DNA from: Halanaerobiaceae bacterium
GTDB lineage: Bacteria; Bacillota; Halanaerobiia; Halanaerobiales; Halarsenatibacteraceae
DNA: 44,661 nucleotides
Assembly: GCA_003553225.1 (NCBI GenBank)
Contig: PWDW01000068.1
Span: 1 to 44,661, forward strand
Direction: 5' to 3'
Position 1 is the stretch's first letter, and each line of letters opens with the position of its first letter. Below, piece after piece: positions 1 through 44,661 of the stretch. Below the pieces are notes generated by a model that worked only from the letters and a program-made list of their open reading frames with translations, was not told the DNA's origin and searched no databases. Made by a program: the position numbers and the translations under genes.

Positions 1-64
1 TAATCCAGAGTATCTAATTACTCCAGTTCATCTAATCCAGAGTATCTAATTACTCCAGTTCATC
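1..64. repeat. 32-bp perfect tandem duplication at the end of rpsT
   Basis: Positions 1-32 and 33-64 are identical 32-base units. The second copy contains the last four sense codons and stop of rpsT (minus strand); the first lies just downstream of the gene. Because the unit carries the stop codon, the duplication leaves the protein unchanged. The array may extend past the window edge. Confidence 0.95.
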
Positions 65-313
65 AACCTTCTTAGCCAGAAAAGATTTTCTTCGGGCGGC
101 TTTATTTTCATGAATTATATTATGTTTGGCCGCTTTATCGAGGGCTTTATAGGTCAGGGCCAGCTGTTCTTCTGCTTCTTCTTTCTTTCCCTCATCGATT
201 AAATCTTTCAGTTTATTAACTGCATCTTTCATTTCATTTTTTCTTTTCTGATTTTCCTGTTTCTGTCGGGCTGTAGTTTTTAATCTTTTTTTAGCTGATT
301 TAATAGTGGGCAT
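50..313 (-). CDS. rpsT: 30S ribosomal protein S20
   Basis: An 87-residue, very basic, helical protein of the S20 family, which binds 16S rRNA early in small-subunit assembly. The N-terminus MPTIKSAKKRLK and the Lys/Arg-rich run TTARQKQENQKRKNEMK are typical, as is the conserved segment ALDKAAKHNIIHENKAARRKS near the C-terminus. The ATG at 313 is chosen because an AGGAGGT ribosome-binding site (322-328) lies 8 bases upstream; a TTG two codons earlier is too close to it. The gene is transcribed alone, divergently from lepA. In Bacillus the sporulation genes gpr and spoIIP lie between rpsT and lepA; here there is only non-coding sequence. Its last codons sit in a 32-bp tandem duplication. Confidence 0.97.
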   Translation of the reverse strand: MPTIKSAKKRLKTTARQKQENQKRKNEMKDAVNKLKDLIDEGKKEEAEEQLALTYKALDKAAKHNIIHENKAARRKSFLAKKVDELE

Positions 314-458
314 GAACAATCACCTCCTGGTTCAGGTATAATTATATTAAAAAAGAATCTTACTAACGAATTGACAGCATTTTTCATTTTACCATTCAAT
401 TACTATATAATCAAGGGCTAATAAGAAAAAGTATAATTTTTGGGCTGGAAATAATAAT

Positions 459-474
459 AAATGAATGTTCATTT
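459..474. promoter_or_regulatory. Palindrome AAATGAA-TG-TTCATTT, possible operator
   Basis: Two perfect 7-base arms flank a 2-base centre in the rpsT-lepA divergent region. The shape resembles binding sites of dimeric regulators such as the TetR family, but no regulator is encoded beside it and it lies well upstream of the lepA promoter. Function is a guess. Confidence 0.25.
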
Positions 475-621
475 CAGCTGACAGCAGTATATACTTAAAT
501 CTACCAGCTGTTATGGAGGAGAACCATAATACAATAATTATACCGGCTAATAACATAATAACTGTAAAAACTTAAATCCTATCAGCCAAAAAAATTTGTG
601 TCATTCAAAAGTTAACCTGTG

Positions 622-650
622 TTGAATATCAAGAGGGGTAATGTTATAAT
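622..650 (+). promoter_or_regulatory. lepA promoter (TTGAAT-N17-TATAAT)
   Basis: A -35-like TTGAAT (622-627) is followed after 17 bases by a perfect TATAAT (645-650). Transcription would start near 657. This supports a lepA start at 701 rather than the TTG at 650, which overlaps the -10 box. It probably drives lepA and the adjoining hemW. Confidence 0.7.
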
Positions 651-700
651 TGGTTAGCAAACTTAAGTTTTTTCAGCTTTTTAAAAGAGGAGGTTCACCT

Positions 701-2488
701 TTGGAGGTAGAAAAAATAAGGAATTTTTGTATTATTGCTCATATAGATCACGGCAAGTCTACTCTGGCTGATAGAATTTTAGAAAAAACGGATACCCTTT
801 CCGACCGGGAGATGAAAGATCAGGTGCTGGATAGTATGGACCTGGAAAGAGAAAGAGGTATTACCATAAAAGCTCAGCCGGTTCGGCTGTTATATGATGG
901 TTTTGAGCTAAATTTAATTGACACCCCCGGGCATGTGGATTTTTCCTATGAAGTTTCCCGCAGTCTTGCCGCCTGTGAGGGGGCGCTGCTGGTTATTGAT
1001 GCCGCCCAGGGTATTGAAGCCCAGACGATGTCCAATATATATCTGGCTCTGGAACATGATCTGGATATTATTCCGGTTATAAATAAAATTGATCTTGATG
1101 CCTCAGACCCTGAATGGGTAAAAGAACAGCTGCTGGAAGTGGGGCTGGATCCCGATGAAGCACTGCTGACCAGTGCCAAAGAGGGGACCGGAATTGATGC
1201 CTTGCTGGAGGCTGTTATAGATAGAGTTTCTCCTCCCCGGGATAACAGCAGTAAACCACTCCGGGCCCTGGTTTTTGATTCTGTATATGATTCCTATCAG
1301 GGTGTTATCCCCTATGTGCGAATTATTGATGGTGAGATCGCCCCCGGAGATAAAATAAAAATGATGTCCAATAATAATGTCTATGAAGTTGATGAAGTGG
1401 GCTCTTTTAGTCCCCAGATGAGAGAAGCCGATTCTTTGAAATGTGGAGAAGTGGGTTATATTATTGCGGGTATTAAGGAGATAAGAAACTGTCGGGTGGG
1501 AGATACGGTAACCGGAGCCCACAGAGAAGCAAAGGAGCCTCTGCCCGGTTATAAAGAGGTAAAGCCCATGGTGTTTAGTGGACTTTATCCCAGTGAGAAT
1601 AATGATTATGAGCTTTTAAAGGAGGCTCTGGATAAACTGCAGTTAAATGATGCTTCTTTTACTTTTGAGCCGGAGACATCTGAAGCTTTGGGTTATGGTT
1701 TTCGCTGTGGTTTTCTGGGTCTGCTGCATATGGAGATTATCCAGGAACGTCTGGAAAGAGAATATGATCTGGACCTTGTCGTTACGGCCCCCAGTGTTGT
1801 CTATCGGGTGACCACAAGTCAGGGAGAGGTTAAAGAAATAGAAAACCCGGCCCTATTTCCCGAAAAAAATAAAATTGAAAAAATTGAAGAACCTTTCGTG
1901 AACACCGAAATAAAATTACCCGATGAATATATTGGACCTGTTATGGAGCTCTGTGAAAATAACCGGGGTGAATTTGAAGATATGCAGTATTTAACACGAG
2001 ACCGGGTATCATTAAAATATAATATGCCTTTAAGTGAGATCATAACCGATTTTTTTGGAAGATTAAAATCTCGTTCCCGGGGTTATGCCACCCTGGATTA
2101 TACTATCGAGGGTTACCGGGCGTCTGATCTGGTTAAGATGGATATCCTGGTTAACAAAGAACCGGTGGATGCACTCTCAACGGTGGTGTATGAAGATGAT
2201 GCCTATAATATTGGCCAGGATATTGCAAAAAAATTGAAAGAAGTTATTCCCCGTCAGATGTTTAAGGTGCCCATTCAGGCAGCTGTAGGCAGTAATGTGA
2301 TCTGCCGGGTGACAATTCCCGCCCGTAAGAAAGATGTCCTGCAGAAATGCTATGGTGGTGATGTTAGCCGCAAGAGGAAACTTCTGGAAAGACAGAAAGA
2401 AGGAAAAAAAAGAATGAAACAGGTTGGTAGTGTGGATATACCACAGGAGGCCTTTATGACTATTCTGGAAAGGGGTAGTGATGAATAG
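701..2488 (+). CDS. lepA: Elongation factor 4 (back-translocating GTPase LepA)
   Basis: A ribosome-dependent translational GTPase of the EF-G superfamily that remodels stalled or mis-translocated ribosomes. The protein is 595 residues, the usual length. The G1 loop AHIDHGKST is at residues 13-21, followed by the switch region around [19 protein letters not shown] (G3) and NKIDL (G4). The LepA-specific C-terminal domain ends with [13 protein letters not shown]. The start is taken as TTG 701, because GAGGAGGT (687-694) lies 6 bases upstream and the resulting N-terminus MEVEKIRNF matches the family. The longer frame to 650 would begin inside the promoter. hemW follows with a short overlap, so the two are probably cotranscribed. 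Confidence 0.96.
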
Positions 2489-3680
2489 ATCTTCTTTTTC
2501 TGCACCCGGGGTAAATACGGATCTATTTCAGGATTTTCCCCGTACTTTTAGTTTGTATATTCATGTTCCTTTCTGCCGTAATAAATGCAGCTACTGTGAT
2601 TTTTATTCTCTGCCGGTCAAAAAGAACACAGAGGAGTTTTTCCGAACATATACTGCTTTTTTAGGCCGGGAGCTTGACCTGTATGGTAAAATACTCAGCA
2701 GTAAAAGACTGCAGAGCATATATCTGGGAGGTGGAACTCCCTCCCTTTTTTCTCCTGAACTGCTGGCAGAGGTGCTGGTTAAAATACAGGATCATTTTTC
2801 TTTATCTGCAGCCGCTGAAATTACTCTGGAAGCTAATCCGGAGTCTTTAACTGAAAAGAAAATTCAAAACTATGTCCAATTGGGTGTCAACCGCATAAGT
2901 CTGGGAGTACAGTCCTTTCAGGATCAGGAGCTTTCACTTTTGGGCAGATGTCATACTGCAGACAGGGCCCACACTGCAGCTGGCCTGCTGCAGAACAGCA
3001 GGGTGAACTTTAATATAGATTTAATTTTTGCTTTTCCGGGCCATACGGTTAAAAGCTGGAGTGATACTCTGGATCAGGCTCTGCAGTTTGCTCCCGACCA
3101 TGTTTCTATTTATAATCTGGAGCTTAAAAAGGGGACCCCCCTGGCCGACCAAATAGAGGCCGGGGAGCGGGAACCCACCACGGAAGAAATAGATCTGCAG
3201 ATGTATAAAAAAGCCCGCTTTAAACTGATACAGGCCGGTTATGACCATTATGAAATTTCTAATTTTGCCCATCCGGACCGGCAGTCAGTACACAATAAAA
3301 TATACTGGCAGTATCGGCCCTATCTGGGTCTGGGTCCTGCCGCTCACGGTTTTTCCGGACAAAAAAGATATTATAATACCGATTCTCTGGAAACTTATTA
3401 TTCCCGTTTAGAACGGGGAAAACTTCCCGGAGCTGAAGTTATAGACTTAAGCAAACAGGATCTCCGGGCTGAAAAAATGATGATGGGACTGCGCCTGCTG
3501 CGGGGGGTGTCCAAAGAAGAGTTTGCTGACCGTTTTGCGGTGAACCTGGAAGATGTTTACGGTTTAGAGATTGAGAAACTTAAACGGCAGGGTTTACTGG
3601 GTGAAAGCGAGAAGCGGGTGTTTTTAACGGATAAAGGTATTTTTTTGGGGAACAGAGTTTTTCAGGAATTTTTGCCCTGA
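2481..3680 (+). CDS. hemW: HemW-type radical SAM heme chaperone
   Basis: A radical S-adenosylmethionine protein of the HemN/HemW family, 399 residues. The cluster-binding motif C32-x3-C36-x2-C39 is in [11 protein letters not shown], followed by LGGGTPS and the HemN C-terminal domain. Members without the extra N-terminal features of coproporphyrinogen dehydrogenase act as heme carriers, and were often annotated as oxygen-independent coproporphyrinogen oxidase. Position after lepA is the standard Bacillota arrangement and supports HemW. It overlaps the last codons of lepA, indicating translational coupling. ATG 2481 is preferred over GTG 2478 for spacing from the GGGGT ribosome-binding site. 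About 20 residues precede the conserved core, more than usual. Confidence 0.92.
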
Positions 3681-3727
3681 TTTTTTTGAGCTTTCTTTTT
3701 TAAACCAAATCCGGCTCAGAACAGGAC

Positions 3728-3757
3728 TTGACAAATGTGTTTGCAATATGTTATTTT
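3728..3757 (+). promoter_or_regulatory. Heat-shock operon promoter (TTGACA, weak -10)
   Basis: A perfect -35 TTGACA (3728-3733) precedes TATTTT (3752-3757) at 18 bases; the -10 assignment is less certain than the -35. The CIRCE operator begins about 12 bases downstream, placing it around the transcription start as in other HrcA-regulated operons. Confidence 0.65.
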
Positions 3758-3768
3758 ATTATTAGCTG

Positions 3769-3795
3769 TTAGCACTCGAAGTTGAAGAGTGCTAA
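3769..3795. promoter_or_regulatory. CIRCE operator, HrcA binding site
   Basis: TTAGCACTC-N9-GAGTGCTAA is a perfect match to the 9-9-9 CIRCE inverted repeat bound by HrcA. It lies just upstream of hrcA itself, so HrcA represses its own operon (hrcA-grpE-dnaK-dnaJ) until heat shock titrates the GroE chaperonin that keeps HrcA active (known for the family). No second CIRCE was seen. Confidence 0.97.
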
Positions 3796-3811
3796 TAATA
3801 AAGGGGTGAAA

Positions 3812-4864
3812 ATGATGGTTGAACATGAACTGGAAGGCAGAAAAAGAGAAATATTGAAAGCAATTATTCGAGAACACATATTAACTGCCGAACCGATTGG
3901 GTCCCGCACACTGGCCAAGACGTATGATTTTGGGGTAAGTTCAGCAACCATCAGAAACGAAATGTCCGATCTGGAAGATATGGGCCTCTTAAAACAGCCC
4001 CATACTTCTGCTGGACGAGTCCCCACTGATAAAGGTTACCGTTATTATGTAGATGTTTTGATGGAACATGAATCAAAACATCCCAAAAACCTGCAACGTT
4101 CTCTGGCTCGATTTTATGAAGACAAAAAAGGTATTCAGGGTATTATCTCCGGGATGACCCGGATGCTTTCTCAGCTTACTGAATATACAACTCTGATCAG
4201 TGAACCGGAGATGCAGAAAAGCAGTATTAAAAAAATGGAGATTGTTAAAGTAGCAGCCCGGACTCTGCTTGTAGTTTTAATAACCGATTCCGGAATTGTT
4301 AATAATAAAATATTAAAAATAAATCATGATGTAGGGAGCCGGGAACTGGAATATATAAACAAGTTTTTATCAAATAAGCTGCAGGATAAAGAGCTGAACA
4401 GTCTGGACCAGGATTTTTTTACCAGCCTGGAAGAAGAGTTAATCAAAAGGATTGATATTTCCCGGAAATTATTTGAGATCATTTCTGAGGAGCTGGAAAA
4501 AATCATTACTCCGGCCGATATGCGAATTTTTCTGGGAGGTACTTCCTATATTTTAGAGCAGCCGGAGTTTAATGATCTTGAGAATTTGAAAAAAGTATTA
4601 AACATTCTGGATAATGAAGAAAATCTAAGAGAGCTTATTAAGGAATTACCCGATGAAGATCTGGAAGTAAAAATAGGACAGGAAAACAAGATAGAGGCAA
4701 TGAAAAAATGCAGTATTGTTTATGCTACCTATCATCTGGGGGATAATGCGGTGGGTAAGATTGGAGTTATCGGACCTACCAGAATGCAGTACCCTCAGGT
4801 TATATCAACTGTAGATTTTGCTGCCGATATTCTGGGACAAATAATTTCTAAAGTTGGCAGGTGA
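3812..4864 (+). CDS. hrcA: Heat-inducible transcription repressor HrcA
   Basis: The class I heat-shock repressor, about 350 residues, which binds CIRCE as a dimer. The N-terminal winged helix contains IREHILTAEPIGSRTLAKTY and the recognition region SSATIRNEMSDLEDMGLL, followed by QPHTSAGRVPTDKGYRYYVD, a family signature. The C-terminal GAF-like domain includes FLGGTSYI and the closing segment IGVIGPTRMQYPQVIS. ATG 3812 (or ATG 3815) is chosen after the ribosome-binding site AAGGGGTGA at 3801-3809; the upstream in-frame TTG at 3782 lies inside CIRCE. It is the first gene of the operon, and grpE follows after 6 bases. Autoregulation is implied by the operator directly upstream. Confidence 0.96.
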   Translation: MMVEHELEGRKREILKAIIREHILTAEPIGSRTLAKTYDFGVSSATIRNEMSDLEDMGLLKQPHTSAGRVPTDKGYRYYVDVLMEHESKHPKNLQRSLARFYEDKKGIQGIISGMTRMLSQLTEYTTLISEPEMQKSSIKKMEIVKVAARTLLVVLITDSGIVNNKILKINHDVGSRELEYINKFLSNKLQDKELNSLDQDFFTSLEEELIKRIDISRKLFEIISEELEKIITPADMRIFLGGTSYILEQPEFNDLENLKKVLNILDNEENLRELIKELPDEDLEVKIGQENKIEAMKKCSIVYATYHLGDNAVGKIGVIGPTRMQYPQVISTVDFAADILGQIISKVGR

Positions 4865-4870
4865 TAGAAA

Positions 4871-5584
4871 ATGGTTGCACAGCAGGATAAAAACAATGAA
4901 CAGGAAAGTAAAACTCAGCAGGAAGAGGCTGCTGAAAACAGTGGGAACCAGCAGCAGGGTGCAGAGCCCACAGCGGAAAACAATACAGAAGATGAAATGA
5001 AAAGTGAGCTGCAAAAACAGGAAAATGAAGAAAACAAAAAAGAAGCAGGGCTCCAAAAGGAGGATGAACTTTCTTTAGAGGAGAAACTTTCTGGGCTGCA
5101 GGAAGAGAATAAAAAATTAAAAGAAGAGAAAGCAGCCCTGCAGGAGGAGAATAAAAAATTGAATGAAGAACTTGAGAAATTTAAAAGCCAGTATCAGCGG
5201 CTGAGGGCCGATTTTGAGAACTACCGCAAACGAACCCAAAAGGAAAAAGATGGCTTTGGTCTTGAGGCCCAGATTGAACTGCTTGAAAAAATACTGCCCA
5301 TCCTGGATAATTTTGAAAGAGCTCTTGATAATGCTGAGGGTGAAAATGGAGATTTTGGAGAAGGGGTTGGACTTATCTATAAACAGCTGATGAACACCCT
5401 CCAGCAGCATGGTCTGGAGATTATTGAGAGTGAGGGTCAGCCTTTTGACCATAAATATCACGAAGCAATTATGCAGGTTGAGGATGCTGATTCTGAATCG
5501 GGAATTGTTGTCGAAGAACTTCAGAAAGGATATCTTTTTAAAGACAAATTAATACGTCCGGCTATGGTAAAAGTTGCAGAATAA
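4871..5584 (+). CDS. grpE: Nucleotide exchange factor GrpE
   Basis: The DnaK cochaperone that releases ADP. It is 237 residues, longer than the roughly 190 common in Bacillota, because of a long N-terminal Gln/Glu-rich segment. The long dimerising coiled coil (about residues 65-130) runs through EEKLSGLQEENKKLKEEK, and the GrpE core follows: RLRADFENYRKRTQKEK, LPILDNFERALD and the C-terminal beta domain with GYLFKDKLIRPAMVKVAE. Within the coiled coil, 14 residues starting LQEENKKL are duplicated in tandem (DNA period 42 bases). The gene begins 6 bases after hrcA. The acidic extension would suit a high-salt cytoplasm, which is an inference. Confidence 0.96.
   Translation: MVAQQDKNNEQESKTQQEEAAENSGNQQQGAEPTAENNTEDEMKSELQKQENEENKKEAGLQKEDELSLEEKLSGLQEENKKLKEEKAALQEENKKLNEELEKFKSQYQRLRADFENYRKRTQKEKDGFGLEAQIELLEKILPILDNFERALDNAEGENGDFGEGVGLIYKQLMNTLQQHGLEIIESEGQPFDHKYHEAIMQVEDADSESGIVVEELQKGYLFKDKLIRPAMVKVAE
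5096..5179 (+). repeat. 42-bp in-frame tandem duplication inside grpE
   Basis: Two 42-base units, beginning at 5096 and 5138, encode near-identical 14-residue blocks that start LQEENKKL. Fourteen residues equal two coiled-coil heptads, so register is preserved. Confidence 0.8.
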
Positions 5585-5653
5585 AGGCCGGGCTTATTTA
5601 GTGCTGTTAATTAAGACCCATGACAATAAAAAGTTTACAGGGAGGAATTTGTT

Positions 5654-7567
5654 ATGAGCAAAAAAAGTGAGAAGATACTGGGTATTGACTTAGGTACTAC
5701 TAATTCATGTATGGCTATCATGGAAGGTGGAGAACCTTCTGTGATCAGCAATAAAGAAGGTAACCGCACTACTCCTTCGGTAGTGGCTTACTCCAAAGAA
5801 GGTGAGCGATTGGTTGGTGAACATGCTAAAAGACAGGCTATAACCAATCCGGATAATACTATACAATCCATTAAAAGGGATATGGGCTCAAGTCAGAAAG
5901 TGACAATGGGTGATGATGAATATACTCCTCAGGAAATTTCGGCCATGATTCTGCAGAAATTGAAAAGGGATGCCGAAGATTATCTGGGAGAAGAAATCGA
6001 AAAAGCTGTAATCACCGTACCCGCTTATTTTGAGGATAAACAGCGTCAGGCCACAAAAGATGCCGGGAAAATTGCCGGTCTGGAGGTCGAAAGAATAATT
6101 AATGAGCCTACCGCTGCTTCACTGGCTTATGGTCTTGAGGATGATCAAGAACAGACCGTTCTGGTCTATGATTTAGGTGGGGGAACTTTTGATGTCTCTA
6201 TATTAGACATTGGGGACGGAGTTTATGAAGTAATAGCCACCAGTGGTAATAACAGACTTGGTGGTGATGATTTTGATCAGGCTCTGATGGATCATCTGGC
6301 CGAAAAATTTAAGTCAGAAACCGGAATTGACCTGCGGGAAGACCGTATGGCCCTGCAGCGTCTTAAAGATGCCGCCGAAAAAGCAAAAATTGAGCTCTCC
6401 AGTGTAAAACAGACCAATGTCAATTTGCCGTTCATAACCCAGACAGAATCCGGTCCCAAACATCTGGATATCGATATAACAAGGGCAAAATTTAATAATT
6501 TGACAGAAGATCTGGTAGAAAAAACTATGGGACCCAGCCGTCAGGCTCTTGAAGATGCAGGGATGGATCCTTCTGAGATCGATGAAGTTATTCTGGTCGG
6601 AGGTTCAACTCGAATTCCCGCCGTCCAGGAAGCTGTGGAAAATTTAATAGGTAAAGAAGCAAACAAAGGAATCAATCCTGATGAAGTAGTGGCTGTAGGA
6701 GCCGCAATTCAGGGTGGAGTGCTGTCCGGTGAGGTAGATGACCTTGTTCTGCTGGATGTAACTCCTCTGTCTCTGGGAATAGAAACCCTGGGCGGAAAGT
6801 TCACCAAATTGATTGAACGCAATACCACAATTCCGACCTCCAAAAGTAAAGTATTCTCCACTGCAGAGGATAATCAGACAACGGTAGATATTCACGTTCT
6901 GCAGGGTGAAAGAAAGCTGGCCCGGCATAATAAGACCCTGGGTCGTTTTCAGCTGACAGATATTCCCCCGGCTCCCCGGGGCGTACCTCAGATTGAGGTA
7001 ACTTTTGAAATAGATGAAAATGGAATCGTACAGGTTTCTGCTGAAGATAAAGGAACCGGTAATAAGAAAGATATTACAATTGAATCCACCAGTGGACTTT
7101 CTGAAGAAGAAATAGATGAAATGGTTCGCGAAGCTGAACAATATGCTGAAGAAGATGAAGAAAGAGTTCAGGAAATAGAAACCAGAAATGAAGCTGATGC
7201 TCTGGTTCATAAAACCGAAAAAACGCTTGAACAGGCCGGAGATGAAGTTGATAGTTCAGTAAAAGAAAGTGTCAAGCAGGCCAAAGAAGAGCTTGAAGAG
7301 GCCCTGGAAGAAGATGATATTGATCTTATTGAGGAAAAAATGGAACTTCTCGAAGAGGAGTTATCTGATTTGAGTTCCCAGCTTTATGCTCAGGCTCAGC
7401 AGGAAGGAGCCGGTCAGGCCGGTCAGGCTGGTGCTCAGGGATTCCAGGGTGGTCCCGGACAACCAGGACCCGGTGCCGGCCCCGGAGGTACCCAGGGAGC
7501 AGCCGGTGGCCAGACCGATGATACCGTTGATGTTGATTTTGAAGAGGTAGATGATGAGGAAGAATAA
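5654..7567 (+). CDS. dnaK: Molecular chaperone DnaK (Hsp70)
   Basis: The ATP-dependent Hsp70 chaperone, 637 residues. The nucleotide-binding domain has GIDLGTTNS at 10-18, the phosphate-2 motif [17 protein letters not shown] and the adenosine motif [13 protein letters not shown]. The linker [17 protein letters not shown] leads to the substrate-binding domain and helical lid. The C-terminal tail is rich in Gly, Pro and Gln and ends with acidic residues, as is common in bacterial DnaK. The ribosome-binding site AGGGAGGAA precedes ATG 5654. It is third in the CIRCE operon, with a stable hairpin after the stop that may lower expression of dnaJ downstream. Confidence 0.98.
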
Positions 7568-7573
7568 ATATTT

Positions 7574-7606
7574 AAAGAAGGGGAGTTTTTTCTCCCTTTC
7601 TTTGTT
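7574..7606 (+). terminator. Hairpin between dnaK and dnaJ, partial terminator or processing stem
   Basis: A 12-bp stem with one G-U pair (7574-7585 with 7592-7603) closes a 6-T loop and is followed by only GTTT. The stem is strong but the T tail is poor, which suggests attenuation or mRNA stabilisation rather than full termination. Confidence 0.55.
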
Positions 7607-7630
7607 TAAGTCAAGTGAGGTGATCAGCTA

Positions 7631-8779
7631 GTGGCACAAAAAAAGGATTATTATGATATACTGGGGGTCAGCAGGGATGCCGACCAGAAAGAAATTAAAA
7701 AAGCATACCGGAAACTTGCTAAAAAGTATCATCCGGATATGAATGATGGTGATAATGAAAAAGCAGCCGAAAAGTTCAAAGAAATTTCCGAAGCCTATGA
7801 AATACTGAGTGATGAAGATAAAAGAGCCCGCTATGATCAATATGGTCACTCCGGAATTAATCAGGATGATTTCAATTTTGAAGATTTTGCCGGAGGAGGC
7901 TTTGGTGGTTTTGATGATATATTTGATATGTTTTTTGGGGGTGGAGCCCGCGGCCGCAGCAGCCGGGGAGCCCAGCGCCGACAGAAGCAGGGTTCCAACC
8001 TGCAGTACAAACTGGAGATAGATTTTGAAGAAGCGGCTTTTGGAGCCAAGAAAGAAATCACCATTCCCCGTAAAGAAACCTGTGATAAATGTAAGGGCTC
8101 GGGGGCTAAACCCGGCTCTGAAACCAGAACCTGTCCCCAGTGTAATGGCCGGGGTCAGATTCGATCCAGTAAACAGACTCCCTTTGGACAGTTTACACAG
8201 AGCAGAACCTGCAGCCGGTGTGAAGGGACCGGTGAAATTGTTACTGAACCCTGTCCTCAGTGTGATGGTCAGGGCATGGTTCGCCGCTACCGGAATATAA
8301 CCGTGGATATTCCGGCAGGTGTCAAAGATGGAAATAAATTACGTCTGAGTGGAGAAGGGGGAGCAGGTGAAGGAAGTGCTCCCAGTGGAGATCTTTATGT
8401 GATAATAAAAGTCAGAGAACACGAGATTTTTGACCGGGAAGGTGATGATATATACTGTGAAGTACCGATCAGTATTGTTCAGGCTGCTCTGGGTGATGAG
8501 ATAAAAGTACCCACTCTGGATGGTAAGGTTAAATTTAATATTCCGGAAGGTACTCAGCCCGGTCAGAGTTTCCGCCTGAAGAACAAGGGGATTCAGCATT
8601 TAAATGGTTATGGTCGGGGAGATCTTTATATAAAACCCAAGATAGCCGTGCCCCAGGATCTTAATGATGAACAGAAAGAGCTGCTTATGAAATTTGCTGA
8701 GATAAGTGGTGAGGAGATAAACCCTAAGGAAAAGAGCTTTATGAATAAGGTTCGTAAAGCTCTGGGAATTTTTCTCTAG
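7631..8779 (+). CDS. dnaJ: Chaperone protein DnaJ (type I Hsp40)
   Basis: The DnaK cochaperone that delivers substrates and stimulates ATP hydrolysis, 382 residues. The J domain has the HPD motif at residues 34-36. A Gly/Phe-rich linker ([19 protein letters not shown]) follows, then four CxxCxGxG zinc motifs ([32 protein letters not shown]) and two C-terminal beta domains. The start is GTG 7631, supported by GAGGTGAT about 7 bases upstream and by the family N-terminus [10 protein letters not shown]. It is the last gene of the heat-shock operon. In Bacillus prmA follows dnaJ; it is absent here. Confidence 0.97.
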
Positions 8780-8797
8780 ATGAAAAAACCTTATTTT

Positions 8798-8815
8798 TGC
8801 TATTTTAAAATAGCA
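8798..8815. repeat. 18-bp perfect palindrome after dnaJ
   Basis: TGCTATTTTAAAATAGCA is fully self-complementary. It lacks a following T run on the plus strand, so it is not a textbook terminator for dnaJ. A near copy (GCTATTTTTAAAATAGC) lies at 42413-42429 upstream of tgt. Confidence 0.6.
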
Positions 8816-8833
8816 GAATCACATCTAAAATGA

Positions 8834-8869
8834 TATTTGGATAAAAAAATTACAGTTGATATCCAAATA
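8834..8869. repeat. Inverted repeat with 10-bp arms upstream of rsmE
   Basis: TATTTGGATA (8834-8843) pairs with TATCCAAATA (8860-8869) across a 16-base loop. It lies between dnaJ and rsmE, where relatives carry prmA. No known riboswitch or operator was recognised. Confidence 0.5.
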
Positions 8870-8917
8870 AAGCTCAGTAAATCGGCAGGATGAAATTATG
8901 ATACTATAATGCATTTT

Positions 8918-8944
8918 ATCCGGGGAGAGGATCCCCGGATTTTA
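8918..8944 (+). terminator. GC-rich hairpin in the rsmE leader, possible attenuator
   Basis: ATCCGGGGA (8918-8926) pairs with TCCCCGGAT (8932-8940) around a 5-base loop, and four further Ts overlap the end. It falls just after a TATAAT (8905-8910) and before the rsmE ribosome-binding site. It could end read-through from dnaJ or cap the 5' end of the rsmE transcript. Confidence 0.45.
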
Positions 8945-8977
8945 ATTTAAATCAATATAAAGCGGAGGATATACATT

Positions 8978-9745
8978 ATGTATCGTTTTTTTGTTGATCC
9001 AGAAGACATAACGGGCAGCAGGATTGAACTTAAAAAAGATGACTGCCCCCATATTTCACGTTCTCTGCGCTTAAAACCGGGAGCCCGCATAATTGCTGCT
9101 GTTAGCTCACCCGGGGCTGATGAATATATTGTTGAGCTTAAAAAAATTTCTAAAGAGAGGGTTACCGGGGAGATAGTGGAGACCAGACAAAGCAGGTCTG
9201 AACCCCAAATAAAACTGCATCTGGCCCAGGCGGTGCCCAAAAACAGCAATATGGAATTTGTCGTGCGCAGGTGTACAGAAATAGGGGTGGGAAGAATAAT
9301 TCCCATGCTTACCGAAAGAACGGTTGTTAAACTTTCTGAAAAAAAAGCCGGCAAAAAAATAGATCGCTGGCAAAGAATTGCCCGGGCGGCGGCCAAACAA
9401 TCTCAGAGGGGTATGATTCCAGAAATTACAGAGGTATCTGCTCCGGAAAAACTGGCGGCCAGTTTTGATGATTATCAGCTTATATTTCTGCCCTGGACCG
9501 GAGAGAATTCTCAAAGTCTAAAAGAAGTTCTTGAAAATTACCGGCAGAAAGAAAAAAACATGCTCCCCAGAGTTCTGGTTTTGATCGGACCGGAGGGTGG
9601 TTTTACACCTGATGAAGTTAAATTTTTTTCTGATGAACATTCAGCTCAGAGTGTAAGTCTGGGGCCCAGGATTCTCCGGACTGAGACGGCGGGGCTGGCT
9701 GTTATGACTGCTGTTTTATATGAATTTGGAGAACTGGGTCCATGA
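8978..9745 (+). CDS. rsmE: 16S rRNA (uracil-1498-N3)-methyltransferase RsmE
   Basis: A SPOUT-class methyltransferase that modifies U1498 of 16S rRNA, 255 residues. The N-terminal PUA-like domain starts MYRFFVDPEDI, and the C-terminal trefoil-knot carries LIGPEGGFTPDEV and LGPRILRTETAGLAVM, which form the S-adenosylmethionine site. The ribosome-binding site GCGGAGGA precedes ATG 8978. The end overlaps the longest possible mtaB frame. The rsmE-mtaB pair (yqeU-yqeV in Bacillus) is conserved and is probably one transcript. Confidence 0.95.
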   Translation: MYRFFVDPEDITGSRIELKKDDCPHISRSLRLKPGARIIAAVSSPGADEYIVELKKISKERVTGEIVETRQSRSEPQIKLHLAQAVPKNSNMEFVVRRCTEIGVGRIIPMLTERTVVKLSEKKAGKKIDRWQRIARAAAKQSQRGMIPEITEVSAPEKLAASFDDYQLIFLPWTGENSQSLKEVLENYRQKEKNMLPRVLVLIGPEGGFTPDEVKFFSDEHSAQSVSLGPRILRTETAGLAVMTAVLYEFGELGP

Positions 9746-9762
9746 ACAAAGGAGGTGTTGGG

Positions 9763-11091
9763 GTGCCTACAGCTGCTTTTTATACTTTGGGATGTAAGGT
9801 AAACCAGTATGAGAGTGAAGCCATGATGGATCTGTTTGTTGATCGGGGATATGAAATAATTGATTTTTCAAAAAAAGCGGATGTATATATTATAAACAGC
9901 TGTACTGTAACCAATCAGGCGGCGAGTAAAACCAGAAAATATGCCCGGCGGGCCTATCGCAGAAATCCGGAATCTGTAGTGGCTGTGGTGGGCTGTTATC
10001 CCCAGGTTTCGCCCGGGGAGGTTGCAGAGATAGATGAAGTAGACCTTACCATTGGTACAGATAATAAAAAAGAAATAGTGGATATAATAGAAAGCAATCT
10101 TAAACAGGATAGGTCTGTTGAGAGTGTGATTACCCCCTATGAAGAGCTGAAAGAATATGAAGATCTTCAGCTAAGAGAGGTTCGAGAAACCACCAGAGCA
10201 AATATTAAAATCCAGGAGGGATGTAATCAGTTCTGCAGCTTTTGTATTATACCCTATGCCCGGGGCCCCTTAAGAAGCAGGGCCCAGGATTCAGTTTTAA
10301 AAGAGGTTCTAAGACTTGGTCAGGCCGGAGTTCGGGAAGTTATCTTAACCGGAATCCACCTGGGAGCCTATGGTATGGAGCGGAATCAGGAAGGTGAGCT
10401 GGAAGAACTGCTTTCCCGGCTTTTGAGCTCCGATTATGAGGGACGGATCCGTTTGAGTTCTATTGAAGTTACGGAAGTAAGTGATCAGCTGCTGAACCTG
10501 CTGGGGCATGATAAGGTGTGTTCACATCTTCATTTACCATTACAGAGTGGAAGTAACTCTATACTGGAAGCCATGAACCGGCCCTATACTTCTGAATTTT
10601 TCAAAAATAGAGTTAAAGAAATAAAAAAGATTATTCCGGATATAGCCATAACAACTGATGTTATTGTCGGGTTTCCCGGGGAGACTGAAAATGATTTTCA
10701 AAAAACAAAACAGCTTATCGAACAGGTGGGCTTCAGCCGGATGCATGTATTTACCTTTTCTGCCCGTGAGGGCACACCTGCGGCCGATATGTCAGACCAG
10801 GTTGCTTCCCGGACAAAAAACAGCAGAAGTCAGAAACTGCGCCGTATAAATAAAAGATTAAGAAAACAGTTCCAGCAAAAATTGATTAACCGTACTCAGG
10901 AGATCCTGGTTGAAGAAAAAAGAGACCCAAAAACAGGTCTTTTAAATGGACTTACCGGTAATTATGTGCGCATTTTAGCTGAAGGGGAGGACAGTTTAAA
11001 GGGCCGGCTTCTGGAGGTCAAAATACAGGAACAGTTTGATTTTCAAAAAATGAAGGGAATAATAGTAAAAAAGAAGGATTTTACAAATTGA
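9763..11091 (+). CDS. mtaB: tRNA t6A37 methylthiotransferase MtaB
   Basis: A radical SAM enzyme that converts t6A to ms2t6A at position 37 of tRNAs reading ANN codons, 442 residues. The N-terminal UPF0004 domain binds an auxiliary cluster through C11 (LGCKVNQ), C47 (NSCTVT) and C78 (VGCYPQ). The radical SAM motif is in EGCNQFCSFCIIPYARG, and a C-terminal TRAM domain follows. The LGCKVNQYE N-terminus and the place after rsmE favour MtaB over MiaB. The start is GTG 9763, 7 bases after GGAGG (9751-9755); an ATG at 9742 lacks a good site and lies before the family N-terminus. Confidence 0.94.
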   Translation: MPTAAFYTLGCKVNQYESEAMMDLFVDRGYEIIDFSKKADVYIINSCTVTNQAASKTRKYARRAYRRNPESVVAVVGCYPQVSPGEVAEIDEVDLTIGTDNKKEIVDIIESNLKQDRSVESVITPYEELKEYEDLQLREVRETTRANIKIQEGCNQFCSFCIIPYARGPLRSRAQDSVLKEVLRLGQAGVREVILTGIHLGAYGMERNQEGELEELLSRLLSSDYEGRIRLSSIEVTEVSDQLLNLLGHDKVCSHLHLPLQSGSNSILEAMNRPYTSEFFKNRVKEIKKIIPDIAITTDVIVGFPGETENDFQKTKQLIEQVGFSRMHVFTFSAREGTPAADMSDQVASRTKNSRSQKLRRINKRLRKQFQQKLINRTQEILVEEKRDPKTGLLNGLTGNYVRILAEGEDSLKGRLLEVKIQEQFDFQKMKGIIVKKKDFTN

Positions 11092-11124
11092 GATAGAATA
11101 CTAATAAAACAAGAGGTGATATTA

Positions 11125-11469
11125 ATGGAAGACTGCATATTTTGCAAAATTGCTTCCGGTGAGCTGGATACGGACCTGGTTTATGAAGATGAACGGGTGG
11201 CTGCTTTTGCAGATCAAAACCCTCAGGCTCCAGTTCATCTCCTGCTGATTCCCAAAAAGCATATTCCTTCTATGCGTAAATTAGAAGAAAAAGATTATGA
11301 ACTGGTGGGTCATATTTACAGAACAGCCAATCAGCTGGCCGAAGAACAGGGTATTGCTGAAGATGGTTTTCGGGTGGTAACCAACTGTGGTGATGATGGG
11401 GGACAGACAGTTTATCATCTTCATTTCCATTTATTAGGTGGCAGACGGCTGCAGTGGCCTCCGGGATAA
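11125..11469 (+). CDS. hinT: HIT-family purine nucleoside phosphoramidase (HinT-like)
   Basis: A 114-residue histidine-triad hydrolase that acts on AMP-lysine-type phosphoramidates and related adenylates; its physiological role is uncertain. It begins MEDCIFCKIASGE, with a CxxC pair typical of the zinc-binding HIT subgroup, and ends with the catalytic triad HLHFHLLGGRRLQWPPG. AGAGGTGAT lies just before ATG 11125, so the earlier in-frame GTG within that site is rejected. It follows mtaB by 33 bases. In many Bacillota rpsU comes next; here yqeY follows directly. Confidence 0.94.
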   Translation: MEDCIFCKIASGELDTDLVYEDERVAAFADQNPQAPVHLLLIPKKHIPSMRKLEEKDYELVGHIYRTANQLAEEQGIAEDGFRVVTNCGDDGGQTVYHLHFHLLGGRRLQWPPG

Positions 11470-11517
11470 AAATTGTTTTTTTGAAAAACTTTTTTATCAA
11501 CCCGGGAGGTGAATGAT

Positions 11518-11826
11518 TTGACTTCATTAAAAAAAGAACTGGTTGAAGACATGAAACTGGCCATGAAAAATAATAAAGACCGCAAAGCATCAATTATCAG
11601 GCGTCTAAAGGCAGCAATTAAAAGTGAAGAAATAAAAAAACGTAAGGAGCTTTCTGATCGGGAAGTAGTTCAGGTTATGAAAAACGAAGTTTTACATCAT
11701 CAGGAGGCTATTGAAAATTTTGATTGTCCCCAGGAGACAGAAGAGTTAAAAAAAGAAATTGAAATTATTGCCCAGTATCTTTCTCCGGAAGTAATTGAAG
11801 AATTAAATATTGATAATTTTTTGTAG
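11518..11826 (+). CDS. yqeY: GatB/YqeY-domain protein, short form
   Basis: Related to YqeY, a small helical protein resembling the C-terminal tail of the GatB amidotransferase subunit; it may bind tRNA, but its role is not settled. The N-terminal helical part is clear (KKELVEDMKLAMKNNKDRKA, then IRRLKAAIKSEEIKKRKELS). The protein stops after AQYLSPEVIEELNIDNFL at 102 residues, whereas relatives are near 148, so the C-terminal domain is missing. No continuation was seen in other frames downstream. The start is TTG 11518, 8 bases after GGAGG (11505-11509). It may be a natural minimal form. Confidence 0.85.
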   Translation: MTSLKKELVEDMKLAMKNNKDRKASIIRRLKAAIKSEEIKKRKELSDREVVQVMKNEVLHHQEAIENFDCPQETEELKKEIEIIAQYLSPEVIEELNIDNFL

Positions 11827-12048
11827 AGCTCTAAACTAAAAAGATATTGTTTTCATTTTGCTGTTTATTGCTTTTCAAGTCTGCGGCTAATCTGAAGATG
11901 ATATGAGTAAATTTTAAAAATAAAAATCTTTATAAATCTATGATAAAAATATGTTTTGGTTTATTGTTTTTTTGTTTTGTAATTATGTCCCCCAGGCTGG
12001 GACTGTATTCATTAAAGAATGAAAATTTTTATAAAAGGGGCCGACAGA

Positions 12049-13377
12049 ATGAAAAATTATAAGCTGATTCTGCTGTACCTGATAATAATTATACTGCTGT
12101 TAGCCGGTATTAATCTGCCGGGGAGACAAATTGAGGGGATTGCTTCTGAACCGGGAGGGGTTTATAGGGTAACCATTTCCGGAGAACTGGATCCGGGTAT
12201 AGCAAGTCTGGTGGAGCGGGGAATCAGGGAAGCTGAAGCAGCCGATGCAAAACATATTATTTTTGTGATCAATACCTATGGAGGTCTGGTGGATTCATCT
12301 ATTAGAATCAAAGATTTGATTATGAACACTCCTCTGGAAACCACCACCTATGTTGAGGGTAGAGCTTTCTCCGGAGGAGCTCTGGTGGCTCTGGGTGGAG
12401 ATAATTTAATCATGCAGGAAGGGAGCAGTATTGGGGCAGCGGAAACAATCCCCCGTGATGAAAAGTACATTTCAGCCCTGAGAACAGAATTTAGAAGTAC
12501 TGCAGAAAGAAAAAATAGAGATGGTGAGCTGGCAGCTGCTATGGTGGATGCCGACCTTGAAATACCGGGCATTATAGAGCGGGGGAAAATTTTATCACTG
12601 ACCGCCCGTGAAGCCCGGGAACAGGGTATTGCTGATTTTGTGCTGGCTGACTTTCCTGCTGTCCTGAATCAGCTTTCCTTTGGCCAAGAAGAGGTTAATG
12701 AAATTTTACCCTCTTCCCCGGAAAGAATGGCTCGCTTTGTGACCAGGCCGGGAATCAGTGCCTTTTTATTGACTCTGGGATTTTTAGGTTTAATTTTGGA
12801 AATTATGGTCCCGGGCTGGGGGGTTGGAGGTACCACAGGTGTTTTAAGTCTGGGTTTGTTTTTTACCGGACATATGATCCATGGTTATGCCGGGGCCGGA
12901 ATGATCGTGCTGCTTTTGGTTGGTGTGTTTCTTTTAGCCCTGGAACTATTCGTGATTCCCGGTTTTGGAATTACGGGTATAGGTGGTGTGGTGGCCATAC
13001 TGGCCAGTGTTTATTTTGTATTTCCCAGTGCCGAGACTGCTTTGACAGTAATTTCAATTGCTCTGGTGGCCACCCTGGTTGGAGCCTTTATTCTGCTGAG
13101 GATATTTGGGGTCAGCAGATTCTGGAAACGGATGTCCATGGACTACAGTGAGACTCCTGACGAAGGTTATACCGCCTCTCAGAGCAAGGCTGAACTCCTG
13201 GGAGAGCGGGGGCAGACTATAACTCCGCTGAGGCCGGCTGGAATTACTGAAATAAATGGAGAGAGAATGGATGTGGTTACTGAAGGGGGAATGATTGATC
13301 GCGACCAGGAGGTTGAAGTTGTTAAAATAGAGGGCCGCAGAATTGTTGTGAAAAAAATAAAAAAGGAGAGTGAATAA
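12049..13377 (+). CDS. NfeD-like membrane-bound ClpP-class serine protease
   Basis: A 442-residue membrane protein of the NfeD family (YqeZ in Bacillus), associated with flotillin. A signal peptide (residues 1-25, [16 protein letters not shown]) leads to an extracellular ClpP-like domain. The putative catalytic Ser108 is in [14 protein letters not shown], and the dyad Lys probably lies in the helix around [15 protein letters not shown]. Four to five membrane helices and a C-terminal OB-fold NfeD domain follow. ATG 12049 is chosen because AGGGG lies 8 bases upstream; ATG 12019 has no ribosome-binding site. floA starts within a few bases, the conserved NfeD-flotillin pair thought to organise membrane microdomains. 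Confidence 0.93.
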
Positions 13378-13378
13378 A

Positions 13379-14398
13379 GTGCTGCAAACATCATTGGTAA
13401 TTATAGTTGCGGTAGTCTTATTTCTGTTTATTTTCTTTTACATTATTCCTATTGGACTCTGGGTTTCTGCTGTAGCAGCCGGTGTTAAAATTAGCATTTT
13501 TGATCTGATTGGTATGCGGCTGCGGAGAGTTGTTCCTTCTTATATAGTTAAGCCGATGATTAAATCTACAAAGGCCGGCTTACAGCTCAGCACCAATAAA
13601 CTGGAAGCACATTATTTAGCTGGAGGTAATGTTGATCGGGTGGTTGATGCTCTTATAGCCGCTCAAAGGGCGGAAATGGATCTTGGTTTTGAAAGAACGG
13701 CCGCTATAGATCTGGCCGGAAGGGATGTCCTGGAAGCTGTTCAGATGAGTGTTAATCCAAAGGTGATTAAGACTCCGGTTGTAACCGCGGTGGCTATGGA
13801 TGGTATCCAGGTGATGGCCACGGCCAAGGTTACCGTTAGAGCCAATCTTGATCGTCTGGTTGGTGGTGCTGGGGAAAAAACTGTTCTGGCCCGGGTTGGT
13901 GAGGGGATTGTCACTACTGTGGGTTCAGCTGACAGTCATAAAAAGATTCTGGAAAATCCTGATTCTATATCCCGTACAGTACTGGAAAAGGGTCTGGATT
14001 CAGGAACTGCTTTTGAAATATTGTCCATTGATATTGCTGATGTTGATGTCGGGAAAAATATTGGTGCTCAGCTGCAGACTGACCAGGCTGAGGCCGATAA
14101 AGAAATAGCCCAGGCTAAAGCTGAAGAACGGCGGGCTATGGCGGTTGCTGAAGAGCAGGAGATGAAAGCCCGTGTCCAGGAGATGCAGGCAAAAGTTGTG
14201 GAAGCAGAAGCAGAAGTGCCCAAAGCTCTGGCCCAGGCTTTCCGGGACGGGAATATGGGTGTTATGGATTATATGAGTTATAAAAATATTAAAGCTGATA
14301 CAGAAATGAGAGACAGTATATCGGGTAAAGATAAAGATGAATCAGACGAATATGATATTGATTCAAAAAAACAGCAGGGAAATAAGAAGAATAACTAG
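13379..14398 (+). CDS. floA: Flotillin-like protein FloA
   Basis: A membrane scaffold of functional membrane microdomains, 339 residues. An N-terminal membrane hairpin ([20 protein letters not shown]) precedes the segment [18 protein letters not shown], which strongly matches Bacillus FloA, as do [19 protein letters not shown] and [17 protein letters not shown]. The SPFH region is followed by a coiled coil rich in Ala and Glu ([17 protein letters not shown]). The C-terminal tail is Lys/Asp rich. GTG 13379 is preferred because AGGAG lies 10 bases upstream; the longer frame would start inside that site. It forms an operon with the NfeD protease gene upstream and an unknown membrane protein gene downstream. 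Confidence 0.97.
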
Positions 14399-14409
14399 GA
14401 GAGATCAGT

Positions 14410-14958
14410 ATGGAGATTAGCTATTTCTGGATCCTGATTATTATTTTTGTTATTGCCCGGGCTCTTCTGGAAAATCTTTTTAATTCCGAGGAGAGTTCTC
14501 CCTCCCCTGCACCTGAAGAAAATGGGGGAGAAAGTGCGGAGCAGTTGAATTATTCTGATGAACAAACCTCCCGGCAGGGATCTCTCTTTGCAGAAGAGGA
14601 GCCTGATGATGACCTGGCCCGGGAGCTGGCTGAAGAAGAAGAGTTTTTCCAGCAGTCCACGGGAGCTGAATCAGAAAAAACAGGAACCGAATCGGAGGAC
14701 AGCAGCCGACAGCAAAAGGAAGACCGGGGCTTAAAGCGGGAAATTGGCAGCCGAAAGAAGAAGGCAATAACCGGTATTGGGGATGATGAAGATCAAAAAC
14801 AGAGAGTCGGTGTGATTGCTGATAATGAGATCAAGGATATACAGCAGCAGGGGTTAAAACACAGTGATCTGGTGAGAGGGATTATTATGATGGAAATACT
14901 GGACAAACCACGGGCCTATCGGCCCCATAATCCACCTCATCGGCAGACAAAAAAATAA
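14410..14958 (+). CDS. Unrecognised acidic membrane-anchored protein after floA
   Basis: Not recognised. The 182-residue product has one N-terminal membrane helix (ISYFWILIIIFVIARALLENL), then about 120 residues of low-complexity Glu/Ser/Gln-rich sequence likely to be disordered. It ends with a more structured stretch, LKHSDLVRGIIMMEILDKPR, followed by AYRPHNPPHR. The GAGAGATCAGT upstream of ATG 14410 gives a fair ribosome-binding site, 11 bases after floA. A terminator follows, so this is the third and last gene of an nfeD-floA unit. In Bacillus yqfB-yqfC-yqfD lie here; this protein resembles none of them as far as can be seen. A role linked to flotillin domains is inferred from position only. 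Confidence 0.8.
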   Translation: MEISYFWILIIIFVIARALLENLFNSEESSPSPAPEENGGESAEQLNYSDEQTSRQGSLFAEEEPDDDLARELAEEEEFFQQSTGAESEKTGTESEDSSRQQKEDRGLKREIGSRKKKAITGIGDDEDQKQRVGVIADNEIKDIQQQGLKHSDLVRGIIMMEILDKPRAYRPHNPPHRQTKK

Positions 14959-14984
14959 AAACTGATTGGTGAAAATATCAGCTG

Positions 14985-15020
14985 CACACCCTGTTTGGCT
15001 AATGGGGTGTGTTTTTTCTT
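14985..15020 (+). terminator. Rho-independent terminator after the floA cluster
   Basis: CACACCC (14985-14991) pairs with GGGTGTG (15005-15011), followed by TTTTTTCTT. It closes the rsmE-to-floA region ahead of the phoH promoter. Confidence 0.88.
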
Positions 15021-15063
15021 CTGACCCATAAAAGCAGCTGTAGATCCCCGGTTTGACTGTTAC

Positions 15064-15091
15064 TTGTAAGAATATAAATTTATGTTATAAT
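15064..15091 (+). promoter_or_regulatory. phoH promoter (TTGTAA-N16-TATAAT)
   Basis: TTGTAA (15064-15069) and a perfect TATAAT (15086-15091) are 16 bases apart, downstream of a terminator and 68 bases before the phoH start. It probably drives the whole phoH-to-era run, where gaps between genes are very small. Confidence 0.65.
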
Positions 15092-15159
15092 ATAAGAAGA
15101 CATGAAACAAGGGTTGGCATGTTTGTTTGAATGTTAACAAATTAGTGAGGAGGTATTAC

Positions 15160-16131
15160 GTGGTTACCGATTTGAAAAGTGAAATTACAATTAAAGATTA
15201 TGATACAGCTCGTAATTTATTTGGAGAACAGGATGAAAATTTAAAGATTATTGAAGAAAAGCTGGGAGTGAAACTTGTGGCCAGGGGCAATTCAATTAAG
15301 CTGATAGGCCCCCCTAATAAAGTTGATATTGCGGATCGTATTATTCATGAGTTAATCGATATAACACCTGAGGATAGATCTTTGAATATGAGAAAAGTTA
15401 AATATGCCACTGAACTTTTAAAAGAGAATCCTTCAGTTGATCTTAATAATATATTTGATGAAGTTTTACAGGTCAATTTTAAAGGTCGAAAAATCCGGGT
15501 TAAAACACTGGGCCAGAAGCTCTATGTTGAGGCCATTAAAAATCAGGATCTCGTTTTTTCTATCGGTCCCGCCGGGACGGGAAAGACCTATCTGGCCATG
15601 GTCATGGCTGTGAAAAATTTGCTGAACAAAAAAGTTAACCGCATTATTCTTACCCGACCTGCGATTGAGGCCGGAGAAAATCTTGGTTTTCTGCCCGGTG
15701 ATATGCAGGATAAGGTTGATCCCTATCTTCAGCCATTATATGATGCTCTTTATGATATTCTGGGTCCGGAGAAAGTCAATGAATACCTGGAGAAAAAAAT
15801 TATTGAAGTGGCACCTTTAGCCTACATGCGGGGGCGTACTCTGGATGATTCTTTTGTGATACTTGATGAAGCTCAGAATACGACACCCCAGCAGATGAAA
15901 ATGTTTTTAACCAGAATTGGATTTGATTCCTGTGCTGTGATAACCGGTGATATAACCCAGATTGATCTGCCCAATAGACAAAAATCCGGTTTAAATAAAG
16001 CACGAGAAATTTTGCAGGGTATAGAGGGTATAGATTTTGTTTATCTTACCAATCAGGATGTGGTCCGGCACCGTCTTGTGAAAAAAATAATTGAAGCCTA
16101 TGAGGAACATGAAAACGAGAGTGGGAGTTAG
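15160..16131 (+). CDS. phoH: PhoH-family ATPase
   Basis: A cytoplasmic P-loop ATPase of the PhoH family, 323 residues. The family is linked to RNA metabolism and often sits beside ybeY, as here. The N-terminal KH-like region precedes Walker A GPAGTGKT at residues 136-143, then TRPAIEAGENLGFLPGD, Walker B with FVILDEAQNTTPQQMKMFLT, and the sensor ITGDITQIDLP. GTG 15160 is chosen, with AGGAGG 6 bases upstream (15148-15153); the longer frame starting at 15127 has no site. In spore-formers yqfC-yqfD precede phoH, but here only a terminator and promoter do. pgpH begins 2 bases after the stop. Confidence 0.95.
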   Translation: MVTDLKSEITIKDYDTARNLFGEQDENLKIIEEKLGVKLVARGNSIKLIGPPNKVDIADRIIHELIDITPEDRSLNMRKVKYATELLKENPSVDLNNIFDEVLQVNFKGRKIRVKTLGQKLYVEAIKNQDLVFSIGPAGTGKTYLAMVMAVKNLLNKKVNRIILTRPAIEAGENLGFLPGDMQDKVDPYLQPLYDALYDILGPEKVNEYLEKKIIEVAPLAYMRGRTLDDSFVILDEAQNTTPQQMKMFLTRIGFDSCAVITGDITQIDLPNRQKSGLNKAREILQGIEGIDFVYLTNQDVVRHRLVKKIIEAYEEHENESGS

Positions 16132-16133
16132 TT

Positions 16134-18311
16134 ATGAAACAGCTTCCAGAAATTAAAGACAGTATTACAGGTCTTACCAAAGACAAAATTATGTCTTTCC
16201 GGATTTTCTGGGGTATAGTTTTTGTTCTAATTATAATTTTTATTATGGTTACCGATTTAATTCCGGAAGGTTCTTCTCTGGAGCCGGGTGATGTTAGTAC
16301 TGTTGATGTTTCTGTGCCCCGGACAACAACTTTCACAGATGAAGAAAGGACTGCTCAGCTGCGCCAGGAAGCGGCCGAATCTGTAGGCCGGGTTTATGAA
16401 GAGGATGGCAGTGCCCCCCGGGAAGTTATAAACAGAATTGAAGGCCTGTTTACAGTGGTTGATCAGGAAGGGGAAAATTTTCAGGAACTATCCTCAGAAG
16501 AAGAGAAATTATCTTTTGTTGATGAAATGATAGATGAATATGAGCTTATGATTGAACCACAGTCTCTTCTGGTTCTTCTGGAGAGTGATCCGGAAGTAAG
16601 AGCCGAACTTCATCGGGATATTGCCTCGATTATGAGAAGTTCACTGGAAAGACGGATATATCCAGAGGAACTGGAGGAAGAAAAAACTTCTTTAGCTTCA
16701 CAGGCCCGACAGATGAACTATGATCAGTCATTACGGGAAGCTGCAGAAGACATTCTTCAGGCTCATATTATGCCCAATATTTTCTTTGATGAGGAGGCAA
16801 CTGAAGAGAGGCGTCAGCAGGCCCGGGAACAGGTTGAGCCCTACCAGCAGACCTTACGTCAGGGTGAGATTATTGTCAGATCTGGTGATGTTGTAACTGA
16901 AGAAGATGTCCGTATTATGGAAGCTCTGGGACTTCAGCAGCCGGAATTTGATATTTTTAGATTTGTTGGGTTGATTTTTCTGATTTTGGTTCTGGCTGTA
17001 ATCATGGCCTATTATATGTGGAAATACCAGAAAGAAATCTGGAAAAACAACAAAAAGCTTTTATTTTTAGAATTAATGGTTATAGTAATTTTATTAATAG
17101 CTCAGATTATAGATGTATTTGAAATTGAATATTTATTTTTTCTGGTACCGGTGGCTGCGGCTTCTATTTTGACAACTGTACTGTTAAGCTCCTCAGCTGC
17201 GGTCTTTTTGACAGTTTTTATCAGTATGCTGCTGGGTGTATATTTTGATTATACATTTATTGTTGTTTTGACCGCTTTTTGTTCCGGTATGATGGGAATT
17301 TTTAGTGTGACCAGAATTAATGAGAGAAGTGATCTGGTTAAGGCCGGATTTAATGTAAGTGGTGTGATGGTGATTCTGGTTGCATCTTATATGCTGGTTG
17401 AACCTGTATTAAGGGGCTGGACTGAGTTTGTTCGTCCGGTCACTGTGGGAGTTTTGAATGGACTGCTGGTGGCAATTTTAGCGAATGGTCTTTTACCCTA
17501 TCTGGAGAATATATTTGACCTGACTTCTTCAGTACGTCTGCTGGAGCTCTCTAATGCCAGTCATCCTCTGCTGAAAAGGCTGCTTGTAGAAGCTCCCGGC
17601 ACCTATCATCACAGTGTTATAGTGGGTAATCTGGCCGAAACAGCTGCTGATAATATTGATGCCGATCCTCTTTTAACCAGGGTTGCAGCCTATTATCATG
17701 ATATAGGCAAATTAAAGCGCCCTTATTTTTTCACTGATAATCAATTTGGAGGAGAAAATCCTCATGAAGATATTTCTCCAAACCTCAGTGCTCTGATCAT
17801 AAAATCACATGTCAAAGATGGTGTAGAGCTGGCTCATAAGTATAATCTGCCCCAGGATGTTATTGATATTCTCGAACAGCATCATGGTAAGAATCTAATT
17901 TCTTATTTTTACCAGGAAGCCAGAGAAGAAAACAATTCACATGGTGATGTTGAAGAAAGTGATTTTAGCTATGAAGGCCCCAAACCGCAGACAAAAGAGG
18001 CTGCTATATTGATGCTGGCGGATATTGTTGAGGCTGCTGTCCGCTCAAAACAGTTTGATAAAAGTGATCATAATCGCATTGAAAGTCTGGTCCAGGATTT
18101 AATTAGAGATCGGCTGGACAAACATCAGCTTGATGAATCAGAGCTGACCCTGAATGAGTTAAATATAATTGGCGAATGTTTTGTGAAAGTACTAACCGGA
18201 ATATATCACCAGAGGGTAGAATATCCTGAAAATCTGCTCGATGAGAATGCTGAGGGTGATATCCATGATAAAAGTAAAATTGAAGAACAAACAGGCCCCC
18301 CAGGAGATTAA
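16134..18311 (+). CDS. pgpH: Cyclic-di-AMP phosphodiesterase PgpH (7TM-HD family)
   Basis: A 725-residue membrane enzyme that hydrolyses c-di-AMP (YqfF/PgpH family), a second messenger controlling osmolyte and potassium balance. One N-terminal helix (IFWGIVFVLIIIFIMVTDLIP) is followed by a roughly 250-residue extracellular domain, then about seven membrane helices (from FVGLIFLILVLAVIM) and a cytoplasmic HD domain. H522-D523 are in AAYYHDIGKLKRPYFF, with supporting HHS in GTYHHSVIVGNLAE and EQHHGKNLISYFY. GGGAG upstream supports ATG 16134. The ybeY start lies inside the 3' end. Confidence 0.95.
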   Translation: MKQLPEIKDSITGLTKDKIMSFRIFWGIVFVLIIIFIMVTDLIPEGSSLEPGDVSTVDVSVPRTTTFTDEERTAQLRQEAAESVGRVYEEDGSAPREVINRIEGLFTVVDQEGENFQELSSEEEKLSFVDEMIDEYELMIEPQSLLVLLESDPEVRAELHRDIASIMRSSLERRIYPEELEEEKTSLASQARQMNYDQSLREAAEDILQAHIMPNIFFDEEATEERRQQAREQVEPYQQTLRQGEIIVRSGDVVTEEDVRIMEALGLQQPEFDIFRFVGLIFLILVLAVIMAYYMWKYQKEIWKNNKKLLFLELMVIVILLIAQIIDVFEIEYLFFLVPVAAASILTTVLLSSSAAVFLTVFISMLLGVYFDYTFIVVLTAFCSGMMGIFSVTRINERSDLVKAGFNVSGVMVILVASYMLVEPVLRGWTEFVRPVTVGVLNGLLVAILANGLLPYLENIFDLTSSVRLLELSNASHPLLKRLLVEAPGTYHHSVIVGNLAETAADNIDADPLLTRVAAYYHDIGKLKRPYFFTDNQFGGENPHEDISPNLSALIIKSHVKDGVELAHKYNLPQDVIDILEQHHGKNLISYFYQEAREENNSHGDVEESDFSYEGPKPQTKEAAILMLADIVEAAVRSKQFDKSDHNRIESLVQDLIRDRLDKHQLDESELTLNELNIIGECFVKVLTGIYHQRVEYPENLLDENAEGDIHDKSKIEEQTGPPGD

Positions 18312-18711
18312 TGAAGAACTGTATGATTTATTCAAAAAAATTTCCCGGGAGGCAGCACGTCTGGAAGGCTACAGCAGTGCTGAGATAAGTGTGGTTCTGG
18401 TGGATGATTCTGAAATTAGAAAACTGAACAGAAAATACCGGGGGCTAAACGAAACTACAGATGTGCTTTCTTTCCCTCTGGATGATGAACTGCTGGGAGA
18501 TATTGTAATATCTACTGAAACTGCTCAAAGGCAGGCCCGGGAATACGGCCATTCCCTGAAAAGGGAGCTGTGTTTTCTTTTAACCCATGGGCTGCTGCAT
18601 ATTCTCGGTTATGATCACCAGAGCCCAGGAGATAAACAGCAGATGCGGCAGAAAGAGGAAAGAATTCTAAGCAAGTTTGGGCTGGAGAGAAGTGAGGAGG
18701 AATCCTCTTGA
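18265..18711 (+). CDS. ybeY: Endoribonuclease YbeY
   Basis: A single-strand endoribonuclease needed for 16S rRNA 3' end maturation and ribosome quality control, 148 residues. The zinc-binding H3xH5xH motif is seen as H108-H112-H118 in THGLLHILGYDH, and the upstream NETTDVLSFP is a family signature. ATG 18265 follows GAGGGTGAT at good distance; two earlier in-frame ATGs are rejected. It overlaps pgpH by 47 bases and its stop overlaps the dgkA start, so the genes are translationally coupled. Confidence 0.95.
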   Translation: MIKVKLKNKQAPQEINEELYDLFKKISREAARLEGYSSAEISVVLVDDSEIRKLNRKYRGLNETTDVLSFPLDDELLGDIVISTETAQRQAREYGHSLKRELCFLLTHGLLHILGYDHQSPGDKQQMRQKEERILSKFGLERSEEESS

Positions 18712-19403
18712 AAAAAGATGGGTTTCTTGAGAGTTTAAATTATGCAATTGAGGGTATTGTTAATGCCCTGCGCACTCAGCGAAGTATGAAAATACATTTC
18801 ATAATTGCTATTTTGGTTATGCTTTTCAGCCTGATTATGGGTGTTAACCGCCTGGAATTAATTTTTATATTTTTAATTATATGCTGTATAATGGCTCTGG
18901 AAATGATAAATACAGCTCTGGAAATTGTGGTTGATATGCTGGCTCAGGAATACAGTATTAAGGCTAAACTGGCCAAAAATACAGCTGCCGGTGCAGTGCT
19001 GATTGCGGTTATCGGGGGGGTTTTTGGCGGGTATTTAATTTTTGCCGATAGAATAGGTTCTTTTTCTTTTCAATTTGCTGCTGCCATATCTAGAAAACCA
19101 CTTCATCTGGTGTTTATTAACTTAGGGCTGCTATTATTAATTATTATTTTCTGGAAATCTTTTTATAAAAGGGGCAAACCTCTTGAGGGTGGTATGCCCA
19201 GTGGACACAGTGCCCTTGCTTTTTCAGTGGCAGTAATGGTTTATTTTTTAAGTACGAGTAATATTGTTATCTCTCTTGTCTTTATTCTGGCGGTGCTTAC
19301 CGCTCACAGCAGAGTTGACTCTGGAGTGCACTCTCTAAAAGAGGTTATTGCCGGTTCGGTGCTGGGAATTATTTTATCTGTATTAATTTTTGTTCTTTTT
19401 TAG
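18708..19403 (+). CDS. DgkA-type lipid kinase fused to a PAP2 phosphatase
   Basis: A two-domain membrane protein of 231 residues. Residues 1-120 are a prokaryotic diacylglycerol/undecaprenol kinase: NYAIEGIVNALRTQRSMKIH, three membrane helices and the catalytic ALEMINTALEIVVDML. Residues 130-231 are a PAP2 phosphatase with PSGHS at 164-168 and SRVDSGVHSLKEV. The classic motifs are slightly altered (KP for RP, Glu for the final Asp). Kinase and phosphatase together suit recycling of undecaprenyl lipid carriers: undecaprenol to phosphate, and diphosphate to phosphate. TTG 18708 follows AGGAGG by 7 bases and overlaps the ybeY stop. Bacillus has a kinase-only protein at this locus. Confidence 0.9.
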   Translation: MKKDGFLESLNYAIEGIVNALRTQRSMKIHFIIAILVMLFSLIMGVNRLELIFIFLIICCIMALEMINTALEIVVDMLAQEYSIKAKLAKNTAAGAVLIAVIGGVFGGYLIFADRIGSFSFQFAAAISRKPLHLVFINLGLLLLIIIFWKSFYKRGKPLEGGMPSGHSALAFSVAVMVYFLSTSNIVISLVFILAVLTAHSRVDSGVHSLKEVIAGSVLGIILSVLIFVLF

Positions 19404-19421
19404 GAGGCGGAGGTTTGTAAT

Positions 19422-20720
19422 ATGGAAATTTCAGGTTTGCTGTATTATATTTTATTGGTTTTTCTGATCTTTTTTTCCGCTTTTTTTGCCGGTTCAGAAA
19501 CTGCTTTTATGTCTTTAAACCGGGTAAAAATAAAAGATCAGGCTAATGATGGAGATGTTAGGGCTCGCAAGGTTGTAAAACTTCTTGAAGATGAGACCCG
19601 TCTGCTGACAGCTATTTTAATTGGAAATAATCTGGTAAATATTGGTGCTTCCGCTATTGCCACTTCCATAGCCCTTAATATATTCGGCAGTTCGGGGGTA
19701 GCCATTGCCACGGGCCTGGTAACCCTTATCATACTATTTTTTGGGGAAATAACTCCCAAATCAATGGGGAACAAACATGCCATCAAAATGGCCAAAACGG
19801 TGGCCGCTTATCTGATCTGGATTGAAAAGATACTGGCCCCTGTGATTGCTGTTTTTACTTTTTTAATCAAAAAAATGATTGGGGATAAAAAACTGGTTAC
19901 AGCTACTTTTTTCAGTGAAGAAGAGCTGAAAAGGTTTGTTAATGTCAGTGAAGAAGAGGGGGCTATTAAAGAAACTGAAAGTGAAATGATACACAGTATT
20001 TTTGATTTTGATGATACTCTGGTTAAAGAAATTATGGTACCCCGAATAGATATGGTCTGTGTGGAAAAAAATCACGGGATCGAAGAACTGGTTGATATTG
20101 CTGTAGAAAATGGTCACTCCCGAATTCCTGTTTATGAAAATTCTGTGGATGAAATAGTAGGGCTGGTGTATGTGAAAGATCTGCTGACTCTTATCTCAGA
20201 TAAAAAAGAAGATAAAAAATTGGAAGATTTTATTAAACCTATATATTTTATTCCGGAAAGTAAGCCTATAAATCGTCTGCTGGCCGAGATGAAAAGAAGA
20301 AAGGAGCACATGGCAATTGTAGTAGATGAATATGGAGGGACCTCCGGTTTGATCACTATTGAAGATCTGCTGGAGGAAATTGTAGGTGATATTCAGGATG
20401 AATATGATTATGAACCCCAGCAGATTAAAATAGTAGGTGAAAAAGAACTTATAGTTGATGGTAAAGTTGATATTGATGATATAAATGAATTATTACCTGA
20501 TTTAATTTTAGACCGTGATGATTATGAAACCATCAGTGGCTTTGTTTTACATCATCTAGGTTATTTTCCCGATGAAGGAGAACAGCTGGAGGTTGATAAT
20601 CTGAAGATAGAAATAACAGAAACCAAAGAACATCGTATTGAGAAAGTAAAAATTATATCTAAAAAGCCGGTTATCATCAAGAAAAACCGGGCGGGTGTTT
20701 CACATGTTAAGAAAGATTAG
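19422..20720 (+). CDS. CNNM/CorC-type transporter with CBS domains (HlyC family)
   Basis: A 432-residue integral membrane protein of the hemolysin C / CorC / CNNM family, likely a magnesium or other divalent-cation exporter. The DUF21 membrane domain (residues 1-190) begins [21 protein letters not shown] and includes [20 protein letters not shown] pair follows ([36 protein letters not shown]), then the C-terminal CorC/HlyC domain. A strong GGAGG site lies before ATG 19422. The next gene starts inside its last codons. Metal specificity cannot be told from sequence. Confidence 0.92.
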
Positions 20721-21384
20721 AAATATATTTCTGGCCGGTCTACTGGTGATTCTGCCTTTAATTATTTCGGTTACCGTTATCTGGTATCTTTTTGTTTACA
20801 TTGACACCTGGACCAGACCAGTTGTAAGATTTATCTGGGGTCAGGAAATACAGGGAATTGGTTTTGGCCTAACTTTAATTATCATAATGGCAGCCGGTAT
20901 TTTTGCCACCAATTTTATTGGCCGGAAAATTATAAATATTGGAGAACGGCTGCTGGTCAAAATACCACTATTTAACAATTTATATCTGGGTGTAAAACAA
21001 ATTCTGGAAGGTTTATTTACTCAGAATACTTCCAGTTTTAAACATGCTATTCTTTTTGAATATCCAAGAAAGGGAATATATCAAATTGGATTTATCACCC
21101 GTAAAACTTCCTCATCTGTAGAGCAGCTGACCGGTGAGCCTATGTACAATGTGTTTTTGCCAACAGCTCCCAATCCTACCTCCGGAATGTTTGTCATGGT
21201 ACCCCGTGAGGAAGCTATTGTCCTTAATATATCTGTTGAGAAAGCTTTAAAGATGGTTATTTCAGGTGGTATGATCTCTCCTGAACATATTGAGGATCTA
21301 AAGGAAATTAATGGTTCGGTTCAGACTGAACATTTTAGTTCTTCCCGGATATTCGAAAAAAATTCTTCAGGAAGCGATGGATAA
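20704..21384 (+). CDS. DUF502 family membrane protein
   Basis: A 226-residue protein of the DUF502 family, function unknown. Two membrane helices (NIFLAGLLVILPLIISVTVI; GFGLTLIIIMAAGIFATNFI) precede a soluble domain with GERLLVKIPLFNNLYLGVKQ and the family signature PTAPNPTSGMFVMVPREEA. ATG 20704 is used; it overlaps the upstream CorC-like gene by 17 bases, and a GGGCGGGTG stretch could serve as ribosome-binding site. Its place in a compact operon with envelope-lipid and ion-transport genes hints at an envelope role, which is only an inference. Confidence 0.88.
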   Translation: MLRKIRNIFLAGLLVILPLIISVTVIWYLFVYIDTWTRPVVRFIWGQEIQGIGFGLTLIIIMAAGIFATNFIGRKIINIGERLLVKIPLFNNLYLGVKQILEGLFTQNTSSFKHAILFEYPRKGIYQIGFITRKTSSSVEQLTGEPMYNVFLPTAPNPTSGMFVMVPREEAIVLNISVEKALKMVISGGMISPEHIEDLKEINGSVQTEHFSSSRIFEKNSSGSDG

Positions 21385-21405
21385 TTTGAGGTGAAACTGT
21401 TATTT

Positions 21406-22392
21406 ATGGATAGATATTCACACAAAAACCTGATATATCTAATATTGATTGTGATATCCGTCTTATTGGGTACCATCGGATTTAACATTAGTTCATCAGC
21501 CCGGCAGGGATCCTATTATTATTCTCCTTTTTCCGGTCTCCCTCTCCGCAATCAACCTTATACCCGTCCTGCACTGGCAGTAGTTGAAAATTCTTCCCGG
21601 GCTCGTCCTCAGCGGGGACTGGATAAGGCAACAATTGTCTATGAAGTACCCGTGGAAGGGGGAATTACCCGTTTTTTAGCTTTGTTTTGGGAAGAAGTAC
21701 CCGAACAAATTGGACCTATTAGAAGTGTCCGCTCTTATTTTTTGGATCTAATCAATGAATATGATCCCCTGCTGCTGCATGCCGGGGCCAGTCCCGATGG
21801 TTTCAGCCAGCTGCAGGAGCATAATTTTATTAATCTGGATCAAATATATAACAGTCATTATTACCGGCGCAGTGAAGAAAGAAAGGCACCCCATAATTTA
21901 TATACTTCATCAGATTATATAGAATATTTATATGCCCTGCCTCCGGTGACTTATGAGGAGCGTTTTTCTTTTAGTGAGGTAAAAATTTTAAATTCCAATG
22001 TGGAGCAGGCAGAAGTGATAAATATAAAATATAATAACAATTATAATGTGATCTACCGGTATCAGGATCAAGAAAATAAATATTATAGATGTTTATTTGA
22101 TAAAAAAAATCCTCATTATATGGAGGAACAGAAAATCATTAAACCACGAAATATTATTATTCAGTTTGTGAAAACCAAAATAAAAGATGATGTCGGTCGG
22201 CTGGATGTTGATTTTTCCGACAGGGGCAGGGCTCTGTTTTTTAATTCCGGAGTGGTGGACAAAGGCTACTGGGAAAAAAATGAAGGTGAGTCCTGGCCGC
22301 GATATTATGATGAGGAAGGCTCAGAACTGGAATTAATGCCCGGGAAAACATGGATTCAAATTGTTTCTGATTATACAGAGGTTGAGTGGTGA
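21406..22392 (+). CDS. DUF3048 (YerB-like) exported protein
   Basis: A 328-residue protein of the DUF3048/YerB family, function unknown. A single N-terminal hydrophobic segment (LIYLILIVISVLLGTIGFNI) acts as signal or anchor; there is no lipobox cysteine, unlike lipoprotein YerB. The exported part carries GLPLRNQPYTRPALAVVENS and GPIRSVRSYFLDLINEYDPL, typical of the family. Start choice is uncertain: ATG 21406 is rather far from GAGGTG (21388-21393), and a GTG at 21391 overlaps that site. cdd starts immediately after, so coexpression is likely though unrelated in function. Confidence 0.85.
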   Translation: MDRYSHKNLIYLILIVISVLLGTIGFNISSSARQGSYYYSPFSGLPLRNQPYTRPALAVVENSSRARPQRGLDKATIVYEVPVEGGITRFLALFWEEVPEQIGPIRSVRSYFLDLINEYDPLLLHAGASPDGFSQLQEHNFINLDQIYNSHYYRRSEERKAPHNLYTSSDYIEYLYALPPVTYEERFSFSEVKILNSNVEQAEVINIKYNNNYNVIYRYQDQENKYYRCLFDKKNPHYMEEQKIIKPRNIIIQFVKTKIKDDVGRLDVDFSDRGRALFFNSGVVDKGYWEKNEGESWPRYYDEEGSELELMPGKTWIQIVSDYTEVEW

Positions 22393-22393
22393 T

Positions 22394-22798
22394 ATGATGA
22401 GAGAAGAAATTATACAAAAACTTTTTGCAGAGGCCCTGCAGGTTAGAAAAAAGGCCTATACTCCTTATTCCGGTTTTAAAGTAGGAGCCGCTTTATTGAC
22501 GGTTGAAAATGAGATATTCACCGGCTGTAATGTGGAAAATGCCTCATATGGTTTGACAATTTGTGCGGAACGAAATGCTGTTTTTAAAGCCGTTTCTTCA
22601 GGTGAAACCAATTTTGACGGTCTTTTGATTTTAACCGACCAGCAGCCCCCGGGAACTCCCTGTGGAGCCTGCTGTCAGGTTCTGGCAGAATTTAATGGTG
22701 ATCTGGACCTCATTTTGGCCAATATTAGTGGTGAGAAGTATATTAAAAATCTTAAGGATTTTCTGCCCTTTCCTTTTTCAGGGGGCGATAATCCATGA
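22394..22798 (+). CDS. cdd: Cytidine deaminase
   Basis: A zinc enzyme that deaminates cytidine and deoxycytidine to uridine forms in pyrimidine salvage, 134 residues. The zinc motifs are CAERNAVF (one Cys plus catalytic Glu) and PCGACCQVL (two Cys), the all-cysteine type of tetrameric bacterial enzymes. The N-terminal AYTPYSGFKVGAALLT is also characteristic. ATG 22394 or ATG 22397 could be used; the ribosome-binding site is weak. The stop overlaps the era start by 4 bases (ATGA), the arrangement also found in Bacillus. Confidence 0.95.
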   Translation: MMREEIIQKLFAEALQVRKKAYTPYSGFKVGAALLTVENEIFTGCNVENASYGLTICAERNAVFKAVSSGETNFDGLLILTDQQPPGTPCGACCQVLAEFNGDLDLILANISGEKYIKNLKDFLPFPFSGGDNP

Positions 22799-23685
22799 GT
22801 TTTAAATCAGGCTTTGTTGCTGTTCTGGGGCGGCCCAATGTGGGAAAATCCACCTTGATTAATAAAATTATAGGCCAGAAAATTAATATTATTTCACAAA
22901 AACCACAAACCACCAGGAGTAAGATGAAGACGATTTTGACTGAAGAACAGGGGCAGATAATATTCACTGATACTCCAGGAATCCACAGTCCTAAAAATGA
23001 GCTTGATGAGTATATGCTGCAGGAGGCATACAGCAGCCTGGATGGTATTGATTTAATTATTTTTCTTGTTGATGCCTGTTCTCCATACGGCAGTGGGGAT
23101 AATTTCATTTACAAACAGATTCAAAGCCAGGACCAAAAGATACTTATGGTCATGAACAAGATTGATAAGGTTAATAATAAAGTTTTAATTAAGCGCAAAA
23201 AAGAGTATGAAAGAAAAACCGACATTGAGGTTATTCCTGTTTCAGCCCGAACCGGTAAAAATATAGATTTTTTGGTTGATAAAATGTTTGCACTGCTTCC
23301 GGAAGGTCCCAAATATTATCCTGAGGATATGATAACAGACCAGATTGAGAGATATCTGGCAGCCGAAATTGTAAGAGAAAAAATTTTTAACTATACCCGG
23401 GATGAGATACCTTATGGTACCGCAGTTTTGACTGAAGAGTTTAAAGAGCGAAAGAACGGAGTTATTTATATAAGAGCTAATATTCATGTAGAGGAAAAAT
23501 CTCATAAAGGAATTATCATCGGTAAAAACGGGAAAATGCTGAAAAAAATTGGTCGGGAAGCTCGCCGGGATATTGAAAAGCTGCTTCAGGAGAAAGTATA
23601 TCTTGATTTATGGGTTAAAATTCAACAAAACTGGCGTAAAGATGAACAGCTTTTGGAAAGGCTGGGTTATAAAAAGGATGATTAG
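22795..23685 (+). CDS. era: GTPase Era
   Basis: A GTPase that binds the 3' end of 16S rRNA during 30S assembly, 296 residues. G1 is GRPNVGKST at residues 12-20, G3 DTPGIH, G4 NKID and G5 VSARTG. The C-terminal KH domain contains GIIIGKNGKMLKKIGREAR. It is the last gene of the phoH-to-era run and is followed by tandem hairpins. Functionally it sits well with ybeY and rsmE, which also act on 16S rRNA. In Bacillus recO follows era directly; here deoC intervenes. Confidence 0.97.
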   Translation: MSFKSGFVAVLGRPNVGKSTLINKIIGQKINIISQKPQTTRSKMKTILTEEQGQIIFTDTPGIHSPKNELDEYMLQEAYSSLDGIDLIIFLVDACSPYGSGDNFIYKQIQSQDQKILMVMNKIDKVNNKVLIKRKKEYERKTDIEVIPVSARTGKNIDFLVDKMFALLPEGPKYYPEDMITDQIERYLAAEIVREKIFNYTRDEIPYGTAVLTEEFKERKNGVIYIRANIHVEEKSHKGIIIGKNGKMLKKIGREARRDIEKLLQEKVYLDLWVKIQQNWRKDEQLLERLGYKKDD

Positions 23686-23781
23686 TAGATTTTTTGCACT
23701 TAAATGCAGGATATTTTATTGTTTTAGAGAATATATTTAAGTGGCTGTAAGATATAAAAATACCGGTGTATGTTTGGAGAA

Positions 23782-23811
23782 GCCTGTATATTATCACAGG
23801 CAGTGTTTTTT
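23782..23811 (+). terminator. Rho-independent terminator after era
   Basis: GCCTGT (23782-23787) pairs with ACAGGC (23796-23801) around an 8-base loop, then AGTG and six Ts. A second hairpin follows at once (AAACCAG 23812-23818 with CTGGTTT 23824-23830). Together they separate era from deoC. Confidence 0.75.
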
Positions 23812-23897
23812 AAACCAGTAGAGCTGGTTTTACCTTTCTTAATAATTTCAAAATAAGTTAATATAAGTTATTAAATCAGGAAGAGGAGGTATTCTGA

Positions 23898-24584
23898 ATG
23901 GCGATCAAACCACGGGATATGGCTAAAATAATTGATTACACCAATTTAAACCCGACCAGTACGGTTGAAGACATTAAAAAACTGTGTGAGGAAGCCCGGC
24001 AGCATAATTTTGCATCAGTGTGTGTACTTCCGGTCTATGTACCTCTGGCCGACAGTATTCTATCTGATTCTTCGGTAAAAGTTAGTACAGTCGTGGGCTT
24101 TCCTCTGGGAGGCAATACCACTGAGACCAAAGCTTATGAAACAAGGGATGCCATTAAAAATGGGGCTCAGGAGATAGATATGGTGATGAATATTAGTGCT
24201 TTTAAATCTGGGGCCCTGGATATAGTTAGTTCAGATATTGAATCAGTTGTTGATGCCACCAAACATGCTGGAGTAACTTCGGATATAATAGTTAAGGTAA
24301 TAATTGAAACCTGTTATCTAAATGAACAGGAGATTATAAGCATCTGTGAACTGGTCCGTGATTCAGGGGCTGATTTTGTGAAAAGTTCAACTGGATTTGG
24401 GCCGGGAACAGCCACTGAAGCCGATATCAGCTTAATGAGAAAGACAGTAGGCCGGGATACGGGGGTAAAAGCATCCGGTGGTATCAAAAATTTCAAGGAT
24501 GCTCTGGCCATGCTTGATGCAGGGGCCAACAGGATTGGAGCCAGCAATGGTGTTAATATAGTAACCTCCCCCGAAGATGAGTAA
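23898..24584 (+). CDS. deoC: Deoxyribose-phosphate aldolase
   Basis: A class I aldolase that splits 2-deoxyribose 5-phosphate to glyceraldehyde 3-phosphate and acetaldehyde in deoxynucleoside catabolism, 228 residues. The Schiff-base lysine is K162 in FVKSSTGFGPGTAT, and the second active-site lysine is K191 in VKASGGIK. EIDMVMNISAFKSG carries the conserved acidic residue. GAGGAGG precedes ATG 23898. It overlaps recO or its leader by a few bases. Functional company with cdd (nucleoside salvage) in the preceding operon is reasonable, but a terminator separates them. Confidence 0.95.
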   Translation: MAIKPRDMAKIIDYTNLNPTSTVEDIKKLCEEARQHNFASVCVLPVYVPLADSILSDSSVKVSTVVGFPLGGNTTETKAYETRDAIKNGAQEIDMVMNISAFKSGALDIVSSDIESVVDATKHAGVTSDIIVKVIIETCYLNEQEIISICELVRDSGADFVKSSTGFGPGTATEADISLMRKTVGRDTGVKASGGIKNFKDALAMLDAGANRIGASNGVNIVTSPEDE

Positions 24585-24585
24585 A

Positions 24586-25350
24586 ATGGCAGTTTTTAAT
24601 ACTGATGCCGTTGTTTTAAAACAGTTTGATCTGGGTGAAGCTGATAAAATCATCACCTTTTATACAGAAAAACAGGGTAAAGTAAGAGCCGTAGCCCGCA
24701 GTGTGCGCAAAACAAACAGCCGCCTATCCGGTCTGGTGGAGCCATTTAATTATAATAATATTACCGTCTATCGGGGTGGATCTCTCGATAAAATAAACCA
24801 AATTGAGGGCAAGTATTCTTTTTCTAAGCTGCGAGAAAAGCTGGTTCCTATGGCCTATGCCACTTATTTAGCAGAAATAGTGGAAAAAGTTGGTATGGAA
24901 AATGATTCCGATCCTCCACTATTTTCACTTCTGTTGAGTACTTTTTATAAAATGCTTGATCTTGAAGGCCGGGAGCTGGCCTATTTATCATTGATATTTA
25001 AGCTTCGTTTACTGGCTTTATCCGGCTTTAAACCGGTTCTGGAAAGATGTGTGGATTGTGAAAATACAGTGTCTATTTCCGGTAACAATATTCTGGATAT
25101 TGCCCGGGGTGGTATTATCTGTAAGGACTGTAAGACCCGAAGTGATGGGGAACATTTTTTTGAGTTTTCCGGAGAGGTTTATAGGATTATAAATACGATT
25201 TATGATTCTGGATTTGAAATTCCCGAAAACCTGCGGCTGTCCGGGCGGGGTTTCCGTCAGCTGGAAACCATGCTGGACCGATTTATGAAATATCATCTGG
25301 ATATAAAATTAAAATCGGAGAAATTTCTTTTTACAGTTAGAGATTTATAA
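24586..25350 (+). CDS. recO: DNA repair protein RecO
   Basis: A recombination mediator that loads RecA with RecR and anneals single strands, 254 residues. The N-terminal OB fold has TDAVVLKQFDLGEADKIIT and GKVRAVARSVRKTNSRLSG, and a four-cysteine zinc site (CVDC ... CKDC) lies in the C-terminal half. ATG 24586 is used because its N-terminus fits the family; ATG 24577 is also possible. Both have weak ribosome-binding sites, so translation probably depends on coupling to deoC. In Bacillus recO lies next to era. Confidence 0.92.
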   Translation: MAVFNTDAVVLKQFDLGEADKIITFYTEKQGKVRAVARSVRKTNSRLSGLVEPFNYNNITVYRGGSLDKINQIEGKYSFSKLREKLVPMAYATYLAEIVEKVGMENDSDPPLFSLLLSTFYKMLDLEGRELAYLSLIFKLRLLALSGFKPVLERCVDCENTVSISGNNILDIARGGIICKDCKTRSDGEHFFEFSGEVYRIINTIYDSGFEIPENLRLSGRGFRQLETMLDRFMKYHLDIKLKSEKFLFTVRDL

Positions 25351-25445
25351 AAAGATAGAGATTAAACAAAGCTGTAAAGGCTGTAAGAGATAGGCTGGTT
25401 TTTTTATTTTTGCTTTATATTGTTAATAGGTCATGGATATTATTT

Positions 25446-25487
25446 TATGATTATTATTTTATGATTATTGTGTTATGATTATTGTGT
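25446..25487. repeat. Three 14-bp tandem repeats upstream of glyQ
   Basis: Units starting TATGATTATT begin at 25446, 25460 and 25474; the last two are identical and the first differs slightly. They lie in the 188-base AT-rich gap between recO and glyQ, 50 bases before the glyQ start. No T-box signature was found. Confidence 0.7.
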
Positions 25488-25538
25488 TATATAGTATTTT
25501 ATTTTTATTTGATTATATTATACTGAGGTGGTTAAGAC

Positions 25539-26426
25539 ATGAATCTGCAGCAAGTAATTTCTGCCCTTAATGATTATTGGGCAGACCAGGACTGTGTGCT
25601 AGAACAGCCCTATGATATTGAAATGGGAGCGGGAACAATGAGTCCGGCTACATTTCTGAGAGCTCTGGGTCCTGAACCCTATAATACGGCCTATGTTCAA
25701 CCCTCCCGCAGACCAGCTGATGGCCGGTATGGAGAAAATCCCTTCCGCCTGCAGCGCTATTTTCAGTATCAGGTAATTATGAAACCCTCTCCCCAAAAGA
25801 TACAGGAGATTTATATTGACAGCCTCAAACATCTGGGTATTGATCCTCTGGAGCATGATATTAGATTTGTTGAGGACAACTGGGAAGCTCCAACTCTGGG
25901 GGCCTGGGGTTTGGGCTGGGAAGTATGGCTTGATGGTATGGAGATTACCCAGTTTACTTATTTTCAGCAGGTAGGTGGTAAAGACTGTTATCCCGTAACT
26001 GCTGAGATTACCTATGGTCTGGAACGAATAGCAATGTATATACAGGATGTGGATAGTGTTTATGATATTCAGTGGGTTAAAGATATAACCTATGGTGATA
26101 TAAATCATCAGATTGAGGTGGAGCATTCAGCCTATAATTTTAAGGAGGCAGGGGTCCAGAATCTACTTCAGCTGTTTGAAATATATGAACAAGAAGCACA
26201 AACTTCACTGCAGAAAAGCCTTGTCTTCCCGGCTTATGATTGTACATTAAAGTGTTCTCATGTTTTTAATCTTCTGGATGCCCGTGGTGCGATCAGTGTT
26301 AATGAAAGAACCAGTTTTATCGGTCGGGTCAGAGATCTGGCCCGGGATTGTGCTGAAAAATATATTGATATTAGAGAAGATAAAGGATATCCTTTACTTA
26401 AAGAAGGTGATGGAGATGAGTCATAA
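25539..26426 (+). CDS. glyQ: Glycyl-tRNA synthetase alpha subunit
   Basis: The catalytic alpha chain of the bacterial alpha2beta2 glycyl-tRNA synthetase, 295 residues. It starts [19 protein letters not shown] and has the class II motif region [20 protein letters not shown], then [19 protein letters not shown] and [15 protein letters not shown] precedes ATG 25539. The stop overlaps the glyS start by about 11 bases. Gly-specific T-box leaders often control glyQS in Bacillota, but the 188-base leader region here has neither the length nor the conserved T-box sequence. Confidence 0.98.
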
Positions 26427-28494
26427 AGCTCTGCTGGAGATCGGGACAGAAGAAATTCCCGCCAAACTGGCTCCTGAAATTCATGATGATTTGCTGGATA
26501 CAGCCAGAGAAATAATGAAAGAAAACAGGATACCGGCTGGCGAAATAAATGTTATGGGTGCCCCCCGCAGACTGGTGCTGATATTTTCAAATATTGGAGC
26601 CCGACAGGAAAAAGAGATAGAAGAAATAAAAGGCCCTCCGGAAAATATTGCTTATGATGATAATGGAGAGCCCACTGAGGCTCTGAAAGGTTTTATGAGC
26701 AATAAAGGACTTAGTTCACAGCAGCTGGAAATAAGGGAAACTGACCGGGGGCGTTACCTTTATGCCGTTATTGAAAGGGAAAAAAAATCTGTATTTGAAC
26801 TGCTGCCAGAAGTATTTGCCGATATCATAAAAGGATTAAATTTTTCTCAGTCCATGCACTGGGGAAAAGAAGAATTTGAGTTTGTGCGGCCCATCCACTG
26901 GATTTGTGCCCTTTTTGATGACCGGGTGGTAAATTTCAGTATAGCAAATATAGATTCTGATAATAAAACCCGGGGCCACCGTTTTTTAGCCCCGGAGCCG
27001 CTGATTGTGGAATCCGTAGATAAGTATATTGATCTGCTGAAAAAAAATTTTGTTCTTGTTGACCCCCGGGCAAGGAAAAGAAAAATCAAAGAAGGTATCT
27101 CCCGGCTTGAAGAAAAATATCAGGTTGCTGCTGATCTAAAATCAGATCTGCTCCAGGAAGTAATTCATTTGGTGGAGTACCCGACTCCCTTTTATGGTGA
27201 GTTTGCCCCCCGGTATCTGGATCTGCCGGAACCGGTGCTGGTAACCCCCACCCGTGAACACCAGCGGTATTTTCCTGTTCGTGACAGCAAGGGTGCTCTG
27301 GCTTCCGGTTTTATAGGGGTTAGAGATGGTTCAGAACAATCGCTGGAGACGGTGGTAGAGGGTAATGAGAAGGTTCTGAAAGCCCGGTTTGATGATGCAG
27401 AGTTTTATTATGATCAGGATCTTGAAGTCAGCAATGAGGCCCGGATAGAAATGCTAAAAGGTCTCCTGTTTCGGGAAGAGCTGGGTTCTATGTATGATAA
27501 AATTGTCCGGCTGGAAAAGATTGTGTCCTTTGTGGCCGAAAAAATGGAATATCCCCCCTCACAGCGGGAGAGTATTTCCCGGGCGGCCTATCTTTCAAAA
27601 TCCGATCTGGTAAGTGATATGGTGCGCGAATTTCCAGAGCTTCAGGGTACAATGGGAGGTATTTATGCCCGTGAGGAAGGAGAGCCTGCTGAAATATATA
27701 AGGCGGTTGCTGAACATTATCATCCTGAATATGCCGGGGATCGTCTGCCCGAGACCGGGGAAGGAAAAATTCTCGCTCTGGCCGATAAGCTGGATAACCT
27801 TTGTGGATGTTTTGCCGCCGGACTGCAGCCTACAGGTTCAGAAGACCCCTATGGTTTAAGAAGGGCTGCTCTGGGTATTATACGGCTTCTGGATGATCTG
27901 AAATTAAATACAGCCCCCGAAAAGATAATTACTATAGTTCTGGACATTTATGAGCAGGATGAAATTTCTGCGGAAAAACAAGTGGTCCGGGAAATAATAA
28001 ATTTCCTGCAGGACCGGCTGCGTTATAAACTGGAATCAGAATCGGGTTTTGACTATGATGTTATCTCTGCAGGCCTGGAGGGTCAGAAGACTGGAATACC
28101 CGGACAGATTGCAAGAATTACGGCCCTGGACCGATTCCGGTCTGAGGAAAAATTTACTGAGCTGGTTACTGTTTATAACCGGATTGATAACATTGTTAAA
28201 AATGAAGCTGAAAAAAAACAAATAAAATCCGATTTACTTCTTGAAAAAGAAGAACAAAACCTATATAATATTTATTGGCAAACACTTGAGAAGGTTGATA
28301 ATTGGAAAGAACCTGATTATGACAGGCTTTATAGCCTATTGTGTGATTTGATTGATCCTGTTCATAATTTTTTCGAATCGGTTAAGGTTATGGCTGATAA
28401 AGAAGAAATAAGAAAAAATCGTTTAGGACTTCTTTCAGTTATTTTAGAAAAAATGTCTTATCTGGGTAACCTTTCTGAAATAGTAGTCGAGTAG
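26416..28494 (+). CDS. glyS: Glycyl-tRNA synthetase beta subunit
   Basis: The tRNA-binding beta chain, 692 residues, near the usual length. It starts [20 protein letters not shown] and carries [27 protein letters not shown] and [13 protein letters not shown], with an HD-like region [21 protein letters not shown] and a C-terminal anticodon-binding helical domain. ATG 26416 is used, 4 bases after AAGGTGAT and overlapping glyQ; the much longer upstream frame is just a read-through of glyQ in another phase. Both subunits should be made in equal amounts by coupling. Confidence 0.97.
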
Positions 28495-28845
28495 CTGTTC
28501 TGGTTTCAGGTTTTAAATTCCTTTGTAATTTTTTTAACATAAAACCAGGTGGACAAGCACTGTATACATGTATATACACTGCTGATCTGGTTGATTATTG
28601 ACAGTTAGTTGGTGATTTTTTCTTGATCTTTCCTGTTATTTTTTACTGTTCTGTCTGCTGTTTATTTCTTAATTAAGGTGTTTTGTATTTTTTAAAGTTA
28701 TTTTTGTATCTTGATTTAGGGCAGCAATTATCCTGTCCACAATAAATTTAATTTACTGGCTGTGGTCAGGATAAGTTCATATAATATAATAAAGGTAAGC
28801 TGGATAAAAAATTTAACAACCTGACAAAGGAGGGCAATAATAATT
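28495..28845. other. Intergenic region glyS-ppdK, no gene seen
   Basis: A 351-base AT-rich gap. It holds a palindromic structure (28543-28592), two overlapping TATAAT-like boxes (28780-28790) without a convincing -35, and the ppdK ribosome-binding site. Relatives often carry ccpN or the PPDK regulatory protein gene here; no such frame exists. Confidence 0.7.
28543..28592. promoter_or_regulatory. Nested palindrome upstream of ppdK
   Basis: A central 12-bp perfect palindrome TATACATGTATA (28563-28574) is nested within AGCA/TGCT and AACCAG/CTGGTT pairs. It has no T tail, so it looks more like a regulator binding site or cruciform than a terminator. The binding protein is unknown. Confidence 0.4.
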
Positions 28846-31530
28846 ATGAAAGATATGAGTCAAGAAAAGAAAGTATATTTCTTTGGTGGAGGAGAAGGAG
28901 AAGGTAATACCAATATGGGAAACCTGCTGGGAGGCAAGGGTTCCAACCTTCACGAAATGACAAATCTGGGCATAAATGTACCACCCGGATTTACAATTAC
29001 AACTGATGTCTGTACCTATTACACACAAAATGGTGAATATCCTGATAATCTGGAAGAAGAAGTTGATGAACATATGGGCCGTCTGGAAGAACAGATGGGT
29101 AAAGAGTTTGGGGATTCTGAAGATCCCCTGCTGGTTTCCATACGTTCCGGAGCCCGGGTTTCTATGCCGGGTATGATGGATACAGTTTTAAATCTGGGAC
29201 TTAATGATGAAACTGTAGAAGGGCTGGCCAAACAGACCAATAACCGCCGTTTTGCTTATGACTGCTACCGTCGTTTTGTTCAGATGTATGGGGGCGTAGT
29301 TGTCGGACTGGAGAATGCTGATTTTGAAGAATTAATTGAAGCTAAAAAAGAAAAATATGATGCTGTAAATGATACTGAACTCGGAGTGGAAGCTCTAAAG
29401 GAACTGGTGGAGGAATTTAAAGATCATGTAGAAGCTGAAGCCGGTATTGATTTTCCCGAGGAACCCCGGGAACAGCTCTGGGACTCAATTACTGCTGTTT
29501 TTGAATCATGGAGCAACCAGCGGGCTATTAATTATCGAGAGATAAATGATATTCCCCACCACTGGGGTACTGCTGTTAATGTACAGACCATGGTATACGG
29601 TAATATGGGGGCTGATTGTGGAACCGGTGTTGCCTTTACCAGAGACCCCTCTACCGGGGAGAAAAAGTATTATGGTGAATATCTGAAAAATGCTCAGGGG
29701 GAAGATGTTGTGGCCGGAATCCGGACTCCCAAAGATATCTCTGAGCTTGAGAATGATATGCCGGAAGTATATGAGCAGTTAACAGCTATTTTTGAAAAAC
29801 TGGAACAGCATTATAAAGATGTCCAGGATGTTGAGTTTACAATCCAGGATGGAGAGCTGTTTATGCTGCAGACAAGAACCGGAAAGAGAACCGCTAAGGC
29901 AGCCATAAAAATTGCCGTTGATATGTATGATGAAGGTCTTATTGATAAAAATACTGCAGTAAAAAGAGTGGCTCCCAAAAAACTTGATGAACTGCTGCAT
30001 AAAAGAATTGATCCCGATATAGAGGTTGATGTGCTGGCAGCCGGACTGGGAGCATCTCCAGGAGCTGCCACCGGCAAAATTATCTTTGAATCAGATGAAG
30101 CAGCAGAAGTGGGAGATGAAGAAAAAGTTCTTTTGGTAAGAACAGAGACCTCTCCTGAAGACATTCATGGTATGGATGCCGCCCAGGGAATTCTGACCTC
30201 CCGGGGAGGTATGACCAGTCATGCCGCAGTTGTGGCCCGCGGTATGGGGAAACCATGTGTTGCCGGCTGTGAGGATATCGATGTTGATTATGATAAAGAA
30301 CAAATCTCTGTGGATGGTAAAGTGCTCAAAAAAGGTGAGTATATAACTATAGATGGCAGTAAAGGAGAAGTATATGAAGGGCAGGTACCAACCGTTGATC
30401 CGGAAATGGATGAGAACTTTGAACGTCTGATGAGATGGGCTGATGATATTAGAACCATGGGTGTAAGAACCAATGCTGATACACCTGAAGATGCCGCTCA
30501 AGCCCTTGAATATGGGGCTGAAGGTATAGGCCTGACCCGAACGGAGCACATGTTCTTTGGTGAAGACCGGCTGCCAATTGTCCAGGATATGATTCTGGCA
30601 GAAGAAACAGATGAACGACAGGAAGCTCTGGACAAACTTCGTCCCATGCAGAAAGAAGACTTCAAAGGAATCTTTGAAGTCATGGATGGACTGCCGGTTA
30701 CCATCAGACTTCTGGATCCTCCACTTCATGAATTCTTGCCTGACCGGGATGAGCTTTTGATTGAGCTAACTGAACTGAAAGTTACCGGTGGAGATGAAGA
30801 AAAAATTGCCGAAAAAGAACAGCTTCTGGAAGATATTGAACGCCTGGATGAGATGAATCCCATGCTCGGTAACCGCGGCTGCCGTCTGGGAATAAATTTC
30901 CCGGAAATTTATGAGATGCAGGTAACTGCAATTTTTGAAGCAGCCTGTGAAGCAGCTGCAGAAGGTGTTGATGTCAAGCCGGAAGTAATGATTCCTCTGG
31001 TTTGTGATGTTAGAGAACTGGAAATTCTAAAAGAAGTAGCTCAGGAAGCAGCCGAGAAAGCAATTGATGAAAGTGATGTAGATATTAATTATGCCGATTA
31101 TGCAATCGGTACTATGATTGAGCTGCCCCGGGCTGCTCTGACAGCTGATAAAATTGCCGAAGAAGCAGAATTCTTCTCCTTTGGTACCAATGACCTGACT
31201 CAGACCACTTACGGCTTTAGCCGTGATGATGCTGAAGGTAAATTTTTAGCCAAGTATCTCGATGAAGAAATTCTTCCTAAAAATCCCTTCGAAGTTCTGG
31301 ATCAGGAAGGTGTCGGCCAGCTGGTTGAAACCGGAGTGCAGAAAGGTCGTTCCACCAATCCGGACCTCAAAGTTGGTATCTGTGGAGAACATGGAGGAGA
31401 ACCGGCCTCTGTAAACTTCTGTTATCAGGCAGATCTGGACTATGTATCCTGTTCTCCTTTCCGGGTACCGATTGCCCGTCTTGCAGCAGCACAGGCCGAG
31501 CTTGGTGGCAAGAAGAAGAAAGGTTATTAA
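28846..31530 (+). CDS. ppdK: Pyruvate, phosphate dikinase
   Basis: Interconverts pyruvate, ATP and phosphate with PEP, AMP and diphosphate; in anaerobes it often works in glycolysis or gluconeogenesis, 894 residues. The ATP-grasp domain starts YFFGGGEGEGNTNMGNLLGG and contains SIRSGARVSMPGMMDTVLNLG. The swivelling domain has the phospho-accepting H459 in GGMTSHAAVVARG, and the C-terminal barrel has FGTNDLTQTTYGFSRDDA and GICGEHGGEPASV. GGAGGG lies 12 bases before ATG 28846, a long gap. No PPDK regulatory protein gene adjoins it. A strong terminator follows. Confidence 0.98.
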   Translation: MKDMSQEKKVYFFGGGEGEGNTNMGNLLGGKGSNLHEMTNLGINVPPGFTITTDVCTYYTQNGEYPDNLEEEVDEHMGRLEEQMGKEFGDSEDPLLVSIRSGARVSMPGMMDTVLNLGLNDETVEGLAKQTNNRRFAYDCYRRFVQMYGGVVVGLENADFEELIEAKKEKYDAVNDTELGVEALKELVEEFKDHVEAEAGIDFPEEPREQLWDSITAVFESWSNQRAINYREINDIPHHWGTAVNVQTMVYGNMGADCGTGVAFTRDPSTGEKKYYGEYLKNAQGEDVVAGIRTPKDISELENDMPEVYEQLTAIFEKLEQHYKDVQDVEFTIQDGELFMLQTRTGKRTAKAAIKIAVDMYDEGLIDKNTAVKRVAPKKLDELLHKRIDPDIEVDVLAAGLGASPGAATGKIIFESDEAAEVGDEEKVLLVRTETSPEDIHGMDAAQGILTSRGGMTSHAAVVARGMGKPCVAGCEDIDVDYDKEQISVDGKVLKKGEYITIDGSKGEVYEGQVPTVDPEMDENFERLMRWADDIRTMGVRTNADTPEDAAQALEYGAEGIGLTRTEHMFFGEDRLPIVQDMILAEETDERQEALDKLRPMQKEDFKGIFEVMDGLPVTIRLLDPPLHEFLPDRDELLIELTELKVTGGDEEKIAEKEQLLEDIERLDEMNPMLGNRGCRLGINFPEIYEMQVTAIFEAACEAAAEGVDVKPEVMIPLVCDVRELEILKEVAQEAAEKAIDESDVDINYADYAIGTMIELPRAALTADKIAEEAEFFSFGTNDLTQTTYGFSRDDAEGKFLAKYLDEEILPKNPFEVLDQEGVGQLVETGVQKGRSTNPDLKVGICGEHGGEPASVNFCYQADLDYVSCSPFRVPIARLAAAQAELGGKKKKGY

Positions 31531-31657
31531 GAGTAAAAATCAGCTGAAGTAACTTTTCTGAAATCTAAAAAATCGGTAAAAAAGTTCAATAGATTCGACC
31601 TAACTAAGGAGATAACTGATAAAGAAATAAAATAAAGATACGGCTAAAATAAATAAG

Positions 31658-31702
31658 GCCCCATTCAATTAGCAATTAATTGAGTGGGGCTTTTTTCTTT
31701 TT
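31658..31702 (+). terminator. Strong rho-independent terminator after ppdK
   Basis: A 13-bp stem (31658-31670 with 31678-31690, one G-U pair, 7-base loop) is followed by TTTTTTCTTTTT. It ends the ppdK transcript 128 bases after the stop. Confidence 0.95.
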
Positions 31703-31768
31703 GTAAAGAGGATTTTGTACTTTTTTATTTAATTTATAAATATAGAGTAATTTAAGGGGGAAACTGTT

Positions 31769-32752
31769 ATGCTCCGCTTAAAACTGGAACAACAGGAAAA
31801 AGAAAATCTTTCCCAATATGCGGCTTTAAGTAGAAATACAGAGGGGCGGGAAAAACCGATAAATCAGTGTGATCTGAGAACAGTTTATCAAAGGGATCGG
31901 GATCGTATTCTGCACTGTAAGGCTTTTCGCCGCCTTAAGCATAAAACACAGGTTTTTATTGCTCCTGAGGGTGACCATTATCGGACCAGATTAACCCATA
32001 CCCTTGAAGTGTCCCAGATTGCCCGAACTATTGCCCGGGGACTGCAGTTAAATGAAGATTTAACCGAGGCCATAGCTCTGGGCCATGATTTGGGGCATAC
32101 TCCCTTTGGCCATGCGGGGGAAACTGCTCTCTCCCGGGTGATGGAGAGGGAGTTTAAACATAATCTGCAGAGTCTCAGGGTTGTGGACCAGCTGGAAAAA
32201 CTAAATCTAACCCTGGAAGTTAGAGAGGGTATTAAAAAACACACCGGTCCTGATAAACCGGAAACCCTGGAGGGTCAGATTGTACGAATCGCCGACCGGA
32301 TTGCTTATATTAACCATGATATTGATGATGCCCTGAGGGCAGAAATTATTTCGGAAGATGATCTGCCCCGGGACCCTATTGGGGTGCTGGGTGAAACCCA
32401 CTCCGGCCGGATTGATACCATGGTTCGTGATATGATAAAAGAGAGCCGGAATCAGCCCCAGATTAAAAGATCCCGGCCGGTTAAAAAGGCTACAAAAGAA
32501 CTCTATGATTTTTTAAATAATAATGTATATATTGGTTCCCGGGCCAAGAAAGAAGAAAACAAGGCTATCTCACTGCTGAAGCTTTTGTATAATTATTACT
32601 GTGAGAACCAGGAGGAGATTCCCGATAAATTTAAGGAAGATTGTAATGACAAACAGCAGATTGTGCTGGATTATATTGCCGGTATGTCTGACAGATATGC
32701 CATAAATAAAGGAGAAGACCTTTTTATTCCCAGCCCCTGGCTGGAAAAATGA
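31769..32752 (+). CDS. dgt: dGTPase-like HD-domain deoxynucleotide triphosphohydrolase
   Basis: A 327-residue HD-superfamily hydrolase of the dGTPase-like group, expected to remove triphosphate from dNTPs; exact substrate is unknown. It shows DRDRILHCKAFRRLKHKTQVF, THTLEVSQIARTIARGLQLN and the HD pair H106-D107 in ALGHDLGHTPFGHAGE. AAGGGGGAAA precedes ATG 31769. dnaG begins 9 bases after it, and dgt-dnaG is a common clostridial pair linking dNTP control with replication priming. A short promoter may lie just downstream of the ppdK terminator (TTGTAC at 31715), but its -10 is unclear. Confidence 0.93.
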   Translation: MLRLKLEQQEKENLSQYAALSRNTEGREKPINQCDLRTVYQRDRDRILHCKAFRRLKHKTQVFIAPEGDHYRTRLTHTLEVSQIARTIARGLQLNEDLTEAIALGHDLGHTPFGHAGETALSRVMEREFKHNLQSLRVVDQLEKLNLTLEVREGIKKHTGPDKPETLEGQIVRIADRIAYINHDIDDALRAEIISEDDLPRDPIGVLGETHSGRIDTMVRDMIKESRNQPQIKRSRPVKKATKELYDFLNNNVYIGSRAKKEENKAISLLKLLYNYYCENQEEIPDKFKEDCNDKQQIVLDYIAGMSDRYAINKGEDLFIPSPWLEK

Positions 32753-32761
32753 GGTGATGTA

Positions 32762-34525
32762 ATGAGTTCTCAATTTGAAGATTTCATACAGCAGGTCAAA
32801 AAAAGAGTTGATATTGTAGATGTTATTGGAGAATATGTGGAGCTTAAAAAAGTGGGGAAAAATTATCAGGCTCTGTGCCCCTTTCATCAGGAGAAGACTC
32901 CTTCCTTTACGGTTAATCCTGAAAATCAGGTTTATCACTGTTTTGGCTGTAAGGTAGGGGGCGATGTTTTCACCTTTTTGATGGAAATGGACCATATTAC
33001 TTTTTATGAAAGTCTGAAAATACTGGCCGATAGAACCGGCCTGGAGATGCCCGAACAGAGTCAGGCTCAAAAAGAGAAAACCCGGCGCCGGGACCGCATG
33101 TTTGCCATTAATAATATGGCGGCCCGTTTTTATAATTATATTTTGCTGAACAATGAAACTGCAGCCCGGGCACGTTCTTATCTGGAAGAGCGTAATTTTA
33201 CGGATAGTGAAATAGAGTCCTTTAATCTGGGATATGCTCCCGATCACTGGCAGGTACTGCTCGATTTTTTAACCGACAGAGGCTATGCTATACAGGATTT
33301 ACTGGAGGCGGGCCTGATTTCTGAAAGTAAACAGGGTGGTTATTTTGATAAGTTCAGGGACCGAATTATATTCCCGATTGAGAATATCCGGGGGGAGGTT
33401 CTGGCTTTTGGGGGCCGTAAAATTAAAGATGAGGATCCATCAGTTCCTAAATATCTTAATTCGCCCACCACTCTAATTTATGATAAAGGGAAAAATTTAT
33501 ATGGCATCCATCAGTCTAAAACCAGTATCCGGCAGAAAAAACAGGTCATTATAATGGAGGGTTATACTGATGTTTTACGGGCCCATCAGGCTGGTTTCAC
33601 CAATACAGTTGCCTCCCTGGGGACAGCTTTGACCCGGGAACAGGCCCGGGTGATTGACCGTCTGGCGGAGATGGTTTATATTGTTTTTGACCCTGATATC
33701 GCCGGCAAAAAAGCGGCCCTGAAAGGTCTGGATATTCTCAAGAGTGAAGGCTTAAATATTAAGGTCCTGGATTTACCCGAAGATCAGGACCCCGATGATT
33801 TTATTGCTGATCAGGGCCCGGATGCTTTTCAAAAAATGCTAGATCAGGCAGATGGTCTTATCGATTATAAAATAAAACAGGCAGCAGCTGATAAGGATCC
33901 CCAAAAAACAGAGGATAAAATAAACCTGATTAAAAGTGTTATTAAAATTCTTTCCGATGTTGAAGACCAGATTGAAAGAGAAGTATATGTGGATAGAATT
34001 AGCAGTGAATACAGTATAGACCGGGAAATTATCAAAAAGGAGATAGAAAAAAGAATAAAACGGCGGCAAGAAGCTCAACAGCAGAGTAGGGAAGCAGACC
34101 AACCGGCAGCAAAAAAGACCATCAAAAATCCGGGAGCCCGGCTGGTTAAGGTATTTATTGATTACCCTGAATACAGGAGCTTTATTCAAGAAAATATTGA
34201 TCCCGATTATTTTGAAGGTCGGCTTAAGAAAGCGGCCCGGATTTTGTGGCAGAATATAGAACAGGATTTTGATATAATTCTGCAGAATATTGAGGATGAG
34301 GAAGTGAAAAATTTATTGATGAATCTGGCGGTTATGGAAAATGTTTCTGTTAATAAAAATGTTGTTTCCAGCTGGGTGGAGAGAATGCGGGAAAATATTT
34401 TTAGGGCAAAAAAGAAACAGCTGTCTGAGACCCTGCAGAAGGAAGAAGATATAAATGTAGATGAGTTAAACAGGCTGCTTTTAAAGTATAAAAAGATGCA
34501 AAGAGATTTTCTGCAGGAAGTATGA
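32762..34525 (+). CDS. dnaG: DNA primase
   Basis: Makes RNA primers at the replication fork, 587 residues. The zinc-binding domain (CPFHQEKTPSFTV, then YHCFGC) is followed by the catalytic core with FPIENIRGEVLAFGGR and the TOPRIM motif IIMEGYTDVLRAHQAGF, plus DPDIAGKKAALKG. The C-terminal region should bind DnaB helicase. GAGGTGAT precedes ATG 32762. In most Bacillota rpoD/sigA follows at once; here the next 249 bases hold a repeat tract and a tRNA promoter instead. Confidence 0.97.
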   Translation: MSSQFEDFIQQVKKRVDIVDVIGEYVELKKVGKNYQALCPFHQEKTPSFTVNPENQVYHCFGCKVGGDVFTFLMEMDHITFYESLKILADRTGLEMPEQSQAQKEKTRRRDRMFAINNMAARFYNYILLNNETAARARSYLEERNFTDSEIESFNLGYAPDHWQVLLDFLTDRGYAIQDLLEAGLISESKQGGYFDKFRDRIIFPIENIRGEVLAFGGRKIKDEDPSVPKYLNSPTTLIYDKGKNLYGIHQSKTSIRQKKQVIIMEGYTDVLRAHQAGFTNTVASLGTALTREQARVIDRLAEMVYIVFDPDIAGKKAALKGLDILKSEGLNIKVLDLPEDQDPDDFIADQGPDAFQKMLDQADGLIDYKIKQAAADKDPQKTEDKINLIKSVIKILSDVEDQIEREVYVDRISSEYSIDREIIKKEIEKRIKRRQEAQQQSREADQPAAKKTIKNPGARLVKVFIDYPEYRSFIQENIDPDYFEGRLKKAARILWQNIEQDFDIILQNIEDEEVKNLLMNLAVMENVSVNKNVVSSWVERMRENIFRAKKKQLSETLQKEEDINVDELNRLLLKYKKMQRDFLQEV

Positions 34526-34604
34526 TAAATATCTGGATCAGCCTTATCTTATTCTGTCACAGAAAAAACAAAAATAAAATGTATAATGTTTACTGTAAAG
34601 TAAT

Positions 34605-34705
34605 AACTGCACAGAAGATAACTGCACAGAAGATAACTGCAAAAAAGTAATAACTGCACAGAAGATAACTGCAAAATATTTGCATGAAGATAACTGCAAA
34701 AAATA
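34605..34705. repeat. Direct-repeat tract, six AACTGC units
   Basis: AACTGC begins at 34605, 34620, 34635, 34652, 34667 and 34692. The basic unit is 15 bases (AACTGCACAGAAGAT), with spacings 15, 15, 17, 15 and 25. The tract lies between dnaG and the tRNA, where sigA is expected. It could be a slipped-strand expansion or a protein-binding array. Confidence 0.85.
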
Positions 34706-34715
34706 AGTTTTATCC

Positions 34716-34744
34716 TTGACTTTCCGGGGTAAATGTCTTATAAT
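34716..34744 (+). promoter_or_regulatory. Promoter for the tRNA (TTGACT-N17-TATAAT)
   Basis: TTGACT (34716-34721) and TATAAT (34739-34744) have ideal 17-base spacing. The start would be near 34751, about 24 bases before the tRNA 5' end. It could also read into yqfO, as the hairpin between them is weak. Confidence 0.85.
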
Positions 34745-34774
34745 ATCTTTGGATTGTTTGAAAGCTATAACCGA

Positions 34775-34851
34775 GGGCCCATAGCTCAGCCGGTCAGAGC
34801 AATCGGCTCATAACCGATTAGTCCCAGGTTCGAATCCTGGTGGGCCCACCA
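34775..34851 (+). tRNA. tRNA with CAT anticodon (Met elongator or Ile2)
   Basis: A complete 77-base cloverleaf with encoded CCA: acceptor GGGCCCA/TGGGCCC, D-stem GCTC/GAGC, anticodon stem ATCGG/CCGAT with loop CTCATAA, T-stem CCAGG/CCTGG with loop TTCGAAT, discriminator A. The CAT anticodon fits elongator tRNA-Met or, if C34 is modified to lysidine by TilS, tRNA-Ile2. C4-G69 and C5-G68 resemble the pairs used by E. coli TilS to pick tRNA-Ile2, so identity is left open. It is not initiator-like, since the anticodon stem lacks three G-C pairs. Confidence 0.97.
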
Positions 34852-34878
34852 AAATATTTTTAAGAAATTCATCCTTAA

Positions 34879-34910
34879 CCTGTTCCTTTCTGTGGACAGG
34901 ATTTTTTATT
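34879..34910 (+). terminator. Weak terminator after the tRNA
   Basis: CCTGT (34879-34883) pairs with ACAGG (34896-34900), followed by ATTTTTTATT. The short stem suggests partial read-through into yqfO. Confidence 0.5.
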
Positions 34911-34931
34911 GCAGAGGAGGAGAGTTTAATT

Positions 34932-36035
34932 ATGATACCGGTCTCAGAAGTGATTGACTTTTTGTCCGAACTGGCTCCTGAAAGATATATACTGGAGTGG
35001 GATAATTCAGGTCTGCAGGTTGGAGATAATAATGCATCTATTTCTAAAATACTGGTCAGTCTGGATATTGACCTTGAGGTAGCCCGGGAAGCGGTCAATA
35101 AAAATTGTGATATGATTATATCTCATCACCCACTTATTTTTAAACCTTTAAAGCAGGTTATCTCCTCAGATCAGACCGGTAAAATTGTTAGCTATTTAAT
35201 AAAAAACGATATAGTTCTTTATTCCGCCCATACAAATCTGGATATAGCCCCTGGAGGTTTAAATGATTATCTGGCTCAAAGGCTGGATATTCAGGATGTT
35301 TCTGTTTTAGGAGCAGAGGGCCGCCTGAATTTTTATAAACTGGCTGTTTTTGTTCCCATCAGTCACTTTACAGATATCCGGGAGGCAATTCTGGATGAGG
35401 GAGCCGGTTTTACGGGAAATTACAGCCATTCTTCTTTTGCTGTAAAAGGTCAGGGAAGTTTTAAACCTCTTTCTGGCAGTAAACCCTATCAGGGTGAAAA
35501 AAACAGGTTTAATGAGGTTCAGGAATACAGACTGGAAACTATAGTTTCTGAAGACCATCTTCAGGCTGTTGAAAATAGATTAAGGGAAGTTCATCCTTAT
35601 GAGGAAGTTGCTCTGGATATTTATCCTCTGGAGAACAATAAACAGCCCTATGGCCCGGGTAGAATTGGTGTTTTAAATGAAGAGATGATGGTGGATAATT
35701 TTTTGCAGTATGTTAAAGAAAAATTAAATCTCTCGGCTGTTAAATTTACCGGAGAGGGGCGAAGAACTGTAAAGAAAATTGCCCTGTGCAGTGGAAGTGG
35801 AGGAGATTATATTCAACAGGCAGTCCAAAAAGGGGCGGATCTGTTTTTGACCGGGGATATTAAGTTTCATCAGGCCCAGCAGGCCGGTCAGCAGGGTATA
35901 GTGGTTGTTGATGCCGGTCATTATGGTACAGAAATTATTGTAAAAGATCTGCTGCTTAAAAAAATTAAAAATGGCCTTCCCGAACTGCAGACAGCTGTAT
36001 CAGAAGTAAATACCAACCCCTGGAATAAAATATAA
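34932..36035 (+). CDS. yqfO: Nif3/YqfO-type dinuclear metal protein
   Basis: A 367-residue protein of the Nif3-like dinuclear metal centre family; some members are described as GTP cyclohydrolase I type 2-like, but the function is unsettled. The Nif3 halves carry ILEWDNSGLQVGD, the metal ligands H65-H66 in MIISHHPLIFKPLK, HTNLDIAPGGLND, and near the end VVDAGHYGTE. A PII/CutA1-like domain is inserted between them (around FYKLAVFVPISHFTDIREAI), as in Bacillus YqfO. GAGGAGGAG precedes ATG 34932. In Bacillus it also lies close downstream of dnaG-sigA. Confidence 0.93.
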   Translation: MIPVSEVIDFLSELAPERYILEWDNSGLQVGDNNASISKILVSLDIDLEVAREAVNKNCDMIISHHPLIFKPLKQVISSDQTGKIVSYLIKNDIVLYSAHTNLDIAPGGLNDYLAQRLDIQDVSVLGAEGRLNFYKLAVFVPISHFTDIREAILDEGAGFTGNYSHSSFAVKGQGSFKPLSGSKPYQGEKNRFNEVQEYRLETIVSEDHLQAVENRLREVHPYEEVALDIYPLENNKQPYGPGRIGVLNEEMMVDNFLQYVKEKLNLSAVKFTGEGRRTVKKIALCSGSGGDYIQQAVQKGADLFLTGDIKFHQAQQAGQQGIVVVDAGHYGTEIIVKDLLLKKIKNGLPELQTAVSEVNTNPWNKI

Positions 36036-36345
36036 ACCGAAGTGGATTGATAATTGATCTGTATCCAGCGGTATTTTTGAACTTCAATAGTTGAGTTAAT
36101 ATATTGGATTGTCCTTAATAATTGTGGGAAGATTTAAGTATATGTTTTGATCGTCAAAGAGCTCCATTTTTGTCCTGAGAGAAAGAAGACAAATAACAAA
36201 ATATCTGTTTTACCTTTCAAAGCAGCTATTTCAATATGATACTATTTTTATTAAAAAATGATGATATTAATTGACATTTTTTAAAAACAGTGTTATAATA
36301 AAAAAGTAAAGTATTGATTATTTTACATTTTTATCAATATTTTCA
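36036..36345. other. Intergenic region yqfO-rnpB, no gene seen
   Basis: A 310-base AT-rich stretch. Only the rnpB promoter near its end is clear; a small TTTGTC/GACAAA hairpin occurs near 36170-36195. No frame with a ribosome-binding site was seen. Confidence 0.65.
36271..36299 (+). promoter_or_regulatory. Consensus promoter of rnpB (TTGACA-N17-TATAAT)
   Basis: A perfect sigma-A promoter: TTGACA (36271-36276), 17 bases, TATAAT (36294-36299). Transcription should start near 36306, about 40 bases before the P1 helix, so 5' processing is expected. Confidence 0.93.
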
Positions 36346-36833
36346 GGATAAGTTAACCGAAGGGCCGCAGTCATTACTGTATATCCTTTCTAATATATCT
36401 TTTATTTTAAAAAAGGATTGATTTAAAAACTATTTTAAAGGATATAACTTATATGACTGAGGAAAGTCCGAGCTCCACAGGGCAGGGTGCCGGGTAATCC
36501 CCGGTAGGGGTGACCCTCAGGAAAGTGCCACAGAAACCAGACCGCTTTTCGGCAGCAAAAAGTCATTCCGGGACCTGCAGTTAACTGCTTTAGGGTCCAG
36601 GCAGATTAAGCTTTTTGGATCCGAGAGGTAAGGGTGAAAAGGTGAGGTAAGAGCTCACCAGAGTTCAGGTAACTGAGCTGCTGGGCAAACCCCGCCTGGA
36701 GCAAGTCCTAATAGGGGAACGTTAAGGCTGCCCGCCATGTTCCCGGGTAAGGACGCTAGAGGTATCAGGCAACTGGTACCCAAGATAGATGGCCGCTTGA
36801 AAACAGAACTCGGCTTACAGGTTAACTTATCCT
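36346..36833 (+). ncRNA. rnpB: RNase P RNA with elongated P3
   Basis: The catalytic RNA that trims tRNA 5' leaders, about 488 bases. The P1 helix is a 15-bp perfect pairing of 36344-36358 with 36820-36834. The conserved P4 5' strand is in GAGGAAAGTCCGAGCTCC and its partner in ACAGAACTCGGCTTA. The conserved GGTAAGAGCTCACC and GGAGCAAG segments are also present, and J18-like elements follow in order. The size exceeds the usual 350-420 because P3 (36368-36459) is a 92-base AT-rich arm. Overall it looks like ancestral type A. Confidence 0.95.
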
Positions 36834-36896
36834 GTAATTATTTTTTATTAAATATATTGTTAATATTCTAATAATTTCTGTTTTACCATTATAAAT

Positions 36897-36912
36897 GGGG
36901 TGTTTGAACCCC
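36897..36912 (+). other. Small hairpin before the small-gene pair
   Basis: GGGGT (36897-36901) pairs with ACCCC (36908-36912) around a 6-base loop, just upstream of the ribosome-binding site of the first small gene. There is no T tail. It could be a leader element. Confidence 0.35.
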
Positions 36913-36929
36913 TAAATGAGGTGTTTACA

Positions 36930-37142
36930 GTGACCAAAAAGAGTGTTTTAAATGCAGTAGAAAAGCTGAATACAGTGTTAAATAAAGTTGATGACTTCAA
37001 GGAGCTTGATCTGGAAATCAGTGAAAGAGTTAAAGATAATAGAATTATTACCCTGGAGGGCTATCTAAAGTTTCTGGATGAAGTTGGTATTCCCCGCCTG
37101 AAAAAAATAGCCAGCATACTAAAGGAGGATGAACATGTCTGA
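36930..37142 (+). CDS. Unrecognised 70-residue protein (small pair, first gene)
   Basis: Not recognised. A 70-residue product beginning MTKKSVLNAVEKLNTVL, predicted to be mostly helical and mixed-charge, without membrane segment or cysteine. GTG 36930 is chosen because AGGTG (36919-36923) lies 6 bases upstream; an earlier GTG at 36900 sits in a hairpin. It follows rnpB and overlaps the next small gene by 8 bases, a strong sign that both are real and coupled. Helix-rich small pairs next to an XRE regulator recall toxin-antitoxin modules, but no family was recognised. Confidence 0.7.
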   Translation: MTKKSVLNAVEKLNTVLNKVDDFKELDLEISERVKDNRIITLEGYLKFLDEVGIPRLKKIASILKEDEHV

Positions 37143-37338
37143 TCAATTATATTTTAAAATTCAGTATCCACTAAAAAAGGCAATCAGCAGTCTTAAAGAA
37201 TTTGAAGCTGAAGAGATAGATATAGATGAGTTTTCAGCCGCCGAAAAAAGAGAAATTGATGAATTTATAAAACTCTGGGAAAACAATGGTGGTCATGGTC
37301 TGCATAAATTAATAACCAGTCTGCGTAAAACTCTATAA
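37135..37338 (+). CDS. Unrecognised 67-residue protein (small pair, second gene)
   Basis: Not recognised. A 67-residue product, MSDQLYFKIQYPLKKAISSL and onward, with an acidic middle (EFEAEEIDIDEF) and a C-terminal segment NNGGHGLHKLITSLRKTL. ATG 37135 is 6 bases after AAGGAGG, itself inside the preceding gene, so translation is coupled. A terminator follows. Composition matches neighbours, so recent transfer is not indicated. Function cannot be told. Confidence 0.72.
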   Translation: MSDQLYFKIQYPLKKAISSLKEFEAEEIDIDEFSAAEKREIDEFIKLWENNGGHGLHKLITSLRKTL

Positions 37339-37345
37339 ATTGTTT

Positions 37346-37378
37346 GATCATGGAGACTGGCCATGGTCTTTCTTTTTG
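37346..37378 (+). terminator. Terminator after the small-gene pair
   Basis: GATCATGG (37346-37353) pairs with CCATGGTC (37361-37368), one G-U, followed by TTTCTTTTT. A second 10-bp inverted repeat (37373-37382 with 37396-37405) overlaps the T run and could act on both strands. Confidence 0.75.
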
Positions 37379-37472
37379 TATTTTATAATACATATAATAC
37401 AAAAAAATGATACCAATAAACTCTTAAAAATGCTCTTATAGGCCCTTAATATATATAACAGAGGTGAAATAA

Positions 37473-37826
37473 ATGGAGAAAAATATAATCGGAGAACGTG
37501 TGAGAAAGCTGCGATACAGTATGGATTTAACCCAGGAAAAACTGGGGGAGAAGGCTGAGCTGCATTACAGTTATATTGGTCAGGTGGAGAGGGGAGATAA
37601 AACTCCTTCTTTAACAGCCTTAATGAAAATATCCGAGGCTCTCAATATTCCTCTTGAAGATTTAATCAGGGAACCCCGGGAGGATAATCCGGAAGTTAAA
37701 CTTAAATTAAAAAATATTAATAATATGCTTGCTGATCGTTCTCCCCGGGAACTGGAATTAATAAAAAATATTCTTCAGAATATTTTAGAATATATGGACA
37801 GCAAAGATCATCAGCTGCAGTCTTAA
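37473..37826 (+). CDS. XRE-family helix-turn-helix regulator
   Basis: A 117-residue DNA-binding protein. The Cro/CI-type helix-turn-helix spans residues 6-62: IGERVRKLRYSMDLTQEKLG, then YSYIGQVERGDKTPSLTALM and ISEALNIPLEDLI. The remaining 50 residues (RSPRELELIKNILQNILEYM) form a probable dimerisation helix, giving a SinR-like size. AGAGGTGAA precedes ATG 37473. It stands between the small-gene pair and yebC with a terminator before it, so its targets are not obvious; autoregulation or control of the small pair is possible. Confidence 0.9.
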   Translation: MEKNIIGERVRKLRYSMDLTQEKLGEKAELHYSYIGQVERGDKTPSLTALMKISEALNIPLEDLIREPREDNPEVKLKLKNINNMLADRSPRELELIKNILQNILEYMDSKDHQLQS

Positions 37827-37993
37827 TTTATAGAGCTGATTTTTAACTGTACCGTAAAGTAAAGAAAGGAAGTGCCTTTTTATTATTGTGCTTAGAAATG
37901 TTGTCTGTACAGCAGATGATTAATGGTGATTTAAATTGAATTTTCCGGGTTGATATGTTAGTATTATAATACGAATGTTTTGGGGGTGAGATT

Positions 37994-38758
37994 ATGGCCG
38001 GCCATTCTGAATGGCACAATATTAAACATCAGAAACAAAAACAGGATAAAAAGAGGGCTAAACTTTTTTCTAAATTAAGTAAGCGGATTACGGTTGAAGC
38101 CCGTGAAGGTGGCGGAGATCCGGAAAAAAATCCGGGGCTGAGAAGGGTCATCAGAAAAGCAAAAGATCAGAATATGCCTAAAGATAATATAGAAAGGGCT
38201 ATAAAAAGGGGCACCGGTGAGCTGGAAGGTGTCAATTATGAGCAGTTTTATTATGAAGGATATGGTCCGGGAGGTATTGCCCTTTATATGGATATAACCA
38301 GTGATAATCGGAACCGTACCGCCTCTGAACTGCGCCATATACTTTCCAATAATGGGGGAAACCTCGGCCAATCCGGCTGTGTTGACTATATGTTTGATAA
38401 AAAAGGACGTATTGTTATAGAGCTGCAGGATAATGATATATCAGAAGAGGAACTGATGCTGCAGCTAATTGAACTGGGTGCTGAAGATATAGATGTCCAA
38501 AATGAGATAGCTACTATCTATACTGCTGTTAATGAACTTGATAATATTCGAGATCAGCTGGAGGAGGAAGGAATTGAGGTGGATTCCTCCGATCTGGCCA
38601 TGGTACCTCAGAATGAAGTTGAAATACAGGATAAGAATACCGCTGCTAAAACTTTAAATTTAATGGAAGAGCTGGAAGAACATGATGATATTCAGGAAGT
38701 TTATACCAATTTTAATATACCGGAAGAGATAATTAAGGAGATTAAAGAAGCCAGCTGA
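37994..38758 (+). CDS. YebC/PmpR-family regulatory protein
   Basis: A 254-residue member of the YebC/TACO1 family. Members are described as DNA-binding regulators (including of ruvC region genes) and more recently as translation factors for proline-rich stretches; which applies here is unknown. It starts MAGHSEWHNIKHQKQKQD and carries LFSKLSKRITVEAREGGGDP, NMPKDNIERAIKRGTGE and EGYGPGGIALY. GGGGGTGAG precedes ATG 37994. yebC followed by ruvCAB is a widespread arrangement. Confidence 0.96.
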   Translation: MAGHSEWHNIKHQKQKQDKKRAKLFSKLSKRITVEAREGGGDPEKNPGLRRVIRKAKDQNMPKDNIERAIKRGTGELEGVNYEQFYYEGYGPGGIALYMDITSDNRNRTASELRHILSNNGGNLGQSGCVDYMFDKKGRIVIELQDNDISEEELMLQLIELGAEDIDVQNEIATIYTAVNELDNIRDQLEEEGIEVDSSDLAMVPQNEVEIQDKNTAAKTLNLMEELEEHDDIQEVYTNFNIPEEIIKEIKEAS

Positions 38759-38805
38759 TTTATGTATTATTTTTTTTTGTAAATTTTTAGGTAAATATTT
38801 GTAAT

Positions 38806-38911
38806 TGCCCTGTAAAAAGTCAAGTTTAATTAATTTAAGAAGTAAAATTACTGTCATGACAGTAATCATAAAATGTAAAATCTTAAAATAACATTTTGTG
38901 CTGGATAATCA
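38806..38911. repeat. 106-bp dispersed palindromic element, copy A (upstream of ruvC)
   Basis: Gapless alignment to 41190-41295 gives 89 of 106 identical positions. The centre holds the 20-bp perfect palindrome ATTACTGTCATGACAGTAAT (38847-38866). The copy ends 26 bases before the ruvC start. It codes for nothing obvious. Confidence 0.9.
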
Positions 38912-38936
38912 TTTGTGTATTGAGGAGGGGCATTTT

Positions 38937-39434
38937 TTGAAAATATTAGGTGTGGATCCGGGACTGGCGGCTGCCGGTTATGCTGTAATTTCGGCCCAGG
39001 GAAATAACTTTTCTCTTGTGGATTGTGGTAATATTACGACTGCTGCCGGAAAGGAAGATACTGACCGGCTGTGTCAAATACACCGGGAACTGGTGGAGAT
39101 AATTGAAAAAAATAATCCTGAACAGATGGCTGTTGAGGAATTGTTTTTTAATAAAAATGTTAAAACAGCTATTCGTGTGGGTCAGGCCCGGGGTGTGATC
39201 ATGTTGTGTGGTTCTGAGGCGGGAATAAAGGTAGCTGAATATACTCCCCTGCAGGTTAAGCAGGCGGTAGTTGGTTATGGTAGGGCCCGTAAGAATCAGG
39301 TTCAGGAAATGGTAAAAGCTATGCTGGGGTTACAAAAAATTATAGAACCCGATGATGCGGCCGATGCTGCGGCAGTTGCCATCTGCCACAGTCATTATCA
39401 GGGAAATAAAGATAAATGGGGGCAGATTCTGTGA
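38937..39434 (+). CDS. ruvC: Holliday junction resolvase RuvC
   Basis: The endonuclease that cuts Holliday junctions, 165 residues. Catalytic acids are in GVDPGLAAAGYA (first Asp), MAVEELFFNKNVKTA (Glu) and EPDDAADAAAVAICH (two Asp). TTG 38937 is chosen because AGGAGG lies 8 bases upstream (38923-38928) and MKILGVDPG matches the family; the longer frame would start inside the repeat element. ruvA overlaps its end by 4 bases (GTGA). Confidence 0.96.
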   Translation: MKILGVDPGLAAAGYAVISAQGNNFSLVDCGNITTAAGKEDTDRLCQIHRELVEIIEKNNPEQMAVEELFFNKNVKTAIRVGQARGVIMLCGSEAGIKVAEYTPLQVKQAVVGYGRARKNQVQEMVKAMLGLQKIIEPDDAADAAAVAICHSHYQGNKDKWGQIL

Positions 39435-40024
39435 TAGGTTATCTGGAAGGTGAAATAAAATGGAAAACAGGTAATAAGGTTATTATAACTTCCGGGGGTA
39501 CCGGTTATTTGGTTTTTGTGTCCGACCTGATTAATCTGCCTGACCCCGGGGGAGAGATTGAGCTTTTTATTTATACATATGTACGGGAGGATACTCTGGA
39601 CCTGTATGGCTTTAATTCCATGAAGGAAAGAGAGCTGTTTGATATATTACTGTCCGTATCCCGGGTGGGTCCAAAAGCGGGTATAAGTGTTTTGTCCACT
39701 CTCAGGTATGAGGAGTTTATAAATGCCATTATGACTGAAGATACATCTGTCTTAAAACAGGTCTCGGGAATTGGTCCCAAAACAGCTCAGCGTTTGATAC
39801 TGGAGCTGGAGGAAAAAATCTCCGAGCTGGGTCAGGAGTATCAGAGTACAGAAACAGATACCGGGAAAGTGCCCGATGATGACCTTTATGAAGCACTGAA
39901 CAGTCTGGGTTATACCCGCAGTGAGATAAACAGTGCTCTGCATGAAATTGAATTTTCAGCTGGAAGTTCTCTGGAAGAGAAGATAAAAAAGACCCTCAGT
40001 TATCTGGGTAAGGAGAGTTTTTAA
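39431..40024 (+). CDS. ruvA: Holliday junction branch migration protein RuvA
   Basis: The junction-binding subunit of the RuvAB motor, 197 residues. It shows the N-terminal OB fold (VIGYLEGEI, YTYVREDTLDLYGF), the helix-hairpin-helix motifs (LLSVSRVGPKAGISVLS; LKQVSGIGPKTAQRLILELE) and the C-terminal RuvB-contacting domain (ALNSLGYTRSEINSAL). GTG 39431 gives the usual N-terminus and sits after GGGGG; the ATG at 39416 would add five unusual residues. ruvB starts right after the stop. Confidence 0.95.
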   Translation: MIGYLEGEIKWKTGNKVIITSGGTGYLVFVSDLINLPDPGGEIELFIYTYVREDTLDLYGFNSMKERELFDILLSVSRVGPKAGISVLSTLRYEEFINAIMTEDTSVLKQVSGIGPKTAQRLILELEEKISELGQEYQSTETDTGKVPDDDLYEALNSLGYTRSEINSALHEIEFSAGSSLEEKIKKTLSYLGKESF

Positions 40025-41092
40025 ATGGATAGGGAAGAGAGGATTGTATCTCCGGAACAAAAAGAAAATGATGGGTTTTTTGACCAAACCCTGCGTCCGG
40101 AAAAAATGGAGGATTATATCGGTCAAAAAAAGGTTAAAGAAAAACTTAAAATTTTTGTGGAAGCTGCTAAAAACCGGGGAGAAGCTCTGGATCATGTCCT
40201 GCTGTATGGTCCCCCGGGTCTGGGGAAAACCACTCTGGCCAATATAATTGCCAATGAGCTGAATGTAAATTTACATACAACCTCCGGACCGGCGATTGAA
40301 AGGCCGGGAGATCTGGCTTCCATTTTAACCAACCTCCAGGGTCAGGATGTATTGTTTATCGATGAGATACACCGTTTGAATAAGGTGGTCGAGGAGGTTC
40401 TGTACCCGGCTTTAGAGGAGTACAGTCTGGATATTATAATTGGAAAAGGGCCCAGTGCCCGCTCGGTGAGGCTGGATTTATCACCTTTTACCCTGGTCGG
40501 TGCTACCACCAGGGCCGGGCTGATTAGTTCCCCTCTGCGGGACAGGTTCGGGGTTATCAATAGGCTGGAGTTTTATTCAAAGGAAGAGTTAAAAAAGATA
40601 ATACTCCGCTCTGCTAAAATTCTGGATATTGAAATACACGACCAGGGTGCTGTGGAGGTTGCCCGCCGCTCCCGCGGGACACCCCGGATAAGCAACCGAC
40701 TGCTTAAAAGAGTCAGAGATTTTGCCGAAGTAAAAGCTGATGGGGTTATAACAACTTCGGTTGTAGAACAGGCCCTGGAACTTCTGGAAATTGATGAACT
40801 TGGTCTGGACCGGGTGGACCACAAATTGCTAAAAACTATTATCAACAAATTTGAGGGTGGTCCGGTTGGTTTGAATACAATGGCCGCTGCCATCAGTGAA
40901 GAAACTGATACCATTGAAGAAGTATATGAACCCTACCTTCTGCAGCTGGGTTTTATTGACCGCACCCCACGGGGGCGGATAGCTACGGCTGCCGCTTATG
41001 ACCATCTGGGAATCAGTCCTGGAGGAAACACAAAAGCAGGTCTTTTTTTTGATGATGAAAATAATTCTGATGAAAAAACCAATGATCAGTAA
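40025..41092 (+). CDS. ruvB: Holliday junction DNA helicase RuvB
   Basis: The AAA+ motor of branch migration, 355 residues. Walker A GPPGLGKT is at residues 62-69, Walker B in [12 protein letters not shown], sensor 1 and arginine finger in [18 protein letters not shown], and the C-terminal winged helix in [21 protein letters not shown] precedes ATG 40025, which follows the ruvA stop without a gap. The protein has a slightly extended acidic tail. A 220-base AT-rich gap with repeats separates it from queA. Confidence 0.98.
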
Positions 41093-41160
41093 TCTCTTAT
41101 AATTTGAAAAATCTTTTTTAGCAAAAATTAGTTATTTAAATATTAAATAATAATTATTTA

Positions 41161-41190
41161 ATAAATGGTTAGTTATTTAAATAAATGGTT
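41161..41190. repeat. Partial 20-bp direct repeat before copy B
   Basis: ATAAATGGTT occurs at 41161 and again at 41181, separated by AGTTATTTAA, in an AT-rich stretch directly in front of the 106-bp element. Confidence 0.6.
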
Positions 41191-41295
41191 GCACTGCAAA
41201 AAGTTAATTTTATTTAATTTAAGATATAATATTATTGTCATGATCGCAATCATAAATTGTAAAATTTTAAAATAACACTTTTTGCAGGATAATCA
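41190..41295. repeat. 106-bp dispersed palindromic element, copy B (upstream of queA)
   Basis: Second copy of the element at 38806-38911, same length and orientation. Here the outer arms are perfect inverted repeats: TGCAAAAAGT (41195-41204) and ACTTTTTGCA (41277-41286), while the centre is degenerate. The whole can fold as a long imperfect hairpin. It ends 17 bases before the queA start. Confidence 0.9.
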
Positions 41296-41312
41296 TAAAT
41301 GGAGTGAAATAA

Positions 41313-42338
41313 ATGGATGTAGAGGAATTTGATTATGATTTACCGGAGGAGCTAATTGCTCAAACTCCGGCCCGGAGAAGAGATGAATCCCGGCTTTTAC
41401 TGCTGGATCGCAAAACCGGGGAGACCGAAGAAACCATTTTTAAAAATATAATAGATCACCTCAGCCCGGGAGATCTGCTTGTTTTGAACAACAGTGAGGT
41501 TATTCCGGCCCGCTTATATGGTGTCAAGCAGCCTACCGGAACTGAAATTGAAGTTCTTTTGTTAAACGAAAAAAGCCCCGAGGTCTGGGAAGTTCTCGTT
41601 CGTCCCGGTAAAAGAGTGAAAAAAGGAACTGAGATTTCTTTTGGTGAGGGACTTTTGACCTGTTCGGTTCTGGATTATACTGATTTTGGAGGACGTATTG
41701 TTGAGTTTGAATACACAGGTGATTTTTCCGATATTCTGCACCGTCTGGGTGAGATGCCGCTGCCTCCGTATATAAAAAAGGACCTTGAAGATGAACAGCG
41801 CTACCAGACTGTTTATGCCCAAAAAAAGGGTTCTGCTGCCGCACCGACGGCAGGCCTGCATTTTACACCTGAGCTGCTGTCTAAAATTGAAGATAAGGGT
41901 GTTAATATTGCCCAGCTTACCCTGCATGTGGGGCTGGGAACCTTTCGCCCGGTTCGGACCACTTCAGTGGAAGACCATGATATGCATGCTGAATATTATG
42001 AGCTGCCGGAAACAGCAGCTCGTTTGCTTAACCGGACTCTGGAGAGTGACCGGCGGGTGATAGCGGTGGGTACCACAGTTACCCGAACTCTGGAGGGAGT
42101 TTATCAGAAAAAGAAGGAGATTGCAGCCGATAAAGGATGGACTGATATCTTTATTTATCCGGGGTTTGAATTTAATGTTATTGAGGGTCTTATCACCAAT
42201 TTTCATCTTCCAAAATCAACTCTTTTGATGCTGGTAAGTGCTTTTGCCGGGAAAAATGAGGTCCTTTCAGCCTATCAGGAGGCTATAGAGAAAAAATTTC
42301 GTTTCTACAGCCTGGGAGATGCAATGTTTATACATTGA
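41313..42338 (+). CDS. queA: S-adenosylmethionine:tRNA ribosyltransferase-isomerase QueA
   Basis: Transfers the ribosyl part of S-adenosylmethionine to preQ1-modified tRNA to give epoxyqueuosine, 341 residues. It starts [20 protein letters not shown] and has [26 protein letters not shown] and [18 protein letters not shown], typical of the family. GGAGTG precedes ATG 41313. tgt follows after a terminator-like hairpin; the two steps are consecutive in reverse order (Tgt inserts preQ1, QueA modifies it). Confidence 0.97.
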
Positions 42339-42378
42339 TTTTTTTAAAGTACAATCACTGCTGGTTTATCAAAATTTG

Positions 42379-42412
42379 CCGGTTTATAATTGATTAACCG
42401 GTTTTTGTTTTT
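42379..42412 (+). terminator. Terminator between queA and tgt
   Basis: CCGGTT (42379-42384) pairs with AACCGG (42396-42401), followed by TTTTTGTTTTT. A palindrome GCTATTTTTAAAATAGC (42413-42429) comes next, nearly matching that after dnaJ at 8799. tgt may need its own promoter or read-through. Confidence 0.7.
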
Positions 42413-42444
42413 GCTATTTTTAAAATAGCTAAAAAAAGTTTTGA

Positions 42445-43569
<1,125 letters not shown>

Positions 43570-43611
43570 TCTTTTTTATTTTGTTTACTGTAAGGAAATT
43601 TTGACTTATTA

Positions 43612-43640
43612 TTGAAATTTTGCACAAGAAGTATTATACT
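43612..43640 (+). promoter_or_regulatory. yajC promoter (TTGAAA-N17-TATACT)
   Basis: TTGAAA (43612-43617) and TATACT (43635-43640) have 17-base spacing in the 142-base gap after tgt. It would drive yajC and lepB. Confidence 0.6.
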
Positions 43641-43711
43641 CATTAATGATAGGCTTTTTTTAGGTTTTAGCTGTATTTTTAATGATAAAATAATCAGAAG
43701 GAGGAAAAAGA

Positions 43712-43990
43712 ATGGAATTTGTGATTCAATTACTGCCCCTGGTTGTTATCTTTGGTGTTTTTTGGTATTTTTTGATTCGCCCCCAGCGCAAAAAAGAACA
43801 GGAGCATGAAGAGATGGTGGACAATCTTGAAGTGGGAGATAAAGTTGTGACTATAGGGGGGATAAAGGCCAAGGTAATAAAGATAACGGGCGATAATATG
43901 AAACTGAGAATTGCATCCGATGTGGATATTGATGTGGTTAAAAATGCAATAGGCAGTTTAGATAATCCAAAAAAAGATAGTGACAATTAA
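43712..43990 (+). CDS. yajC: Preprotein translocase subunit YajC
   Basis: A small accessory subunit of the Sec translocon, 92 residues. One N-terminal membrane helix (IQLLPLVVIFGVFWYFLIRP) is followed by PQRKKEQEHEEMVDNLEVGD and the typical KVVTIGGIKAKVIKI. AGGAGGA precedes ATG 43712. secD-secF usually follow; here a signal peptidase gene is next, still a secretion function. Confidence 0.95.
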   Translation: MEFVIQLLPLVVIFGVFWYFLIRPQRKKEQEHEEMVDNLEVGDKVVTIGGIKAKVIKITGDNMKLRIASDVDIDVVKNAIGSLDNPKKDSDN

Positions 43991-44016
43991 GATGATTTTT
44001 CTGGGAGGAACCTGCT

Positions 44017-44571
44017 TTGGAAGAAATTAAGGAGTTTTTACAGTCTCTGGTAATTGCTGGAATACTGGCCTTTTTCATTATAACTTTTGTGGCTCAATCT
44101 TTTGTGGTTGATGGCCAGTCAATGGAACCCACCCTGACAGATGGTGAGCGTTTATTTGTTAATAAAATAACTTACCGTTTTCAGCCTCCTCAGAGAGGGG
44201 ATATTGTTGTGTTTACTCCTCAGGGAACCTCACGAGGGAAATACATTAAACGGATAGTGGGCCTGCCCGGTGAAACTGTTTCTATTCGTGATGGCAGTAC
44301 CTTTATAAATGGCCAGCCTCTGGAGGAGGATTATATTAAAGAAGAGATGTGGGGCAGCTTTGGGCCCACCGAAATTCCGGAAGACCATTATTTTGTCCTG
44401 GGTGATAACAGAAATCACAGTGCTGACAGCAGGGTGGCAGAAATTGTGGGTTTTGTGGAGCGTAGCTCTATTGAAGGAAAAGCATTCTGGCTGTACTGGC
44501 CGCTGACTGAAATGCGGCTGATCAGGCATTATGATTATGGTGCTAATTTTGAAAACCAGACCCCGGAATGA
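44017..44571 (+). CDS. lepB: Signal peptidase I
   Basis: Cleaves signal peptides of exported proteins at the outer face of the membrane, 184 residues. One N-terminal helix (LVIAGILAFFIITFVAQSFV) leads to the catalytic Ser35 in DGQSMEPTL and Lys78 in KYIKRIVGLPGE; the box GDNRNHSADSR is also present. This is the short Gram-positive SipS type. TTG 44017 is used, 7 bases after GGGAGGA. It adjoins yajC by 26 bases. A tandem repeat tract follows. Confidence 0.95.
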   Translation: MEEIKEFLQSLVIAGILAFFIITFVAQSFVVDGQSMEPTLTDGERLFVNKITYRFQPPQRGDIVVFTPQGTSRGKYIKRIVGLPGETVSIRDGSTFINGQPLEEDYIKEEMWGSFGPTEIPEDHYFVLGDNRNHSADSRVAEIVGFVERSSIEGKAFWLYWPLTEMRLIRHYDYGANFENQTPE

Positions 44572-44595
44572 TTCTATACTATAATGCTGCAATAT

Positions 44596-44661
44596 GAAAG
44601 GCAGAATGAAAAGTAGAATGAAAGCAAAATGTAAGGCAGAATGAAAGCAAAATGTAAGGCA
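44596..44661. repeat. 23-bp tandem repeat reaching the window end
   Basis: Two perfect 23-base units (44615-44637 and 44638-44660), starting AGAATGAAAGCAAAATG, are preceded by a degenerate partial unit from about 44596. The last base begins another unit, so the array may continue. Confidence 0.88.

Follow-up and report, generated by a model that had tools for sequence, protein, structure and literature searches.

The window, the whole 44,661-nucleotide stretch analysed here (contig PWDW01000068.1 of a Halanaerobiaceae bacterium), carries two small overlapping genes, A and B, between the RNase P RNA gene rnpB and a gene for an XRE regulator. The features of this locus are listed below in order of position.

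36271..36299, + strand: promoter-like site before rnpB, sigma-70-like, TTGACA-17-TATAAT (consensus scan, 12/12 matches)
36349..36833, + strand: rnpB, RNase P RNA (Rfam RF00010, 298 bits), neighbour of A and possibly on the same transcript
36918..36923, + strand: ribosome-binding site of A, GAGGTG, six bases 5' of the A start
36930..37142, + strand: gene A, GTG start, 70 aa, predicted two-helix hairpin, first of the pair coupled in layout
37121..37128, + strand: ribosome-binding site of B, AAAGGAGG, six bases 5' of the B start, within the 3' end of A
37135..37142, + strand: 8-base overlap of the A end and the B start, of the same length in 35/38 genomes
37135..37338, + strand: gene B, ATG start, 67 aa, predicted two-helix hairpin, second of the pair
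37346..37368, + strand: terminator-like hairpin with a T-rich tail, 3' of B (consensus scan)
37473..37826, + strand: gene for an XRE regulator, 117 aa (HTH_3, E 5.5e-13), neighbour of the pair and not a member of it

Direct reading of the window bears out the sequence-only reading, which had described frames of 70 and 67 residues with good ribosome-binding sites and an overlap of 8 bases. For A, a mechanical list of open reading frames contains an earlier GTG at 36900, and the relatives favour the start at 36930. Most of the 38 pair-carrying genomes have a site resembling GAGGTG or GGGGTG 5' of A; in two, where the pair has been relocated, no such site is evident. The earlier reading had also assigned neither protein to a known family, and this assessment stands. 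Neither A nor B has a match at the curated cut-off in Pfam or NCBIfam, PADLOC returns no match, and the best PHROGs matches are weak (E 0.016 for A, 0.046 for B) and of unknown-function or unrelated kinds.

Conservation and inheritance of the gene pair

The pair is carried by many salt-loving members of the class Halanaerobiia. Profile searches of 59 genomes of this class locate A in 38 and B in the same 38, with one strong match to each gene per genome. The two genes are adjacent in all 38 genomes. They overlap by 8 bases in 35 and by 23 bases in two, and in the remaining one they stand one base apart. This shared distribution, together with dN/dS values of 0.05-0.35, supports the earlier view that both are real genes and that they are coupled in layout, the ribosome-binding site of B in the window lying inside A. 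The dN/dS range covers 39 of 50 pairwise values from 25 pairs of closer relatives, the other 11 being saturated, and both genes appear on this sequence evidence to be under purifying selection.

Several residues are invariant among the 37 complete pairs, namely N37, R38 and Y45 in A and D3, Y6, Q10, Y11, P12, K14, K15, F44, W48 and L63 in B. In the 8-base layout, D3 of B overlaps the stop of A, yet the residue is kept in the three genomes with other layouts; it therefore seems to be conserved for its own sake and not for the overlap. One genome in which B is cut by the contig end (G043) was omitted from the residue counts and from the tree. Near-duplicates were dropped from the alignments, 8 of 33 rows for A1 and 9 of 33 for A2.

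A joint A+B tree of 37 genomes requires six changes for seven family labels, the minimum possible, and none of 200 shuffles is as low; in this tree f1 alone needs two changes, support for the deepest split is low (69/26), and G000 and G002 sit on long branches. Since the tree follows the family labels, the pair appears to be inherited vertically and not to be mobile.

The counts of 38 exclude some weak matches inside longer frames. At E 0.01 the tallies print 39 genomes for A and 40 for B, the extras being an A match in G024 and B matches in G044 and G053, which lack the pair (E 0.002-0.01). Extra weak B matches of the same kind and E range occur in G023, G036 and G029, and these are also uncounted. 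Beyond the class, the A profile matches seven of 398 phylum genomes, all of them pair-carrying class members. The B profile matches 11 of the same 398, comprising seven pair-carrying class members and four genomes of family f33. In f33 the weak matches (E 1.4e-4 to 4.2e-4) fall inside frames of 611-639 aa, one of which (L110) resembles a histidine kinase that contains a HAMP-like segment. The f33 matches were set aside because B gives no HAMP family among the Pfam matches listed (25 of 40 families in one listing).

A single-sequence scan of genome contigs with B returned no relative. A scan with an alignment as query returned 23 loci, all labelled Halanaerobiales, Halanaerobiaceae, Halanaerobium or Halothermothrix; it depends on a single 8-residue pattern and does not cover every carrier, as H. 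orenii (G011), which has the pair, is missing. No match to B occurs among 50,697 records of phages and 72,556 of plasmids, and viral contigs contain no relative of A or B. The titles and abstract openings of the literature surveyed hold no description of the pair.

Within the class, no pair was detected in families f4, f6, f8 and f11, in Halanaerobium praevalens (G014), or in G051, a 57%-complete assembly without either gene that is included among the absences. We read the absence from the four families as loss or late gain. A search for remnants near rnpB and yebC in G014, G010 (f4), three f6, five f8 and five f11 genomes gave best E values of 0.16 (A) and 0.37 (B). Since G010 gives no rnpB match and just part of yebC, the absence of the pair there may be an assembly gap. 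In the f6 genomes G012, G015 and G021, yebC lies within about 100 bases 3' of rnpB, and in H. praevalens no trace of A or B is present from rnpB to the XRE gene. The state of these loci indicates that nothing need take the place of the pair where it is absent or lost. H. praevalens keeps rnpB, the XRE gene and yebC, although other genomes of the genus Halanaerobium examined carry the pair. The type strain of this species is described as non-motile (PMC3156398).

The same evidence bears on the suggestion of the sequence-only reading that the locus resembles a toxin-antitoxin module. Two small overlapping genes with an XRE gene nearby in the window do invite the idea of an addiction module, such as a toxin-antitoxin system, which might or might not include the XRE gene. 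Neither A nor B, however, matches a toxin or antitoxin family in Pfam, NCBIfam, PHROGs or PADLOC. In the genomes and records searched, the pair shows no sign of the patchy or horizontal spread, the several copies or the placement on mobile elements that mark such modules. A single-copy, mostly syntenic and vertically inherited pair, with no match to B in the phages and plasmids searched and none to either gene in viral contigs, speaks against a mobile or toxin-antitoxin module, and the XRE gene is separable from the pair. We consider such a module highly improbable.

The placement of an XRE regulator 3' of the terminator-like site is correct as first described. The protein has a helix-turn-helix of the Cro/C1 type and belongs to the XRE/HTH_3 group (49.2 bits against a cut-off of 23). 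Its inclusion in a three-gene module did not survive comparison across relatives. An XRE gene was found 3' of B in nine of the 38 genomes, a count in which three loci (G001, G009 and G043) end too early to tell. In 18 genomes only 108-212 bases separate B from yebC, and eight further pair-carrying genomes show no XRE match after B. In G014 the XRE gene lies between rnpB and yebC without A or B. Hence, of the proposed unit, the A-B part is conserved as such and the regulator is a neighbour, incidental to the pair.

The rnpB neighbourhood and transcription

The pair mostly sits between rnpB and yebC. rnpB lies directly 5' of A in 26 of the 38 genomes (24 recognised by a 3'-end motif, G002 by Rfam and G028 by a variant motif). 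yebC occurs within 2 kb 3' of B in 33; of the other five loci, three end early and two are those of relocated pairs. In the window, yebC is presumably the frame at 37994-38758, followed by what we take to be ruvC, ruvA and ruvB. The relocated pairs, in G003 and G005, have moved from the rnpB-yebC interval and are still together. A gene of roughly 650 aa follows the relocated pair (L180 in G003, and L082); we take it to be peptidase-like, and the gene on the other side in G003 to encode a TypA-like GTPase. One gene, presumably of the alpha/beta-hydrolase kind, stands between rnpB and A in G039, and in G042 rnpB is on a different contig.

This arrangement raises the possibility that A and B are made from the rnpB transcript and act on RNase P or RNA processing. 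In six genomes (G001, G002, G004, G006, G007 and G009) A starts only some 20-35 bases beyond the 3' end of rnpB, and with so short a gap A-B is probably on the rnpB transcript there; in those without an Rfam scan, this 3' end was located by comparison with the window. In the window, a consensus scan detects no promoter-like site between rnpB and A; over the 2 kb scanned it reports five promoter-like sites, where shuffled sequences average 7.3, and three terminator-like sites, where they average 1.4. In five f10 genomes, however, a TATAAT-like site read by eye lies before A, so co-transcription with rnpB is not general.

Further observations weigh against a functional link to RNase P. The pair has left rnpB in G003 and G005, a different gene precedes A in the eight genomes described below, and H. 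praevalens and the f6 genomes keep rnpB without the pair. The argument for the link is one of position, which is weak evidence, and we regard the link as distinctly unlikely. A more specific version, in which A and B are a lineage-specific hetero-oligomer translated from the 3' portion of the rnpB transcript, so that synthesis of RNase P RNA is tied to production of a small complex acting in RNA processing, seems very unlikely. A functional link, if there is one, would mean that an RNase P RNA transcript also has a protein product. The H. orenii genome paper contains no occurrence of "RNase P" or "diguanylate".

In eight genomes of families f5 and f7, a GAF-GGDEF gene lies directly 5' of A (domains Pfam-checked in three). 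In three of the eight that were scanned with enough room (L064, L069 and L075), rnpB stands just before this gene. The gene, for example at L064:6221-7696, encodes a GGEEF motif in all eight. Its position could suggest a cyclic-di-GMP signalling unit that includes A-B. The N-terminal part of the GAF-GGDEF protein, however, finds no counterpart at E 1e-10 among the remaining 30 pair-carrying genomes, and its 12 weaker matches fall in f8 and f11 genomes without the pair. A signalling unit of this kind is, in our judgement, extremely improbable.

The surroundings of the pair show other features worth recording. rnpB in the window is 485 bases long, against 333-369 in the class relatives scanned, with an exception of 415 in G013. 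This unusual length comes from an AT-rich hairpin inserted close to the 5' end (window 36370-36460), apparently in P3. The insert folds better than shuffled sequences (z -3.0; 1 of 200 as good), and its best other match within the same genome spans 35 bases at 83%. In several relatives a 63-aa zinc-ribbon-like protein (CxxCG...CKEC) is encoded between a Nif3-like gene and rnpB, at the positions listed below.

L061:6975-7166: 63-aa zinc-ribbon-like protein
L064:5448-5639: 63-aa zinc-ribbon-like protein
L069:5464-5655: 63-aa zinc-ribbon-like protein
L075:5502-5693: 63-aa zinc-ribbon-like protein

No such frame is seen at that place in the open reading frame list of the window. The Nif3-like protein of L064, L069 and L083 is 264 aa long, against about 367; it matches the protein of the window in two pieces and thus seems to be without a middle insert.

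Predicted structure and relatedness of A and B

AlphaFold2 models built from 24-row alignments predict a two-helix hairpin for each protein. For A, the helices span residues 3-21 and 32-68 (mean pLDDT 77, pTM 0.53); for B, they span 2-25 and 35-66 (mean pLDDT 82, pTM 0.49). Mean pLDDT across the five models ranges from 66 to 77 for A and from 71 to 82 for B, and confidence in these single-chain models is middling. Foldseek returned no PDB chain for either model, and a PDB sequence search gave only weak matches (lowest E 0.014 with B and 1.5 with A). Pfam searches with family members yielded scattered, weak and mutually inconsistent matches, the best being YtxC (E 6.2e-4) in 3 of 25 A rows and TENA_THI-4 (E 6.1e-4) in 2 of 24 B rows. 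Median isoelectric points are 4.6 for A, which is mostly acidic, and 5.3 for B, which is variable, and no simple charge complementarity emerges.

The two families resemble each other. Their profiles align collinearly over 58 columns with a score of 25.6 (P 1.7e-4, hhalign probability 50%), and with the profiles swapped the score is 23.5 (probability 32%). The score of 25.6 was not reached in any of 200 column permutations, whose highest value was 18.1. With reversed profiles the scores fall to 14.1 and 13.0, and 58 comparisons against windows from four other protein families yield at most 17.2. Such an end-to-end alignment suggests that A and B arose by an old tandem duplication, with the reservation that helical hairpins can look alike by convergence.

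A candidate helical complex and related systems

Taken together, we consider it reasonably probable that A and B are a lineage-restricted core pair of the Halanaerobiia whose products are two subunits of one small helical complex. The overlap is kept across genomes, the ribosome-binding site of B in the window lies inside A, and translation of the two genes is probably coupled. Coupling of B to A would yield both proteins in a fixed ratio. The two subunits, which would descend from one duplicated hairpin protein, would use their conserved faces to pack into a helical bundle. The contact faces may lie on helix 2 of A around N37-Y45 and on helix 1 of B around D3-K15, and the invariant residues lend themselves to testing. 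The complex itself might be a non-essential accessory of housekeeping or regulation, a role that fits the wide retention of the pair and its occasional loss.

The main rival holds that A and B are expressed together and act separately without contact, the overlap serving to save space or to fix a ratio. Overlapping genes are common in bacteria, according to one study (PMC6728339), and coupled expression is no proof that A and B touch. On the other side, the two genes are never apart in 38 genomes, even after relocation in G003 and G005, and their profiles are similar. Separate action is therefore a reading to which we give some weight while thinking it unlikely.

Among known systems, overlapping gene pairs are often coupled in translation, as 13 of 14 tested pairs were in that study (PMC6728339). 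The layout of A-B makes it a candidate member of this class.

Type II toxin-antitoxin modules share with A-B the small size, the overlap and, in the window, a nearby XRE regulator. The pair differs in its vertical inheritance, single copy, mostly constant synteny and lack of linkage to the XRE gene, and B differs in having no match in the phage and plasmid records searched. The locus illustrates how comparison among relatives can distinguish a conserved, coupled core pair from one that only resembles a toxin-antitoxin module.

WXG100/Esx proteins are small helical-hairpin heterodimers with a WxG motif in the turn between the two helices. A-B resembles them in consisting of two adjacent small genes for predicted hairpins that are possibly related by duplication. 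B differs in that its invariant W48 lies inside helix 35-66 and not in a WxG turn. A WxG string appears in only a few B rows, at the mid-helix place of W48, and no WXG100 family is among the Pfam matches listed (25 of 40 families in one listing); we do not assign the pair to this group.

Finally, A and B share with lineage-restricted conserved hypothetical proteins a distribution confined to one class in the searches made. They differ from these in being two overlapping genes that behave as one unit. A and B represent a pair of small protein families, unmatched in the libraries searched, that have been kept together across at least seven families of a single class.
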